Virus record (IMG/VR): IMGVR_UViG_3300020420_000023
Coordinates: 1-47,858 of that record
Length of the DNA: 47,858 nt
Direction: 5' to 3' (one strand)
Source: a virus
The first letter of the stretch is position 1. Every line of letters starts with the position of its first letter. A program made the translations under genes and the position numbers. Of this stretch, positions 1 to 47,858 are shown one piece after another. The notes under the pieces were generated by a model. It worked only from the letters and a program-made list of their open reading frames with translations. It was not told the DNA's origin and did not search any database.

Positions 1-132
1 CAGAGCTTTCTTCAGAGCATTGTCCGTAGCATCAAAGATAAGCATAGAATCAGCCCCAACAGCCGTTACCTGAGTCTGTCCAGATATTACTGAAGGATCT
101 AAATATTCGCCATGTATTTTTGTTTTTGCCAT
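1..132 (-). CDS. Tail fibre protein, N-terminal fragment (runs off left edge)
   Basis: An ATG at 132 opens 44 codons that run to base 1 without a stop. The peptide begins MAKTKIHGEYLDPS and continues with a GADSMLIFDATDNALKKAL segment, a start I associate with tail fibres of marine podoviruses. Only three bases separate it from the stop of the preceding fibre gene on this strand, so it is the next gene in the late operon. The last gene of the window, on the same strand, is the C-terminal part of a fibre lacking its start, and the two may be one gene across the genome junction. Joining base 1 directly to base 47858 is out of frame, so some bases would have to be missing. The attachment role is inferred from context. 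Confidence 0.75.
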   Translation of the reverse strand, partial: MAKTKIHGEYLDPSVISGQTQVTAVGADSMLIFDATDNALKKAL

Positions 133-135
133 AAT

Positions 136-2535
136 TTACCCTACTAAATGTCCTGAAAAATTACTTTCTTGATGTATTGTATAGGTTCCTTGATCTGAAA
201 AAACAGCTACTCCCACTTGCACATTTGCCGCTAAATGAACAGACCAACTACTAACCATAGAATAATAGTTTGTAGAATAACTTCCAGGTCCATAAATTAC
301 ATGACCCTGACCATAACTTTCTTGAGTGACCGATGGTGAAGTTCCTGTATAAAATGCTAATCTCATGTAGGCATTTGAATCACTTAATGCATCGATTCTA
401 ACTTGTGTACTAAAATGATATATGCCTTCAACTGGCGTTGTATATCTTCCTGTGGTTGTACTGAAATTGCCTGAACCTGCTTGTGCACGGGTGGTAAATA
501 CAACTCCTGTTGTTCCACTTTGTCCAGAAGGGTTAGATGTTGACCTAGCCCAAAAGAAACCATTTGCATCATACTGTCTTGGTTTTTGTACTAATCCAGC
601 TGAAGTAATCCTAATGCCTGGTTTGTCTGCAACATAAGCAGTACTTTGTGTATATAGTTCTAGTTGCCCTGCTTTCCAATTTGTATCTGGTCCATTGCCT
701 GTAGGGCTCCCCATAATCCAAGCATATCCTGTATTAAAAGACCCAGAAGCAGATTTTGATCCCCAGCCTATGAAGGGACCATAAGCATCATCTGTATTGT
801 TTTCGTTATGTAGTATGATACCTGGTTGGCTTCTATCTCCTGTAGTAGATGTATCATTTGCAATTACTAAAGCAGGATTTTTGCCGTCCGCAGTCCCCCA
901 CCCTGTGCCATTGCTTGTTAAGTATCTTCCACTTCTTATGCTGTAAACTTGTCCACCACCAGATATGTCAGTATTTGTAATACTTAGTGTCCCTGTGTCT
1001 GTTGTACTATCCCCATTTACCCCATCTGTAAGTTCTATTTGCATTCCACCAGACTGCATCCTAATGCTTTGATTATCAGCAGAGCCAACCAATAAATTAG
1101 CTGCACCCGATTGAGAATCTAACCCTAAAAATCCATACTCAACATTATTGTCTCCACGAAGAATATAATGTTTATTACCAGTTCCATTTCTAGTTTGTAT
1201 GTTTGCCCCTGATGTGCCTAAGTTGGCAACACTATTTAACTGACCAGCATATGTAGAGTTTCCTATTGAAGTGCCTAATTGAATTTCACCGTCATCAGTT
1301 AATCTCATTTTTTCAGTATTATCTACACCAAATCTTATATTGCCGTCTTCTCTATTCCAAACATATGCTTCTGCTCCAACATTTAATATATCAAAACCAT
1401 CAGTTGTAGCACTACCAGTAGCAGAATTTGTTAATCTTAAATATGAAGCTGCATTTGAACTGTTTATATGAAGTGTAGTAGAACCTGATTGACCTGGAAC
1501 TGGAGTAATACCAATTCCAACACAATTGTTTGTTGAATCTACTATAAGCGTTGATGTATCAACTGTTAAGTTGGCTGACATTTTTACATCACCAACAATA
1601 TCTACGGGAACGGATGGCGAAGCAGTCCCTAACCCAACCCTTGAATTTGTATGATCTACAACAAAAGTAGGTGAATCAAAAGCAACATCATTAGATCCCA
1701 CAGTCAAAGTGCCTGGCATAGTAATATTGCCAGACAACTTGGCACTTGTAACTGTGCTGTCGCTTGGTGTTCCAATATTTACTGGATTTATTACATAAAC
1801 TGTTACACCTCTTCCAGCTATAACTCCTGTAGTTATTGTTAAGGTATTTGACGAAATAGTATATGCATCTTGATCTTGAAAAACACCATCAACGAAAACT
1901 ATTAAATTAGTTTCTGCTGCTGGAGTATCAGACAAAGTAAAGTCTGTTTGAGGATTACCACTTACATCTGCTGCGGTAAAAGTATCTACTGTAAGATTAG
2001 AACTTTGTAAATTAATTAGGTTATCAATAATAACTTCAAGAGCCATGCCGTTTGGTGGTGCGGCATCAAAAGTTAGGTTTGTTCCTGAAAAAGATATGGT
2101 GTCATGGTGTTGTAATACACCATTTAGGAATACCATGGCATTTGCTTCTACGCCTGGATTAGTTCCTATATTATAAGTTGTTGCTCCTCCAGCTGTAGTT
2201 GCATTGAATACAGTCTGGTTTGCAGATTTAGCTGCAATATTTTCTTGGATTGTTTCTAAAACCCCAGCTGTAACCCTTCCCTCGGCTGCATCGCCAGAGC
2301 TAAATGCTCTTGCCGTAGTGCTCTCTTGAGCACGGACAATAGTTAAGGTGTTGCCAGATCTAGCTGTACACTTACATATTTCATTATTACTTCCATCATC
2401 AAAGGTAATTAGAAAAAATTCACCAGCACTTAAGGATGGAAAAACAGATCCATCTGTAACTGTCGCACTCGTTGCAGAGTTTGATAGACTTGATGCAAGT
2501 GTAGTCTTGGCATTGTTCTTAAAAACAATTCCCAC
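136..2535 (-). CDS. Large tail fibre protein with C-terminal C1q-like domain (799 aa)
   Basis: Probable receptor-binding fibre or spike. Residues about 1-110 form a virion-attachment-like head. Residues about 120-255 hold two copies of a module with VFLNGVLQ and VFVDGVFQ followed by a short beta segment, typical of phage fibres. The middle has the Gly/Ser/Thr-rich beta pattern of trimeric fibres, with VDHTNSRVGLGTASP-type motifs. The last ~145 residues, from about 656, look like a C1q/TNF-type jelly roll (alternating beta strands, YTTPVEGIYHFSTQV, terminal GHLVG). The start is a GTG with a strong AGGAGG eight bases upstream. It lies at the end of the tail module. Fibre identity is strong; the C1q-like call is by pattern only. 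Confidence 0.85.
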   Translation of the reverse strand: MGIVFKNNAKTTLASSLSNSATSATVTDGSVFPSLSAGEFFLITFDDGSNNEICKCTARSGNTLTIVRAQESTTARAFSSGDAAEGRVTAGVLETIQENIAAKSANQTVFNATTAGGATTYNIGTNPGVEANAMVFLNGVLQHHDTISFSGTNLTFDAAPPNGMALEVIIDNLINLQSSNLTVDTFTAADVSGNPQTDFTLSDTPAAETNLIVFVDGVFQDQDAYTISSNTLTITTGVIAGRGVTVYVINPVNIGTPSDSTVTSAKLSGNITMPGTLTVGSNDVAFDSPTFVVDHTNSRVGLGTASPSVPVDIVGDVKMSANLTVDTSTLIVDSTNNCVGIGITPVPGQSGSTTLHINSSNAASYLRLTNSATGSATTDGFDILNVGAEAYVWNREDGNIRFGVDNTEKMRLTDDGEIQLGTSIGNSTYAGQLNSVANLGTSGANIQTRNGTGNKHYILRGDNNVEYGFLGLDSQSGAANLLVGSADNQSIRMQSGGMQIELTDGVNGDSTTDTGTLSITNTDISGGGQVYSIRSGRYLTSNGTGWGTADGKNPALVIANDTSTTGDRSQPGIILHNENNTDDAYGPFIGWGSKSASGSFNTGYAWIMGSPTGNGPDTNWKAGQLELYTQSTAYVADKPGIRITSAGLVQKPRQYDANGFFWARSTSNPSGQSGTTGVVFTTRAQAGSGNFSTTTGRYTTPVEGIYHFSTQVRIDALSDSNAYMRLAFYTGTSPSVTQESYGQGHVIYGPGSYSTNYYSMVSSWSVHLAANVQVGVAVFSDQGTYTIHQESNFSGHLVG

Positions 2536-2555
2536 AGTATTAGCCTCCTAAAATA

Positions 2556-2981
2556 TTAGCTGACTGTTACTGTCCAGGTAATTGTCATAGAGTCGGCTGA
2601 ACCTTTATTTACAACTGAAAATACTGTTCTACAAAGCATAGTACCGCCAGAAGAAGCATTAAATAATCCAGCTTCTGTAACAGCACCAGTACCTGTGCCA
2701 GCCGCAAATGTTGCAACATAGGTTACAACTGCACTAGAAACAGATGTGCTTGTAAGAGAAACTCTCCCAAGCTGATTTCCAAGTGCTGTATCTGAGGCGG
2801 CAGCTGCTGTAGATCCACTACCAATAGCCATGTGAGACATAGCTGTTGCAGTTGCATCTTTCATTCTGGAAGCTACATAACCTTTACCTGCTGTAACAAC
2901 AAGGTTATCAACTTCCTGTACGACATCGCCATTGATTGCAATAGCAAGCTTACCTTTTAGTTTTAAATTATCATTTATCAT
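2556..2981 (-). CDS. Tail-associated structural protein (141 aa)
   Basis: A small beta-rich protein between two tail genes. It contains GSGSTAAAASDTALGNQ followed by a strand and then AGTGTGAVTEAGLFNAS and a CRTVFSV segment. That arrangement resembles the N-terminal domain of tail fibre or baseplate proteins of other tailed phages, where a gly-rich loop precedes EAGLF. There is no signal peptide or membrane segment. The ATG start has an AGGAG about ten bases upstream. It most likely decorates or links the distal tail. The exact role is unknown. Confidence 0.65.
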   Translation of the reverse strand: MINDNLKLKGKLAIAINGDVVQEVDNLVVTAGKGYVASRMKDATATAMSHMAIGSGSTAAAASDTALGNQLGRVSLTSTSVSSAVVTYVATFAAGTGTGAVTEAGLFNASSGGTMLCRTVFSVVNKGSADSMTITWTVTVS

Positions 2982-2994
2982 TTTTTATGAGCTC

Positions 2995-5052
2995 CTAATT
3001 TAATACAAATGTATTTAAAGCGGCAGTATTCAAAATTGACCCACCACCAGGTATAAACAGAATACTTACCGATTCGCTTATTGTAGCATTATCTGAAAGA
3101 GATTTGCTAAAAGTAAGCACCGATTGTTCAGACATTATCAGCGAGTCTGATCTATTTGAATTGAACGCAGAAGCAAGGCTCTCTACAATGGATGTAGAAT
3201 CCTGAACCCCATCTGCTGAGTTCAAGTTTGTAGATTCAGTTACACTAATCTGATCTGAAAAAACATTCTGTCCACCTAAAGATAACACTTCTGAGAGAGA
3301 TAAACTATCAGAAGGTGCAAGAGAAATAGAAAAAACTGGTGTTGCATCAGAAGGACCTACAGAATCAGACTTTACAAGTTCTGAACTTAAAGCTGCAGAT
3401 TCTGAAACATTAAAAGAGTCTGATACTCCCGGCTTTCCAACAGCAAACGTTGGGGCATCTGAAACTGAAAATACATTGTTTTTATTAATCCCTGACTCTG
3501 TAGCTAAATCATCTGATGCACTAGCTGTATCATCCATTGCTGCTGCATCTGTAAATGTTCTTATGTAAGAAACAATTCTTGCCAAAGATTCAGACATCGC
3601 TATATCTCCTCCAGTTGAAACTGAAGAATTTATCTCTCCTCCCATGCCACTATGATTTGTACAATAATAGAAAAGTGTTGTAGCTGTGCTATTTGTTACT
3701 TGTATTCTTGTGTATGCACCGCTTGAACCTGCTGTGCCGTTTGTAGTAACTCCAGTTGTGTATTCAGTTCCACTATTGTGAGATCCATTTGCAGTCTCAC
3801 TAAACCTAAAAGGGTGTCCAGAGTTGCTAGATGCAGAGGTGTCAAAGGTGTATGTATTTCCTGATACTAGATGAACTAACGGAGAAACTATTCCATCAAT
3901 ATAGTATTTATTGCCTGATCCATAATTATTTACACCAGAAGCAACAGTAACTGCAAAATTAGTATCAGAAGAGCTTTGAGTTGATGTTGCCGCTCCCATA
4001 CCACTATGGTTTGTACAATAGTAATGAAGACTAGGTGTTGAATCAGATATAGTTATTCTTGTGTATGCACCTGAACTTCCCGGTGTTCCATTAGTTGTTA
4101 CATTTGTTGTATATTCTGAACCGCTACCATGAGTACCATTTGCAGTTGTTGAGAATCTAAGCGGATGTCCAGAGTTACTGCTATCAGATTGATCAAATGT
4201 GTAAGTAAATCCTGAATTTAGAATTAATCCGGGGCTTGAAAGACCATCTATATGATATTTGTTTCCAGAGCCATAACTGTTTGTGGCTGAAGCTACTGTT
4301 ACGGTATAAGTTTTTGTTGTTGGTATTTGTGAACCATCATCAACATTTTTACCTACTAATTTTACATCTGACTCTGATACTGAAAGAGTATCTGTATTTA
4401 CTTTTGCAGTTTCCAAAGAAGGTGTATCAGAAAAAGAAACACTATCACTTTTTGATAAGTCAACCTCAACCTCTATAGGATCAGTAAATGTAACGCTATC
4501 TGTTTTTCCTACATCCACACTTCTGACTGCTTGCTCTGAAACAGATGTGGTATCTGCCTGAATACTACTAAATAATTTTGCAAGATCTTCAGTAACTGTT
4601 GGAGAATCCGATTTACCTAAAGATGTGTCTTTTGATGTAATATCCTCAGACATTGAAGGAGAATCAGTAAATCCTCTTACATACTGAACCACTCTTGAAA
4701 GACTTTCACTAATTGTTGGGGTGTCTGACTTTCCTAAGTTAAATGCTTTTGCTGGGTCTTGATCTCCAACTGAAGTGGAATCTGATTTACCAAGACCAAC
4801 ACTTCTAACATCTGTGTCTGTAAATGTAATTGTCTCTGCGTTTGGAGAGTCAAGAGAAGCCATGAAGTATAGATTTTTAGTATCAGAATCTAAAGTAAGA
4901 ACCGTACTAAGGTCTATAAAATCTAGTCTTGTTTTAAGATTTACAAACTCTAAAAGAGTTGTGGTATCAGATGATGCCTGAAGGGATGCAAACTCCTGTT
5001 TGGTAACTTGAACTTGGAGAGCAGAAAATTCTACCTTTAGTCTTATAGCCAT
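2995..5052 (-). CDS. Repetitive tail protein with two cupredoxin-like domains (685 aa)
   Basis: Structural tail protein built of Ser/Asp-rich repeats (variants of LGKSDSPTVTEDL and SDSVSFSDT) from about residue 65 to 235 and again from about 485 to 670. Two ~105-residue domains, about 247-353 and 366-471, interrupt the repeats and are close copies of each other. Each has SGHP(L/F)RFS, then YYCTNHSGMG, giving His296/Cys346/His349/Met352 and His413/Cys464/His467/Met470. This His...Cys-x2-His-x2-Met arrangement matches the type-1 copper site of plastocyanin/azurin folds. Metal binding is inferred; the repeats and residues are visible. It lies between the BppU-like gene, with which it overlaps by one base, and tail-fibre genes. 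Confidence 0.7.
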   Translation of the reverse strand: MAIRLKVEFSALQVQVTKQEFASLQASSDTTTLLEFVNLKTRLDFIDLSTVLTLDSDTKNLYFMASLDSPNAETITFTDTDVRSVGLGKSDSTSVGDQDPAKAFNLGKSDTPTISESLSRVVQYVRGFTDSPSMSEDITSKDTSLGKSDSPTVTEDLAKLFSSIQADTTSVSEQAVRSVDVGKTDSVTFTDPIEVEVDLSKSDSVSFSDTPSLETAKVNTDTLSVSESDVKLVGKNVDDGSQIPTTKTYTVTVASATNSYGSGNKYHIDGLSSPGLILNSGFTYTFDQSDSSNSGHPLRFSTTANGTHGSGSEYTTNVTTNGTPGSSGAYTRITISDSTPSLHYYCTNHSGMGAATSTQSSSDTNFAVTVASGVNNYGSGNKYYIDGIVSPLVHLVSGNTYTFDTSASSNSGHPFRFSETANGSHNSGTEYTTGVTTNGTAGSSGAYTRIQVTNSTATTLFYYCTNHSGMGGEINSSVSTGGDIAMSESLARIVSYIRTFTDAAAMDDTASASDDLATESGINKNNVFSVSDAPTFAVGKPGVSDSFNVSESAALSSELVKSDSVGPSDATPVFSISLAPSDSLSLSEVLSLGGQNVFSDQISVTESTNLNSADGVQDSTSIVESLASAFNSNRSDSLIMSEQSVLTFSKSLSDNATISESVSILFIPGGGSILNTAALNTFVLN

Positions 5053-5426
5053 TAGTCAAAATCATCTCTCACATTAAGTTTTATTAAGTCATTGACTGTT
5101 TGAATATTGCCATCTGACTTTGTAAACTCAACCTCCGCTTCAAAAATACCCGCTGCAGGAAATGTATCTGATGGAAATAACATAGCAACCTTTCCAGCGG
5201 TAGCATCTGTAATTGATGCCGTTATAGTTTTAAGAATTGTTGTTTCACCTATTTCTCTTACTCTTATTCTGACAGTTCCCCCTGAAACATCTATAGGAGC
5301 AAAAGTATTTGGATCTTCAGGATCTAAAACTTGTCCGCTTGCAGCAGTATTACTATCTTTCAGAGTAATAGTAAGTTCTGGCAAAGTATCACCTTTAACT
5401 AATTTTATTGTTTCTGAATATGCCAC
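5052..5426 (-). CDS. BppU N-terminal-domain-like baseplate/tail protein (124 aa)
   Basis: A 124-residue beta-sandwich-like protein that begins near ETIKLVKGDTLPELTITLKD and contains GGTVRIRVRE and FEAEVEFTKSDG. This pattern (polarity towards a linear strand series with KGD near the start) is that of the N-terminal domain of phage baseplate upper protein families. In those families the domain anchors receptor-binding parts to the tail. The start is GTG, sharing one base with the TAG of the upstream gene (TAGTG), so translation is probably coupled. It is followed by the cupredoxin-containing tail protein. The family call is from pattern, with no measured score. Confidence 0.6.
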   Translation of the reverse strand: MAYSETIKLVKGDTLPELTITLKDSNTAASGQVLDPEDPNTFAPIDVSGGTVRIRVREIGETTILKTITASITDATAGKVAMLFPSDTFPAAGIFEAEVEFTKSDGNIQTVNDLIKLNVRDDFD

Positions 5427-6106
5427 TATACAAACTCCTGATATTTAACTGTAAGAGGAGCACCCACATTGCCGTATTTTGACTTTCTAACAGCTTGTGC
5501 CTCTCCTTTATCGTACATTCTTTTATTTAGATCAGCAGCTTGTAAATCTGTCCAAGGACTATCTTTCATCATCTGCAATCTATATAAAGCACCATGTACT
5601 ATGGTTTCCATATACTCATTAGCTATTATAGAAGGAATTGTTGTTGCTGTCTGTTTAGGTTTTAAAGAATACAAAACATAAACTTTTTCATTTACAGTAG
5701 GTGTTGGAGCAAACAAAATAGTTTCTTGATCTCTCTGCGTATAATACTTTACAGCTCCTTTACCATAAACATCAAAAATAGAAACAGCACCTATCTGTGC
5801 TTTTGCCTCTAATTTATAATATCTTTTTTGAGAAACTTGAGTCCCGGTAGATTCTGAAAACTCTTTATAAACATCAATAATATGATTGAGTTCAGTTCCA
5901 ACAGGTATATCTAAATCAGATGAACTATATTCATTTAAATTTTTTACTACTTGTAAAAGAGTAAGATCTTGTAAATAAATGTCTGTATTGACACAAAATT
6001 CAATAAGAGTGTTTCTTAGTTCTTCAATGGCAAGAAAAGAAGGACAGCTTGGTGCTTCTCGTTTTACTTTAGGTACTAAAGTTTCTATCTTTTTTGATAC
6101 TGCCAT
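5426..6106 (-). CDS. Head-tail connector/tail structural protein (226 aa)
   Basis: Unrecognised at the level of a named family. It is a soluble, mixed alpha/beta protein with a helical N-terminal part (LAIEELRNTLIEFC, about residues 24-37), a central strand region around IFDVYGKGAVKYYTQRD, and a helical C-terminal part containing YMETIVHGALYRLQMMKDSPW. It sits between an adaptor-like gene and the tail genes, directly after the capsid module, which is where podoviruses encode connector or tail-tube components. The ATG start is seven bases after the stop of the adaptor-like gene. Function by position only. Confidence 0.6.
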   Translation of the reverse strand: MAVSKKIETLVPKVKREAPSCPSFLAIEELRNTLIEFCVNTDIYLQDLTLLQVVKNLNEYSSSDLDIPVGTELNHIIDVYKEFSESTGTQVSQKRYYKLEAKAQIGAVSIFDVYGKGAVKYYTQRDQETILFAPTPTVNEKVYVLYSLKPKQTATTIPSIIANEYMETIVHGALYRLQMMKDSPWTDLQAADLNKRMYDKGEAQAVRKSKYGNVGAPLTVKYQEFV

Positions 6107-6112
6107 TGCTCA

Positions 6113-6775
6113 TTATTGAACTGGTGTTGACGGTCTAGGTGAGGTTCCAGCATCAACTTGGTTCTTTACTCCTATTGCACTTTGAAAGGATTGTAAATAT
6201 GCCCCTGCTCTTTGCATATCACCTGCATATTCAGCGTCTTTCAAATAAGATCTATATAAAATATAGTCTAATATAGCATTTGCATATACATCATCTAATG
6301 AAATAACAGTTGTTGCTGTACTAAAATTAGCTATGGTTATATTAGAGGGGGCTGAACTATAAACAATACTTATAGTATGACCTCCACCTGATGGATGTGG
6401 ATATACATAAAAAACTTTAGGATCTACTGGATCATATATGTAATGTTCAACTGTAGTTCCAGTTGTTCCATGCCAATCTTCAATTTGATCATCTAAAACT
6501 CTTTTTTCTATATTTGTAATAGGTTTTGTTGTTGGTGAGTTGTTTTTATATATATTTAATAATCTTAAGCCTGCGGCTGGAAGAGATTGTTTTGAAGCTT
6601 GTGCTAAAGTAAAAGATTCATTTACCGGGTTGGCATCAGGTCTATAAAGAACTATCTCTCTTTGAGCATCATTTAAATATCCAAGAAGTGTAGCCTGAGT
6701 CCATCTTACATTTGTTGTATCTTGTAAAATCTCCTCTGCTTTATCTATGATATCAATTACTTTTACTGTTGCCAT
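6113..6775 (-). CDS. Head-tail adaptor-like protein (220 aa)
   Basis: Soluble alpha-helical protein. It opens with IIDKAEEILQDTTNVRWTQ and LLGYLNDAQREIVLYRPDA, a pattern of short helices with W-T-x-x-x-L-L-x-Y-L-N-D-A-Q-R-E that I associate with phage adaptor proteins of SU10/marine podovirus type. These adaptors sit as a ring between portal and tail. A second helical part (DDVYANAILDYILYRSYLKD) completes the bundle. Order in the operon (portal, scaffold, capsid, two small genes, this gene) agrees with that role. The adaptor assignment is inference from pattern and position. Confidence 0.6.
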   Translation of the reverse strand: MATVKVIDIIDKAEEILQDTTNVRWTQATLLGYLNDAQREIVLYRPDANPVNESFTLAQASKQSLPAAGLRLLNIYKNNSPTTKPITNIEKRVLDDQIEDWHGTTGTTVEHYIYDPVDPKVFYVYPHPSGGGHTISIVYSSAPSNITIANFSTATTVISLDDVYANAILDYILYRSYLKDAEYAGDMQRAGAYLQSFQSAIGVKNQVDAGTSPRPSTPVQ

Positions 6776-6776
6776 A

Positions 6777-7061
6777 TTACAATCCTAGTTTTTTGATTTC
6801 TTCTTTTGTTAAAGATCTTTTATCATAAATAAAAGTCCAATACTCTTCTCTGTGCAAAGGATTCCAACGGACTACTCTTCCGCTTTCTCCTTTTGATGCT
6901 ATTGGTTGCCTTCTTGAAGAATCTTGAACTGGCTCTTCTACAACCTCTGAACTCTCTTCTAGGGTATCTAGTTTATGTTGCAAGTCTGCAAGTTTTTCTT
7001 TTGGATTTAGTTTGACATTAAACTTTTCTTTTGCAACTTTTAAAATTTCGTCTTTCTTCAT
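6777..7061 (-). CDS. Small head-module protein with HeH/LEM-like N-terminus (94 aa)
   Basis: Not recognised with certainty. The first ~35 residues (EILKVAKEKFNVKLNPKEK then LADLQHKLDTLEE) look like a helix-extended loop-helix fold of the LEM/Rho-N type seen in small phage head-module proteins. An acidic linker (EESSEVVEEPVQD) leads to a basic and aromatic C-terminus with HREEYWTFIYD. The gene is between the capsid and adaptor genes, and its ATG overlaps the TGA of the basic gene before it. It could be a head-completion or decoration factor. Confidence 0.55.
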   Translation of the reverse strand: MKKDEILKVAKEKFNVKLNPKEKLADLQHKLDTLEESSEVVEEPVQDSSRRQPIASKGESGRVVRWNPLHREEYWTFIYDKRSLTKEEIKKLGL

Positions 7062-7240
7062 TTCTTTTTCCTTGCTCTTATTTTACCAGTTCTTGAGGCT
7101 TTCCTTGATCCCTTCGGTCCTAGAACTTTTGTTAAGGTACCATAAACATAGGCATTCAATCTATCACCTGTTAAACCTTTCTTCTTACCTTGAGCTTTTA
7201 ATCTTCGCTCTAAAGCTTCTTTTTTTGATCCTTTTGGCAT
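7058..7240 (-). CDS. Very basic small protein (60 aa)
   Basis: Unrecognised. Lys/Arg-rich from end to end: MPKGSKKEALERRLKAQGKK at the start and SRTGKIRARKKK at the end, with a short hydrophobic centre (NAYVYGTLTKVLG). The start is the ATG at 7240. A longer reading from a TTG at 7273 would begin inside the capsid-gene terminator hairpin and is unlikely. The stop overlaps the next start (ATGA). It resembles nucleic-acid-binding small proteins that phages place in head modules, but no function is shown. Confidence 0.55.
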   Translation of the reverse strand: MPKGSKKEALERRLKAQGKKKGLTGDRLNAYVYGTLTKVLGPKGSRKASRTGKIRARKKK

Positions 7241-7253
7241 TTTCTTTAAAGAA

Positions 7254-7271
7254 GGGGAGCCGAAGCTCCCC
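7254..7271 (-). terminator. Rho-independent terminator after the major capsid gene
   Basis: Read on the minus strand, a perfect 7-bp stem GGGGAGC/GCTCCCC encloses a TTCG tetraloop and is followed by TTCTTT. It lies eleven bases after the capsid stop codon, within the late operon. It probably acts as a partial terminator that lets the capsid message accumulate above the downstream head-tail genes. Confidence 0.85.
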
Positions 7272-7281
7272 AACTATATAA

Positions 7282-8145
7282 TTAAGAATTTAACTTAATT
7301 TCGCCAATTGCTGTTGGTACAACAACCTTATAGCCATAAACAGATAGTCCTCTCACACCATCACCGAATGAAGACTCAAGTCTTACAGTTTCAGTATTAG
7401 TCATTTGAGAAGCATATGCTACAGCTTTAGGATGACCAAAGAATCCAGTAGTTACAGATCCACTTGTAGGTAAGTTGTTGGATACATAAACAGTAAATCT
7501 GTCAATCATTCCAATGTTACCATTTCTTAGTGGAGACTCAGCATCACCTGTAAGGTATGCTTGCTTAAGGTCTGAATTTTTAATGATCGCAGCAGTTGCT
7601 GGGTCAATAATCATGAACCTTTCTGTTTCTGGGATATTATTTTGATCAAGCGTTTTACCAGCAGTCAAAATATGACCAAGGATGTTACCTGCATTAGTTC
7701 CAGCCTCACTACTATTAACATCTGTTAAAGATGATCCTGAACCAATGTTTGCAAACACATCTGTCTCGATAGCAATTTTCATGTTTTGAGCTGCATCTTC
7801 TGCTGCTGCATTCATGAAATCAATATCGGCTTGTGATCTTAAAATATCATCAACTTTAAAAGCGTAGCTTTTAGCCTTGTTGATATCAAGCTCTACTGTG
7901 CCTGAAGTTACATCTGCATAAGATAAAGAACCAGTATAGTCTGCAACTGTAACAGCTGGGACTGTTCTAATGTTTACCTTATTACCTAGTCCTGAAATTT
8001 CTCCTTCGTACTCGTTAGTTGTTACCTCAGATAAAATTGTTTGAGCGTAAAACTTAGCTTGTAACTTTTTAGAAAATACTTCAGGTATGAAGTGCTGTTC
8101 ACCACTTGCGAAGCTAAAGCTTCCACTTGAAGATGAATATGCCAT
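7282..8145 (-). CDS. Major capsid protein, HK97 fold (287 aa)
   Basis: Main shell protein. The N-terminal arm (about 1-35) leads to FIPEVFSKKLQAKFYAQ and the extended-loop region. A spine-helix region (AAEDAAQNMKIAIETDVFA, about 114-132) precedes the P-domain segment ERFMIIDPATAAIIKNSDLK (about 172-191), then GMIDRFTVYVSNNLP and the C-terminal strands. These are the hallmarks of the short HK97-type coat proteins of P22/T7-like and marine podoviruses, and the length is usual for them. A strong AAGGAG precedes the ATG, and a TTCG-hairpin terminator follows the stop. Scaffold and portal lie upstream. Very likely. Confidence 0.93.
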   Translation of the reverse strand: MAYSSSSGSFSFASGEQHFIPEVFSKKLQAKFYAQTILSEVTTNEYEGEISGLGNKVNIRTVPAVTVADYTGSLSYADVTSGTVELDINKAKSYAFKVDDILRSQADIDFMNAAAEDAAQNMKIAIETDVFANIGSGSSLTDVNSSEAGTNAGNILGHILTAGKTLDQNNIPETERFMIIDPATAAIIKNSDLKQAYLTGDAESPLRNGNIGMIDRFTVYVSNNLPTSGSVTTGFFGHPKAVAYASQMTNTETVRLESSFGDGVRGLSVYGYKVVVPTAIGEIKLNS

Positions 8146-8185
8146 TTTTTTCTCCTTTTAAAAAAGTTTTATAAAAATAGCAAAA

Positions 8186-9157
8186 TTACTTGTCCCGCAC
8201 CCTTCCTTCAGAATAAGCTAGATCAATTTCTTTTTCTAACTTACGAAACTCTTTATCAGAAAGTCTTCCAATTTCTTGGGCAGTCCAAATCTTTTTGCTA
8301 CTACCTAAATTTTGTTTCCGGGCTTTAGAGAGTGAAGGTTCAACATTTTGTTTTGCCTTTTCTACTAATTCCTTTTTAGAAACAGTTTTGGAAACCAAAC
8401 CTAAATCTTGCTTGTATTTTGATAAAAGAGATATTACATCTTCTGCATCGCCTTCAGTTGCTGCTGATTTCCACATTCTTGATTGTCTGCCAAGCCACAA
8501 ATCGAAATCTTCGCTTTGTGAAACTGACTGATAATCTGGGTGGGCATCTGCAATCTTTGAGAAATGCACTTTATCGGCTTCTTCTTTACGAGCTTTCATA
8601 ACATCTTCTGTCGCCTGAGTTACTTTATGATCCACAGCAGAGATGCGAGCATCTACATATTTTTGAAGAGGTCCTACAATCTCTGGATAGTCTTTGACTA
8701 TCTGAGAAAGATCTACATTGACATCTTCCTTCTGTTTTTCAATCCGAGTCTCAGACTTCATTGCGTCCATTGCCTTGAGTTTATTATCCATCTCAACAAC
8801 TTTTGCTTCGAGTTCTTTCTCTCGTTGGGTAGCTTTGGTCATTCGTGCCTGAGCATTCTTGTACCTTTCTTCCCAATTAGAATCCGATAAACCTTTATCA
8901 GATTTAGCTTCTTCTTCCTGAATCTCTTCTTCTGGCTGATCTATTGCTTCTTCAGTATCCTGAGATTCATCGGGTGAATTTTCTGCTTCTTCAACAATCT
9001 CTTCTGGAGTGTCCTCTACCTCTGCTTCGGGGTTTGCAAGTCCCTTTGCTTCGGGTTCGGATTCCTGTTGAGCTTCTTGCATCTGCTTCTGCAACTCATC
9101 AGCTTCTTTTTCAAGCCTTTCAGCGATCATCTCGCCTCTAGTTTTTTCTCTACTCAT
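8186..9157 (-). CDS. Capsid scaffolding protein (323 aa)
   Basis: Highly charged, almost wholly helical protein. There is an N-terminal coiled coil (MIAERLEKEADELQKQMQEA), an acidic disordered stretch of Glu/Asp/Pro (about 30-90), a long coiled coil (about 95-135) and a basic C-terminal helix near KKIWTAQEIGRLSDKEFRK. Low aromatic content, acidic N-half and basic C-end fit podovirus scaffolds, which bind coat with the C-terminal basic helix and leave or are degraded during maturation. It lies immediately before the major capsid gene. No protease is recognised next to it. Confidence 0.85.
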   Translation of the reverse strand: MSREKTRGEMIAERLEKEADELQKQMQEAQQESEPEAKGLANPEAEVEDTPEEIVEEAENSPDESQDTEEAIDQPEEEIQEEEAKSDKGLSDSNWEERYKNAQARMTKATQREKELEAKVVEMDNKLKAMDAMKSETRIEKQKEDVNVDLSQIVKDYPEIVGPLQKYVDARISAVDHKVTQATEDVMKARKEEADKVHFSKIADAHPDYQSVSQSEDFDLWLGRQSRMWKSAATEGDAEDVISLLSKYKQDLGLVSKTVSKKELVEKAKQNVEPSLSKARKQNLGSSKKIWTAQEIGRLSDKEFRKLEKEIDLAYSEGRVRDK

Positions 9158-9189
9158 TTTCTCGGTCCTTATCTGGGGTGTCGATAAAA

Positions 9190-9459
9190 TTATTTATATA
9201 TGTTAGATGTATCCTTACGGGTACCTAACGATTCGATTACTTTACCAGCAATCTCGTCTAAAGATACTATAAACTTTAAAATGTCGCAACGACCTTGACT
9301 AAAGCGGTAGTCCTCCGTTATTTCCAACTGGTCCCTCTCCATCTGGCGAAGGGACTCCATTTCTTCCATCAGGTCCGACCATTCCTTCGGCATTTTGGAC
9401 TTCAGGGCTCTGACCGCCCTGCTGGCTGGCAGCGATAGCTTGTTGTAGTGCTTGCTCAT
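9190..9459 (-). CDS. Small head-module protein overprinting the portal 3' end (89 aa)
   Basis: Starts inside the portal gene and shares 161 bases with its last codons in another frame, then runs 109 bases beyond it. The start has an excellent GAGGAG seven bases upstream of the ATG at 9459. The protein looks real, not a shadow: an amphipathic helix-rich sequence with LMEEMESLRQMERDQL followed by YRFSQGRCDILKFIVSLDEI, a pattern of small helical proteins found between portal and capsid genes in other phages. Role unknown; by position a portal- or scaffold-associated factor. It is out of frame relative to the portal and ends 32 bases before the scaffold start. Confidence 0.75.
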   Translation of the reverse strand: MSKHYNKLSLPASRAVRALKSKMPKEWSDLMEEMESLRQMERDQLEITEDYRFSQGRCDILKFIVSLDEIAGKVIESLGTRKDTSNIYK

Positions 9460-11308
9460 TCATTAGCTCCTCTTGTGATTTAATTACTTCATCTGGATCA
9501 ATATCTAGGGATTTTGCAATATCAACCAATAGTTTTTCTCTATTGATCATTTGTGCATCCATAGGATTATTAATCAAAGATAAGAATTGTAACAATCTTT
9601 GTGATTGTACTTCTTTTTGTATTAGGGCTGTGGAACCTCTTGCAACAATCCTCATATCTGACTTGACCATTTCATCATCATTCCATGTCATGTTCCAGTC
9701 ATACAAAGATCGTATCATTGGTTTGGTTAAATAATCGTCAATATTTTTAATGACAGATTTTAAAACTATGTTTGCGTTGGACATCAATATTGATATACCA
9801 GTTGCTGTTCTGTTTAATGAACTCTGTGTTTGTCCGTGTGTATATGAGGGTAATGCTGTAGTCTCGTCAGCAAATCTTCTAAACAACTCTATTACTGATA
9901 CAAGTGCAGGAGAGTTTGATTGTGGTTGATAGAATCGAACCATAGGTTGGTTCCCATCTCCCCCCTCTCGCAAGAACACTCTCCAAGGATATAGTTCCGT
10001 TGGATCTTCACCTGAAGCCATAATATCTGTATTGACCTCAACCATAGGACCTGAAGATAAAGCTACATTATCAAGATATATTCTTGTTGCTGCATTCATA
10101 GTGTTTTGTGAATCACGCATCATTCGTGGAACACCTGTTCCCCAAAAGGCATGAGGATTTTTTTCATATGGGAAAATAAAATATGGAATGATTCCACCGG
10201 GTAGTGGATTAAGTTGTGCTTTTATAACTTTGTTATCTGTAAACCAAATGTTCGCTTGATATTCTTGAGTAAGATCATCATCATCATCAAACTCAACTCC
10301 AGCATCTAAAAGGTCATATCCATTGATAGAACCCCAAAATTCTATTATTTCAAACTTATGTGTTTTTGTTTCATAATCATTTATGTTTGCAATTTCTCTT
10401 CTATCTTTTTCGTGTTGTTCTTCGTAGTGATTTCCATCTGGATACTCTTCTACACATAAGTCAATTAAATCATTGTTGAAGCCAGGATAGTCTTTAAGAT
10501 CAACAAAGTCTTGTCTTGATATAATATGTCTTCTAAAAATGTTACGCATATCGTCAATAGAAGTAGCGTATGGATCAGGATACAAATCAAATATTGAAAC
10601 GGCTTCCATTTCGGGAGATGGGCTTTCTTCATAAACAAGGTTAAATCCTTCATCTGTTTTTATCCATTTGTGATCTTTGTCTATTCTTAAGGTACCAGTT
10701 TTCATAGCACCTGTCCCAAAAATTACCTGTTCCATGATGGCATCTTTCATCTTGCCTTCAAGGTTACTTTCTATTGCCTGATCAAGAATCGCCTCTTCCA
10801 TGTTATCAACACGCATTTCTGTTTCTTTTTCTAGCTCGTCTTTAAGTTCAGCAAAACGGGCTGCGATTAAATTATTTACTAATCCGGGATCTATAACTTC
10901 AGCAGCTTGCATAATCTCTAATGCAGCTTTCTCTGTAAGCTCTTGTTCAACTATTGGTTGTTTTGCAATGGGAGTGGCACTTATTGAAAAAAATTTTTGC
11001 CCCGGTTGGAAAAGTAAATCAGTAATTCTTGAGTAAGCAGCTAGAACTTTAGTTCTTGTAAGACCAACATAGACTTGAGATCTCTCTCCTTTTTCTTGAA
11101 TCTTAGCTATTACTTCAGGATCATATTGACCCATAAATGCTCTGAGGTCTTCAATCCAATCATCTTCAACATCGTTTCTTGAATCTTTGTACTCGGCAAA
11201 TTTTGTTTTGAGCATAGAGCCCAAGTTGTCAAGTTGTTGTTCCTCTTCTTCAGAAGGGTCTGCTCCCGCGGGAATACCTTCTGGTCCTAAGTCTTTGTCT
11301 ATTTCCAT
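9299..11308 (-). CDS. Portal protein (669 aa)
   Basis: Twelve-fold portal (head-tail connector) through which DNA is packaged. An acidic N-terminus leads to DDWIEDLRAFMGQYDPEV, then GLTRTKVLAAYSRITDLLF and a clip/wing-like region. Further on are WGTGVPRMMRDSQNTMNAA and a stem-helix-like region near the C-terminal third (SVIKNIDDYLTKPMIRSLYD). The last 40 residues are a Gln/Gly/Pro-rich tail that coincides with the overprinted gene. The size fits large podovirus portals of the SAR116-phage kind. It starts one base after the TerL stop, and ATG is the first codon. The call rests on sequence pattern plus its place between TerL and scaffold. Confidence 0.92.
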   Translation of the reverse strand: MEIDKDLGPEGIPAGADPSEEEEQQLDNLGSMLKTKFAEYKDSRNDVEDDWIEDLRAFMGQYDPEVIAKIQEKGERSQVYVGLTRTKVLAAYSRITDLLFQPGQKFFSISATPIAKQPIVEQELTEKAALEIMQAAEVIDPGLVNNLIAARFAELKDELEKETEMRVDNMEEAILDQAIESNLEGKMKDAIMEQVIFGTGAMKTGTLRIDKDHKWIKTDEGFNLVYEESPSPEMEAVSIFDLYPDPYATSIDDMRNIFRRHIISRQDFVDLKDYPGFNNDLIDLCVEEYPDGNHYEEQHEKDRREIANINDYETKTHKFEIIEFWGSINGYDLLDAGVEFDDDDDLTQEYQANIWFTDNKVIKAQLNPLPGGIIPYFIFPYEKNPHAFWGTGVPRMMRDSQNTMNAATRIYLDNVALSSGPMVEVNTDIMASGEDPTELYPWRVFLREGGDGNQPMVRFYQPQSNSPALVSVIELFRRFADETTALPSYTHGQTQSSLNRTATGISILMSNANIVLKSVIKNIDDYLTKPMIRSLYDWNMTWNDDEMVKSDMRIVARGSTALIQKEVQSQRLLQFLSLINNPMDAQMINREKLLVDIAKSLDIDPDEVIKSQEELMNEQALQQAIAASQQGGQSPEVQNAEGMVGPDGRNGVPSPDGEGPVGNNGGLPL

Positions 11309-12889
11309 TTAAAAAAACTGCCTTTTTGTTTGTTTATATATTTGTCTATGTTTTCTCGGCATACTGTTAAGCCCAAACAAAGCAATAGCGTATGCCATTA
11401 TTCTATCATCAAAACACCCTGATTGGGCATTTGTGATTCCTCTTGCATCAATAACATAGGTTCTCATCTCATTTATGAGATCTTCATCTACTATGCCAGA
11501 CTCTCCTTGGCGTAATAAATGTACTAAGTTATCAATAATTAAAGGTTTTGTCTTGCTTGTAGTCAAAAAACCTGCTCTACGAGTTAGCTTATCAACATAA
11601 GCATCATCAACAGTTTGTTCAACATAAAGGTTTGGGTAGCCAAGTTCTTGTATTTTTCTGATGGTTGTGAGTCCGTGATTGTTTCTTTCAATCAATGTCC
11701 AAGCTTTTTTGTAATACATTCCAACTGTGCCAACGATGTAGGCGAGCTCGAACGGGTCAACATGACCAGTCCATGTAGCAACTTGATTGCCGAAGTGATC
11801 CAACACTTGAATGCATGAGTAGTCCCCATGCTCTAACCCTTCAGAAACATCAACACCCATGCAATATCTTAGAGAATCCTTTGGATTCTCGAAAATTTTT
11901 AGTAGCCCTTTTTCATGTGGTACTAAATCAGATTCTCTTACATCGTACCTCGAAGTCGGGGTATAGCACTCAACAGCTGCTTGATCTATGTATTTTGGTT
12001 CTACAAATAATCTACCTGTTGTCAAAAATGCCTCTTGCGGGGTAGAGGGATATTCTTGGCGGAACAAATCCTCGCCACCGAGCTCTTGAATTTTTAATCG
12101 CCTAAACATTATTTGTTCATCTGTAAGATCATACATATCACGAATGTCCTCTTCTTCACGCTCCAACTCAAAGTATTCATTAGTTGCCCTGGCGTATTCG
12201 GGCATCATGAACCACGGGATAAAGCACACTTGCCATTCACCCTCTCCACGAAGTGCTCTCATACAAGCATCATAGAACCACCCCCCTGCTCCGTTTGCAG
12301 TAGATTCAAGCAGTATCTCTGAGTTGTCTTCTGGAACTGTTTGCAACAAACCCGGAATAATGTCTGCGTTTGGATAAAAGGCAACCTCAGATCCATGTAA
12401 ATAATTAGTAGTCCATCCACGCCCCACTTCCCCGGTTCGAGCAGTTGCGATTCTCCACCTTGATCCGTGTGTAAAAGCCATTGAGTTTGTGGTGGACTCT
12501 TTTAATTCTGGAGTTACCATCGGATGTGGCAAGTTATCGTAGAAATTTTTTACCATGTTAAATATAGATTTGGTAGATTCATTAAGATGGGATACGACAA
12601 CGGCATTTAGATTTTGATTGGTTGCCGTCTTCCAAAATCCCCTAGCCTGACAATAGGTTGAAATACCTGTTTGACGAGACTTTAAGATGAGCATTCTCGC
12701 CCTGTTATGATGAGAAAATTGCTCGTTGATCATATGATCTAATTTTGCTTGTGCAGAATTAAAATCAAGGGTGATTAACTTACCTTGTTTGTCCACAATT
12801 TTAAGACAATGTTTGGCATAAACTGCAAGATTGGTTTTGAAGGTTTTTATAATTTTTTGATTTTGGTTTTTTTGATTTTCAGATTCCAA
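11309..12889 (-). CDS. terL: Terminase large subunit (526 aa)
   Basis: DNA-packaging motor with ATPase and nuclease domains. ATPase: Walker-A-like SRQTGIST at 71-78, Walker-B-like LHGSEVAFY near 164-172, coupling motif ESTANG at 195-200. Nuclease (RNase H-like): GVDVSEG with Asp347, IERNNHG with Glu401, and FDDRIMAYAIAL with Asp494/495, the three metal-binding acids. The start appears to be TTG at 12889, because an in-frame ATG does not occur until residue 53 and a run AGGGGGGG lies upstream at suitable distance; a nearby ATG is out of frame. Small terminase precedes it, portal follows. The two dyads upstream are annotated separately. Confidence 0.95.
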   Translation of the reverse strand: MESENQKNQNQKIIKTFKTNLAVYAKHCLKIVDKQGKLITLDFNSAQAKLDHMINEQFSHHNRARMLILKSRQTGISTYCQARGFWKTATNQNLNAVVVSHLNESTKSIFNMVKNFYDNLPHPMVTPELKESTTNSMAFTHGSRWRIATARTGEVGRGWTTNYLHGSEVAFYPNADIIPGLLQTVPEDNSEILLESTANGAGGWFYDACMRALRGEGEWQVCFIPWFMMPEYARATNEYFELEREEEDIRDMYDLTDEQIMFRRLKIQELGGEDLFRQEYPSTPQEAFLTTGRLFVEPKYIDQAAVECYTPTSRYDVRESDLVPHEKGLLKIFENPKDSLRYCMGVDVSEGLEHGDYSCIQVLDHFGNQVATWTGHVDPFELAYIVGTVGMYYKKAWTLIERNNHGLTTIRKIQELGYPNLYVEQTVDDAYVDKLTRRAGFLTTSKTKPLIIDNLVHLLRQGESGIVDEDLINEMRTYVIDARGITNAQSGCFDDRIMAYAIALFGLNSMPRKHRQIYKQTKRQFF

Positions 12890-12907
12890 GAAACCATCCC
12901 CCCCTAG

Positions 12908-12938
12908 ATAGATATATTATCTATATATGTGTATATAG
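12908..12938. repeat. Two adjacent perfect dyads upstream of TerL
   Basis: Bases 12908-12924 form a perfect 7-bp inverted repeat (ATAGATA/TATCTAT) around a 3-base centre. Bases 12921-12938 form a second one (CTATATA/TATATAG) around TGTG, sharing the CTAT. They lie in the 157-base gap between the two terminase genes. They could be operators, or stem-loops controlling TerL translation. No binding protein is identified. Confidence 0.5.
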
Positions 12939-13046
12939 TGCCGTACCCACCACTCTCCCCCATGTGATTCGTGTCGCAAAATGTCTTTTTTTTACTGTAT
13001 TTCAAGGGATCTTTTTATAAAACAAGCTTTTTCAAGTATCACTTAA

Positions 13047-13454
13047 TTAATGTGATTCTTTTTTTATGAAGTCTAAAGAATCAAACCAATCATTTTCGTT
13101 CATATTAACTTCTAATTTCTGCTTATCGTCTATCATGCCATAGTATTTCATAAGAAGCTCTAAAGCCTTGAGCCTTGACCCACCTGTATGACCTGAGACC
13201 TTACCTAGTGCCTCATCTTTGAGCTGTTCTATAAGCTCATCATGGTCTTTTAAGTTCCTTTCTTTGCTTTCTTTAAGTTCAAATGCAAGCATTTTCTGAA
13301 CTTCATCATCTTTCATGAATCGATAGCCTTGATTATAAGCAGATTTCTCAGAGTATCCGCACCGCTTTGCTGATTCAGTTGCGTTCTTTGTTGCTAAATA
13401 ATGCATTACAAACTCTGCCTTCCTTTGTGAAAGTGTCTTGTCTTTAATTGTCAT
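13047..13454 (-). CDS. terS: Terminase small subunit (135 aa)
   Basis: Predicted DNA-recognition subunit of the packaging motor. The region after the start (LSQRKAEFVMHYLATKNATE then SAKRCGYSEKSAYNQGYRFM) is the helix-turn-helix of the terminase_2-type family, in which the signature is x-x-F-x-x-x-Y-L-x-x-x-N-A-x-x-A-A-x-x-x-G-Y-S. A long helical part (FELKESKERNLKDHDELIE) fits oligomerisation. I prefer the ATG at 13454, preceded by AAGGAGC, over an upstream start at 13550 that would add 32 basic residues of poor quality. It lies 157 bases before TerL in the same direction. Confidence 0.85.
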   Translation of the reverse strand: MTIKDKTLSQRKAEFVMHYLATKNATESAKRCGYSEKSAYNQGYRFMKDDEVQKMLAFELKESKERNLKDHDELIEQLKDEALGKVSGHTGGSRLKALELLMKYYGMIDDKQKLEVNMNENDWFDSLDFIKKESH

Positions 13455-13660
13455 GATCTTTTTATGCTCCTTTATATGGGTAACTATATTATATGCGTTA
13501 TGTTTGCCCTTGTGTAGTTTGGCTTTTTGTCTGTTTTCTTTCTCCCCCAAAAAATCGTGGTCAACAATTTAGCTGCTATCACATATATATAGAAAAACTT
13601 GCAAATTAATTAAATATATTTAATAATGTAATCATTGTTTACATATATAGGAGGTTTACC
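13455..13660. promoter_or_regulatory. Divergent control region between terminase and early plus-strand operon
   Basis: This gap lies between the preferred terS start on the minus strand and the first plus-strand gene. Bases 13610-13623 (TTAAATATATTTAA) are a perfect 14-base palindrome, a possible operator. The plus-strand start is preceded by AGGAGG and by TTGTTTACA, a leader similar to that of the second plus-strand operon at 27 kb. A TTGCAA at 13599 could serve as a -35 for the plus strand, but the matching -10 is poor. A usable promoter is likely but not pinned down. Confidence 0.4.
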
Positions 13661-14134
13661 ATGTCAACAAGAAGTGAAATTGCCGTTGAATATTCCGACG
13701 GATCTATTAAATCGATTTACTGTCATTCTGACGGTTATCTATCTTATAACGGAGTAATACTCAATGAGAATTACGACACACTAAAACTAGCAAACTCAAT
13801 CATTGAACAAGGAGATTGCTCAATTCTAAAACAAACCATTGATGAAAGTCGTTTTTATAACACTTGGAGAAATGAAAACACAAAAGCAAAAACATTCAGA
13901 AATGAATATGCTTTTATGAAACATTTCGCAAATGATATTTTTGCTGAGTATATTTATTTATTCAAGAATGGAAAATGGCTTGTTTCTTCTTTGGAGTTTC
14001 TTGATAACCCAAATGATAATTATACTCATTGCATTGGTTATCATACTAAATTCTTAATTTTAGAAGAGGCTCTTAAAGTTAGGCTTGGGAGAGATATGAA
14101 AGCTTATGACTTCAATCAAGAGGTTCTATCATGA
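13661..14134 (+). CDS. Conserved phage protein of the YCHxDGY type (157 aa)
   Basis: First gene of the early operon. The N-terminus (MSTRSEIAVEYSDGSIKSIY then CHSDGYLSYNGVIL) matches a family of small phage proteins that begin MxTRSxI and carry YCHxDGY. I know no function for them. The remainder is mixed alpha/beta with an aromatic-rich centre (EYAFMKHFANDIFAEYIYLF). It has a textbook AGGAGG before the ATG, and its stop overlaps the next start (ATGA). The position suggests an early host-takeover role; that is inference. Confidence 0.65.
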   Translation: MSTRSEIAVEYSDGSIKSIYCHSDGYLSYNGVILNENYDTLKLANSIIEQGDCSILKQTIDESRFYNTWRNENTKAKTFRNEYAFMKHFANDIFAEYIYLFKNGKWLVSSLEFLDNPNDNYTHCIGYHTKFLILEEALKVRLGRDMKAYDFNQEVLS

Positions 14135-14301
14135 AGAATTGGAGTATATGTATCAAAAGGCAAGGCGACTTCTTGGAGTTGTCTTGCATTCATAAAGGCT
14201 TAAAGGTTAGCAAGGTTTATAACGGCTACACTTTAGGAGAAGCAACAATATTATTTAAAGAATACTTAGAGGAGGGATTCAATGGACTTACCACTAACTA
14301 G
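14131..14301 (+). CDS. Small hypothetical protein (56 aa)
   Basis: Unrecognised 56-residue reading frame coupled to the gene before it by an ATGA overlap. It begins MKNWSICIKRQGDFLELSCI and ends with KEYLEEGFNGLTTN, with no hydrophobic segment long enough to span a membrane. The next gene starts within its last codons, behind a GAGGAGG that lies in its coding sequence. Confidence 0.55.
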   Translation: MKNWSICIKRQGDFLELSCIHKGLKVSKVYNGYTLGEATILFKEYLEEGFNGLTTN

Positions 14302-14458
14302 CGATCAAACAGATGTAGTTCAATATTCTTTACTATTTCTTAAGAAAAACTTTGCCAAGGTTGAGAAAGGCAACAAGCTTTCAGATAGAGATATTAAAGA
14401 TATTGATTCTGTTCTTACTTTTATTAAATCAACTAATGGCTATGAGCCTAAACTTTAG
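14282..14458 (+). CDS. Small hypothetical protein upstream of hammerhead 1 (58 aa)
   Basis: Unrecognised. It begins MDLPLTSDQTDVVQYSLLFL, mainly helical, soluble and charged, and ends YEPKL. It has a strong ribosome binding site (GAGGAGG six bases before the ATG), so the frame is probably real. Its stop codon TAG (14456-14458) is part of stem I of hammerhead ribozyme 1, so ribosomes finishing this gene would melt the ribozyme. Confidence 0.6.
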   Translation: MDLPLTSDQTDVVQYSLLFLKKNFAKVEKGNKLSDRDIKDIDSVLTFIKSTNGYEPKL

Positions 14459-14536
14459 GACTACTGAGGAGCAATGATTTTGCGAAACTTCTTCTTTTCC
14501 CCCAAAAAGGGCATGAGAAGAAGTCTAGTTCATAAA
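14454..14536 (+). ncRNA. Type-I hammerhead ribozyme 1
   Basis: The conserved core is complete: CTGAGGA (14464-14470), stem II GCAA/TTGC with a 5-base loop (14471-14483), GAAA (14484-14487), stem III of 8 Watson-Crick pairs (14488-14495 with 14516-14523) closed by a C-rich/A-rich loop, then T-C (14524-14525) as the UH before the cleavage site. Stem I pairs GGACTA (14458-14463) with TAGTTC (14526-14531). It continues with 4 more pairs (14454-14457 with 14533-14536) around one bulged A. Both II and III are closed, I is open, hence type I. Predicted cut is between 14525 and 14526. The outer stem III and stem I differ in sequence from ribozyme 2 but keep pairing. Confidence 0.92.
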
Positions 14537-14554
14537 ACAATAAGGAGTGAAAAT

Positions 14555-14698
14555 ATGAATAAACTTAAAAATGAATGGAATCTATTTAAACAAGACTTTT
14601 CAAGAATGAGCAACGAAAGTCTTTTATTTAGAATTAATTGGTATGTATTAAAGCCTTTGGCTTTGGTGCTTGTGATTGTTGCTCTAATTATTTTATAA
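14555..14698 (+). CDS. Small single-pass membrane protein (47 aa)
   Basis: The ATG at 14555 is preceded by AATAAGGAGTGAAAAT, a good ribosome binding site. A longer upstream reading would run through the ribozyme and is rejected. The N-terminal half is soluble and charged (KLKNEWNLFKQDFSRMSNES); the C-terminal end (LKPLALVLVIVALIIL) is one predicted transmembrane helix. It is the first gene of the RNA that the two hammerheads would release. Unknown function; small membrane peptides of this kind are often early host-interaction proteins in phages. Confidence 0.65.
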   Translation: MNKLKNEWNLFKQDFSRMSNESLLFRINWYVLKPLALVLVIVALIIL

Positions 14699-14709
14699 GG
14701 AGAATAAAT

Positions 14710-15156
14710 ATGAAAATGAATAAAGAAACTATTCGTATGCTTAGAGAAGAATTAAAGGTAATTTTAGAAGAGCCTTTGAAAAATCATGGTATGAAGTTTG
14801 ATCTCGGAAATGCTTCATATGATGATGATTCTGTTAAGTTTCAATTTGTTGTGGCTTTTGAGAATGCTCTGACAAAAGAGCAGAAAGCACTCCAATATGA
14901 ATTAGAATACAGAAAAACTTCTCATTGCATAAGTCTTGACCCAAACAAGATAGCAAAAATAAATGGCAAAAACTTTACACTTTGGGGCTTTAAACCTAGA
15001 GCAAGGAAAAAGCCTTTTATCATTATGTGTCTTGATACGAATGAAAGACATATATGCTCTGAAGAAGTTGCTGAGAAATTCTTTGGAGAGGTTTTTGGAG
15101 GCTCTAAGACTGTGCAAGAGACAATAATTGTCAATGGAGAGGCTCAGAGAACTTAG
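14710..15156 (+). CDS. Conserved phage protein of unknown function (148 aa)
   Basis: The ATG at 14710 is preceded by AAGGAG. Soluble alpha/beta protein with an N-terminal helix (ETIRMLREELKVILEEPL). It contains VKFQFVVAF, then a basic strand region (LWGFKPRARKKPFIIM) and C-terminal helix (EEVAEKFFGEVFGG). I associate this general pattern with widespread small phage proteins of unknown role but do not recognise a domain. Its TAG stop (15154-15156) is embedded in stem I of hammerhead 2. It is the second gene of the predicted 696-nt released RNA. Confidence 0.65.
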   Translation: MKMNKETIRMLREELKVILEEPLKNHGMKFDLGNASYDDDSVKFQFVVAFENALTKEQKALQYELEYRKTSHCISLDPNKIAKINGKNFTLWGFKPRARKKPFIIMCLDTNERHICSEEVAEKFFGEVFGGSKTVQETIIVNGEAQRT

Positions 15157-15231
15157 TGTTACTGACGAGGGCTTATTGTCCGAAATTCTCTCTTTCCCCC
15201 CAAAAGGGCTAGGAGAGAATCTAACACATAA
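15153..15231 (+). ncRNA. Type-I hammerhead ribozyme 2
   Basis: The core CTGACGA (15162-15168), stem II GGGC/GTCC with loop TTATT (15169-15181), GAAA (15182-15185) and stem III of 7 pairs (15186-15192 with 15213-15219) are all present. The UH T-C is at 15220-15221, giving an AUC cleavage triplet. Stem I is GTGTTA (15156-15161) with TAACAC (15222-15227), six perfect pairs. Three more pairs (15153-15155 with 15229-15231) follow a single bulged A, exactly as in ribozyme 1. Stems I, II and III all differ in sequence from ribozyme 1 with pairing kept, which is covariation within one genome. Predicted cut is between 15221 and 15222. Confidence 0.92.
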
Positions 15232-15243
15232 TAAGGAGTGATT

Positions 15244-15441
15244 ATGAGATTATTTACAGAAGCAGAAATATTTGAGACTGTTTGCCTTGTGATCGGAGAT
15301 GACGGCTTTAGAGCCAAAGAAACGATTCGATTGTTAAATTCAGACAGAAAAGAATATGGAATATTAAGAAATGAAGAGTATGCAAAAGATAGAAAAGATT
15401 TTGCAAAACTTATCAAAGAAATTCATGGAGAAAAATTATGA
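15244..15441 (+). CDS. Small hypothetical protein downstream of hammerhead 2 (65 aa)
   Basis: Starts at the ATG at 15244 behind AAGGAGTGATT. After the predicted cleavage at 15221/15222 its message would have a 22-nt leader. The 65-residue product is charged and helical (MRLFTEAEIFETVCLVIGDD at the start, EEYAKDRKDFAKLIKEIHGE near the end). No domain recognised. Its stop overlaps the next start (ATGA-type). Confidence 0.6.
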   Translation: MRLFTEAEIFETVCLVIGDDGFRAKETIRLLNSDRKEYGILRNEEYAKDRKDFAKLIKEIHGEKL

Positions 15442-15710
15442 ATGGATCTGAAAAAAAAATTTTTCCAAGATCAAAAGATGAACTTTTAAACTCAACTTTT
15501 GCAGAAGAAAAAAGCAATGAAGAAATTTATCAAGAGATAAAAAAAGAACTTCTTAAGGAGTTTGAGGGTTGGTGGGACATGAGTGATGCTAAAGAGGTTG
15601 CTCATGGTTTTATCATCAAGGCTTTGTATCACTATGATATAAATGAGAAAGCAATGCTGAAATTAGAAAGCAGATTAATTGATTTATGTATAGATATGGG
15701 GGTTAAATAA
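15438..15710 (+). CDS. Hypothetical acidic protein (90 aa)
   Basis: Overlaps the preceding gene by four bases and the next by one (TAATG). Acidic and helical, with KSNEEIYQEIKKELLKEFEG, a Trp pair (GWWDMSD) and a C-terminal helix (LKLESRLIDLCIDMGVK). No domain recognised. Translation coupling with both neighbours indicates a real frame. Confidence 0.6.
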   Translation: MNGSEKKIFPRSKDELLNSTFAEEKSNEEIYQEIKKELLKEFEGWWDMSDAKEVAHGFIIKALYHYDINEKAMLKLESRLIDLCIDMGVK

Positions 15711-16048
15711 TGGAACTTAAACATCATGAAATTTGTATTATCAAAGTGCTAATTGATTTGAATGATATGTACTTTCAAGACAAGGATATGAAAAATCCAA
15801 TTAGACAACAGATAAATGACAACTTAGATATTTTTGAGCCTTTTGGTTTTCCAATGAAAGATACCAAGATAACTCAAAAATGTTTTTCAATATTAAAAGA
15901 AAAGATTGATAAACGATTTGAAAAAGAAGATTTTCGTTGTATTCATTGTGGAGAGTCAGACGGCTTATCTTTTGAAGACGAAAGAGGTTTTGACATAACT
16001 GATAACCCATACTGTTTTGAATGCAGTATGTATCAAGACGAGGGATAA
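15710..16048 (+). CDS. Small zinc-ribbon-like protein (112 aa)
   Basis: Helical N-terminal two-thirds, then a candidate metal-binding finger: CIHCGESDG near residue 88 and YCFECSMY near 105, so Cys-x2-Cys ... Cys-x2-Cys. Such ribbons usually bind zinc and serve protein or nucleic-acid contacts. Overlaps the preceding frame by one base. Function unknown. Confidence 0.6.
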   Translation: MELKHHEICIIKVLIDLNDMYFQDKDMKNPIRQQINDNLDIFEPFGFPMKDTKITQKCFSILKEKIDKRFEKEDFRCIHCGESDGLSFEDERGFDITDNPYCFECSMYQDEG

Positions 16049-16050
16049 AG

Positions 16051-16206
16051 ATGAATGAAGTTTTAAAAGCAGTGGAAGAAGCAAGTATATCTGTAGCCTC
16101 TTTATTCGATGCTGTGTTTGGAGAAGAATTACAAAAAGATGTCGAGCATATTGGAAATCAGCTAACAATAATAGAAAACTTTTTTAAGGAGATAAAAGAT
16201 GAATAA
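16051..16206 (+). CDS. Small hypothetical protein (51 aa)
   Basis: I take the ATG at 16051 (after GAGGGATAAAG) as the start. Upstream codons would overlap the zinc-ribbon gene without a good site. Mostly helical and acidic: MNEVLKAVEEASISVASLFD at the start and ENFFKEIKDE at the end. It overlaps the next gene by eight bases. No recognisable domain. Confidence 0.55.
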   Translation: MNEVLKAVEEASISVASLFDAVFGEELQKDVEHIGNQLTIIENFFKEIKDE

Positions 16207-16441
16207 AAAAATAAAATTTACTCAAGAAGACGCTGAATATTTAGCTGATTGGTTTAATTTTGTAAACAGTAAATCTTTTGGAATTCTATCAAAAGAATTT
16301 AGAGAAGAAGTAATTAAGGCAGATATTATAAGAGGAAACTTATCTCAATTAATGTCTGAGAATTCAAAATGGAGATTAAAAAGAAGATACCATAATGGTA
16401 GATATGGAAAAGCAACAATAGTAGAGGTGAACGATAAATGA
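16199..16441 (+). CDS. Hypothetical protein (80 aa)
   Basis: Unrecognised charged helical protein with KFTQEDAEYLADWFNF near the start and a basic C-terminal part (WRLKRRYHNGRYGKA). Preceded by AAGGAG inside the previous gene and coupled to the next by an ATGA overlap. Short basic C-end may contact nucleic acid; that is inference. Confidence 0.55.
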   Translation: MNKKIKFTQEDAEYLADWFNFVNSKSFGILSKEFREEVIKADIIRGNLSQLMSENSKWRLKRRYHNGRYGKATIVEVNDK

Positions 16442-16614
16442 ACATAGCTAAATGTCCCAAGTGTAAAAATGGTTTCATTGAAGAGTGTGAAGATTATAGC
16501 AATGAAACTCACATAGCTGTATGCAACAATTCAGATGAGTGTGGAGCAGAATTTTATATTAATTATGAGAAAGTTTACGATCTCAAAACTATTGTGGAGA
16601 TAAATTATGAATAA
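16438..16614 (+). CDS. Small zinc-ribbon protein (58 aa)
   Basis: Starts in an ATGA overlap with the previous gene. It has two cysteine pairs: CPKCKNG at residues 6-12, and CNNSDECG at about 29-36, which is the four-Cys zinc-ribbon layout. The remainder is a short acidic helix. Such miniature ribbons are common in phage early regions. Function unknown. It overlaps the following gene by eight bases. Confidence 0.65.
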   Translation: MNIAKCPKCKNGFIEECEDYSNETHIAVCNNSDECGAEFYINYEKVYDLKTIVEINYE

Positions 16615-16930
16615 AAAATATGTAAAAATTGGTGAAAGCAATGGAGAAATTGTTTTTGAAGAAGTTGAGGTAACTCAAAAAGAGATTTTAAAACAAAAAA
16701 GGGAAGAAGAACTCAAACAAGAAGAGAGAAGAAAAAAGTATCCCTTGCCATTGTCAAAAGAAATCAGAACAGAAATTTTAAGAAGATGTGAAATACTTCA
16801 ATACTTGGGGGATTGTGCGATCATGTCAGACTTTTATGATTCTACAGATGAACAGCTAGTAGAAGATTATTCTTGGGTGCTTGATGATGAGCATAATGAT
16901 CTAGCTGAACCTTTTAATATTACAATTTAA
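16607..16930 (+). CDS. Hypothetical acidic/basic helical protein (107 aa)
   Basis: The N-terminus is a long charged helix (KEILKQKREEELKQEERRKK), then a Cys-containing region with EIRTEILRRCEILQYLG and a highly acidic C-terminal stretch (DEQLVEDYSWVLDDEHND). No domain recognised. It ends directly against the methyltransferase start (TAAATGG), so the two are probably co-translated. Confidence 0.55.
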   Translation: MNKKYVKIGESNGEIVFEEVEVTQKEILKQKREEELKQEERRKKYPLPLSKEIRTEILRRCEILQYLGDCAIMSDFYDSTDEQLVEDYSWVLDDEHNDLAEPFNITI

Positions 16931-17464
16931 ATGGAACTTCCAAATAAAAAGTATAGCATTATCTACGCAGACCCCCCTTGGCAATACAAAAGAAATGGAA
17001 ATCATTCTGCTGAGTCTGTCTATGATGTTATGAGCATAGATCAAATTAAAAAGCTACCAATACAACAAATATCAGAGGATCAAGCACATTTATATCTTTG
17101 GACTACAAATTCATTTATACAAGAAGGATTAGATGTTTGTAAGGCTTGGGGCTTTGAATATAAAACACTTATTACTTGGTTAAAAACATACAAAGACGGT
17201 ACACCAATTATGGGTATGGGTTACTACTTTAGAGGGTGTACTGAACATATTATTTTTGGTGTAAAGGGTAAAAAGCTATGTGAAAATAAAAAAACAAAAA
17301 ACATAATAATAAATCACACCACCAAACACTCTGAAAAACCAAAAGACTTTAGAGAAACCATTGTGAAATGTAGTGGAGACTTGCCAAGAATTGAACTATT
17401 TGCAAGAGAAAAAGTAGATGGTTGGGATTGTTGGGGTAACGAAATTAATGAGGAGAATAAATAA
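16931..17464 (+). CDS. MT-A70-type DNA adenine-N6 methyltransferase (177 aa)
   Basis: Transfers methyl from SAM to adenine N6, probably in phage DNA for protection against host nucleases. The catalytic motif DPPW is at 14-17 (IIYADPPWQYKR). The family marks LYLWTTNSF (about 54-62) and a GCTEHIIFGVKG segment follow. The conserved C-terminal EKPKDFRETIVKCSG is followed by RIELFARE and GWDCWGNE. The length is typical of phage MT-A70 enzymes, somewhat short. It starts immediately after the stop of the previous gene. No restriction enzyme is adjacent. Confidence 0.92.
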   Translation: MELPNKKYSIIYADPPWQYKRNGNHSAESVYDVMSIDQIKKLPIQQISEDQAHLYLWTTNSFIQEGLDVCKAWGFEYKTLITWLKTYKDGTPIMGMGYYFRGCTEHIIFGVKGKKLCENKKTKNIIINHTTKHSEKPKDFRETIVKCSGDLPRIELFAREKVDGWDCWGNEINEENK

Positions 17465-17716
17465 ATGATTTACATAAAATTTAAAATAAATGATGGAGAA
17501 CATGAATATTTTGATTGGTCTTACTATGAATCATTTACACTTCAAGATTATAAAGAAGGTAAAATTAATGATCAGATTATTATGGAAGAAGTTTGGTGCA
17601 TAGAACAAGACGAAGATGGTATTTTTTGGGATAACGATACAAGAACTATTTCAATACATTCAGTTCAAAATTTAACAAAGAACGAGTTAAAAACACTCGA
17701 TAAATTTTATATATAG
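17465..17716 (+). CDS. Hypothetical acidic protein (83 aa)
   Basis: Lies between two methyltransferase genes and starts right after the MT-A70 stop (TAAATGATT). Acidic and aromatic-rich, with HEYFDWSYYESFTLQDYKEG and VWCIEQDEDGIFWDND; predicted beta-rich. No domain recognised. Nine bases with AGGAGG separate it from the C5 methyltransferase. Confidence 0.55.
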   Translation: MIYIKFKINDGEHEYFDWSYYESFTLQDYKEGKINDQIIMEEVWCIEQDEDGIFWDNDTRTISIHSVQNLTKNELKTLDKFYI

Positions 17717-17724
17717 GAGGTTTT

Positions 17725-19413
17725 ATGAAAGTGTTAGCATTATTTGATGGAATGAGCTGTGGTCAATTGGCTCTTAAAAAGCTTGGAGTTAAGGTAGATA
17801 AATACTATGCAAGTGAAATTGACAAATATGCAATACAAATTACACAAAAAAATTTTCCAAACACCATACAGGTTGGAGATGTTTGTAATTTAGATCCAAA
17901 CGATTTTAAAGATGTGGATCTAATTCTTTGTGGCTCGCCATGTCAAGGATTTAGTTTTGCAGGAAAGCAATTGGCTTTTGATGACCCCCGAAGTGCTTTA
18001 TTTTTTGAATTTATAAGACTTTTGAAAGCGATCAAGCCAAAATATTTCTTATTAGAGAATGTCAGAATGAAAAAAGAATTTTTGGAAGTTATTACTGAAC
18101 AAGTATCAAAGTGCTATCCAGATTTTTCAAATGGAAAAGATATGTTTGGTAGTAGAATCGAGCCTATTTTAATAAACTCTTCTCTTCTTTCCGCCCAATC
18201 GAGGCAGAGGTTTTATTGGACTAATATTCCAAACATAGAGCAACCAAAAGATAAAGGAATCGTTCTTAGAGATATTTTAGAACAAGATGTTGATGACTCA
18301 CACAAACTTAGCGAAGCAAAAAAAGATAGGGTTTTGCATTCAGAAAGAGGTAAAGGATTCTTTTATGAAGAAAGCGATGAAAAAATTGGAACTTTAGTTG
18401 CAGGTTATCACAAGCAACCAACTGATGGTTCTTACATAAAGCAACACAAAGCTGTAAAAAAAACAGAAAGAAACAGAAGACATTTAAGACAACTAGATGA
18501 AAAATCACTTTGTATGACAGCAACTATGTGGAAAGGTGCAGGTAATAACGGTATGACACTTGTTCCACAAAAGCCTATCAAAGTAGGAATGAATGTTGAA
18601 AAAGTAAAAATAAGAGTTCATGAGGTCAATATTAGTGGATTGCAACACTTACTTAGAGAGATGAAAAAGCAATCAAGAAAAACCAATAAACAGATATCAG
18701 ATGAGTTAAATGTTCCCATAACAAAGGTTGAGCATTTTTTTAGGACTGATAAATATTTTGCAATACCATCTGATGATATTTGGTTTGATCTTAAAAAGTG
18801 TTTAGGGATTGAAACAGATGTCTTTGATAGAGAGATTATGGAGTTTGAATATCGTGATGGAGTTTTTGAAAGCACTCAAAGGGTATATAGCGATCAAGGT
18901 AAATCTCCAACTCTTACTGCTTCAAACAAAGAACAAATGATAGAGACTAAACCAAAGCAAGTAGGAATTGCATCTGATGTCAATGGACACGATATTTTAA
19001 AAAGAGTTTATAGTGCAAATGGTAAATCTCCCACACTAAATACCATGGGTGGCGGTAATCGAGAGCCAAAAGTATCCGTGCAATCATACAGAGAAGTCAG
19101 AACAGAAGAGGCAAAAGAGATGAGAAAAATGGTAAGAGAAAAAACAGGAAAAGATTTTACTCCATTTAGAGCCAAGAAATTAGTTCCAAGAGATGACAAT
19201 AAAGTGGGAACTCTTACACCAAATTTAAATAATCAACACAACATAACTGAGGACTATACTTGGAGAAAACTTACACCTTTAGAATGCGAAAGACTGCAAA
19301 CAGTCCCAGATAATTATACTGAAGGAGTGAGCAACACTCAAAGATACAAGATGCTTGGAAATGGTTGGACTGTAGATGTAATAGCACATATTCTTAAAAA
19401 CATGGATCTTTAA
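17725..19413 (+). CDS. C5-cytosine DNA methyltransferase with helix-turn-helix-like insertion (562 aa)
   Basis: Methylates cytosine C5. Motif I FDGMSCGQLAL (7-17), motif IV GSPCQGFS with Cys73, motif VI LENVRM (ENV at 111-113), motif VIII QSRQRFYW (158-165), and near the end motifs IX/X (WRKLTPLECERLQTVPDN then YKMLGNGWTV, 513-550). About 290 residues between VIII and IX exceed the usual target-recognition region. They include a DNA-binding-like helical segment (REMKKQSRKTNKQISDELNV, 311-330) and two repeated RVYS..GKSPTL blocks (386-397, 427-438) typical of phage cytosine methylases. AGGAGG precedes the ATG. Converges with an HNH gene, overlapping it by four bases. Confidence 0.92.
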   Translation: MKVLALFDGMSCGQLALKKLGVKVDKYYASEIDKYAIQITQKNFPNTIQVGDVCNLDPNDFKDVDLILCGSPCQGFSFAGKQLAFDDPRSALFFEFIRLLKAIKPKYFLLENVRMKKEFLEVITEQVSKCYPDFSNGKDMFGSRIEPILINSSLLSAQSRQRFYWTNIPNIEQPKDKGIVLRDILEQDVDDSHKLSEAKKDRVLHSERGKGFFYEESDEKIGTLVAGYHKQPTDGSYIKQHKAVKKTERNRRHLRQLDEKSLCMTATMWKGAGNNGMTLVPQKPIKVGMNVEKVKIRVHEVNISGLQHLLREMKKQSRKTNKQISDELNVPITKVEHFFRTDKYFAIPSDDIWFDLKKCLGIETDVFDREIMEFEYRDGVFESTQRVYSDQGKSPTLTASNKEQMIETKPKQVGIASDVNGHDILKRVYSANGKSPTLNTMGGGNREPKVSVQSYREVRTEEAKEMRKMVREKTGKDFTPFRAKKLVPRDDNKVGTLTPNLNNQHNITEDYTWRKLTPLECERLQTVPDNYTEGVSNTQRYKMLGNGWTVDVIAHILKNMDL

Positions 19414-19934
19414 TTATTTTCTGCAACTAATTTGCACCAATCAATCAAATCATCAAGATCAAGAGTGTACTTCATCATGTTAATAGCCAAGCATACAAGA
19501 CAAACATTTTCTTTGGTATATCCCTTTTCATTATCAATCCTATCAATACTTATGTTTGTTAAATGATACCCGGAACCATCTTTTATGTGAGTCATTATCA
19601 TGCCAGAGTAAGCACAAAGACCCTTTTGATTATCATACATCTCATGTAGGTCTTCTTTTTTCAGAGAAAAGTCGTGTGTTTTCTTTCTTCTATGTGCTAG
19701 TTGTGAATAAAGGTTATTAGTGTAAGCATATGGAGTTTTGGCTATTTTTTCTCTTCTCCCGATTGAACGGCACTTGCGACAATGATTTAATCTGTAACCG
19801 TTTACTCTTCTGTCAAGCTCAAAGCGATCTATGGATTTTGTTTTTCCACAAGTAAGACAGGTTTTCTTTTGTTTATTCTGACCAGTCGAAGGGGAACTGA
19901 TCTTTGATTTTGAGACCAAAGCTATCTGCTCCAT
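19410..19934 (-). CDS. HNH endonuclease-type protein with N-terminal zinc finger (174 aa)
   Basis: Predicted nuclease. The N-terminus has Cys26/Cys29 (CLTCGKTK) and Cys52/Cys55 (CRKC), a zinc finger as in group-I HNH enzymes. The core is GLCAYSGM at 105-112, then ISIDRIDNEKGY (128-139) and KENVCLVC...N (141-152), giving the His-Me-finger pattern with Asp/Asn. The motif NISIDRID with downstream Asn is usual for this family. The ATG at 19934 overlaps the DUF5675-type gene by 62 bases; a later start is possible. Could be a homing or junction-cleaving enzyme. It ends opposite the cytosine methylase. Confidence 0.75.
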   Translation of the reverse strand: MEQIALVSKSKISSPSTGQNKQKKTCLTCGKTKSIDRFELDRRVNGYRLNHCRKCRSIGRREKIAKTPYAYTNNLYSQLAHRRKKTHDFSLKKEDLHEMYDNQKGLCAYSGMIMTHIKDGSGYHLTNISIDRIDNEKGYTKENVCLVCLAINMMKYTLDLDDLIDWCKLVAENN

Positions 19935-20283
19935 TCATAAGTTTCATAAATCTTTTCATAGCTTTTTTACTAGATCCCACAAAAGGTTTACCTTTCATAA
20001 GCTCTTCGCCAAGCAAAAGACACCCTTGAGAATCTTTTTCGGGATAATTACCAACATGAAACAATATGTATGTTCGTCCGGGTACACTTGACAGTTGATA
20101 TGTTTCACCAAATTTTTTTGACTTGTACTTTGTGCATATATATTCACCAACTGGAACGCAACTTACATTTTTTTTATTGTTTCTCCAAGGTCTTTCAGCA
20201 ACCCAAAAAACTTCTTCATTAATTGATAGTTTTCCAAGAGTTGCTTCCGGGTGATATGCAAACCTTTCTAATATCCCGTCCAT
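19873..20283 (-). CDS. DUF5675-like protein, possible cell-wall or lysis role (136 aa)
   Basis: Contains the ERPWRNNKKNVSCVPVGEY block and PGRTYILFHVGNYPEKD with SQGCLLLGE. This is the layout I recognise as the DUF5675 family, found widely in phages. A His...Gly-Cys order near the centre recalls the catalytic His and Cys of L,D-transpeptidases, so a peptidoglycan-related activity is conceivable, but that is inference. A coiled-coil membrane protein precedes it by 19 bases. No signal peptide. Confidence 0.65.
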   Translation of the reverse strand: MDGILERFAYHPEATLGKLSINEEVFWVAERPWRNNKKNVSCVPVGEYICTKYKSKKFGETYQLSSVPGRTYILFHVGNYPEKDSQGCLLLGEELMKGKPFVGSSKKAMKRFMKLMNGADSFGLKIKDQFPFDWSE

Positions 20284-20302
20284 GGAATAAATTATACTTG
20301 AA

Positions 20303-20560
20303 TTATCTTAAGAAATAAAAGGCGAGAGAAATAACACCTGCAATGAGAGCCCATGCAAACCTTTCTACCCAACCAACTACAACATTGTCTTTAGATTGTG
20401 CTTGTTCTAACTGTCTTAATCTTCTTTCATGATCAGCAAGATCATCTTTTTGATTTATAAGCCTTTCTTCAAGCCTTGGTAGTATTTGGGTAAGGCTATG
20501 CACCTCATCCATTTTCTTTTCGAGGTTATCTAGTCGCACTTGAATTTCAGTAAGCTCCAT
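20303..20560 (-). CDS. Coiled-coil membrane protein, candidate holin/spanin-like (85 aa)
   Basis: Starts at the ATG at 20560 (a longer reading from 20596 is possible). Residues about 1-58 form a continuous coiled coil (EIQVRLDNLEKKMDEVHSL ... RRLRQLEQAQ). The last ~22 residues (GWVERFAWALIAGVISLAFY) form one transmembrane helix, so the coiled coil would face the cytoplasm or periplasm. This architecture resembles small phage holin-like and spanin-like proteins. It is followed by a DUF5675-type gene, consistent with a lysis cassette. No strong ribosome binding site. Function not proven. Confidence 0.6.
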   Translation of the reverse strand: MELTEIQVRLDNLEKKMDEVHSLTQILPRLEERLINQKDDLADHERRLRQLEQAQSKDNVVVGWVERFAWALIAGVISLAFYFLR

Positions 20561-20712
20561 TTGATTTTTTATGTATGTTATGAATGCAAGATACAAGATA
20601 CAAACAGTTATAACAAGTCAGATAAAAAAATATTTTATTACACAATTTTTTATTAAATATTAGCTTGTCAAGACTGTTTTTAAATTATTTTTTTGGTAAG
20701 ATTTTAAGTCCT

Positions 20713-20889
20713 ATGTTGATAAAAGAAGCCATACAAAAAGTAGCAAAAGAACTCAAAAAAGAGAGCAACATAGAATTTCAAGATCCGATGATTCTGCAAG
20801 GATATTCTGAAGATTTATCTGAAAAAGATATTAGAAAAGCAATGGCTGTGATATCAGTTGTATCTGAGGTTTTGTTAGAATTACAATAG
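20713..20889 (+). CDS. Small hypothetical protein on the opposite strand (58 aa)
   Basis: The only plus-strand frame within the 19.4-27.1 kb minus-strand block. It begins at an ATG at 20713 and reads MLIKEAIQKVAKELKKESNI, amphipathic helices, ending LLELQ. It overlaps the convergent gene at 20881 by nine bases. Upstream, 20597-20712 is AT-rich and non-coding. It could be a small regulator with its own promoter. The amphipathic pattern favours a real gene, but no family is known. Confidence 0.5.
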   Translation: MLIKEAIQKVAKELKKESNIEFQDPMILQGYSEDLSEKDIRKAMAVISVVSEVLLELQ

Positions 20890-21075
20890 ATCTATATTTT
20901 TAAGAGCTTCTTCAAAATTATTACCTAACTTTTTCCACTCATCACCATCTATTTTATAAATCCAACCATTTAGTTTTGCTTTTTTTCCATAAGGATTTTT
21001 TGGAACCCATCTTACATCTGCTCTAAGAAACCCAACTTGATTAATTCTGCTAATTAATTGTTCTTTTTTGTTCAT
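20881..21075 (-). CDS. Small hypothetical protein (64 aa)
   Basis: I take the ATG at 21075. Sequence starts MNKKEQLISRINQVGF, has a WVPKNPYGKKAKLNGW core and ends LKNIDLL. Mixed alpha/beta with basic loops. It follows the 54-residue gene, overlapping its end, within the early minus cluster. No family recognised. Confidence 0.55.
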   Translation of the reverse strand: MNKKEQLISRINQVGFLRADVRWVPKNPYGKKAKLNGWIYKIDGDEWKKLGNNFEEALKNIDLL

Positions 21076-21214
21076 ATTGTTCAGTCCAATATTCCTCAAA
21101 CATGGGTCTAAATTCTTCTAATGTGGGTATTGTAAGTTTTGGGGTGTTTTTGAAAGTTTTGACATATTTTTTGTAAGCCTCTAAAAGTTGCTTTTCTGTG
21201 TATAAAAGCATCAT
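21050..21214 (-). CDS. Small hypothetical protein (54 aa)
   Basis: Reads MMLLYTEKQLLEAYKKYVKT at the start, then a short Pro/Thr linker and a Glu/Tyr/Phe-rich helix (EEFRPMFEEYWTEQY). Its ATG overlaps the stop of the upstream gene (ATGA) and it overlaps the next gene by 26 bases. The coupling supports a real frame. Unknown role. Confidence 0.5.
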   Translation of the reverse strand: MMLLYTEKQLLEAYKKYVKTFKNTPKLTIPTLEEFRPMFEEYWTEQYEQKRTIN

Positions 21215-21393
21215 CAATGAATCATAGGTGGATCTTCTGGGTCATATGGAAATAAATCGTCTAGCTCTCCAACTACAGTACAACCAACAGAAGAGGCTGC
21301 TTCTTCGGCTATATCCCAACTTGAAGCACAAAGATACGGACCTGCATATGTTTTGCCGTCTTTTTCAAATTCTGTAATAAAAATTCTGATCAT
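21214..21393 (-). CDS. Small hypothetical protein (59 aa)
   Basis: The ATG at 21393 overlaps the stop of the upstream basic gene. Sequence begins MIRIFITEFEKDGKTYAGPY, continues with CASSWDIAEEAASSVGCTVVG and ends in an acidic Pro-rich tail (FPYDPEDPPMIH). A small alpha/beta fold is likely. A pattern of strand-loop-helix with two Cys is visible; no domain named. Confidence 0.55.
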   Translation of the reverse strand: MIRIFITEFEKDGKTYAGPYLCASSWDIAEEAASSVGCTVVGELDDLFPYDPEDPPMIH

Positions 21394-21701
21394 GCGTTCC
21401 AAAGGTCTCTTCTAGCCCAATAATTTGAGCTAAATTTGTCGTCCTTCGTAAGCCTCCCTGATTTATTTCTGATACCAGCAGACCTTCGTAGATAATCCCT
21501 ACGAGCCTCACTAGAATAATTATGCCTATAATCTTTATGACCATATCTGACGACCTTAATTTTATCACCTTTCTTAGCTAGTACCTCTTTTTTAAATTTG
21601 CCTTTCCCGGTGTATCTTTTGGGCTTATTGAAGCCCGGATAGAGTTTGCCTCTATACATTACACCGTTCTTAGTTCTTTTTGCTTCAGACGCTTTAGCCA
21701 T
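21390..21701 (-). CDS. Basic conserved small phage protein (103 aa)
   Basis: Lys/Arg-rich. The start MAKASEAKRTKNGVMYRG is followed by KRYTGKGKFKKEV and KIKVVRYGHKDYRHNY. Then come a SSEARRDYLRRSAGIRNKSG block and a C-terminal YWARRDLWNA. I recognise the KKV-x-FG-x-x-x-Y-x-H-x-K-D-x-x-R-R-x-x-Y-L-x-R-H pattern of small basic proteins encoded by many marine phages and giant viruses, whose function is not known to me. Nucleic-acid binding is likely from charge. Coupled by ATGA overlap to the next gene. Confidence 0.6.
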   Translation of the reverse strand: MAKASEAKRTKNGVMYRGKLYPGFNKPKRYTGKGKFKKEVLAKKGDKIKVVRYGHKDYRHNYSSEARRDYLRRSAGIRNKSGRLTKDDKFSSNYWARRDLWNA

Positions 21702-21744
21702 GATTGTAACATTGATTGTATTTATATTGTGTTATAAATTTCAT

Positions 21745-22008
21745 TTATTTCTTCTTTTTCCCGCCTAGCAGGTCTTTGTCAGCCTTTCTTGCACCGCCTT
21801 TGCCAGAAACAAAAGATTTAACCCGTCCCATCGCCCAAGCGTGTGCTGAAACTCTTCTTGATCCAGACGAATAATATGCACCCAAACCTCTTTTATAAAC
21901 TTTATCAAGTGTTGATTTTGCAAAACGACCAGCACCCGGAATAGATGAATATCTACCCATGCTTTTTTTGGTTTTACTTTTTCCTTTTTTTCTTTTTACG
22001 CTTGCCAT
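21745..22008 (-). CDS. Basic small phage protein (87 aa)
   Basis: Very basic at both ends (MASVKRKKGKSKTKKSMGRY and DLLGGKKKK), with a less charged centre containing SRRVSAHAWAMGRVKSFVSG. The centre pattern S-x-H-A-W-A-M-G-R-V-x-S-F recalls a small family found in phages, but I do not assign function. Overlaps the next basic gene by 35 bases. Second of three basic genes in a row. Confidence 0.55.
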   Translation of the reverse strand: MASVKRKKGKSKTKKSMGRYSSIPGAGRFAKSTLDKVYKRGLGAYYSSGSRRVSAHAWAMGRVKSFVSGKGGARKADKDLLGGKKKK

Positions 22009-22192
22009 CTTTAGCCCTCTGTTTTGATATTTTATCCATCATAGCTGGTGTTAGCTTGCCTTGTCTATAAAGTCTAGCTGTTCTTTTGATCTCGGATTCA
22101 GCCTTCCTAGGATTTTTAGATCCACGAACATATTTTTTAGGTACACCGCCCCTAGTTTTTGGAACTTTTTTGAATTTTCTTTTGCCTGGCAT
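21974..22192 (-). CDS. Very basic small protein (72 aa)
   Basis: Begins MPGKRKFKKVPKTRGGVPKK and ends in a run of lysines and arginines after DKISKQRAKDG. The segment ESEIKRTARLYRQGKLTP is a predicted amphipathic helix. Its start overlaps the stop of a polylysine micropeptide. Likely nucleic-acid-binding by charge; no known function. Confidence 0.55.
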   Translation of the reverse strand: MPGKRKFKKVPKTRGGVPKKYVRGSKNPRKAESEIKRTARLYRQGKLTPAMMDKISKQRAKDGKRKKKKRKK

Positions 22193-22263
22193 TATTTTTT
22201 CTTGCCTTTAGACTTTTTCTTTTTCTTTTTCTTTTTGCCGTAGCTCATTTTTCCGTAGCCCAT
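22192..22263 (-). CDS. Polylysine micropeptide (23 aa)
   Basis: A 23-residue frame: MGYGKMSYG followed by eight lysines and SKGKKK. It has a strong AGGAG five bases before the ATG, and its stop shares one base with the next start (TAATG). Although it is short and of low complexity, the ribosome binding site and coupling make expression plausible. Gly-Tyr-Gly plus lysine tails occur in small peptides of other marine phages. Role unknown; may bind nucleic acid. Confidence 0.6.
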   Translation of the reverse strand: MGYGKMSYGKKKKKKKKSKGKKK

Positions 22264-22265
22264 TT

Positions 22266-22478
22266 TTACTCCTTTTCTAATTTAGTTATATAATTTTTTA
22301 CATCAACAAGCCAGTTTCTAAGTCTTTCAGCTTGTAACTTATGAAACTCAGAGTTCTCACCCACAAGTGCCATACTTATATGATAGTCATGACATCGCAA
22401 TATTACTGCAATGGCATCTTGATAAGGCATTCTCACCAAAGAAGAAAAAGTTCTTTTTGATTTTACAACCTCGTCCAC
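22266..22478 (-). CDS. Small helical protein (70 aa)
   Basis: GTG start at 22478. A helical, charged protein with YQDAIAVILRCHDYHISMAL and RLRNWLVDVKNYITKLEKE. The His-rich middle could bind metal, but there is no clear motif. It lies seven bases after the stop of the 41-residue basic gene. Confidence 0.5.
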   Translation of the reverse strand: MDEVVKSKRTFSSLVRMPYQDAIAVILRCHDYHISMALVGENSEFHKLQAERLRNWLVDVKNYITKLEKE

Positions 22479-22484
22479 CTATCA

Positions 22485-22610
22485 CTACTTCCGCCTCATT
22501 CCTTTACCACATCCATAGACATGACCAGAATGAACATGAATATTCCTTCCTAGTCCGCCTTTTTTTGTTGGTACTGGTTTGCTAACTTTTTTTACTTTCA
22601 TTGCTTTCAT
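22485..22610 (-). CDS. Basic His/Gly-rich micropeptide (41 aa)
   Basis: Reads MKAMKVKKVSKPVPTKKGG then NIHVHSGHVYGCGKGMRRK. His, Cys and Gly in HVHSGHVYGCG could form a tiny metal site, but this is weak. Coupled to the 59-residue gene upstream by a TAATG overlap. No known family. Confidence 0.5.
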   Translation of the reverse strand: MKAMKVKKVSKPVPTKKGGLGRNIHVHSGHVYGCGKGMRRK

Positions 22611-22789
22611 TATTTACCCCAAAATGTTCTAGCTTTTGCTTGAGCTTTTTTTGAAAGCTCATTGTAATGAAATAGTTTTACACTTGATCTGTTGTGGGTT
22701 TTACCAGAATGTAAAGATCCATCAGGCATTTTATGTGTTCCGCCTTTGTGTAATGTTCCATCTTTTTTATAATGATTTACGCCTTTCAT
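22610..22789 (-). CDS. Small basic conserved phage protein (59 aa)
   Basis: Begins MKGVNHYKKDGTLHKGGTHK and contains PDGSLHSGKTHNRSS, a beta-hairpin-like repeat (KKDGTLHKG/MPDGSLHSG), then a C-terminal helix with FHYNELSKKAQAKA. I associate this arrangement with small proteins in marine phages. It is translationally coupled on both sides (ATGA and TAATG). Function unknown. Confidence 0.6.
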   Translation of the reverse strand: MKGVNHYKKDGTLHKGGTHKMPDGSLHSGKTHNRSSVKLFHYNELSKKAQAKARTFWGK

Positions 22790-23082
22790 CTTTGCTCCTT
22801 AAATATTTTAACAACACGATGATATACCATATCTTTCATGCCTTTAAATGTTCTATTATGCTCTGGTAGTTCTTCCCAAGCTTTTTTTCTTTCTTCCCGG
22901 GTTGGGAGGTCTGCAATAGTTTGAGGGAGACCCATTTGCATAGATACAAGATACACCAGATCATAAAATTTTTCATCTAAGTCAGACATATACAACATAC
23001 GCTCCTTATGACTTTTGATCTTACTAATCTTAAAAGAATATGTAAGTGTATCTGGACTGCCATCAGGTCTTCGATGTTTCAT
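22786..23082 (-). CDS. Hypothetical helical protein (98 aa)
   Basis: Starts at ATG 23082 with MKHRRPDGSPDTLTYSFKIS, then long helices (FYDLVYLVSMQMGLPQTIAD and TREERKKAWEELPEHNRTFK). Overlaps the start of the next gene by four bases and the membrane gene upstream by 20. Unrecognised. Confidence 0.55.
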   Translation of the reverse strand: MKHRRPDGSPDTLTYSFKISKIKSHKERMLYMSDLDEKFYDLVYLVSMQMGLPQTIADLPTREERKKAWEELPEHNRTFKGMKDMVYHRVVKIFKEQR

Positions 23083-23290
23083 TGTTTTTAAAATATATTC
23101 TAGTGAGATATCTTCTAATAATTGCAGTAAAAGTTAGTACGCCAGTAGTCCATAAACTTATAATTAATGCATCATCAGAGAATAATAGAACTAAATATAC
23201 AACCAACCAAGACAAGGGAAAGTTTATAGTCAAACCAATAGCCGTATCAGTCATACTTTCAATAAGAGATCTTTTGTCAATTTTTTTCAA
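23063..23290 (-). CDS. Two-helix membrane protein, DUF7220-like (75 aa)
   Basis: Start appears to be TTG at 23290. A short basic N-terminus (KKIDKRSLIESMTDTAIGLT) precedes two predicted transmembrane segments (NFPLSWLVVYLVLLFS and ISLWTTGVLTFTAII) and a basic C-end (RRYLTRIYFK). The SLIES-x-T-x-T-x-x-G pattern before the first helix resembles a small phage membrane family I know as DUF7220. Topology would be hairpin-like with both ends inside. Function unknown. Confidence 0.6.
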   Translation of the reverse strand: MKKIDKRSLIESMTDTAIGLTINFPLSWLVVYLVLLFSDDALIISLWTTGVLTFTAIIRRYLTRIYFKNNETSKT

Positions 23291-23519
23291 TTCTATTTTT
23301 TACCTTATTGATAAGTCTATCCAAGTACCATTTACTTTTTAGTAAGTCAGTAAGTGGATCTTCTTTGTTGTTATATCTCCATAAATATTTAATAGCATTA
23401 CATTGAGATACCACCTCTTTGCTTTCAGGATTTAACGAGGCAACAGTTTCCAAGGCATCTATGCATTCAACCTTCCCAGCCTTATAGTGATCAGGATTTA
23501 CTTGATCTTTTTTAGGCAC
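23277..23519 (-). CDS. DUF3310 family protein (80 aa)
   Basis: The signature NPDHYKAGKVECIDALE at 8-24, then CNAIKYLWRY and DLLKSKWYLDRLINKV, is that of DUF3310, a family whose members occur alone and as a domain of T7 gp1.7-like nucleotide kinases. Its role as a stand-alone protein is not established. GTG start at 23519 overlaps the end of the upstream gene; the family starts typically near V-x-P-x-H-Y, which supports the start. Confidence 0.85.
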   Translation of the reverse strand: MPKKDQVNPDHYKAGKVECIDALETVASLNPESKEVVSQCNAIKYLWRYNNKEDPLTDLLKSKWYLDRLINKVKNRIEKN

Positions 23520-23712
23520 AGAAATTCTTTTTGATTATGTCAATTTTTTCTTGTGCTTCAGCCATCTTTTCTGCTTCCATTTCAATAGCTTGTATAACTC
23601 CGGGGTGATCTCCAATACCCGTTGGATTGTCCATATATACCATAATGTTTGCTTTATGCATTTTTACCTCTCCCTCTAATTTATCGATCAAGGCGTTTAA
23701 TAAGTAATTCAT
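23512..23712 (-). CDS. Small helical protein (66 aa)
   Basis: I take the ATG at 23712, preceded by AAAGGAGG, over a longer reading from 23769. Helical, acidic and methionine-rich: MNYLLNALIDKLEGEVKMHK, then a loop YMDNPTGIGDHPGV and AIEMEAEKMAEAQEKIDIIK. The loop and helices resemble small proteins in cyanophage-type genomes; function unknown. It overlaps the DUF3310 gene by eight bases. Confidence 0.6.
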   Translation of the reverse strand: MNYLLNALIDKLEGEVKMHKANIMVYMDNPTGIGDHPGVIQAIEMEAEKMAEAQEKIDIIKKNFCA

Positions 23713-23890
23713 TCGCTTTCCTCCTTTGAATTTCTCTAAGACATTTAATTCTGAGTTTTGGTCTAGCATTTGATTCCACTATTCTATGAAGCTCTGTTAT
23801 CGGTGTGTTTTTTAAATAATAGTGTCGTGTTAAAACTTTACCTGTTTGTTTGTCTCTTATTTTTTCACTTGGTTTTAACTTTTCAGGCAT
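23681..23890 (-). CDS. Basic small protein (69 aa)
   Basis: Start at ATG 23890. Basic, helical: MPEKLKPSEKIRDKQTGKVL then HYYLKNTPITELHRIVESN and KLRIKCLREIQRRKAN. Overlaps the following gene by 32 bases. No known domain. Confidence 0.55.
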   Translation of the reverse strand: MPEKLKPSEKIRDKQTGKVLTRHYYLKNTPITELHRIVESNARPKLRIKCLREIQRRKANELLIKRLDR

Positions 23891-24002
23891 TTTCTTTGCT
23901 CCTTCTTTGGCTAATCATTGTTTGTTCTTTTTTCTTTTTTTCAAACTTTTTAAGTTTTCTTAAATCAATAAATTTTTTTTGGTGTACTTGAGGTTGGCTC
24001 AT
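23883..24002 (-). CDS. Very short basic protein (39 aa)
   Basis: Reads MSQPQVHQKKFIDLRKLKKF, then a lysine-rich helix EKKKKEQ and ISQRRSKENA. It begins in an overlap with the stop of the HNH/Ref-like gene and ends overlapping the next start by eight bases. Short and of low complexity, so less certain than its neighbours; coupling on both sides favours expression. Confidence 0.45.
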   Translation of the reverse strand: MSQPQVHQKKFIDLRKLKKFEKKKKEQTMISQRRSKENA

Positions 24003-24292
24003 AACAGTTCCTTGGTTTTTTCAAGTAAATATTGTTCTGTTCCATACCTTTTTTCAAACTCTCTTTTGTAGGGGTGTCTTGATACATAAAGATCATTGTT
24101 TACTCCCTCACGGTGGTGTTTAAAGCATAATCCAATGGTATTCAGATGTGCACCCGGTTTATTTTTTCCAGAAATATGGTGCACTTCTGCTGGGCTAAAA
24201 CAATTAAAATGCAACCTACAAACGATGCAACCCATTTGGGACACCGAATCCATCCAATTTTTCTCCTGCTTGTTTGCGTTTCTGCTTTTCAT
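23999..24292 (-). CDS. HNH nuclease of Ref-like type (97 aa)
   Basis: Predicted DNA endonuclease. The motif MGCIVC (20-25) is followed by HFNCFSPAEVHHISG (28-42) with a His-His pair, and by HLNTIGLCFKHHREG (49-63), giving C-x2-C...HH...LC-x2-HH. This is the core of the Ref family of phage P1 (RecA-directed HNH nuclease) and of related small phage nucleases. The length of 97 is near the short members. Start may be residue 1 or the Met14; the first overlaps the upstream gene by 77 bases. Lies a few genes from the helicase. Likely recombination or host-DNA processing. Confidence 0.75.
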   Translation of the reverse strand: MKSRNANKQEKNWMDSVSQMGCIVCRLHFNCFSPAEVHHISGKNKPGAHLNTIGLCFKHHREGVNNDLYVSRHPYKREFEKRYGTEQYLLEKTKELL

Positions 24293-24437
24293 ATGCTTGA
24301 TAAAGAAAGTTTAAGTTACTAAGTATATATTCATTATGATTTTTTCTATACTCATTAGGATTTGCTTCTCTGCTTACCTCTAAAGAATATTCTTGATACA
24401 TAAAACTACAAAAGCTATCAAAATCTTTATGCCCCAT
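24216..24437 (-). CDS. Hypothetical helical protein (73 aa)
   Basis: Begins MGHKDFDSFCSFMYQEYSLE and continues with YRKNHNEYILSNLNFLYQAY and a basic end. Helical throughout. Overlaps the HNH gene by 77 bases in another frame and the next upstream gene by 11. No domain recognised. Start chosen because an AGGAG precedes it. Confidence 0.55.
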   Translation of the reverse strand: MGHKDFDSFCSFMYQEYSLEVSREANPNEYRKNHNEYILSNLNFLYQAYEKQKRKQAGEKLDGFGVPNGLHRL

Positions 24438-24765
24438 ATCTACTCCTTTCTATTCTTAAATTTGCCATATTAGTCCTCCATTCATCAAACTCCATATTGA
24501 TTGCTCCTTCAATAACTTTTAGTGATTCAAGACCTGCTTTTGCAGATGCAAGCTCGTACCATGTCTCTTGATACGGTTCTGAAGCTTCTGCCTTTGCTTT
24601 TTGTGCATTATAGCTACGCTCACCATCGTCCTTTGCAATACAAAGTTGTTGCCAAAATACCTTTTTAAGCTTTGCCTCTGTCTTTAAAACATTTAATTTA
24701 GTCTCAGATATTTTTGGTGCAATATCTCTAAGCTGTTGATGAAAATTTTCAGATTGGTCCATCAT
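24427..24765 (-). CDS. Coiled-coil protein downstream of helicase (112 aa)
   Basis: Start at ATG 24765, preceded by GGGAGAAAAG. Almost entirely helical: HQQLRDIAPKISETKLNVLK, KLKKVFWQQLCIAKDDGERS and a C-terminal helix with NLRIERSRYGA. Coiled-coil content suggests an adaptor or helicase partner. It overlaps the helicase gene by 17 bases. No known domain. Confidence 0.55.
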   Translation of the reverse strand: MMDQSENFHQQLRDIAPKISETKLNVLKTEAKLKKVFWQQLCIAKDDGERSYNAQKAKAEASEPYQETWYELASAKAGLESLKVIEGAINMEFDEWRTNMANLRIERSRYGA

Positions 24766-26068
24766 CTTTTCTCCCAAACGCAGCTTCTTCTGGATCTAAG
24801 AATCTTGATAATGATCCATCAAAAGCTAATTCAAATTCACCCGTCTCTCCCAATCTGTTCTTTCTTATGATAACTTCAGCTAGACCAGTATTTAAAGAGT
24901 CGTAGTATTCTTGTCTATAGAGCATTATAACCATGTCTGCATCTTGTTCTATACTTCCCGAATCACGAAGATCTGAAAGGACTGGTCGTTTATCAGTTCG
25001 AGCCTCCACACCCCTGTTTAATTGACTCAAGCTAATTAACGGACAACCAATGTCTTTAGCCAGTCCCTTCAGAAGATTTGAAATATAAGTCATTGAAGCT
25101 GCTCTTGAATCAGAGTTACTTGGGGCTTTGTTGGATGTCATTAATAGTTGCAAATAATCAACAACTATTAGATCAATTTCTTGAACAGCTTGTATCGTTT
25201 TTGTTTTGTTAATAAGAGTTTCTATTGTTATTGGAGACTTGTCATACACAAACAAATTTGATTTTTCTATTTTTTCTTTCGCCCGGTTGAAGTCGTCCCA
25301 CTCAAACTCTGCAAGGTTTCCTGTTAAAAGTAAATCCATACTTAACCCAGATTGAGAACTTATTATTTTTTTAAGAAGCTGTTCGTTTGTCATTTCTAAA
25401 CTAAATATAAGAACAGTCTTACCCTTTAAGATATTTTCAGTTGCTATATTAAGTGCCCATGTTGTTTTACCCATACCCGGTCTTCCAGCTACTATAATAA
25501 GATCTCCTTTTTTAAAACCTTTTATTTTTTTATCTATTTGTAAAAAACCAGTTTTAATAATATTTCTGTCTATCTTTTCTGTATTTTTTAATTCTTCTTC
25601 AACATTTTTAAGAATATCCGATGCTTTTTGCGGAGATCCTATATTTTTTGTAATCTTATTATCAACAAGAAGTTGATTTACCTTGTCTATTTTTTGTTCT
25701 GTTGTTAGGTCTTCACTTACTATTTCAGGTATTTTCTCTGCGAGAATAATCATTTTTCTATCTGATGACTTTTCAAAAAGAAGTTTTAACCAATGATCAA
25801 AGCCGTGATGAGTAATACAATGTACTGAAGCCAATCTAACATCATCAAAGTACAAATCATTTTTTAATAAGTCTTTGAGTAGCAAGATGTCTTGAGTTTG
25901 TTTTTGTAACATCAATTCAAAACATTTTTTGAAAGAATATTTCTCAAAATCTTCTGGTTGCAAACCTTTGTCAATAGCTTTATCAAAGCACTTTTTGTTA
26001 AGTATCATAGATCCCATAACATTCTCTTCTAATTCAAAGGTCGGTTCTGCAACTGAATTTAAGCTCAT
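24749..26068 (-). CDS. DnaB-type replicative DNA helicase (439 aa)
   Basis: Hexameric 5'-3' helicase of the phage fork. Walker A GRPGMGKTT at 195-203, Walker B DLIVVDYLQLL near 299-309, sensor-like LSQLNRGVEAR near 347-357 and a KNRLGETGEF segment with arginine-finger-type residues near 403. An N-terminal helical domain (1-100) corresponds to the DnaB N-domain. The length of 439 matches DnaB-like phage helicases. Start ATG at 26068, with GGAG six bases before; a further ATG at 26080 lacks a good site. It overlaps the J-domain gene by ATGA, so the two are co-translated. Confidence 0.95.
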   Translation of the reverse strand: MSLNSVAEPTFELEENVMGSMILNKKCFDKAIDKGLQPEDFEKYSFKKCFELMLQKQTQDILLLKDLLKNDLYFDDVRLASVHCITHHGFDHWLKLLFEKSSDRKMIILAEKIPEIVSEDLTTEQKIDKVNQLLVDNKITKNIGSPQKASDILKNVEEELKNTEKIDRNIIKTGFLQIDKKIKGFKKGDLIIVAGRPGMGKTTWALNIATENILKGKTVLIFSLEMTNEQLLKKIISSQSGLSMDLLLTGNLAEFEWDDFNRAKEKIEKSNLFVYDKSPITIETLINKTKTIQAVQEIDLIVVDYLQLLMTSNKAPSNSDSRAASMTYISNLLKGLAKDIGCPLISLSQLNRGVEARTDKRPVLSDLRDSGSIEQDADMVIMLYRQEYYDSLNTGLAEVIIRKNRLGETGEFELAFDGSLSRFLDPEEAAFGRKDDGPI

Positions 26069-26433
26069 TGTGATCTCCATAAATTAATTTTTTTTGTAAG
26101 TTCGTTGTATGACTCTTTGTTACCATTTTTATCAGGATGTATTTTACTTAAAATAATTTTTAACTCTTTGTCGCTAAAAGAATCTAGCCCAATTCTCTCA
26201 GTCAATGTTGAGAGTTCATTCTCCATCTCTTTTATTTTTTGAAGTAAGTGTGTGTTTTCATTTTTTTCCAAAGTAAGCTCGTTTTGTAACTTATCAATTG
26301 TAAGTTTTAATTTAAATTCTGTATCACTATCTATGTTTGCTACACCTCCAAATGAAATATTAGAACCAGATGTTGTACCCATGGTAAGAGAAGATGTACC
26401 CATGGCTGTTAAATCATTATCAAACTTACCCAT
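26065..26433 (-). CDS. J-domain protein adjacent to the helicase (122 aa)
   Basis: Putative DnaJ-like co-chaperone or helicase-loading factor. Residues 1-35 are Gly/Ser/Thr-rich, 38-80 are coiled coil (LKLTIDKLQNELTLEKNENT) and 85-122 hold a J-domain: LKIILSKIHPDKNGNKESY with the HPD triad at 99-101, followed by a helix (NELTKKINLW). In lambda, DnaJ/DnaK remodel the helicase-loader complex; here a phage J protein sits between an initiator-like gene and the helicase, so a similar step is a reasonable guess. Stop and start overlap with the helicase (ATGA). The J helix I is not obvious, so some doubt remains. Confidence 0.7.
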   Translation of the reverse strand: MGKFDNDLTAMGTSSLTMGTTSGSNISFGGVANIDSDTEFKLKLTIDKLQNELTLEKNENTHLLQKIKEMENELSTLTERIGLDSFSDKELKIILSKIHPDKNGNKESYNELTKKINLWRSQ

Positions 26434-27058
26434 ACTTTCTCTCTATGATCGCATTGAATTGATTTGGTGAAAGCAAAGTTCTTAGATCAGGCTTGCCCTT
26501 CATAAACCCTCTTAAATGATTTATATGACCTTCAGAGTTTGCTATCTCAAAATATTTTTCCCAAAACTCCTTTGATGAAAGATCTATTTTTTTGTTTGTC
26601 TTTGGAGAAATAATTCCTTTTCTTCCAAGCTCTCTCAGATCCTTCCACCTTCTTTCAGCAGTAAATGTATTTGGACTTTGCTTGTAATAAGGACTTGTAC
26701 ACTTAATTTTATAAATATCATTTATCTTTTCCAACTCTAATATAAATATAGCTTTAGTGTTCTCTTTAGTATTGTAGCCACCTGGTGGCGATTGATAGCC
26801 ACCTAACGGCTCTACCTGTAATGTGTATAAATTACTTGTATTATTTCTTTTTTCCCAATCAACGACACCTAATGATTTTAATTTTTGTAAATTATCTTTG
26901 ATCGCTGTTAATGACAAACCAGTTATTTGTGTAAGTTTTCTGTGTGATGGATATGATTTTCCCTCTTCACATGAATAATTTGCAAGAACAAATAGAATTA
27001 ATTTTTGTGAGGGGGAAACATCAATTTTTATTACCTTCGTGATGTATTCTACCGACAT
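26426..27058 (-). CDS. Replication initiator/replisome-organizer-like protein (210 aa)
   Basis: Putative origin-binding protein. Residues 1-75 form a winged helix: SPSQKLILFVLANYSCEEG, YPSHRKLTQITGLSLTAIKD and a wing NLQKLKSLGVVDWEKR, typical of initiators of the lambda O/HTH_36 type. The middle is Ser/Gly/Pro-rich. The C-terminal part is helical (KEFWEKYFEIANSEGHINHL, RTLLSPNQFNAIIERKYG), probably for helicase or loader contact. First gene of the minus-strand early block, with a promoter-like sequence directly upstream. It is followed by J-domain and DnaB-type genes, so this is the replication module. Confidence 0.8.
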   Translation of the reverse strand: MSVEYITKVIKIDVSPSQKLILFVLANYSCEEGKSYPSHRKLTQITGLSLTAIKDNLQKLKSLGVVDWEKRNNTSNLYTLQVEPLGGYQSPPGGYNTKENTKAIFILELEKINDIYKIKCTSPYYKQSPNTFTAERRWKDLRELGRKGIISPKTNKKIDLSSKEFWEKYFEIANSEGHINHLRGFMKGKPDLRTLLSPNQFNAIIERKYG

Positions 27059-27080
27059 AAATTTTCCCTCGTATTTTGTG

Positions 27081-27109
27081 ATTATGTTTTATTAAAAAAG
27101 AAATGTAAA
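27081..27109 (-). promoter_or_regulatory. Promoter-like sequence for the minus-strand replication operon
   Basis: Read on the minus strand: TTTACA (-35, 27109-27104), 17-base spacer, CATAAT (-10, 27086-27081), then the initiator start about 23 bases later. It matches the sigma70 consensus at five of six and five of six positions with ideal spacing. Confidence 0.7.
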
Positions 27110-27116
27110 GAAATAT

Positions 27117-27145
27117 TTGAATTATTTATATTTTTTGTTTACAAT
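27117..27145 (+). promoter_or_regulatory. Promoter-like sequence for the plus-strand recombination operon
   Basis: TTGAAT (27117-27122), 17-base spacer, TACAAT (27140-27145); the first gene starts at 27172 after AGAGG. The -35 matches four of six, the -10 five of six. It is back to back with the minus-strand promoter, with seven bases between the -35 hexamers. Confidence 0.65.
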
Positions 27146-27171
27146 CTTAAAAATATATAGAGGTTTACAAA

Positions 27172-27786
27172 ATGACAGAACACAAAATTAATAAAGCCAT
27201 GTCAAACATTCAACAATACATGGTAGAAAATCCCATTTCAAAATCAAGAAAAAACAAATTCCAAAATTATGACTACAGAGGTATTGAAGATGTGGTTCAA
27301 GCTTTTTCAAAACCACTAGCTGAAAATCATGTGATCTTGCTGCCACAAAACATAGATGTAGATACTACATATCTTGATGATGCCAAGAACTCAACTGTAA
27401 CTAGAATTTCTGGGATCTTAAGATTTTTATGTACAGAAGACGGATCATATCTTGATAGAAGCTATGAGGGTCATTCAAAATCAGCACAGCAAAAATGTTT
27501 AGAGGCTGCTAAGTCATTTGCATTTAGAGATGCTCTTTTAGAAACATTTTGCGTACCTTTTAATCAAGTAGAGCCAGAGACCGAAGCTGATGAAGATGAT
27601 TCTGATGGATCAAACAACTCAACTGAACAAACACTTAAAGAGTTTGAAGAAGAGTTAAATCTTGCTCAGACTAAAGAAGATCGCAAAAATATTTTTAAAA
27701 ACTATGATAGAGAAGCAGAACTTGTTGGAGATGAAGAGGCTAGAGTTCAGCTCAACTTAATATACAGCAAGTTGGTATCCTCATGA
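27172..27786 (+). CDS. ERF-family single-strand annealing recombinase (204 aa)
   Basis: Phage annealase that pairs complementary single strands. ERF marks: YRGIEDVVQAFSKPLAENHV near 40-59, a central TRISGILRFLCTEDG segment, and SKSAQQKCLEAAKSFAFRDALL with helix then FCVPFN. A Glu/Asp-rich linker and a C-terminal helix follow. The length is normal for the family. First gene of the second plus-strand operon, preceded by a promoter and followed by an exonuclease, so an annealase/exonuclease pair of the lambda Red type is proposed. Confidence 0.88.
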   Translation: MTEHKINKAMSNIQQYMVENPISKSRKNKFQNYDYRGIEDVVQAFSKPLAENHVILLPQNIDVDTTYLDDAKNSTVTRISGILRFLCTEDGSYLDRSYEGHSKSAQQKCLEAAKSFAFRDALLETFCVPFNQVEPETEADEDDSDGSNNSTEQTLKEFEEELNLAQTKEDRKNIFKNYDREAELVGDEEARVQLNLIYSKLVSS

Positions 27787-28058
27787 TTGAGACAAAAGAT
27801 CAACTCATTAGGTTTTTAAAAGATAAAACTGTTGTTCATTGGTACGAAGGAGATGTGCAGTATTATCAAACATATACAAACAACAAAGTAGCATCAATTT
27901 TTTTAGATGAAAAGAGAAGGAAGACAGACAAAGCATCTGGTTTGTTTGCCTTTTTTGCACTTAGTGATAGTAATGCTATATGGAAATGTGCAGAGATTCT
28001 TTTAAAAGATGCATATCATCCAATGATTAACAATCAAAAAATATTTAAATATCATTAA
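27783..28058 (+). CDS. Hypothetical protein (91 aa)
   Basis: Begins MIETKDQLIRFLKDKTVVHW, with YEGDVQYYQTYTNNKVASIF and a helical C-terminus (AIWKCAEILLKDAYHPMI). Mixed alpha/beta. Start overlaps the ERF stop by four bases. No recognised domain; in this place it may be a recombination accessory. Confidence 0.55.
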   Translation: MIETKDQLIRFLKDKTVVHWYEGDVQYYQTYTNNKVASIFLDEKRRKTDKASGLFAFFALSDSNAIWKCAEILLKDAYHPMINNQKIFKYH

Positions 28059-28059
28059 T

Positions 28060-28347
28060 ATGAAGGAAAAAATAAACAAATGTTGTGTTTGTGAAAAAGA
28101 CACAGAAGGCGGTTGGCTTGCTAAAGATGGTGAATATTATTGTGATGTTTGTTACGACAATGATTTTTATCCAAGATACTATGGATTTACAAGGTCATCT
28201 TTTTTACGAGGAGAGTCTGGTTACACAATGAAAGATGTAACCGATATGATTATTGAAAAGATACATGAAAAAAATCATGAGTTGTTTAGAAAGCCTAGAC
28301 GAAAAAAACCAAAACTAAGATTAATTAAAGGTGGTAAAGATGACTGA
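28060..28347 (+). CDS. Zinc-ribbon-like small protein (95 aa)
   Basis: N-terminal zinc-binding pattern: CCVCEKD near residue 8, then YYCDVCYDN near 28 (Cys-x2-Cys...Cys-x2-Cys with an intervening Trp/Gly loop), like LIM-type or small ribbon domains. The C-terminus is basic (RKPRRKKPKLRLIKGG). It precedes the exonuclease, with overlapping codons. Role unknown. Confidence 0.6.
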   Translation: MKEKINKCCVCEKDTEGGWLAKDGEYYCDVCYDNDFYPRYYGFTRSSFLRGESGYTMKDVTDMIIEKIHEKNHELFRKPRRKKPKLRLIKGGKDD

Positions 28348-29311
28348 TAATGTAGTACCAATAAAACAAGGGACACAAGCTTGGCATGATCAAAGATCTA
28401 ATAGAATTACTGGAACAAGGATTCCAAAAGCTGCAAACGAATGTATGTGGACAAAAGGAGATCAATGGGAAGCTTTGGGAAGAGATATGTATAGAGAGTC
28501 TCATAGACTTACACAAGACCCTTTTGACCAAAGAGCCATGTATGCAATAACACACGGTAAAGAAAACGAGCCTAGGGCATTAAAAACATTAGAGCAAATG
28601 GGGTATGTTGTAAGACAGCCTGCTTTTGTAGTTCATAAAAAATATGATTGGTTAGGTATGTCTCCAGATGGAGTTTTAAGAAAAGGAAGAAAAGGCAGTA
28701 TCTCTGCTGTAGAAGTTAAATGTCCACAAACCAAACCTTGCTCAAATGTAAAAGAACAGAAAAGAAACTATTGGCATCAAATGCAACTAGGCATGGAGTG
28801 TATGGATATTGATGAAATGCTTTTCTTTCAATGGTATAGCAAAGATGAACATTATCAAGAGTGGGTTGAAAGAGATAAAACATGGGCTGAAAGATATATT
28901 CCAAAAGCAAAAGAATTTATGGATTGGTATGCAGAAAAGTCTAAAGATCCAACATTTATATCTAGGTGGTCTGAAGACAAAGCAGAGCCCGGAATAAACT
29001 ATAAAAGTGTGGACGAAGATAATTTAACAGCAGAATTGTCAGCCATTCTTACAGAACAAAAGGAGCACAAAGATAGTCTTACTTCTCTTGATAAAAGAAG
29101 AAAAGAACTGTCTGCAATGCTTGTAAAAAAGTATGGCGGTGCCTTTTGTACCCCATCGGTAAAATGTCATATGACACAAGCCAGGGGTAGGATTGATTAT
29201 ACCCGTCTAGTAAAAGATCAAAACATTCAAAGAGATGTGCTTGAGGGCTACAGATCAGAGGGTGATACAAGAATCTATACTAGACTTGTGGAGAATAAAA
29301 ATGATACTTAA
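28340..29311 (+). CDS. YqaJ-type phage exonuclease (323 aa)
   Basis: Predicted 5'-3' dsDNA exonuclease that makes single strands for the annealase. It has TQAWHDQRSNRITGTRI at the start (the W-x-x-R-x-x-x-x-T-(G/A)-(S/T) pattern of YqaJ), HGKENEPRA with Glu77, WLGMSPDGVL with Asp110, and AVEVKCP with Glu125 and Lys127, the PD-(D/E)XK catalytic set. A conserved KRNYWHQMQLGMEC helix follows. I take the ATG at 28340 behind AAAGGTGG over the GTG at 28331. Ends overlapping the RHH-like gene. Confidence 0.9.
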   Translation: MTDNVVPIKQGTQAWHDQRSNRITGTRIPKAANECMWTKGDQWEALGRDMYRESHRLTQDPFDQRAMYAITHGKENEPRALKTLEQMGYVVRQPAFVVHKKYDWLGMSPDGVLRKGRKGSISAVEVKCPQTKPCSNVKEQKRNYWHQMQLGMECMDIDEMLFFQWYSKDEHYQEWVERDKTWAERYIPKAKEFMDWYAEKSKDPTFISRWSEDKAEPGINYKSVDEDNLTAELSAILTEQKEHKDSLTSLDKRRKELSAMLVKKYGGAFCTPSVKCHMTQARGRIDYTRLVKDQNIQRDVLEGYRSEGDTRIYTRLVENKNDT

Positions 29312-29486
29312 ATCAAAAACCAAAAAAAAATCTATCAGTTCTAGGATTGATCAAACCGTCTATGACACGATGGTAAAAGTAGCAAAAGATCCAAATCATA
29401 AATTTTATGATAGGAAGGTTGCTTACATAGTTAATAAATTACTTATAGATTGGGCAACTAAGGAGGCTAAAAATGGCAGAGTATGA
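29301..29486 (+). CDS. Ribbon-helix-helix-like DNA-binding protein (61 aa)
   Basis: Starts at ATG 29301 within the exonuclease stop region. A basic N-terminal strand (KSKTKKKSISSRID) precedes helix (QTVYDTMVKVAKD), a linker and a second helix (AYIVNKLLIDWATKEA), an RHH-like layout of the CopG/MetJ type. Could be a repressor of the early operon, and is the nearest thing to a regulator beside the integrase. Function inferred from fold only. Confidence 0.6.
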   Translation: MILKSKTKKKSISSRIDQTVYDTMVKVAKDPNHKFYDRKVAYIVNKLLIDWATKEAKNGRV

Positions 29487-29730
29487 TAACACCAATAAAG
29501 GTGCAATATGGAAGAACGAGAAAAAACAAAAAGATACAGATTTTGATTTTACTGGTTCTATTGATGTAGAGGGTAAGGAGTTTTTAATTGGGGCTTGGAA
29601 AAAGGCTCCGGGTGCCAAAGATAATGCACCTGTTTTAAAATTTAGCATTACTCCAAAAACAGGAGGAAAAGCAACAGTAGATGCTGATCCAACACCACCA
29701 CCAGTCACGGATGAGGACATACCATTTTAG
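29473..29730 (+). CDS. Candidate single-stranded-DNA-binding protein with SSB-like tail (85 aa)
   Basis: Overlaps the preceding gene by 14 bases. A short beta-rich core (GAIWKNEKKQKDTDFDFTGS, EFLIGAWKKAPG, LKFSITPKTG) is followed by a Pro/Thr linker and the C-terminus DEDIPF. This tail matches the acidic DD-D/E-IPF tip by which bacterial SSB recruits partner proteins. The core size (about 60) would allow a small OB-fold, but that is inference. It lies between recombination genes, which agrees with ssDNA metabolism. Confidence 0.65.
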   Translation: MAEYDNTNKGAIWKNEKKQKDTDFDFTGSIDVEGKEFLIGAWKKAPGAKDNAPVLKFSITPKTGGKATVDADPTPPPVTDEDIPF

Positions 29731-29738
29731 GAGTTAAT

Positions 29739-30029
29739 ATGGCAAAAAAAGAAAAAAATTTAATGACCATTAATTTAGATAATGAACAAAGAGAGTATGA
29801 TGCAAGTCAATTTTCTGAAGCTGCTAATCAAAAAATAGCTCAGATGCAGTTTGCAGATCAAACTATTTTACCTATATTATCTGAAGTTATTCGCTTGGTA
29901 AGGCTTGGAAGACTTGTTGATGCTAATGAGCTGAAAACACTTTTACCCAATGAATATACTGTAAAAAGCGAAGAAAATGCTGTAGAATCAGAGCCAACAG
30001 ATAAAAAAGGAGATAAACCCTCTGATTAA
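29739..30029 (+). CDS. Hypothetical protein (96 aa)
   Basis: Short N-terminal strand region (NLMTINLDNEQREYDASQF) then a helix QKIAQMQFADQTILPILSEV and a charged Ser/Glu/Asp-rich tail. The beginning (x-x-I-D-x-E-x-Y-D-x-x-x-F-S-x-x-A) resembles a family of small phage proteins that I know only as unknown. It follows the SSB-like gene after eight bases with GGAG. Confidence 0.55.
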   Translation: MAKKEKNLMTINLDNEQREYDASQFSEAANQKIAQMQFADQTILPILSEVIRLVRLGRLVDANELKTLLPNEYTVKSEENAVESEPTDKKGDKPSD

Positions 30030-30034
30030 GGCTA

Positions 30035-30520
30035 ATGGCTGCACACTTAGAAAAGGGTCTCTCTAATTCGGAGAGACTCTCATCCGTACAGGGCGAATCA
30101 TCGCTCTCTGGGTCTCCTTGCCGTGGAGTTTGCACAACAACCTACGGAGATCTAAGATGCGGAACTTGTGGCAGAAATCAAGAAGACATAACAAACTGGA
30201 ATACTTATTCAGATGTTATGAAAAAACTTATAAATGTTAAAAACGCAACTGAGGGATATAAAATTAGACAATTGGAATCACAAGAAAATAGATGGAAGGA
30301 ATTACAAAAAGCAAAAGGGATCGACAATCTTACTGTTGGAGATGTTCTTAAAAGAGTCTTAAATATAGCAAACTATCAAGGAGAGACTAATCAACAAGAT
30401 TTTAAGTGCATGGATCTTCTAACAAAAATTACTTCTTCAGATCACAAATTTAATGACATATCTATCAAGTCATTAATGACAGAAAATGACTACGAAGAAG
30501 TCAAAACAAAATACCGATAA
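30035..30520 (+). CDS. DUF1289-containing protein (161 aa)
   Basis: The DUF1289 signature SPCRGVCTTTYGDLRCGTCG (27-46) continues with RNQEDITNW, matching the cysteine pattern C-x3-C...C-x2-C-G-R. In bacteria the ~60-residue protein occurs in proteobacteria; here a ~100-residue helical extension follows (KGIDNLTVGDVLKRVLNIAN). The first 26 residues are encoded by an unusually GC-rich stretch (30045-30130) with a hairpin (30057-30077), and only weak Shine-Dalgarno-like sequence precedes the ATG. Function unknown; zinc binding likely. Confidence 0.7.
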   Translation: MAAHLEKGLSNSERLSSVQGESSLSGSPCRGVCTTTYGDLRCGTCGRNQEDITNWNTYSDVMKKLINVKNATEGYKIRQLESQENRWKELQKAKGIDNLTVGDVLKRVLNIANYQGETNQQDFKCMDLLTKITSSDHKFNDISIKSLMTENDYEEVKTKYR

Positions 30521-30938
30521 GGCATTCCAAAAAGATCTTGCTCTAGGACAAAAAATAGAGCAAAGAATATTATCTGTAATTCAAAAAAAGTACCCTTGTT
30601 CTGTACTAATACCCGGAAAATTTAAAGAGTATGACATTTTTATTCCAGAAAATGATTCAAAGGTTGAAGTAAAAGTAGATTATAAAAGTCAAGAAACTGG
30701 TAATATTCTTATTGAGTTATTCATGTTTGGCAAACCTTCTGCCTTGCTTTCAACTAAAGCTGACTATTGGGTTATAGATACCGGGAAAGAAGTTCTTTGG
30801 ACAACACCAAGCAAGATTACAGAATGTATTATGATAAATAACATAAAATCACAATCTATTCTTGGCGAGGGAGATACACAAAAAAAGACAGCTTGCCTGA
30901 TTCCAATAAACCTTTTTAAAAAATATCTTGTAACATAA
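30486..30938 (+). CDS. PD-(D/E)XK-type nuclease-like protein (150 aa)
   Basis: Small predicted endonuclease. The core contains helix with Glu25 (ALGQKIEQRILSVIQ), FKEYDIFIPENDSKVEVKVD giving Asp50, Glu61 and Lys63, and a following strand (GNILIELFMFG). This is the D...ExK arrangement of phage Holliday-junction or restriction-like nucleases. It overlaps the DUF1289 gene by 35 bases; the ATG at 30486 is inside it. Its substrate is not known; recombination intermediates are a reasonable guess given ERF and YqaJ nearby. Confidence 0.7.
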   Translation: MTTKKSKQNTDKAFQKDLALGQKIEQRILSVIQKKYPCSVLIPGKFKEYDIFIPENDSKVEVKVDYKSQETGNILIELFMFGKPSALLSTKADYWVIDTGKEVLWTTPSKITECIMINNIKSQSILGEGDTQKKTACLIPINLFKKYLVT

Positions 30939-30939
30939 C

Positions 30940-30970
30940 TTGACAACTTAATGTAATCTATGTTTATAAT
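30940..30970 (+). promoter_or_regulatory. Consensus-like promoter for the integrase sub-operon
   Basis: TTGACA at 30940-30945 and TATAAT at 30965-30970 are both perfect sigma70 hexamers, separated by 19 bases (two more than optimal). Expected transcription start is near 30977, where the first ATG of the next gene lies, so the message could be leaderless. Confidence 0.6.
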
Positions 30971-30976
30971 GTTTAC

Positions 30977-31141
30977 ATGATGAACATGAAAGATATGACA
31001 GATTTTCTTGATCAGCTTGATAAAGTGGAACGAGCTGTAATAGAAAAAGTAAAAGCTTGGGAAAATTATAAAGAAAAAGAGAAGATCCATTTTGAGCATA
31101 AAGCAAAACTTCATGAAATTGAAAGTAAATACAACTCATGA
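30977..31141 (+). CDS. Small coiled-coil protein (54 aa)
   Basis: A short frame opening with ATGATGAACATG, so initiation at 30977, 30980 or 30986 is possible. Charged helix throughout: MTDFLDQLDKVERAVIEKVK, then ENYKEKEKIHFEHKAKLHE. Its ATG is close to the predicted transcription start. It ends with ATGA overlap to a membrane micropeptide. First gene of the integrase sub-operon. Confidence 0.6.
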   Translation: MMNMKDMTDFLDQLDKVERAVIEKVKAWENYKEKEKIHFEHKAKLHEIESKYNS

Positions 31142-31215
31142 TTGTTGAACAACTAACCATAGCTGTTTTGCTTTTTATGATGATGGCAATCTATATGTGG
31201 AGCAAAGATGAATAA
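31138..31215 (+). CDS. Membrane micropeptide (25 aa)
   Basis: A 25-residue frame MIVEQLTIAVLLFMMMAIYM then WSKDE: one hydrophobic segment followed by a charged end. Coupled to the previous gene by ATGA. Too short for domain comparison; a small membrane effector is possible. Its expression is suggested only by coupling. Confidence 0.4.
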   Translation: MIVEQLTIAVLLFMMMAIYMWSKDE

Positions 31216-31225
31216 GGGGGACACA

Positions 31226-31576
31226 ATGAATAGAGTAACAATAACCAAAGAACAAAAGCCGTGGGACGATTATCAAGGTGCTTTTGAAAATGGTAAATTT
31301 ATTTACTATGACTTTTTAGAAAATGAAGATGGCGAGTGGATCAAAGATAAAAAATATTCTTTTAGATTTACTGATGAAAAATTTCATCAATACGAAACCT
31401 TAATTGTTACACCAAAAGTATTAGTGGTGCTTTCTAACGAGACTGGCTTATCTGAAAAAGAACTTAAAAAATATATATCCGAGATATTTTTCTTAGAGGT
31501 AAATAATCTAGCTAGGGAGCATAGAAATAAGAAAGCTAGAGAAAGAAGAGCTAAACAAAATGGAAAGACAAACTAG
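31226..31576 (+). CDS. Hypothetical protein (116 aa)
   Basis: I take the ATG at 31226, behind AAGGGGGACACA, over the one at 31208. Alpha/beta with aromatic-rich N-half (QGAFENGKFIYYDFLE, KYSFRFTDEKFHQYETL) and a basic helical C-terminus (NNLAREHRNKKARERRAK). The C-terminal basic helix suggests nucleic-acid contact. No domain recognised. Confidence 0.6.
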   Translation: MNRVTITKEQKPWDDYQGAFENGKFIYYDFLENEDGEWIKDKKYSFRFTDEKFHQYETLIVTPKVLVVLSNETGLSEKELKKYISEIFFLEVNNLAREHRNKKARERRAKQNGKTN

Positions 31577-31709
31577 AAGATACAATGCTTTGCTAAATGC
31601 AAAGAAAAAAGCAAAAGATCCAGAGTTCAAAAAAATTTGGCAAAACAAACTAACAGAACTTTTGATTGCTGATAATACAAGAAGAAGAAAGGGAGATAGA
31701 ATAAATTAA
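31560..31709 (+). CDS. Small basic helical protein (49 aa)
   Basis: Begins MERQTRRYNALLNAKKKAKD and has FKKIWQNKLTELLIADNTRR. It overlaps the previous gene by 17 bases and the integrase start by one base (TAATG), so it is probably translated with the integrase. A small basic helical protein next to an integrase could be an excisionase-like or regulatory factor; this is inference with no motif support. Confidence 0.5.
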   Translation: MERQTRRYNALLNAKKKAKDPEFKKIWQNKLTELLIADNTRRRKGDRIN

Positions 31710-32509
31710 TGAAAACTCTTACTGATGCAATTAAAGAATATTATAGATTTAACAAAATGGGTAAAAATGATTTTACTTATAGAAAGTTTTTTGAGCCTTT
31801 ATTTGAGGGAAAAGACATAAAAGACATTACCAAAGAGGATATTGCTAGTGCGAGATCTAAAATAAAAGGAGCACCCGGAACAGTTAATAGATATTTAGGC
31901 TACTTCAGAGCAATACTTATGTATGCTTACGAAGAGTTGGGGTGGTTAGACACCAAACCTATTGTGAAAAAAGTGAAGGAAAGACCAATTTCTCACAAAT
32001 ACTTTTCACATAAACAGATAAAAAGGCTTATTAGCGTACTCCCAGTTCACTTAAAAAAGCCTTTTGTATTTTCACTCCTCACTGGGGTAAGGATGTCTAA
32101 CTGCTTCAATCTTAAATGGGAATATGTAAAAGAAAATCAAATTAGCATTCCTGCTACTGAAACAAAAAATAGCAAAGCTTTATCTGTACCTTTAAATACA
32201 AAATGCAAAGAACTTTTAAATTCAATAGAGAAAAAAGGTACATATGTGTTTACATATTCGGGAAGAAAAATTACAAGGGCTTCTAATACAGGCTGGTACA
32301 ATGCTCTTAAGAAAGCTGACTTAGAAGGTTTTAGATGGCATGATATAAGACATACTTGGGCTACTCACCATGTGCAACATGGTACCCCCTTACATACACT
32401 TCAGCATCTTGGTGGGTGGTCCGACTTTAATATAGTAAATAGATACGCTCACTTATCAGAAGATTATCTATCTAAGGCTTGTGAGAACAGTAATGATTTG
32501 GTATCTTAA
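31709..32509 (+). CDS. int: Tyrosine-family integrase (266 aa)
   Basis: Site-specific recombinase. N-terminal SAM-like/core-binding domain (about 1-90) and catalytic domain with Arg128 (TGVRMSNCFNL), Lys near 153 (ETKNSKALSV), His211 and Arg214 (HDIRHTWATHH), Trp237 in the H/W position (LGGWSDF) and the nucleophile Tyr246 (NRYAHLSED). All catalytic residues are present. The protein is compact, lacking the arm-binding extension typical of lambda Int. Start overlaps the previous stop. It suggests lysogeny; attP is not identified. Confidence 0.93.
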   Translation: MKTLTDAIKEYYRFNKMGKNDFTYRKFFEPLFEGKDIKDITKEDIASARSKIKGAPGTVNRYLGYFRAILMYAYEELGWLDTKPIVKKVKERPISHKYFSHKQIKRLISVLPVHLKKPFVFSLLTGVRMSNCFNLKWEYVKENQISIPATETKNSKALSVPLNTKCKELLNSIEKKGTYVFTYSGRKITRASNTGWYNALKKADLEGFRWHDIRHTWATHHVQHGTPLHTLQHLGGWSDFNIVNRYAHLSEDYLSKACENSNDLVS

Positions 32510-32573
32510 TTTTGTAAACCTTCTGGCAGGGCTGATAAATTTTTTGATTTGATCCCTCTTATTGTATATAAAA

Positions 32574-35500
32574 TCAGTCCTGCTTTTTTTGTTCCTCAAT
32601 AAAGTTATTTATCGATTGATAATAAGCATTTTGTTCTAATCTTAAGGCATTTATTTCTTTGTAGTAGGTCTGTTTGTCATTTTCATAAAAATCATTTCTA
32701 ATCTCATCTTCTCTTTCTTTAAAATCTTTTAGTTTGTTTCTAATTCCATTCAAGGCTGATCTATTACCTCTTCTTCTTGTCATTGCTTCAGATTCTGTAT
32801 TAATGATATCTCTTGCCCAAGGGTGATTTTTGTCAAGCCATGCATCTCCATCGTCTGCTGAATCAAAACTATCTCTATATTGAGATTGAATCATAAGAAG
32901 ATCAGTATAATTATTATAAAATTCTGATGTATCTTGTACATCTCTTGTTGTTACAGCTAACCTTCTTAAAAATGGTATTTGATTTAATGATGGCTTGTCT
33001 TCAGAAAACAAATTAGTAGTTCTACCAACAAGCCTTCCCAAACCACCTGTCATATAATCAAAAGTATATTGTAAAAAACTTGGATCAATATCAATGTCTC
33101 CAGCAGCAAATTCAGTCCCGCCTGAAAACTCATTTACCATTTTTGTTGCATATTCAAAAAAATCGTATGTCTTGTTGTTTTCGTGCCATGAGCTAGGTTT
33201 ATTTTGTCCGGGGAAGTTTTGATAGTATATAGGAGATCCAAAAAAGTCTTCGTTAAATGCTATTTCTGTCAAAGCTTGAGTTGGGAGACCCAAAAATGCA
33301 TCTGGTACTACAGTCTTAGCAACAGCTTTGTATTTATTTTCACTATTATCAAAACCTATTGGGCTGTAGTTTGCTACCAAAGAAGAAGCCAACTCAAGTC
33401 CCGCCTCTGGTATATCTCTATCATAGTTTTGCAAAGATTTGCTTAAAGCCACTTCTGTTGTAACTCTTCCTAAATTGTGGAAAAAGGCATATCCATATGG
33501 AAGTGGTATTTTAATACCAATAGGTCTTTTTTTGCCTTTTTCATCAACAACAAAATATTGTTTACCTTTGCCAGAAATACCATATTTTTCAAAAGTTATT
33601 TCTCCATCAATATATGAAACATTTGGGAACATAAAAATAAGACCTGTCATCTTGTCGAAGTCTGAAAGCTTTTCATAGTAAAGATTTCCGTCCTCATCTT
33701 CGCCACTTCCAAGCACATTATATATAGTTGCAGCAGAACCTATGCTTGCCAAAGCACCAAATATTTGTTGTTTTCTTTTTGTAGATGCACCTCTAAATAC
33801 ATTTATTGTTCCTTGAACACTAGCATTAAAGAATAAGAACGTAGCATTTAGAGCACCAGTATCTGTACCTCCTCTGTTAAAGTTTACAGTAAGGTTTTTT
33901 GCTAGTGCTGCAGCATTGTCAAGATCTGCACCTGTTACTTTGTCAAGACCACCTTTAGCATTTATATAAATTTCAAAAGCAGTAAGCCTTGCTGCATTTT
34001 CAACACCAAAGTTAAAATTTTCAATAACATTTGCTACAGTTGAAAAAGTTTTTTTAACATTTGCTTTTAAATCACCTTGATATATATCCATAAGATTTTG
34101 CACTTCTTTTGCTCTATCTTGTAAAGTTTTTTGATCTAAAAATCCTGTTTGTGCTCCACCATCTTTAAATGCTTTTACAAGTCTGTATTCATATGAATCT
34201 CTATCTAAAGGGTTTTTAGATCCTCTTCTTGCTTCAAATTTTAAAAATCTTTTAGCATTTAAAAATATATTTTTTGCATTAAATCCTTTGGCAGCCTCAA
34301 GCTCTTCAAGAGATAATGCTTCCAATCTACCGCCTTCCATACTTCTTTCTGTAATAAGATTTTTGTATCCAGTTTGCACATCTCTTATAAAATTATTCAT
34401 AATAAATTCTGGATCTAGCGATGTATTAATATAAGATAAATATCTAGTAACGGGTCTTGCCAATCTAAAAATAATATTTTGAGCAACATTGTCCATGTTT
34501 TCAAAAGGCTTGGCTAAACCTTCTCTCTTTATTTTAAGAGCATAGCTTACACCATCTTTTTTAAATAATATTTTTGCAGAATCTGGTTCTTTGCCGTTTG
34601 TCCCCCAAGAATATGCTCTATCAAACATATTTGCTTTTTTAACTTCGTAAAGTTCTGATTGTGGATAAGCTAAAGCAAATTCCCCAGCCGCTAATGCTAC
34701 TTTATTTTTTTGTGCATATATTTTAGCCGCTATAGCATCATTAATTGTTTGTGTAAGCGGTGCATCTGCAAAACTTTCTCTACCTCTTGCTTTTTTTTCA
34801 AGTGTTTTAGGTATTGTAAAAGATGAATTTATAAGTGTGTTCGATGATGGTTTTGCTGGTAAAATTTGTCCATCTATTTCAAGCGTATCTTCAGCAAATC
34901 CTTTTAAGGGAACATAATATCTATATCTTTGACTCCAATCGTCTATTTGATTCTCATCAACTAAACCTGCTTGTTTATATGCACCTCTTTTAATTTCAAG
35001 CAAAGGATCAACAAAATTTTCATAACCATCTAAATAAGCTTGACCGCCTTTGCTGTTTGCTTGCATTTTTCCGTCATTCATAACATCAATTCCAAGATCA
35101 GCCAAAATGTCAGTTGCTTTTTCTGTTGTCATACCTGATCCAGAAGCTTTATTAATTTTTTCTTGAAGCTCTACAACTCTTCTTTTTTGACGAGGGGTAA
35201 GAGGATCTGCTTTGTTTTGTAATTCTGCAAGTTCTTTTTTGTTGTCCTCTAGTAAAAATTTATTCCTTTCAATAGCGTGCTGTGCATATAAGAATAAATC
35301 AAATTGTTCAGTTGAAATGTTGTTATCATCTAAATGCTTTACTAACTTTGGAAGTATCTCTTGACTAATAACCTTTGAGGTCTCAGCAACAGGACCTTGA
35401 AATATGTCTGCTTGCACTTGTATATCTATAGATTTAGCATCTGGGTCAAGACCTGCTGCTCTATATTGTTCTTCAACCCCTTCAAAGCCTACTTCTTTAA

Positions 35501-37682
35501 CAACACCTCTAAATATTCTGTTCCAATCCGTCCACTTATTTGCAAATCTTCTATCAAGATTATTCCAAAAATTAAAGAAAGAACTCAAGTCATTTAACTC
35601 AAAAGAGTTTTGTGGATCAGGGTCATCAACTATTTTGTTTGTTTTTTTTCTTTTTGGTGCTGATAATATTTGATTAAACATACCCATATCAATTGCATTT
35701 TCAAAATCAATAACTTCATCGCTTATTTCTGGTACATCAAGAGTATCCTCTAAAGTAGCTGGTATAGTGTCCATAGTTATTGGAACTTGTTCATCAGTAG
35801 GACGGCTTATTCTGAAGCCATCATTGTCTTCAAACACCTCACCTCTGTCTTCTAATCTTGACAAGGACTCTTCCACATCATCTCTTTTTAATCTGTTTTT
35901 AGATCTAATTTGGTTTATATTTAGGGACTCTGTTTGTTGGTTTAGATATCTCAGCATTGCAAAATCAAATGCATTTTCAAAATCTGCTATTCTTGTTATA
36001 TCAAATTCACTTGGCTCGTTTCTGCTTATAATCTTATAAGCCTCCTCTCTTAGATCAGGAGATGGTTTGCCCGGTGCTAAAATTTCCATAGGAGGAATAA
36101 ATCCTTGCTCTTGCAAGTCTAAAATTACATCATCCATGCTTCTAAGTCCGCCTTTCTTCAAAACATTGAGAGGCAATTTATCAACACCAAGAGCTAATGC
36201 AAGCTCCCCTTTTTCTTCAAAATTTGGATCTATGCTTTTTTGCAATAATTGTCTAGGTCTTAGAGGTTTGTCCATTTTTGGAAACTTAACTTTTTTAACT
36301 TTCGGTCCGTCATGTTCAATTTCTATTTGAATTATTTGTCTAGCTATGTGATCTATGTAAGAATCATCATTTAAAAACTCTTCAAAAGATGCCTCGTCTA
36401 GTGGATCTAAAGTAAGCCTATCTAAGACTCTGTTTGACTTTGTAACATTTTTAACAACCTTGTTGTGGCTTTCTAAAAATTCGCTTCCTTTTTTTATCCC
36501 GGCTTCGCCCATTTTTACTAATGTATCGCCAGTATATTTTATTGCACCAGTAGATGTTATTGTTCCACCTGTGCCAACCAAGGTTGCTATAGTTGTTGCT
36601 TGGAAATATTCTCCAACCAATTCTCTTGCAGTTGGTCCTCTATACTCTGGATTGTCCTGATTATCTAATGCAATTTTTAATTCTGTTTGAATGCCATGCA
36701 AAAGACCTGATGTTTCTTGTAGAAGTGTTGTTGCGTTTTCTGCACCCAATTCTGTAAGAACACTTACTGGTACTTGCTTGAGCATTTGTTTCATAGCTCC
36801 GTCATTTTCAGAAATATAACTTCTCATAAACTTGCTATTAGGACCAAAACCAAATCTGCCTAAAGCAGATTCAACAATACCGTTTATATTTGAATTAGAC
36901 ATGGCTTGTGAATAACTTGCTCCATCCTCTATTGCCTCTGAAAAAGCAAGTCCTTTAGATTGTAAGCCCATTAAACCAATGTAGGTTTCTAAAACTTTTG
37001 GATTTTTGGTTGCGTATGTTGCTATGGCAAAGGGTATAAAGTTTGCTGTAGATGCCAAACCTTGAACAACATTTTGATTTAAATCGTTGTAACCGTGTTT
37101 ATCAAATTGTTGCTGTAATTTTCTTTTTTTTGCACCAACAGTTTTGTCAAATACTTCAGCAAGATCGGTTTCTAATTTATCTACCTCCGCTCTATATTCT
37201 TCGTTTGTTTCATATGCATTTGAATGAGATACCTTTCTAGATTTTCTAAGTTTTTGAACATTTTCATTTTGTTCACTAAATGACCCCACCATTCCTAAAG
37301 GGCTAGTGCCCGGATTACTTAGAGCAGTTTTAAAAACATCATAAACAAAATCACCAACGCCATATTTACCTTTTGCTGCATCTAACTTTGCAAATTCATC
37401 TTCCAACAAAAGGCTGCTCATTGCTTGAGAGCTTTGACTCCAAGCTGTTCTTACACCTGCACCACTATAATCTTGTATAGTTTTCCATACTGTTCTTGAT
37501 GGGGTATCAACTTGTGCTTCTTTAAATTTTTTTACAAGAGCATCTTCATTGAAAGATGTTTGTATATTTGGTTCTTGTGGTTGATTAGTTTGTTGATCTG
37601 TTTGATCAATATTTTCTTCTTCAAGAAGACCTTGAGACTCTTGATATTTTTTTAAAAGTTCATTTGCATTGATTTCAGACAC
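32574..37682 (-). CDS. Giant internal virion/ejection protein with LPD38-like region (1702 aa)
   Basis: Probably an internal core protein ejected with the DNA. The N-terminal part is charged and helical with a membrane-like segment near 205-220 (FIPFAIATYATKN). A coiled coil lies near 820-850 (ELAELQNKADPLTPRQKRRV). A region from about 1070 to 1400 with INTSLDPEFIMNNFIRDVQT and a segment near 1300 (FGALASIGSAATIYNVLG) has the N-x-D-P-x-F-x-x-x-N-x-x-R-D pattern of large polyvalent-protein domain 38. No lysozyme motif is obvious. Start is GTG with GGGGAG upstream. It is the last gene of the late minus operon. The length fits ejection proteins of podoviruses. Confidence 0.8.
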   Translation of the reverse strand: MSEINANELLKKYQESQGLLEEENIDQTDQQTNQPQEPNIQTSFNEDALVKKFKEAQVDTPSRTVWKTIQDYSGAGVRTAWSQSSQAMSSLLLEDEFAKLDAAKGKYGVGDFVYDVFKTALSNPGTSPLGMVGSFSEQNENVQKLRKSRKVSHSNAYETNEEYRAEVDKLETDLAEVFDKTVGAKKRKLQQQFDKHGYNDLNQNVVQGLASTANFIPFAIATYATKNPKVLETYIGLMGLQSKGLAFSEAIEDGASYSQAMSNSNINGIVESALGRFGFGPNSKFMRSYISENDGAMKQMLKQVPVSVLTELGAENATTLLQETSGLLHGIQTELKIALDNQDNPEYRGPTARELVGEYFQATTIATLVGTGGTITSTGAIKYTGDTLVKMGEAGIKKGSEFLESHNKVVKNVTKSNRVLDRLTLDPLDEASFEEFLNDDSYIDHIARQIIQIEIEHDGPKVKKVKFPKMDKPLRPRQLLQKSIDPNFEEKGELALALGVDKLPLNVLKKGGLRSMDDVILDLQEQGFIPPMEILAPGKPSPDLREEAYKIISRNEPSEFDITRIADFENAFDFAMLRYLNQQTESLNINQIRSKNRLKRDDVEESLSRLEDRGEVFEDNDGFRISRPTDEQVPITMDTIPATLEDTLDVPEISDEVIDFENAIDMGMFNQILSAPKRKKTNKIVDDPDPQNSFELNDLSSFFNFWNNLDRRFANKWTDWNRIFRGVVKEVGFEGVEEQYRAAGLDPDAKSIDIQVQADIFQGPVAETSKVISQEILPKLVKHLDDNNISTEQFDLFLYAQHAIERNKFLLEDNKKELAELQNKADPLTPRQKRRVVELQEKINKASGSGMTTEKATDILADLGIDVMNDGKMQANSKGGQAYLDGYENFVDPLLEIKRGAYKQAGLVDENQIDDWSQRYRYYVPLKGFAEDTLEIDGQILPAKPSSNTLINSSFTIPKTLEKKARGRESFADAPLTQTINDAIAAKIYAQKNKVALAAGEFALAYPQSELYEVKKANMFDRAYSWGTNGKEPDSAKILFKKDGVSYALKIKREGLAKPFENMDNVAQNIIFRLARPVTRYLSYINTSLDPEFIMNNFIRDVQTGYKNLITERSMEGGRLEALSLEELEAAKGFNAKNIFLNAKRFLKFEARRGSKNPLDRDSYEYRLVKAFKDGGAQTGFLDQKTLQDRAKEVQNLMDIYQGDLKANVKKTFSTVANVIENFNFGVENAARLTAFEIYINAKGGLDKVTGADLDNAAALAKNLTVNFNRGGTDTGALNATFLFFNASVQGTINVFRGASTKRKQQIFGALASIGSAATIYNVLGSGEDEDGNLYYEKLSDFDKMTGLIFMFPNVSYIDGEITFEKYGISGKGKQYFVVDEKGKKRPIGIKIPLPYGYAFFHNLGRVTTEVALSKSLQNYDRDIPEAGLELASSLVANYSPIGFDNSENKYKAVAKTVVPDAFLGLPTQALTEIAFNEDFFGSPIYYQNFPGQNKPSSWHENNKTYDFFEYATKMVNEFSGGTEFAAGDIDIDPSFLQYTFDYMTGGLGRLVGRTTNLFSEDKPSLNQIPFLRRLAVTTRDVQDTSEFYNNYTDLLMIQSQYRDSFDSADDGDAWLDKNHPWARDIINTESEAMTRRRGNRSALNGIRNKLKDFKEREDEIRNDFYENDKQTYYKEINALRLEQNAYYQSINNFIEEQKKQD

Positions 37683-37685
37683 ACT

Positions 37686-39332
37686 CTATTCTCCCCTTGC
37701 CTTTATGCCACCGGGTGTAGTTCTTTCAATTATCTGCATCGCACTTAGCATATTTGCTGTGTTGATATCTGCATTACTTTCAAGAAGAAATTCTTCTAAA
37801 AATTTGTAAGTGCTCGGATCTACTGCATCTTCTATTGCTTGTAAGTCTGAATTAAAATTAAATTCAGGAAGGTTTTCAAAACTAAAAACTGCGTTATTGT
37901 CCACCTCATTTACAAATGGGTTGTTGACTATGTTTGGAGATGCACCCGAAAGAAGCTGTTCTCTAATTACATCTTTAGATCTATGAACTAAAAATTTAAA
38001 ATCATAGAAAGGCATAATTTCATCTTTATCATTTCTTCTAATTTTAAATCCTGAATTTGATTCTTCGTCTCTGACAAGAAGTTTGTTTCTATCTGTGGGA
38101 GATAAATTATTTAATATTGCAGTTACAACTTGTTCTTCTTTTCTGTCTATTAGAGTTTGATTGCCACCGCCTTTTGCATCAAATAATTCTTGATATGAAA
38201 TATCAATTGTTGCAGCTTTGAATCTTGAAGAAATGCTAGAAATTTCATTTGCGTATATTTGAGCAACTTGAGAATCAACTCTATTGGCTACACCAACATC
38301 TAATCTGTCGTATAGTGTTGCTTTTAGTTTTTCAGACTCTCTAAAAGATTCTATAACTGCTAAATTATCACCACTAATCATTTGAGCAATTAGAGCTGTA
38401 CCTGCACTTGCTTGATCTAATAAATCTGTAAGAGAAAGTGCAACTCTGTCATCAGGTGCAAGACTTGGATCTACAACACTTCTATTAGTATCATTTAAGA
38501 CACCGGGGATTGTCTCTACATTATCTTCACCAAAATTTACAGTATAGTTAGCATTTAAGATTACTCTATTAGTATCAGGATCTATTTGATAGTCTGAAAA
38601 ATCTAAAGATACACTTTCTATAGTGCCCTCTCTGTCTCCTTGTTTAAATTTTTTACCCTTGAACTTGTCAGTCTGTAAACTAAACAAACTATTAAGACCC
38701 TCTGAATAACTTTGAAGGTCGAGTGTTTCTATTGAAGACGGATTCTTTTGTATCATATTTGTAAGCTCTGCTGCTGTTTGATATCCCGGAATCATTTGAT
38801 CTTTAAATATATCTAAAGGACTAAAGCCAAATCTGTCTTGTATATCTTGAGCATGAGTTGCAATTTTGTGATAGAAGAAGTCTTTTTTTGGCTGAGAAAA
38901 AGATTGGAATTCATTTGGATCTTCAAATATAGGATTAAATTCTTCATAAAAACCATATAATGCAGTAGCCTCTGCCTCGCCAAGATTTTTCATATTCATA
39001 ATTCTTCTTGACTCAGCTATTTGATTTGTATTATTTAATTGTGATGTTCTTATTTTTTCAGAAAGCTCTCTATATGCATCAGAATTTTTGTAGCTAAGAT
39101 CATCTATTTGTTCTGCTCTTACTTGAGATCTGCCCGGATTAAAAGTAAATCCCTCCAAAAGATCTCCTTGTTCATTAAAGACTTCAGATTTATCTACTCT
39201 GTTTCCATCTTTGTCAGAATAGAAACCAAATTCTACATCTTCCTCCATCTGCATTCTTTCTTTCTGCATACCAAGTTTGGCGAAATCTGTAAATACGCTA
39301 TAACCTGCATTAAATCCTGATGAAAAACTCAT
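37686..39332 (-). CDS. Internal virion protein (548 aa)
   Basis: Large soluble helical and acidic protein starting MSFSSGFNAGYSVFTDFAKL. Has repeated charged segments such as KIRTSQLNNTNQIAESRRI and a C-terminal LLESNADINTANMLSAMQ. It precedes the 1702-residue protein with a four-base interval, and both follow two smaller internal proteins. The order is like podovirus ejection proteins (small, medium, giant). No catalytic motif seen. Internal-core role inferred from position and composition. Confidence 0.65.
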   Translation of the reverse strand: MSFSSGFNAGYSVFTDFAKLGMQKERMQMEEDVEFGFYSDKDGNRVDKSEVFNEQGDLLEGFTFNPGRSQVRAEQIDDLSYKNSDAYRELSEKIRTSQLNNTNQIAESRRIMNMKNLGEAEATALYGFYEEFNPIFEDPNEFQSFSQPKKDFFYHKIATHAQDIQDRFGFSPLDIFKDQMIPGYQTAAELTNMIQKNPSSIETLDLQSYSEGLNSLFSLQTDKFKGKKFKQGDREGTIESVSLDFSDYQIDPDTNRVILNANYTVNFGEDNVETIPGVLNDTNRSVVDPSLAPDDRVALSLTDLLDQASAGTALIAQMISGDNLAVIESFRESEKLKATLYDRLDVGVANRVDSQVAQIYANEISSISSRFKAATIDISYQELFDAKGGGNQTLIDRKEEQVVTAILNNLSPTDRNKLLVRDEESNSGFKIRRNDKDEIMPFYDFKFLVHRSKDVIREQLLSGASPNIVNNPFVNEVDNNAVFSFENLPEFNFNSDLQAIEDAVDPSTYKFLEEFLLESNADINTANMLSAMQIIERTTPGGIKARGE

Positions 39333-39334
39333 AA

Positions 39335-39619
39335 TTAAAATAACTTACTGAATAAAAATCCAGCAAGTGCTCCTATAACTGCTCCGCCCGGTCCTGCAAT
39401 AGAACCCATCTTACCACCTGCTGCCATGTATCCACCTATTGCACCACCAGCTGCTGTAAGGGTTGAAGCTTGATTAAGTTCTGCTGCTTTCATTTGTGCA
39501 TCTATTTGTTCTTGAAGAATAGTATTTCTTGATTCTTCCTCTGCAACTTTGGACAGTCCTCTCATTGCTTGTTCTTTGGTTTTTAGTCCAGTTCCGAGTA
39601 ATCCTAATCCTTTTGCCAT
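39335..39619 (-). CDS. Gly-rich hydrophobic small protein (94 aa)
   Basis: The C-terminal half is a glycine-zipper-like hydrophobic stretch (AAGGAIGGYMAAGGKMGSIA and GPGGAVIGALAGFLFSKLF), about 40 residues, able to insert into membrane. The N-terminal half is helical and charged. Its ATG shares bases with the previous stop (TAATG-type). It sits among internal virion proteins and may form part of a membrane-crossing conduit during ejection, or act as a holin. Both are inference. Confidence 0.6.
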   Translation of the reverse strand: MAKGLGLLGTGLKTKEQAMRGLSKVAEEESRNTILQEQIDAQMKAAELNQASTLTAAGGAIGGYMAAGGKMGSIAGPGGAVIGALAGFLFSKLF

Positions 39620-40107
39620 TATGCTGCTCCTGTAACTGCTCTATCTCTTAAAGAGCTTCCTAATCCACCACTTAATATTTCAAGTCTTCTTTGCTCTGAT
39701 CTTTCTCTTGCAAAGTTTCTTGCTGCTACTAATGATGATGTTTGTGTTCTATTAAAATCAGACATTAGATCTCTATTATCTTGACTTAAACCATAAGAAG
39801 CAAGCCTTCTTGTTTCAGTACCTTGTGCAGTTGCAAACTGTCTAGCTACTGCTGACTGAGCTCTATTTATTTCCTCTGCTTGCAAGTTTCCAAATCCTTC
39901 TGTCATTTGAAAAATTAAATCTTGTTCTATTGGAAAAAATCTATTTAGATAATCTTGGAACTCAGCCTCGTATAGATCTGCTAGAGTTTCTTGTGCAGCC
40001 TGATCACCACTTCTGTATGGATTTACATATGTATATCCAGATGAAGGGGTGTTTGGAAACAGTCCCATGCTTCTGCCCGGTAGTGATGAATAAAAATCTT
40101 CAAACAT
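39619..40107 (-). CDS. Internal virion protein B, paralogue-like (162 aa)
   Basis: Start at ATG 40107 (SD GGATAAT). It reads FEDFYSSLPGRSMGLFPNTP then AEFQDYLNRFFPIEQDLIFQ and RQFATAQGTETRRLASYGLS followed by QTSSLVAARNFARERSEQRR. Helical, with the order Y-x-x-x-F-x-P-x-E, a long helix, L-A-S-Y-G-L-S/x and an Ala-rich end resembling the preceding 192-residue protein, so the two may be diverged copies. By position a T7-gp14-like core protein; no direct evidence. Confidence 0.6.
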   Translation of the reverse strand: MFEDFYSSLPGRSMGLFPNTPSSGYTYVNPYRSGDQAAQETLADLYEAEFQDYLNRFFPIEQDLIFQMTEGFGNLQAEEINRAQSAVARQFATAQGTETRRLASYGLSQDNRDLMSDFNRTQTSSLVAARNFARERSEQRRLEILSGGLGSSLRDRAVTGAA

Positions 40108-40108
40108 A

Positions 40109-40687
40109 TTATCCGAATAACCCCATTCCCATACCGTAGCCAACACCAGCTCCTACTGCCGTTCCTACAGCTTGTTGTCTAGCTGTATAGTCTGTTAATC
40201 CTGCTCTTGCCTCTCCTCTAGCAACATTACCTGCAAGTGTCGCAACATCACCTAAACCTGACATAGCAGTTCCAGCTTGACCCTGACCTATTGCAACAAT
40301 ATTTTCTAATCCTTGATAGTATCTATCTAGCTGTGCTGATTGACCAGCTGCTGAACCTCTGCCAATAGAAGATCCTTGCACATTTGTAATATTGCTTACA
40401 TTTGCTCTAAATTTACCACTACTTGGATCTACACCAGAAGATGTCATTCTGTTGATAACCATATTTCTTGCATTTTGAAATTCTGGATTTAGTGATGCTG
40501 AAACTACACCAGCTACATCTGCAAATTTTCCTACACTTGTTAAATTAAGAACCTCTCCAATAAATTGATTTTCAAGAGGAACATAGTATTGCTGATATAA
40601 ATTAAATCTTCTTGCAGCAATATTCGCAAGTTTTTTTGTTGATTCTGAATCTTTTATTTGTGTTGATCCGCCGCCACCGCCTGACAT
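40109..40687 (-). CDS. Internal virion protein A (192 aa)
   Basis: Starts with a Gly-rich tag (MSGGGGGSTQIKDSEST), then RRFNLYQQYYVPLENQFIGE, a helix with NPEFQNARNMVINRMTSSGV and DPSSGKFRANVSNITNVQGS, then an Ala/Gly-rich C-terminus (AVGTAVGAGVGYGMGMGLFG) that could contact membrane. This layout is typical of the small internal core proteins of podoviruses. The gene follows the GNAT-like gene with a one-base overlap. Role by position. Confidence 0.65.
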   Translation of the reverse strand: MSGGGGGSTQIKDSESTKKLANIAARRFNLYQQYYVPLENQFIGEVLNLTSVGKFADVAGVVSASLNPEFQNARNMVINRMTSSGVDPSSGKFRANVSNITNVQGSSIGRGSAAGQSAQLDRYYQGLENIVAIGQGQAGTAMSGLGDVATLAGNVARGEARAGLTDYTARQQAVGTAVGAGVGYGMGMGLFG

Positions 40688-41091
40688 TATATTTCTTTCT
40701 CCGTTAAATAATTAGTTACTTTATAACCTCTGATTGTAAGAGCTTCAGCTAAAGAAATCCATGGAGTCCAAAACTCTATCTTGTTGCAACCTTTTTCTCT
40801 AGCCATTTGTTCTATGTAATCCATGTACTGATCTGCTGCCTTGCCTCTTTTATCGTATGCAACCCATATTAATAATGATTTAGATGGCTGAAAGATATTA
40901 GGCTTCTCTTGTAATATTATAAAGCTTTCACAAGGTTTTTGCTCAATATCTATGTACAGCTCTGCTATACCATTTAATAAGACTGAATATATGTCTTCTG
41001 GTCTCCACTCTGGTTTTGCTTGATTTTTTATTTCCCGCAAACCAGGCTCTATGGAATCCCAATAAACTCTTACATCAGCTTGAGTCAACAT
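40687..41091 (-). CDS. GNAT-fold-like gp13-type protein (134 aa)
   Basis: A helical N-terminus (SIEPGLREIKNQAKPEWRPE) precedes an acetyltransferase-like pattern: FIILQEKPNIFQPSKSLLIW then YMDYIEQMAREKGCNKIEFW and EALTIRGYKVTNYL. The order strand, helix with A-x-x-x-G-C, strand and x-x-R-G-Y-x-x-x-x resembles GNAT folds. Proteins of this size and place occur in podoviruses as gp13-like factors. No acetyl-CoA binding loop is clear, so it may be catalytically inactive. Confidence 0.6.
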   Translation of the reverse strand: MLTQADVRVYWDSIEPGLREIKNQAKPEWRPEDIYSVLLNGIAELYIDIEQKPCESFIILQEKPNIFQPSKSLLIWVAYDKRGKAADQYMDYIEQMAREKGCNKIEFWTPWISLAEALTIRGYKVTNYLTEKEI

Positions 41092-41133
41092 TTTTCTTGT
41101 AAGATATCACTTTTTATTATATGTATCAAAGGT

Positions 41134-41379
41134 CTAATCCACTGGTTTTGTTGGAAAAGACCAATCCATTATAGATCCATTATATGGATGACTCTCTTCA
41201 TCGCTTACATAATTATCATGATTTCTTAAATTATTTGGTATATCTCTAAGAGCTTGTCTATAAGTTGCCCATTCTAATTTTTTTTCCGCAGTTAAAGGAC
41301 TGTCTGGTATTTGTGTCCAGTCAGAATCTCTTAGCTTTGAATTCCTTTTATCAATAATGTCATCCCAAAATTCTTTCAT
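41134..41379 (-). CDS. Tail assembly chaperone-like protein (81 aa)
   Basis: Contains RDSDWTQIPDSPLTAEKKLE then WATYRQALRDIPNN at residues 17-50. This is the signature R-x-x-x-L-x-x-(C/S)-D-W-T-x-x-P-D-(A/S)-P-L-T...Y-R-Q-x-L-R-D-(I/L)-P of phage tail assembly chaperone-like proteins, often next to fibre genes. Here it follows the repeat-rich fibre after one base. Strong family match, role by analogy. Confidence 0.8.
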   Translation of the reverse strand: MKEFWDDIIDKRNSKLRDSDWTQIPDSPLTAEKKLEWATYRQALRDIPNNLRNHDNYVSDEESHPYNGSIMDWSFPTKPVD

Positions 41380-41380
41380 A

Positions 41381-43360
41381 TTATTTATTTAATCCTAATA
41401 CATTTATAAAACCAGATTTATAACTTGAAACCCCATCATCACCAATACCAAAACACCAAATGTAATGTTCTGTGTTACCTGGCAAGCTTACTTTTGCATT
41501 TAAATTATGCACTCCCAAAGAATGACTTCCTGAAGAGGTAATTTTGTCTGTAAAAACATAATGACTGTTTGTAGTAGATCTAAAGTCTGTGGCAGATGTT
41601 GTTGCTTTCATTGCAACCGCAAAGACACACTCAGAAGTAGAAGAACTACTACCTGTAAAATCAAGACCAGTCATAATTAAAAAATCTCTATTTCCAGAGT
41701 AAGCAGCTGTAGTAAAATTAAAACTAAATAAAGGAACTGCTGATCCTTGATCTCCCACTACATCTCCTTGTGATATTGATGGGCTTGCAGAAGTAGATGA
41801 CTCCCCTGCAATATGTTTTGGAAAACCATTAGCTCCGTATGATGTTCTTTGAATTTCTGAAAAAGAAATACTTTGACCATTATCTGATTCGTTTTGACCA
41901 GATGTGCCTCCAATGAAACCAACTGAACCAGTATTAACATGAGAAAATGCATCAAAGTTTCCAAGAATTAATCTGCCTTGACCATCTGTATCAAGAGTTA
42001 CATCATCTATTTGTATTCTGTCAGCGTTAATAAAACCTGCATTTATCTTTGATGCATCAAGGCTCGCTATTTTGGCGTTGTCTATAGCTGCATCTGCGAT
42101 CTTTGCATTTATAATTGCACCATCCGCAATCTTTGCAGAAAGTATTGCTGCATCTCCAATAATTCCAGAAGCCGCTGTAATAGTACCCGCCACCATTTCT
42201 GAAGCCGTTATTGTGTTAGCCGCTATCTCTGAAGCTGTTACTGCATTAGCTTGTATTTTGTCAGATGTAATTGCATTGGTTTGTATATTAGATGCAACAA
42301 TACTATTTGCTGCAAGTTTTCCTGCAACTATTGCACCTGCTGTTATTTTTGCACTGGTAATAGCATTAGCTTGTATTTTGTCAGATGTAATTGCATCTGC
42401 ATTTATTTTAACAGCGGTAATTGCATTTGAAGCAATTGTGTCAGCTGTAATAGCACCAGCATTGATTTTTGCTGTAGTTATTGCGTTTGCATTTATTTTT
42501 CCTGTTGTTATTGCATTATCTGTAATTTTTGTGGAGGTGATTGCATTATCAGCAAGCTGTGCAGTCTGCACCGCATTATCTGCAAGTTTGGCATTGGTAA
42601 CAGCATCAACACCAAGTTTTGATTCTACTATTGCACCAGCAGCAATAACATCACCCTGTATTGCATTGACTGCTATTTTGGCATTTGTTACAGCATCAGT
42701 TGCTATTTTTACTTCTTCTACTGCTCCGTCTACAAGCTTTGCTGCTGTTATAAGATTATCTGCTATTTCAGAAGTATTAATTAAAGAAGTAGTTGCTGAA
42801 AGTCCTGAAGTGCTTTGTGCTGGTCCTGCAACATCGTTACGATTTACATGACGAATAAAATAAAATCTTGTTTGACCTTGTGAGACTTGATGTGTAAAAA
42901 CAGAAGCCGTTGTTTGTCCTAAAAATTTTGGAGAACCTCTGCCCTTACTAATTTCAATTGAAGCAAAATCATTCGTTGTACTCACGAATATTTCTGTATG
43001 AGAATGTCCAGCATAGCTTGGATAGTCCCAAGATATTAAAACATTTTGAAAAGCTCCGCTTGCCGATGCACCACTAGGAGCTGTAGGAGTCTCAACACCT
43101 TGTTCATCTCCTTGACCTATTACAAAGTCTGAACCGCCTTCTGTAATTAAAAATTGTTTTTTTGCTATTCCAGCATTTATTAGATCATTAAATGTAACAG
43201 CTCTGTCTAGGTCATCACCCTTCTCCCCAGTAAGTTGTTGTAAATTATCTACAACTGACTGAGCAAATCTTTTACCTTCGGCACTAAAATCTCTTGGAAC
43301 ATTAAAAGATCCTCTTGCACCTTTTCTAATTCTTTTCTTTTGAAGAAGATTGTTAGCCAC
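41381..43360 (-). CDS. Repeat-rich tail fibre protein (659 aa)
   Basis: Fibre with four parts: an N-terminal virion-attachment-like segment (1-70), a fibronectin-type-III-like domain near 90-185 (FQNVLISWDYPSY ... FYFIRHVNRNDVAGP), a long repeat zone near 192-440 with units of the type DNAITTGKINANAIT/SDKIQANAITSAKI (period about 10 residues), and a C-terminal beta domain (about 450-659, ending SGFINVLGLNK). The repeats give a stiff beta-helical shaft. GTG start sharing one base with the previous TAG. Lies beside a tail assembly chaperone-like gene. Confidence 0.85.
   Translation of the reverse strand: MANNLLQKKRIRKGARGSFNVPRDFSAEGKRFAQSVVDNLQQLTGEKGDDLDRAVTFNDLINAGIAKKQFLITEGGSDFVIGQGDEQGVETPTAPSGASASGAFQNVLISWDYPSYAGHSHTEIFVSTTNDFASIEISKGRGSPKFLGQTTASVFTHQVSQGQTRFYFIRHVNRNDVAGPAQSTSGLSATTSLINTSEIADNLITAAKLVDGAVEEVKIATDAVTNAKIAVNAIQGDVIAAGAIVESKLGVDAVTNAKLADNAVQTAQLADNAITSTKITDNAITTGKINANAITTAKINAGAITADTIASNAITAVKINADAITSDKIQANAITSAKITAGAIVAGKLAANSIVASNIQTNAITSDKIQANAVTASEIAANTITASEMVAGTITAASGIIGDAAILSAKIADGAIINAKIADAAIDNAKIASLDASKINAGFINADRIQIDDVTLDTDGQGRLILGNFDAFSHVNTGSVGFIGGTSGQNESDNGQSISFSEIQRTSYGANGFPKHIAGESSTSASPSISQGDVVGDQGSAVPLFSFNFTTAAYSGNRDFLIMTGLDFTGSSSSTSECVFAVAMKATTSATDFRSTTNSHYVFTDKITSSGSHSLGVHNLNAKVSLPGNTEHYIWCFGIGDDGVSSYKSGFINVLGLNK
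42040..42785 (-). repeat. Tandem repeats in the fibre gene (A-x-T-x-x-K-I units)
   Basis: The coding strand holds about twenty imperfect direct repeats of ~30 bp or multiples (encoding NAIT-x-x-K-I-x-A). At the DNA level related units such as GATGTAATTGCAT on the plus strand recur (for example near 42265 and 42385). This makes a likely site of replication slippage and fibre-length variation. Confidence 0.75.
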
Positions 43361-45051
43361 TATGTTATCTCCTGTGGGCTTTCATAAACACAAACTTCAT
43401 TGATAGTATCAGTACCCTCAAGTTGTATTTCAAAAGATTTAGCTTGATATCCTCCCGGTAATCTAAATATATTTGCACTTGTTACTGTTTGTGTATGTTT
43501 GAGAGAACCATCAGCAAAAAGTTTGAATGTTAATGAACTATAAGAATCTGCACTTACTTTTGCCACACCGGGGCATATAGGTCTATTAGTATAAAAAACT
43601 TTTGACTTCCAAGAATATGATCTTCTAGTTGAATTAGTAGCAAATTCTTTTAACACACCATCTATTACAAGATAAAGACTGTCTTCTTCTCTGTCGTTAA
43701 AACCAGCAGTTGCATAAAAATCTAAATTTACAAAGGCATTTTTACCGCCCCTTGGATCAAACAAAAATCCTTTCTTGGTTGAGTTATCAGATCCATCGAA
43801 AGTAAAACCAATATACTTTCCTTCGTATTCATATGCTTCTACATTTGTAGGATAATATTCTGATTGCCATTGATCTCTCGTTAATATTTGTTGAGTTATT
43901 AGCTGTATTCCAGAATTTGAAGCTAATACTAAACCGTCTGGAGATGCATAAATAGCATATTCTCCCATATCTACTAAAGATCTTTTATTTGTGCAAGGAA
44001 GATTGGCATCTATTTCTACCATAGCCATAGCTGATGGATCTGTTCCTGATGCCATCAATGGCTTACCTTTGGTTGTAACTAACAGACCAGAGGCTATTGA
44101 TGCTAGTCCAACAATATCATCCTTTGTTGTGAGTTGATTTTGTAAAGGGTATGAGTGAGGCAAGAATGCTTCACTAAATAATAAAGTGTTACCTGCAAAA
44201 CCAGCTGTAATCCCATTAGGCATAGCTGTAATTCCAAGCATAGGACCATCTGGATGATCACTTGACACATCATCTGGTGGTGCAAGATTGTCTGCTGATT
44301 CTATTTCTTCTCCTAAAAGGTCATCTAAAACCGCCTCTGTTGTGCTTCCTGAAGAAGTTCCACTAACATCTTTAACAAATCTAAAAACACCATTCACATC
44401 TGTTCTATAAATCCTTCTTTTTGAAATAGAAAGATTGCCACTTGATGCGGCTGGCAAAGCTATAGTAACAGTAGCACCGTTTGGTGCATCTACTATTTGA
44501 GTAGAATCAACAGAAGATGGTGGACCCTCTTCACCAAAGGTTGTAATTTCTGTGTAAATATATGCTCTTGAGTTTGTTGCTGCACCTGAGGCTGCTGTAG
44601 AATTATCAACAGATATAGAGGTTATTGCACCCGGTCTGGGTAAACCCAACCTAAAAGAAGCTGCTGGATATGGTCCTGATCCTGAAATTAAATTAGATTG
44701 TCCTCCGTATTTTGGAAAACCACCTGATCCAGTAAAATAAAATCTATTAAAAGAATCTTCTTTGATTGGACTTTTGATAATATCTACATCATCTGTAAAG
44801 GTTAGCCAATTAGAACTTGTAGCTCTAAATATTGTTCTTGTGCTTGAAGAGATATGAGATGCTGGATGAGAGCTTGGCTCTGAGCTATGATTGTTGTCTG
44901 TTTTTAATCCTTCAATACGACCAGAGTCTAAAAAGACATTCTGTGCATCTTGAGCCACATCCTCTGGTAAAAGTCTTGGTGATACTTTTTTATTGAGTCC
45001 TGAAAAAGTTGTAAGTTTAAATCCTGCCACATTAACTATCCCTGCTGACAC
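43360..45051 (-). CDS. Tail nozzle/tubular-like protein (563 aa)
   Basis: Beta-rich protein common in marine podovirus genomes. It begins VAGFKLTTFSGLNKKVSPRL then LPEDVAQDAQNVFLDSGRIE, the pattern of a tail hub/nozzle subunit (the motif G-L-N-x-x-x-S-P-x-L...D-A-x-N-V-x-x-x-x-G-x-I). The remainder is a propeller-like repetition of strands (for example AGNTLLFSEAFLPHSYPLQN). It follows the holin gene with a 20-base overlap. GTG at 45051 is the first start; a GTG seven codons later, behind AGGG, is an alternative. Nozzle assignment by pattern and position. Confidence 0.7.
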   Translation of the reverse strand: MSAGIVNVAGFKLTTFSGLNKKVSPRLLPEDVAQDAQNVFLDSGRIEGLKTDNNHSSEPSSHPASHISSSTRTIFRATSSNWLTFTDDVDIIKSPIKEDSFNRFYFTGSGGFPKYGGQSNLISGSGPYPAASFRLGLPRPGAITSISVDNSTAASGAATNSRAYIYTEITTFGEEGPPSSVDSTQIVDAPNGATVTIALPAASSGNLSISKRRIYRTDVNGVFRFVKDVSGTSSGSTTEAVLDDLLGEEIESADNLAPPDDVSSDHPDGPMLGITAMPNGITAGFAGNTLLFSEAFLPHSYPLQNQLTTKDDIVGLASIASGLLVTTKGKPLMASGTDPSAMAMVEIDANLPCTNKRSLVDMGEYAIYASPDGLVLASNSGIQLITQQILTRDQWQSEYYPTNVEAYEYEGKYIGFTFDGSDNSTKKGFLFDPRGGKNAFVNLDFYATAGFNDREEDSLYLVIDGVLKEFATNSTRRSYSWKSKVFYTNRPICPGVAKVSADSYSSLTFKLFADGSLKHTQTVTSANIFRLPGGYQAKSFEIQLEGTDTINEVCVYESPQEIT

Positions 45052-45430
45052 CTTTTATTTTTTCGTATGATCTTAAGCCCGACATTCCAAGCATAGCCAT
45101 AAGAATTGTAGATAATTGAGTAAAATCAAACTCGGGAAGATCTACATCAACACCAGCTATATTTACACCAAATTGTATCATAGGTGCGAGTAAGAAGTGA
45201 TATAGCATAGATATTGAACAAGTCCATCCAACACTCGGTCTCCAGCCGCTTACAAAAATAGATTTATGTTCTGCCTCTATCTTATTGACAGATATTTGAG
45301 CTAAGTTTGCTCTATGTAGTTCAGTCTTGAGCTCATGCTCAAGTTTCATTTTAAGATCTTTGTCAGCTACAAATTTACCAAGAACTTTATCTGCAACACC
45401 TATAACTGATTCGGTTATTGTATTACTCAT
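45032..45430 (-). CDS. Three-TM holin of the GTA type (132 aa)
   Basis: Predicted holin that makes membrane lesions for lysis. Start ATG at 45430 (a longer form from 45454 would add eight residues). It has a cytoplasmic amphipathic N-terminal region, FVSGWRPSVGWTCSISMLYH and FLLAPMIQFG as membrane segments, then LSTILMAMLGMSGLRSYEKI. The W-R-P-x-x-G-W and final L-G-x-x-G-L-R-x-x-E-K marks are those of the GTA_holin_3TM family, common in Alphaproteobacteria. It overlaps both neighbours. Confidence 0.82.
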   Translation of the reverse strand: MSNTITESVIGVADKVLGKFVADKDLKMKLEHELKTELHRANLAQISVNKIEAEHKSIFVSGWRPSVGWTCSISMLYHFLLAPMIQFGVNIAGVDVDLPEFDFTQLSTILMAMLGMSGLRSYEKIKGVSRDS

Positions 45431-46899
45431 TATCCTACCATGTACCCCCACCAATATGCTTGACCACCGTATACTGTTGCATTAGCATCCATAGAGCTAC
45501 CCATTACTCTTACGGTTATTTCATCATTTGCATTACATTCAATTAAACATTGATGGCTGACATTACTATGTGACTGAGCTTGTGCACCAGCTTGAATTGT
45601 GCTTGAGTAATTGCTTCCGTCTTTATAGAAAGCAAAATTAAAAATACCAGTAGTCCAAGGATAAACTAAAAAGTTTGCTCCAAATAAATAAACGCCTGCA
45701 TGAGGAGCAGTAAATACTCCGTTAGAATGATTGTTTTTTCTATCAAAAGCTTCTGAATTAAAACCTACTGTAACATAACTACCAGTTATCGTTTGAGAGC
45801 TAGTTAATTTAGCCATAAATGCTGGCTGTTCAGGCATTTCCACCATGCCTGTTGCGGTAACTTTAAACCTTGTTGACATACCTGAACTAGAGGTTCCAGT
45901 TTTAACAATAAAGCCAGAGGAATCATTATTGCTTGTATCACCTCTGTAAAATCCTATTTGTGCTCTTGGGTATCCTGCACTAGCTAAATCTGTATAATAT
46001 TCTGTAAGAGCTTCTGCTGCCCAACCTTGGTTTTCGCTCCAAATTCTTTGGACTATCTGTGAACTTCCTGCTACTGCTGTGGGCACTTTAACATCATGAA
46101 AATAAGATGGTGATGCTCCGATCCCAACCTTTCTATTAAAAGTTGCATCTCCTGCTTCTGACATATCAATTCTTAGTGCTTCAACACTTGAACCACCGTC
46201 ATCTCCTACGAGTACTATGTCTTTATCTTGTGTTGGATTGTTAAAATAAAAGTCGCCACTTGATACATAAGTTTTACCAAATGTTGTACCTGAGGATAAA
46301 AAGTGTATTTCAGCATTACCAGCATCAAGTGATACTGTACTAGAATTTTTGACTGCTCCTCCAATATATAAATCTTTAAATCTAGCATCTGAGGCACCAA
46401 TATCCATGTGATTGTCTCTTGCTGCATTTGCTGCTGTTATATTAAAGAATTTAGTACCGCCTGAGTGTATTCTTATACCACCATTTGAACCCCCTAAAAA
46501 TCCTGCGGTTGTTGTCACAGATGAAGCTGTAACTGCTCCTGAAAAAGTACCAGTTGTTGCAGTAACACCTGCATTAAAAGTAGCGGCACCTGCATCAGAC
46601 ATATCAAGTGTGAGGGCAGTTATATTTGTGCCACCATCATCTCCTCTAAAAACAATATCAGCATCTTGTATAGAACTTTGTATTCTTAAATTATTACTAG
46701 CATTTCTTATTTGTCCAAATGTTGTACCATTATCTTTAAAAAATACATCTGCTCCATCAACATCTAAGATTATGTCCCCACCAGCATCAATAGTTAAATT
46801 ACCACTATCAGAAATAGTAGAGCCATCAATAGTAATATCATCAACCGTTAAGGTTGTTAGAGTATCTAGGTTATCTGATGTGATCTTAGTATTAGCCAT
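45430..46899 (-). CDS. Tail fibre protein with C1q-like domain (489 aa)
   Basis: N-terminal segment MANTKITSDNLDTLTTLTVD, then a shaft of repeating beta units (STISDSGNLTIDAGGDIILD and others), with DGGTNITALTLDMSDAGAAT repeated twice in related form (about 85-105 and 240-255). The C-terminal ~135 residues (about 355-489) have C1q/TNF-like pattern: QPAFMAKLTSSQTITGSY, FTAPHAGVYLFGANFLVYPW and final YWWGYMVG. Probable receptor-binding fibre. ATG shares bases with the neighbour stop. It precedes the holin. Confidence 0.85.
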   Translation of the reverse strand: MANTKITSDNLDTLTTLTVDDITIDGSTISDSGNLTIDAGGDIILDVDGADVFFKDNGTTFGQIRNASNNLRIQSSIQDADIVFRGDDGGTNITALTLDMSDAGAATFNAGVTATTGTFSGAVTASSVTTTAGFLGGSNGGIRIHSGGTKFFNITAANAARDNHMDIGASDARFKDLYIGGAVKNSSTVSLDAGNAEIHFLSSGTTFGKTYVSSGDFYFNNPTQDKDIVLVGDDGGSSVEALRIDMSEAGDATFNRKVGIGASPSYFHDVKVPTAVAGSSQIVQRIWSENQGWAAEALTEYYTDLASAGYPRAQIGFYRGDTSNNDSSGFIVKTGTSSSGMSTRFKVTATGMVEMPEQPAFMAKLTSSQTITGSYVTVGFNSEAFDRKNNHSNGVFTAPHAGVYLFGANFLVYPWTTGIFNFAFYKDGSNYSSTIQAGAQAQSHSNVSHQCLIECNANDEITVRVMGSSMDANATVYGGQAYWWGYMVG

Positions 46900-46904
46900 T
46901 TCTG

Positions 46905-47165
46905 CTATTTGTTATTTAAATTTTGATTTTCTATAAATTCATTATAAGAAGCTATAAGATCTTCATTCCAAACTGCATCTGCAATACCTTGCACCTCTTT
47001 TGATTGATCAGAAAGATCTGTGCCTGGTGTCAACACATGGCGATGAAAAGACCTTGAAATCTCTACACCATCTTCTTTAAAGACTGTAGCTGTTCTTACC
47101 TGTATAGTTTTGTAGTCTCCTACAATTTCTATTTTATCTTCTATTATTTCTTTTGTTATTGCCAT
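46905..47165 (-). CDS. Small conserved tail-module protein (86 aa)
   Basis: Strand-rich N-terminus (KIEIVGDYKTIQVRTATVFK with EDGVEISRSFHRHVLTPG) and an acidic helical C-terminus (EVQGIADAVWNEDLIASYNE). Small proteins of this pattern recur next to fibre genes in marine phages; role unknown, perhaps fibre-assembly. AAGGAG precedes the ATG at 47165. Confidence 0.6.
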   Translation of the reverse strand: MAITKEIIEDKIEIVGDYKTIQVRTATVFKEDGVEISRSFHRHVLTPGTDLSDQSKEVQGIADAVWNEDLIASYNEFIENQNLNNK

Positions 47166-47181
47166 TTTTTTTCTCCTTATA

Positions 47182-47858
47182 TTATGAATCTGTGAAATAA
47201 GCTCCCCAGAAACTCATAAATGTATTACTATCAATTCTATTCGTACTGAAAATTGTGTCACCACCATCTAAAATTCTAGTACCAATGTCACTACCACCGT
47301 TTCTTATAAATCCAAATACAGAATCGCTATCTGATGTATTGGGTTGGTCTCCTAAAATAAAATTAATTCTATACTCTTGATAACCTCCCGTACTATGAGG
47401 GGAGTAAGGCAAACCAAATACTCTTAATTCGTAAGAATTAGTTCCTGCTACAGAACTTAGCTTACCTGACATATGTATATATACTAATCTTCCTATTTTT
47501 GTATAAGTTGCTGTTGGTCCATATTGCCATGTTTGTGTAGAAAGTGATGTAGTTCCACTTCTTAAATCTGGAGTCCATGTACCTTCTTCGTAATCATCAA
47601 GTGCGTTAGCTGCTGCTGTATCTCCATTGAAAGTTAAACCTCCACCATTTAAAATACGAAGTCTTTCAGCACCGCCAGTTCTAAAGTATAGATAATCTCC
47701 ACTATTGTTATAAATAACACCACCTTGGTCATCAGCACCTGTATCTCCCAAGACAATACCAGCAAGATTACCTGTACCTGTAGTAATTGACATAATTGAA
47801 TGGTCTGTTGTCTTTTTCAAAGATAGTTCTCTTGTTGGCGAATTATCTCCAATTCCAA
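47182..47858 (-). CDS. Tail fibre protein, C-terminal fragment (runs off right edge)
   Basis: Open from the right edge, with no start visible. In frame it reads GIGDNSPTRELSLKKTTDHS and continues for about 224 residues to the stop at 47182. It includes GDYLYFRTGGAERLRILNGG, the LTFNGDTAAANALDDYEEGT motif found in fibres of marine phages, then a WTP beta domain ending FMSFWGAYFTDS. A TTG at 47820 could be mistaken for a start, but the motif before it shows the frame continues. Probably the C-terminal part of the gene whose N-terminus lies at the left edge. Confidence 0.8.
   Translation of the reverse strand, partial: GIGDNSPTRELSLKKTTDHSIMSITTGTGNLAGIVLGDTGADDQGGVIYNNSGDYLYFRTGGAERLRILNGGGLTFNGDTAAANALDDYEEGTWTPDLRSGTTSLSTQTWQYGPTATYTKIGRLVYIHMSGKLSSVAGTNSYELRVFGLPYSPHSTGGYQEYRINFILGDQPNTSDSDSVFGFIRNGGSDIGTRILDGGDTIFSTNRIDSNTFMSFWGAYFTDS

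Follow-up and report, generated by a model that had tools for sequence, protein, structure and literature searches.

The window is an entire IMG/VR virus record of 47,858 bases. The phage encodes terminase subunits, an internal virion protein, a DnaB helicase, Erf-like and RecE-like recombination proteins, and an integrase, and judged from its sequence it looks like a temperate podovirus-like phage. In a search for its host, we found no cultured phage terminase with more than 60% identity and no terminase match among 84,980 GTDB genomes. The operon studied here contains a phrog_1987 protein, then small genes, and two methylases at its end, and it holds two hammerhead ribozymes (HHRs), which we call HH1 and HH2 (Table 1). 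The genes between ribozymes are mostly small and are shuffled among related phages. In four relatives (L022, L023, L031, and L105), a gene for the anti-restriction protein ArdC is flanked by HHRs (Pfam ArdcN 1.9e-15, zincin domain, phrog_7245). ArdC in the relatives, together with the methylases, suggests that this accessory operon is probably an anti-defence operon.

Table 1. Features of the ribozyme-containing operon and related genes in the 47,858-base window
Feature	Position	Strand	Basis or remark
Operon segmented by ribozymes	13661-19413	+	Diverges from terminase genes
58-aa ORF upstream of HH1	14282-14458	+	Stop TAG 14456-14458, last base within HH1 stem I
HH1, type I hammerhead ribozyme	14458-14531	+	Core match, covariance model
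HH1 stem I	14458-14463/14526-14531	+	
HH1 core CUGAGGA	14464-14470	+	
HH1 stem II	14471-14474/14480-14483	+	Loop UGAUU
HH1 GAAA	14484-14487	+	
HH1 stem III	14488-14523	+	Followed by U 14524 and C17 14525
HH1 predicted cut	14525/14526	+	
Predicted released RNA, 696 nt	14526-15221	+	Sequence arithmetic from cut sites
29-nt leader after cut 1	14526-14554	+	Ribosome-binding site AAGGAG 14542-14547
47-aa small predicted membrane protein	14555-14698	+	Close homologue in L007
148-aa protein	14710-15156	+	Stop TAG 15154-15156, last base within HH2 stem I
HH2, type I hammerhead ribozyme	15156-15227	+	Core match, covariance model, fold
HH2 stem I	15156-15161/15222-15227	+	
HH2 core CUGACGA	15162-15168	+	
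HH2 stem II	15169-15172/15178-15181	+	Loop UUAUU
HH2 GAAA	15182-15185	+	
HH2 stem III	15186-15219	+	Followed by U 15220 and C17 15221
HH2 predicted cut	15221/15222	+	
22-nt leader after cut 2	15222-15243	+	Ribosome-binding site AAGGAG 15233-15238
65-aa ORF, first gene of third RNA segment	15244-15441	+	
MT-A70 adenine methylase	16931-17464	+	In operon 13661-19413
C5 cytosine methylase	17725-19413	+	Operon end
Erf-like and RecE-like proteins	27172-27786 and 28340-29311		

The original prediction placed two tandem HHRs at this site, and a strict sequence search confirmed both as canonical type I ribozymes with exact cores. HH1 reads GGACUA-CUGAGGA-GCAA(UGAUU)UUGC-GAAA-stem III-UC^UAGUUC, and HH2 reads GUGUUA-CUGACGA-GGGC(UUAUU)GUCC-GAAA-stem III-UC^UAACAC, where the caret marks the predicted cut. 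Each has three helices with an open-ended stem I and the core CUGANGA...GAAA...UH at the three-way junction, which places both in type I. In the window (14488-14523 and 15186-15219) and in many relatives, stem III of some ribozymes is long and pyrimidine-rich, with a C run (UUUCCCCC) and an internal loop. This long form is often present in one ribozyme per genome, and the others have short tetraloop hairpins.

HH1 and HH2 were the sole strict-core matches on either strand of the window. Dinucleotide-preserving shuffles of the window (n = 300) produced 22 loose matches (0.07 per shuffle) and none of the quality of HH1 or HH2. With a family covariance model built from 53 HHRs, HH1 scored 73.2 bits (E 7.6e-16) and HH2 scored 71.5 bits, compared with 15.2 bits (E 0.19) for the next match in the window; the two high scores are favoured because both sites belong to the training set. 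Covariation is independent evidence for HH1 and HH2 beyond these scores. Across the 53 sequences, 15 of the 16 base pairs changed on both sides. In the same alignment, 99% of the cells were paired, compared with a mean of 67% in shuffled controls and 31 to 44% in slid versions; the set was gathered by requiring some pairing, a choice that raises the paired percentage but could not have produced so varied a set of compensating pairs. The compensation can be seen by eye in stem II of HH1, which is GCAA/UUGC in the window and GGAU/AUCC in L165.

The lowest-energy fold of HH2 is the active fold (z −3.87). In the unconstrained, minimal fold of HH1, a hairpin formed on the stem I side competes with the active fold and is better by 3 kcal/mol. 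Therefore, HH1 may be slower or controlled. This competing fold, and the failure of the Rfam model to detect either site, would fit the view that HH1 and HH2 are chance look-alikes or decayed, inactive ribozymes. However, no comparable match arose in the 300 shuffles, the core is intact, the stems covary, and the ribozymes are conserved throughout the lineage (see below), so we consider that view extremely improbable. The Rfam result has a bearing on annotation more generally. The type I model RF00163 (Hammerhead_1) has a core and topology identical to those of the window HHRs, but a scan of the window with the gathering and E-value thresholds returned no hammerhead match. On related records, its best score was 27.1 bits against a cut-off of 34, and two records had E-values of 4.4e-6 and 7.6e-4. 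RF00163 is a 45-position model, and hammerhead membership here rests on the core and the folds. HHRs of this abundant phage subfamily fall short of the RF00163 cut-off, and routine annotation with this model therefore misses them.

The original prediction further had the two cuts release a 696-nt RNA carrying two complete genes, and the coordinates bear this out. The predicted RNA has a 29-nt leader, the two genes, and the body of HH2 at its 3' end. Two-cut release of this two-gene RNA is a well-supported prediction. Hammerhead cleavage leaves a 5'-OH and a 2',3'-cyclic phosphate, and from this established chemistry the fragment is predicted to have these ends.

The homologue of the 47-aa protein in L007 is encoded directly behind an HHR. 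An open frame of 74 aa begins at an AUG within HH1 loop II and continues through the ribozyme, in frame with the 47-aa gene (14474-14698). We rejected this frame as a product of uncut RNA. The L007 homologue begins at the 47-aa start, which supports the ATG at 14555 over the longer frame. Homologues of the 148-aa protein were found only in L165 (47% identity) and L128, both reached through ribozyme-based loci; peptide patterns found none in viral contigs, and there were none in cultured phages. Pfam and PHROGs returned nothing significant for the cassette proteins of the window, and the AlphaFold model of the 148-aa protein (pTM 0.38) was too weak for a structure search.

A search of IMG/VR with the large terminase yielded 60 related loci, 59 of them at 75 to 88% identity and one at 36%. 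In 33 of these relatives, the record extends 2.5 kb or more beyond the terminase start on the upstream side, and every one of the 33 carries one to five HHRs in the same operon. These HHRs are in the same place and the same direction, 1.4 to 6 kb from the terminase. Among the 18 relatives with at least 6 kb covered, 7 have one HHR, 4 have two, 6 have three, and 1 has four; that is, 11 of the 18 carry several. L031 has five HHRs within about 3 kb. In a whole-record search of 13 related phages, we found no such ribozymes beyond the operon cluster.

If the arrangement in the window were a fixed unit, the order ribozyme-gene-gene-ribozyme should recur in related phages, a comparison that the original prediction proposed. 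The order is not kept in the relatives that we compared. L165 has the same two ribozymes (GGACTA and GTGTTA), and they flank the 148-aa homologue alone. In L128, the 148-aa homologue follows another gene after one ribozyme, and in L007 the 47-aa gene is found behind a single ribozyme without the 148-aa gene. Therefore, the two-gene unit of the window is one of many permutations.

We also gathered a wider set, using a more general pattern in phage contigs and one in GTDB genomes. It holds at least 257 distinct type I HHRs and at least 62 distinct multi-HHR loci. All HHRs of a multi-HHR locus were on one strand in 73 of 73 loci among the matches listed. The richest array among the matches listed is L191 (Aliivibrio MAG contig JAAGZR010000219.1, 5.8 kb), with nine type I HHRs in 4 kb at about 540-4570. 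Its nine 3' arms are all TTAATC, and stems II and III differ.

The junction between ribozyme and gene has a regular anatomy. Among the matches listed, 245 of 257 type I HHRs have a stem I of exactly 6 bp, and an A is found directly 5' of stem I in 251 of the 257. Loop II has five bases in 247 of 257 type I HHRs among the matches listed and is mostly UNANN, a composition that must be read with the two search patterns in mind, one of which required the loop U and A while the other did not. A tertiary contact between stem I and loop II is linked to fast hammerhead cleavage. The 6-bp stem I, the A that precedes it, and the five-base loop II have the geometry that would be expected for this contact.

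The distance from the cut to the next start has a median of 30 nt in the type I set, among the matches listed, and is 29 and 22 nt in the window. Of 165 cases among the matches listed, 141 have the stop codon of the upstream gene within −10 to +25 of the first base of the ribozyme, and 100 have it inside the ribozyme. Stops inside the ribozyme occur at the first base of stem I, within stem I, at the UGA of the CUGANGA core, and in loop II. Genes in different frames end on the ribozyme, and some protein tails, such as -STSDES, are encoded by it. In the window, both upstream TAG stops have their G in common with stem I. Because the stop abuts or overlaps the ribozyme, a terminating ribosome should cover the 5' half of the ribozyme. 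In L031, L023, L022, and L105, a small variable hairpin (for example, GGGAAATAATTCCC) directly follows stem I of many ribozymes, at the 5' end of the RNA that would be released; this hairpin may protect the leader.

Type III HHRs adjoin type I HHRs in at least 11 distinct cases, in the same kind of gap. We observed type III beside type I in the same operon in L027, L034, L170, L200, L218, L241, L264, L268, L298, L314, and L332. A type III cut leaves the ribozyme on the opposite product from a type I cut. Since the two types occur in the same gaps, the factor common to them is the cut between genes.

We suggest that HH1 and HH2 are likely to act as self-cleaving elements between cistrons, dividing the transcript of this accessory operon, whose role is probably anti-defence, into separate mRNAs. 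The placement of the ribozymes, their one-strand arrays, and the interchange of types I and III support cutting between genes as the selected function. In this scenario, each ribozyme would fold in the interval that separates a stop codon from the ribosome-binding site of the following gene, cutting 22 to 29 nt before the next start. The upstream mRNA would then carry the ribozyme hairpins and a 2',3'-cyclic phosphate at its 3' end, and the downstream mRNA would gain a short leader with a 5'-OH. Neither the usual 3' exonucleases nor 5'-phosphate-dependent decay would be expected to act readily on such ends. Each segment could therefore have its own lifetime and its own translation. With the upstream stop bordering or overlapping the ribozyme, a ribosome that terminates there would sit on both stem I and the CUGANGA strand; we further infer that this should delay the cut.

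A different fate for the fragments was part of the original prediction, in which the released RNA could become a circle by reverse hammerhead ligation. Such ligation presupposes that the 5' arm of the ribozyme at the 3' end of the fragment pairs with the fragment's own 5' end. In the window, the 5' end of the fragment (UAGUUC) and the 5' arm of HH2 (GUGUUA) are mismatched. They form four contiguous pairs, two of which are G-U, at +2.6 kcal/mol compared with −4.1 kcal/mol for the native stem. L165 has the homologous ribozyme pair, with the same stem I incompatibility. The more general proposal is that the hammerhead or RtcB seals released fragments to give circular or rejoined mRNAs, as in retrozymes. 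Several features of the wider set favour it. Among the matches listed, 67 of 107 consecutive ribozyme pairs are cross-compatible, compared with 9 to 18% between genomes. Within genomes, stem I is shared to a far greater extent than the other two stems, with a coupling of 0.60 compared with 0.23 for stem II and 0.32 for stem III among the matches listed; the bootstrap 95% intervals of the differences, for these same matches, are 0.22-0.48 (stem I-II) and 0.13-0.45 (stem I-III). The corresponding values in the terminase clade are 0.64, 0.25, and −0.06, and the identical 3' arm of the nine HHRs in L191 points the same way. However, the window and L165 pairs are incompatible, the ArdC fragments in L022, L023, L031, and L105 have a broken closing pair, and mixed type I/III neighbours cannot rejoin by stem I pairing. 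Moreover, relatives with a single ribozyme, an observation that the original prediction itself had named as counting against it, make up 7 of the 18 well-covered relatives. RtcB was found neither in the window nor in 15 related records (16 records in all), compared with 9 positives among 14 control genomes, although the host could supply RtcB; the search for T4 RNA ligase gave no positive control. Circles and spliced products were also sought in a 2011 study, and none were detected (PMC3088659). The single-HHR relatives, the type I/III neighbours, the mismatch in the window and L165, and the negative RtcB search argue against circles as the overall reason why the ribozymes are arranged in this way. 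We therefore regard ligation of the released fragments as very unlikely.

Stem IIIs from one genome of the terminase clade resemble each other no more than those from different genomes do (−0.06), and stem I is common within genomes. The ribozymes of one genome are therefore not simply recent copies of each other. The sharing of stem I within a genome could come from resealing, from a functional shared leader, or from selection for recombinable gene borders. We rejected the possibility that the open stem is common within a genome whatever the type of ribozyme, because the type III arrays L322 and L298 lack such sharing. As to resealing, in phages with interchangeable stem I arms the ribozymes themselves might rejoin cut mRNAs and give circular or reordered messages, which we think unlikely; the window would then be a member that lost or never had matching arms. 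If true, resealing would amount to protein-free cutting and rejoining of phage mRNA. As to gene borders, the ribozymes might serve mainly as linkers at the DNA level, that is, as short shared sequences that allow genes to be swapped or added, with self-cutting being secondary. Shared stem I arms would then be needed because hybrid ribozymes must still fold. The gene sets between ribozymes are indeed shuffled among relatives, all four possible pairings of two stem II types with two stem III types occur, and the phage encodes Erf and RecE homologues. In addition, L047 has a fused ribozyme (L047:7159-7239) with two tandem stem III hairpins joined at GAGCGAAAC, which looks like a recombination scar inside a ribozyme. 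However, the compensatory changes, which occur in each of the three stems, show that the folded RNA is under selection, type III HHRs are found in the same gaps without having stem I in common with type I, and the two ribozymes of the window differ in their stem I arms. A mainly DNA-level role is thus an unlikely account.

Later papers treat what hammerheads do in phages and bacteria as an open question (PMC6155905, PMC10085705). For this question, the lineage offers a conserved test case, with a ribozyme-punctuated operon in every well-covered relative. The regularities that we describe (a stop inside the ribozyme, a leader of roughly 30 nt, interchange of types I and III, and a shared stem I) predict translation-coupled cutting, segmentation, and possibly resealing. 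In an open-access literature search, we found no earlier report of the stop codon overlap or of stem I sharing within genomes.

The gene arrangement in the window had been put forward as an unusual gene-expression system, but clustered HHRs that flank prophage genes were published in 2011. Perreault et al. 2011 (PMC3088659) described multiple hammerheads that flank genes or short gene blocks in prophages, with examples in Agrobacterium tumefaciens (a triple array around ardA), Clostridium scindens, and Azorhizobium caulinodans. They proposed processing to operon- or gene-length mRNAs, and they mentioned spliced or circular products, which were not detected. Three arrays were cleaved in vitro, and one was cleaved in vivo when transcribed in E. 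coli; the authors stated that the purpose of the arrays was unknown (PMC3088659). The window has an array of this kind, with at least two HHRs close together on the same strand and flanking complete phage genes. In both the 2011 arrays and the present lineage, several HHRs in a phage operon flank single genes or small variable blocks, and anti-restriction genes are found beside the ribozymes (ardA in the 2011 arrays and ardC in the relatives of the window). Judged by the published description of the 2011 arrays, the present case differs in being one uncultured lineage with HHRs in 33 of 33 relatives. By the same description, its further distinguishing traits are a single type I subfamily (6-bp stem I and five-base UNANN loop II), stops inside the ribozyme, stem I in common within genomes, and arrays of up to nine HHRs. 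The hammerhead HHphage of Halovirus HF1/HF2 (PMC3088659) is also located shortly upstream of a phage gene start, as in the window, but it is single, has a core with insertions, and belongs to an archaeal virus. Retrozymes and viroid-like satellite RNAs, like the predicted RNA of the window, are bounded by two self-cleaving hammerheads. In contrast to retrozymes, the predicted RNA of the window is a coding mRNA of a DNA phage, has no repeated unit, and has ends that are unmatched for self-ligation.
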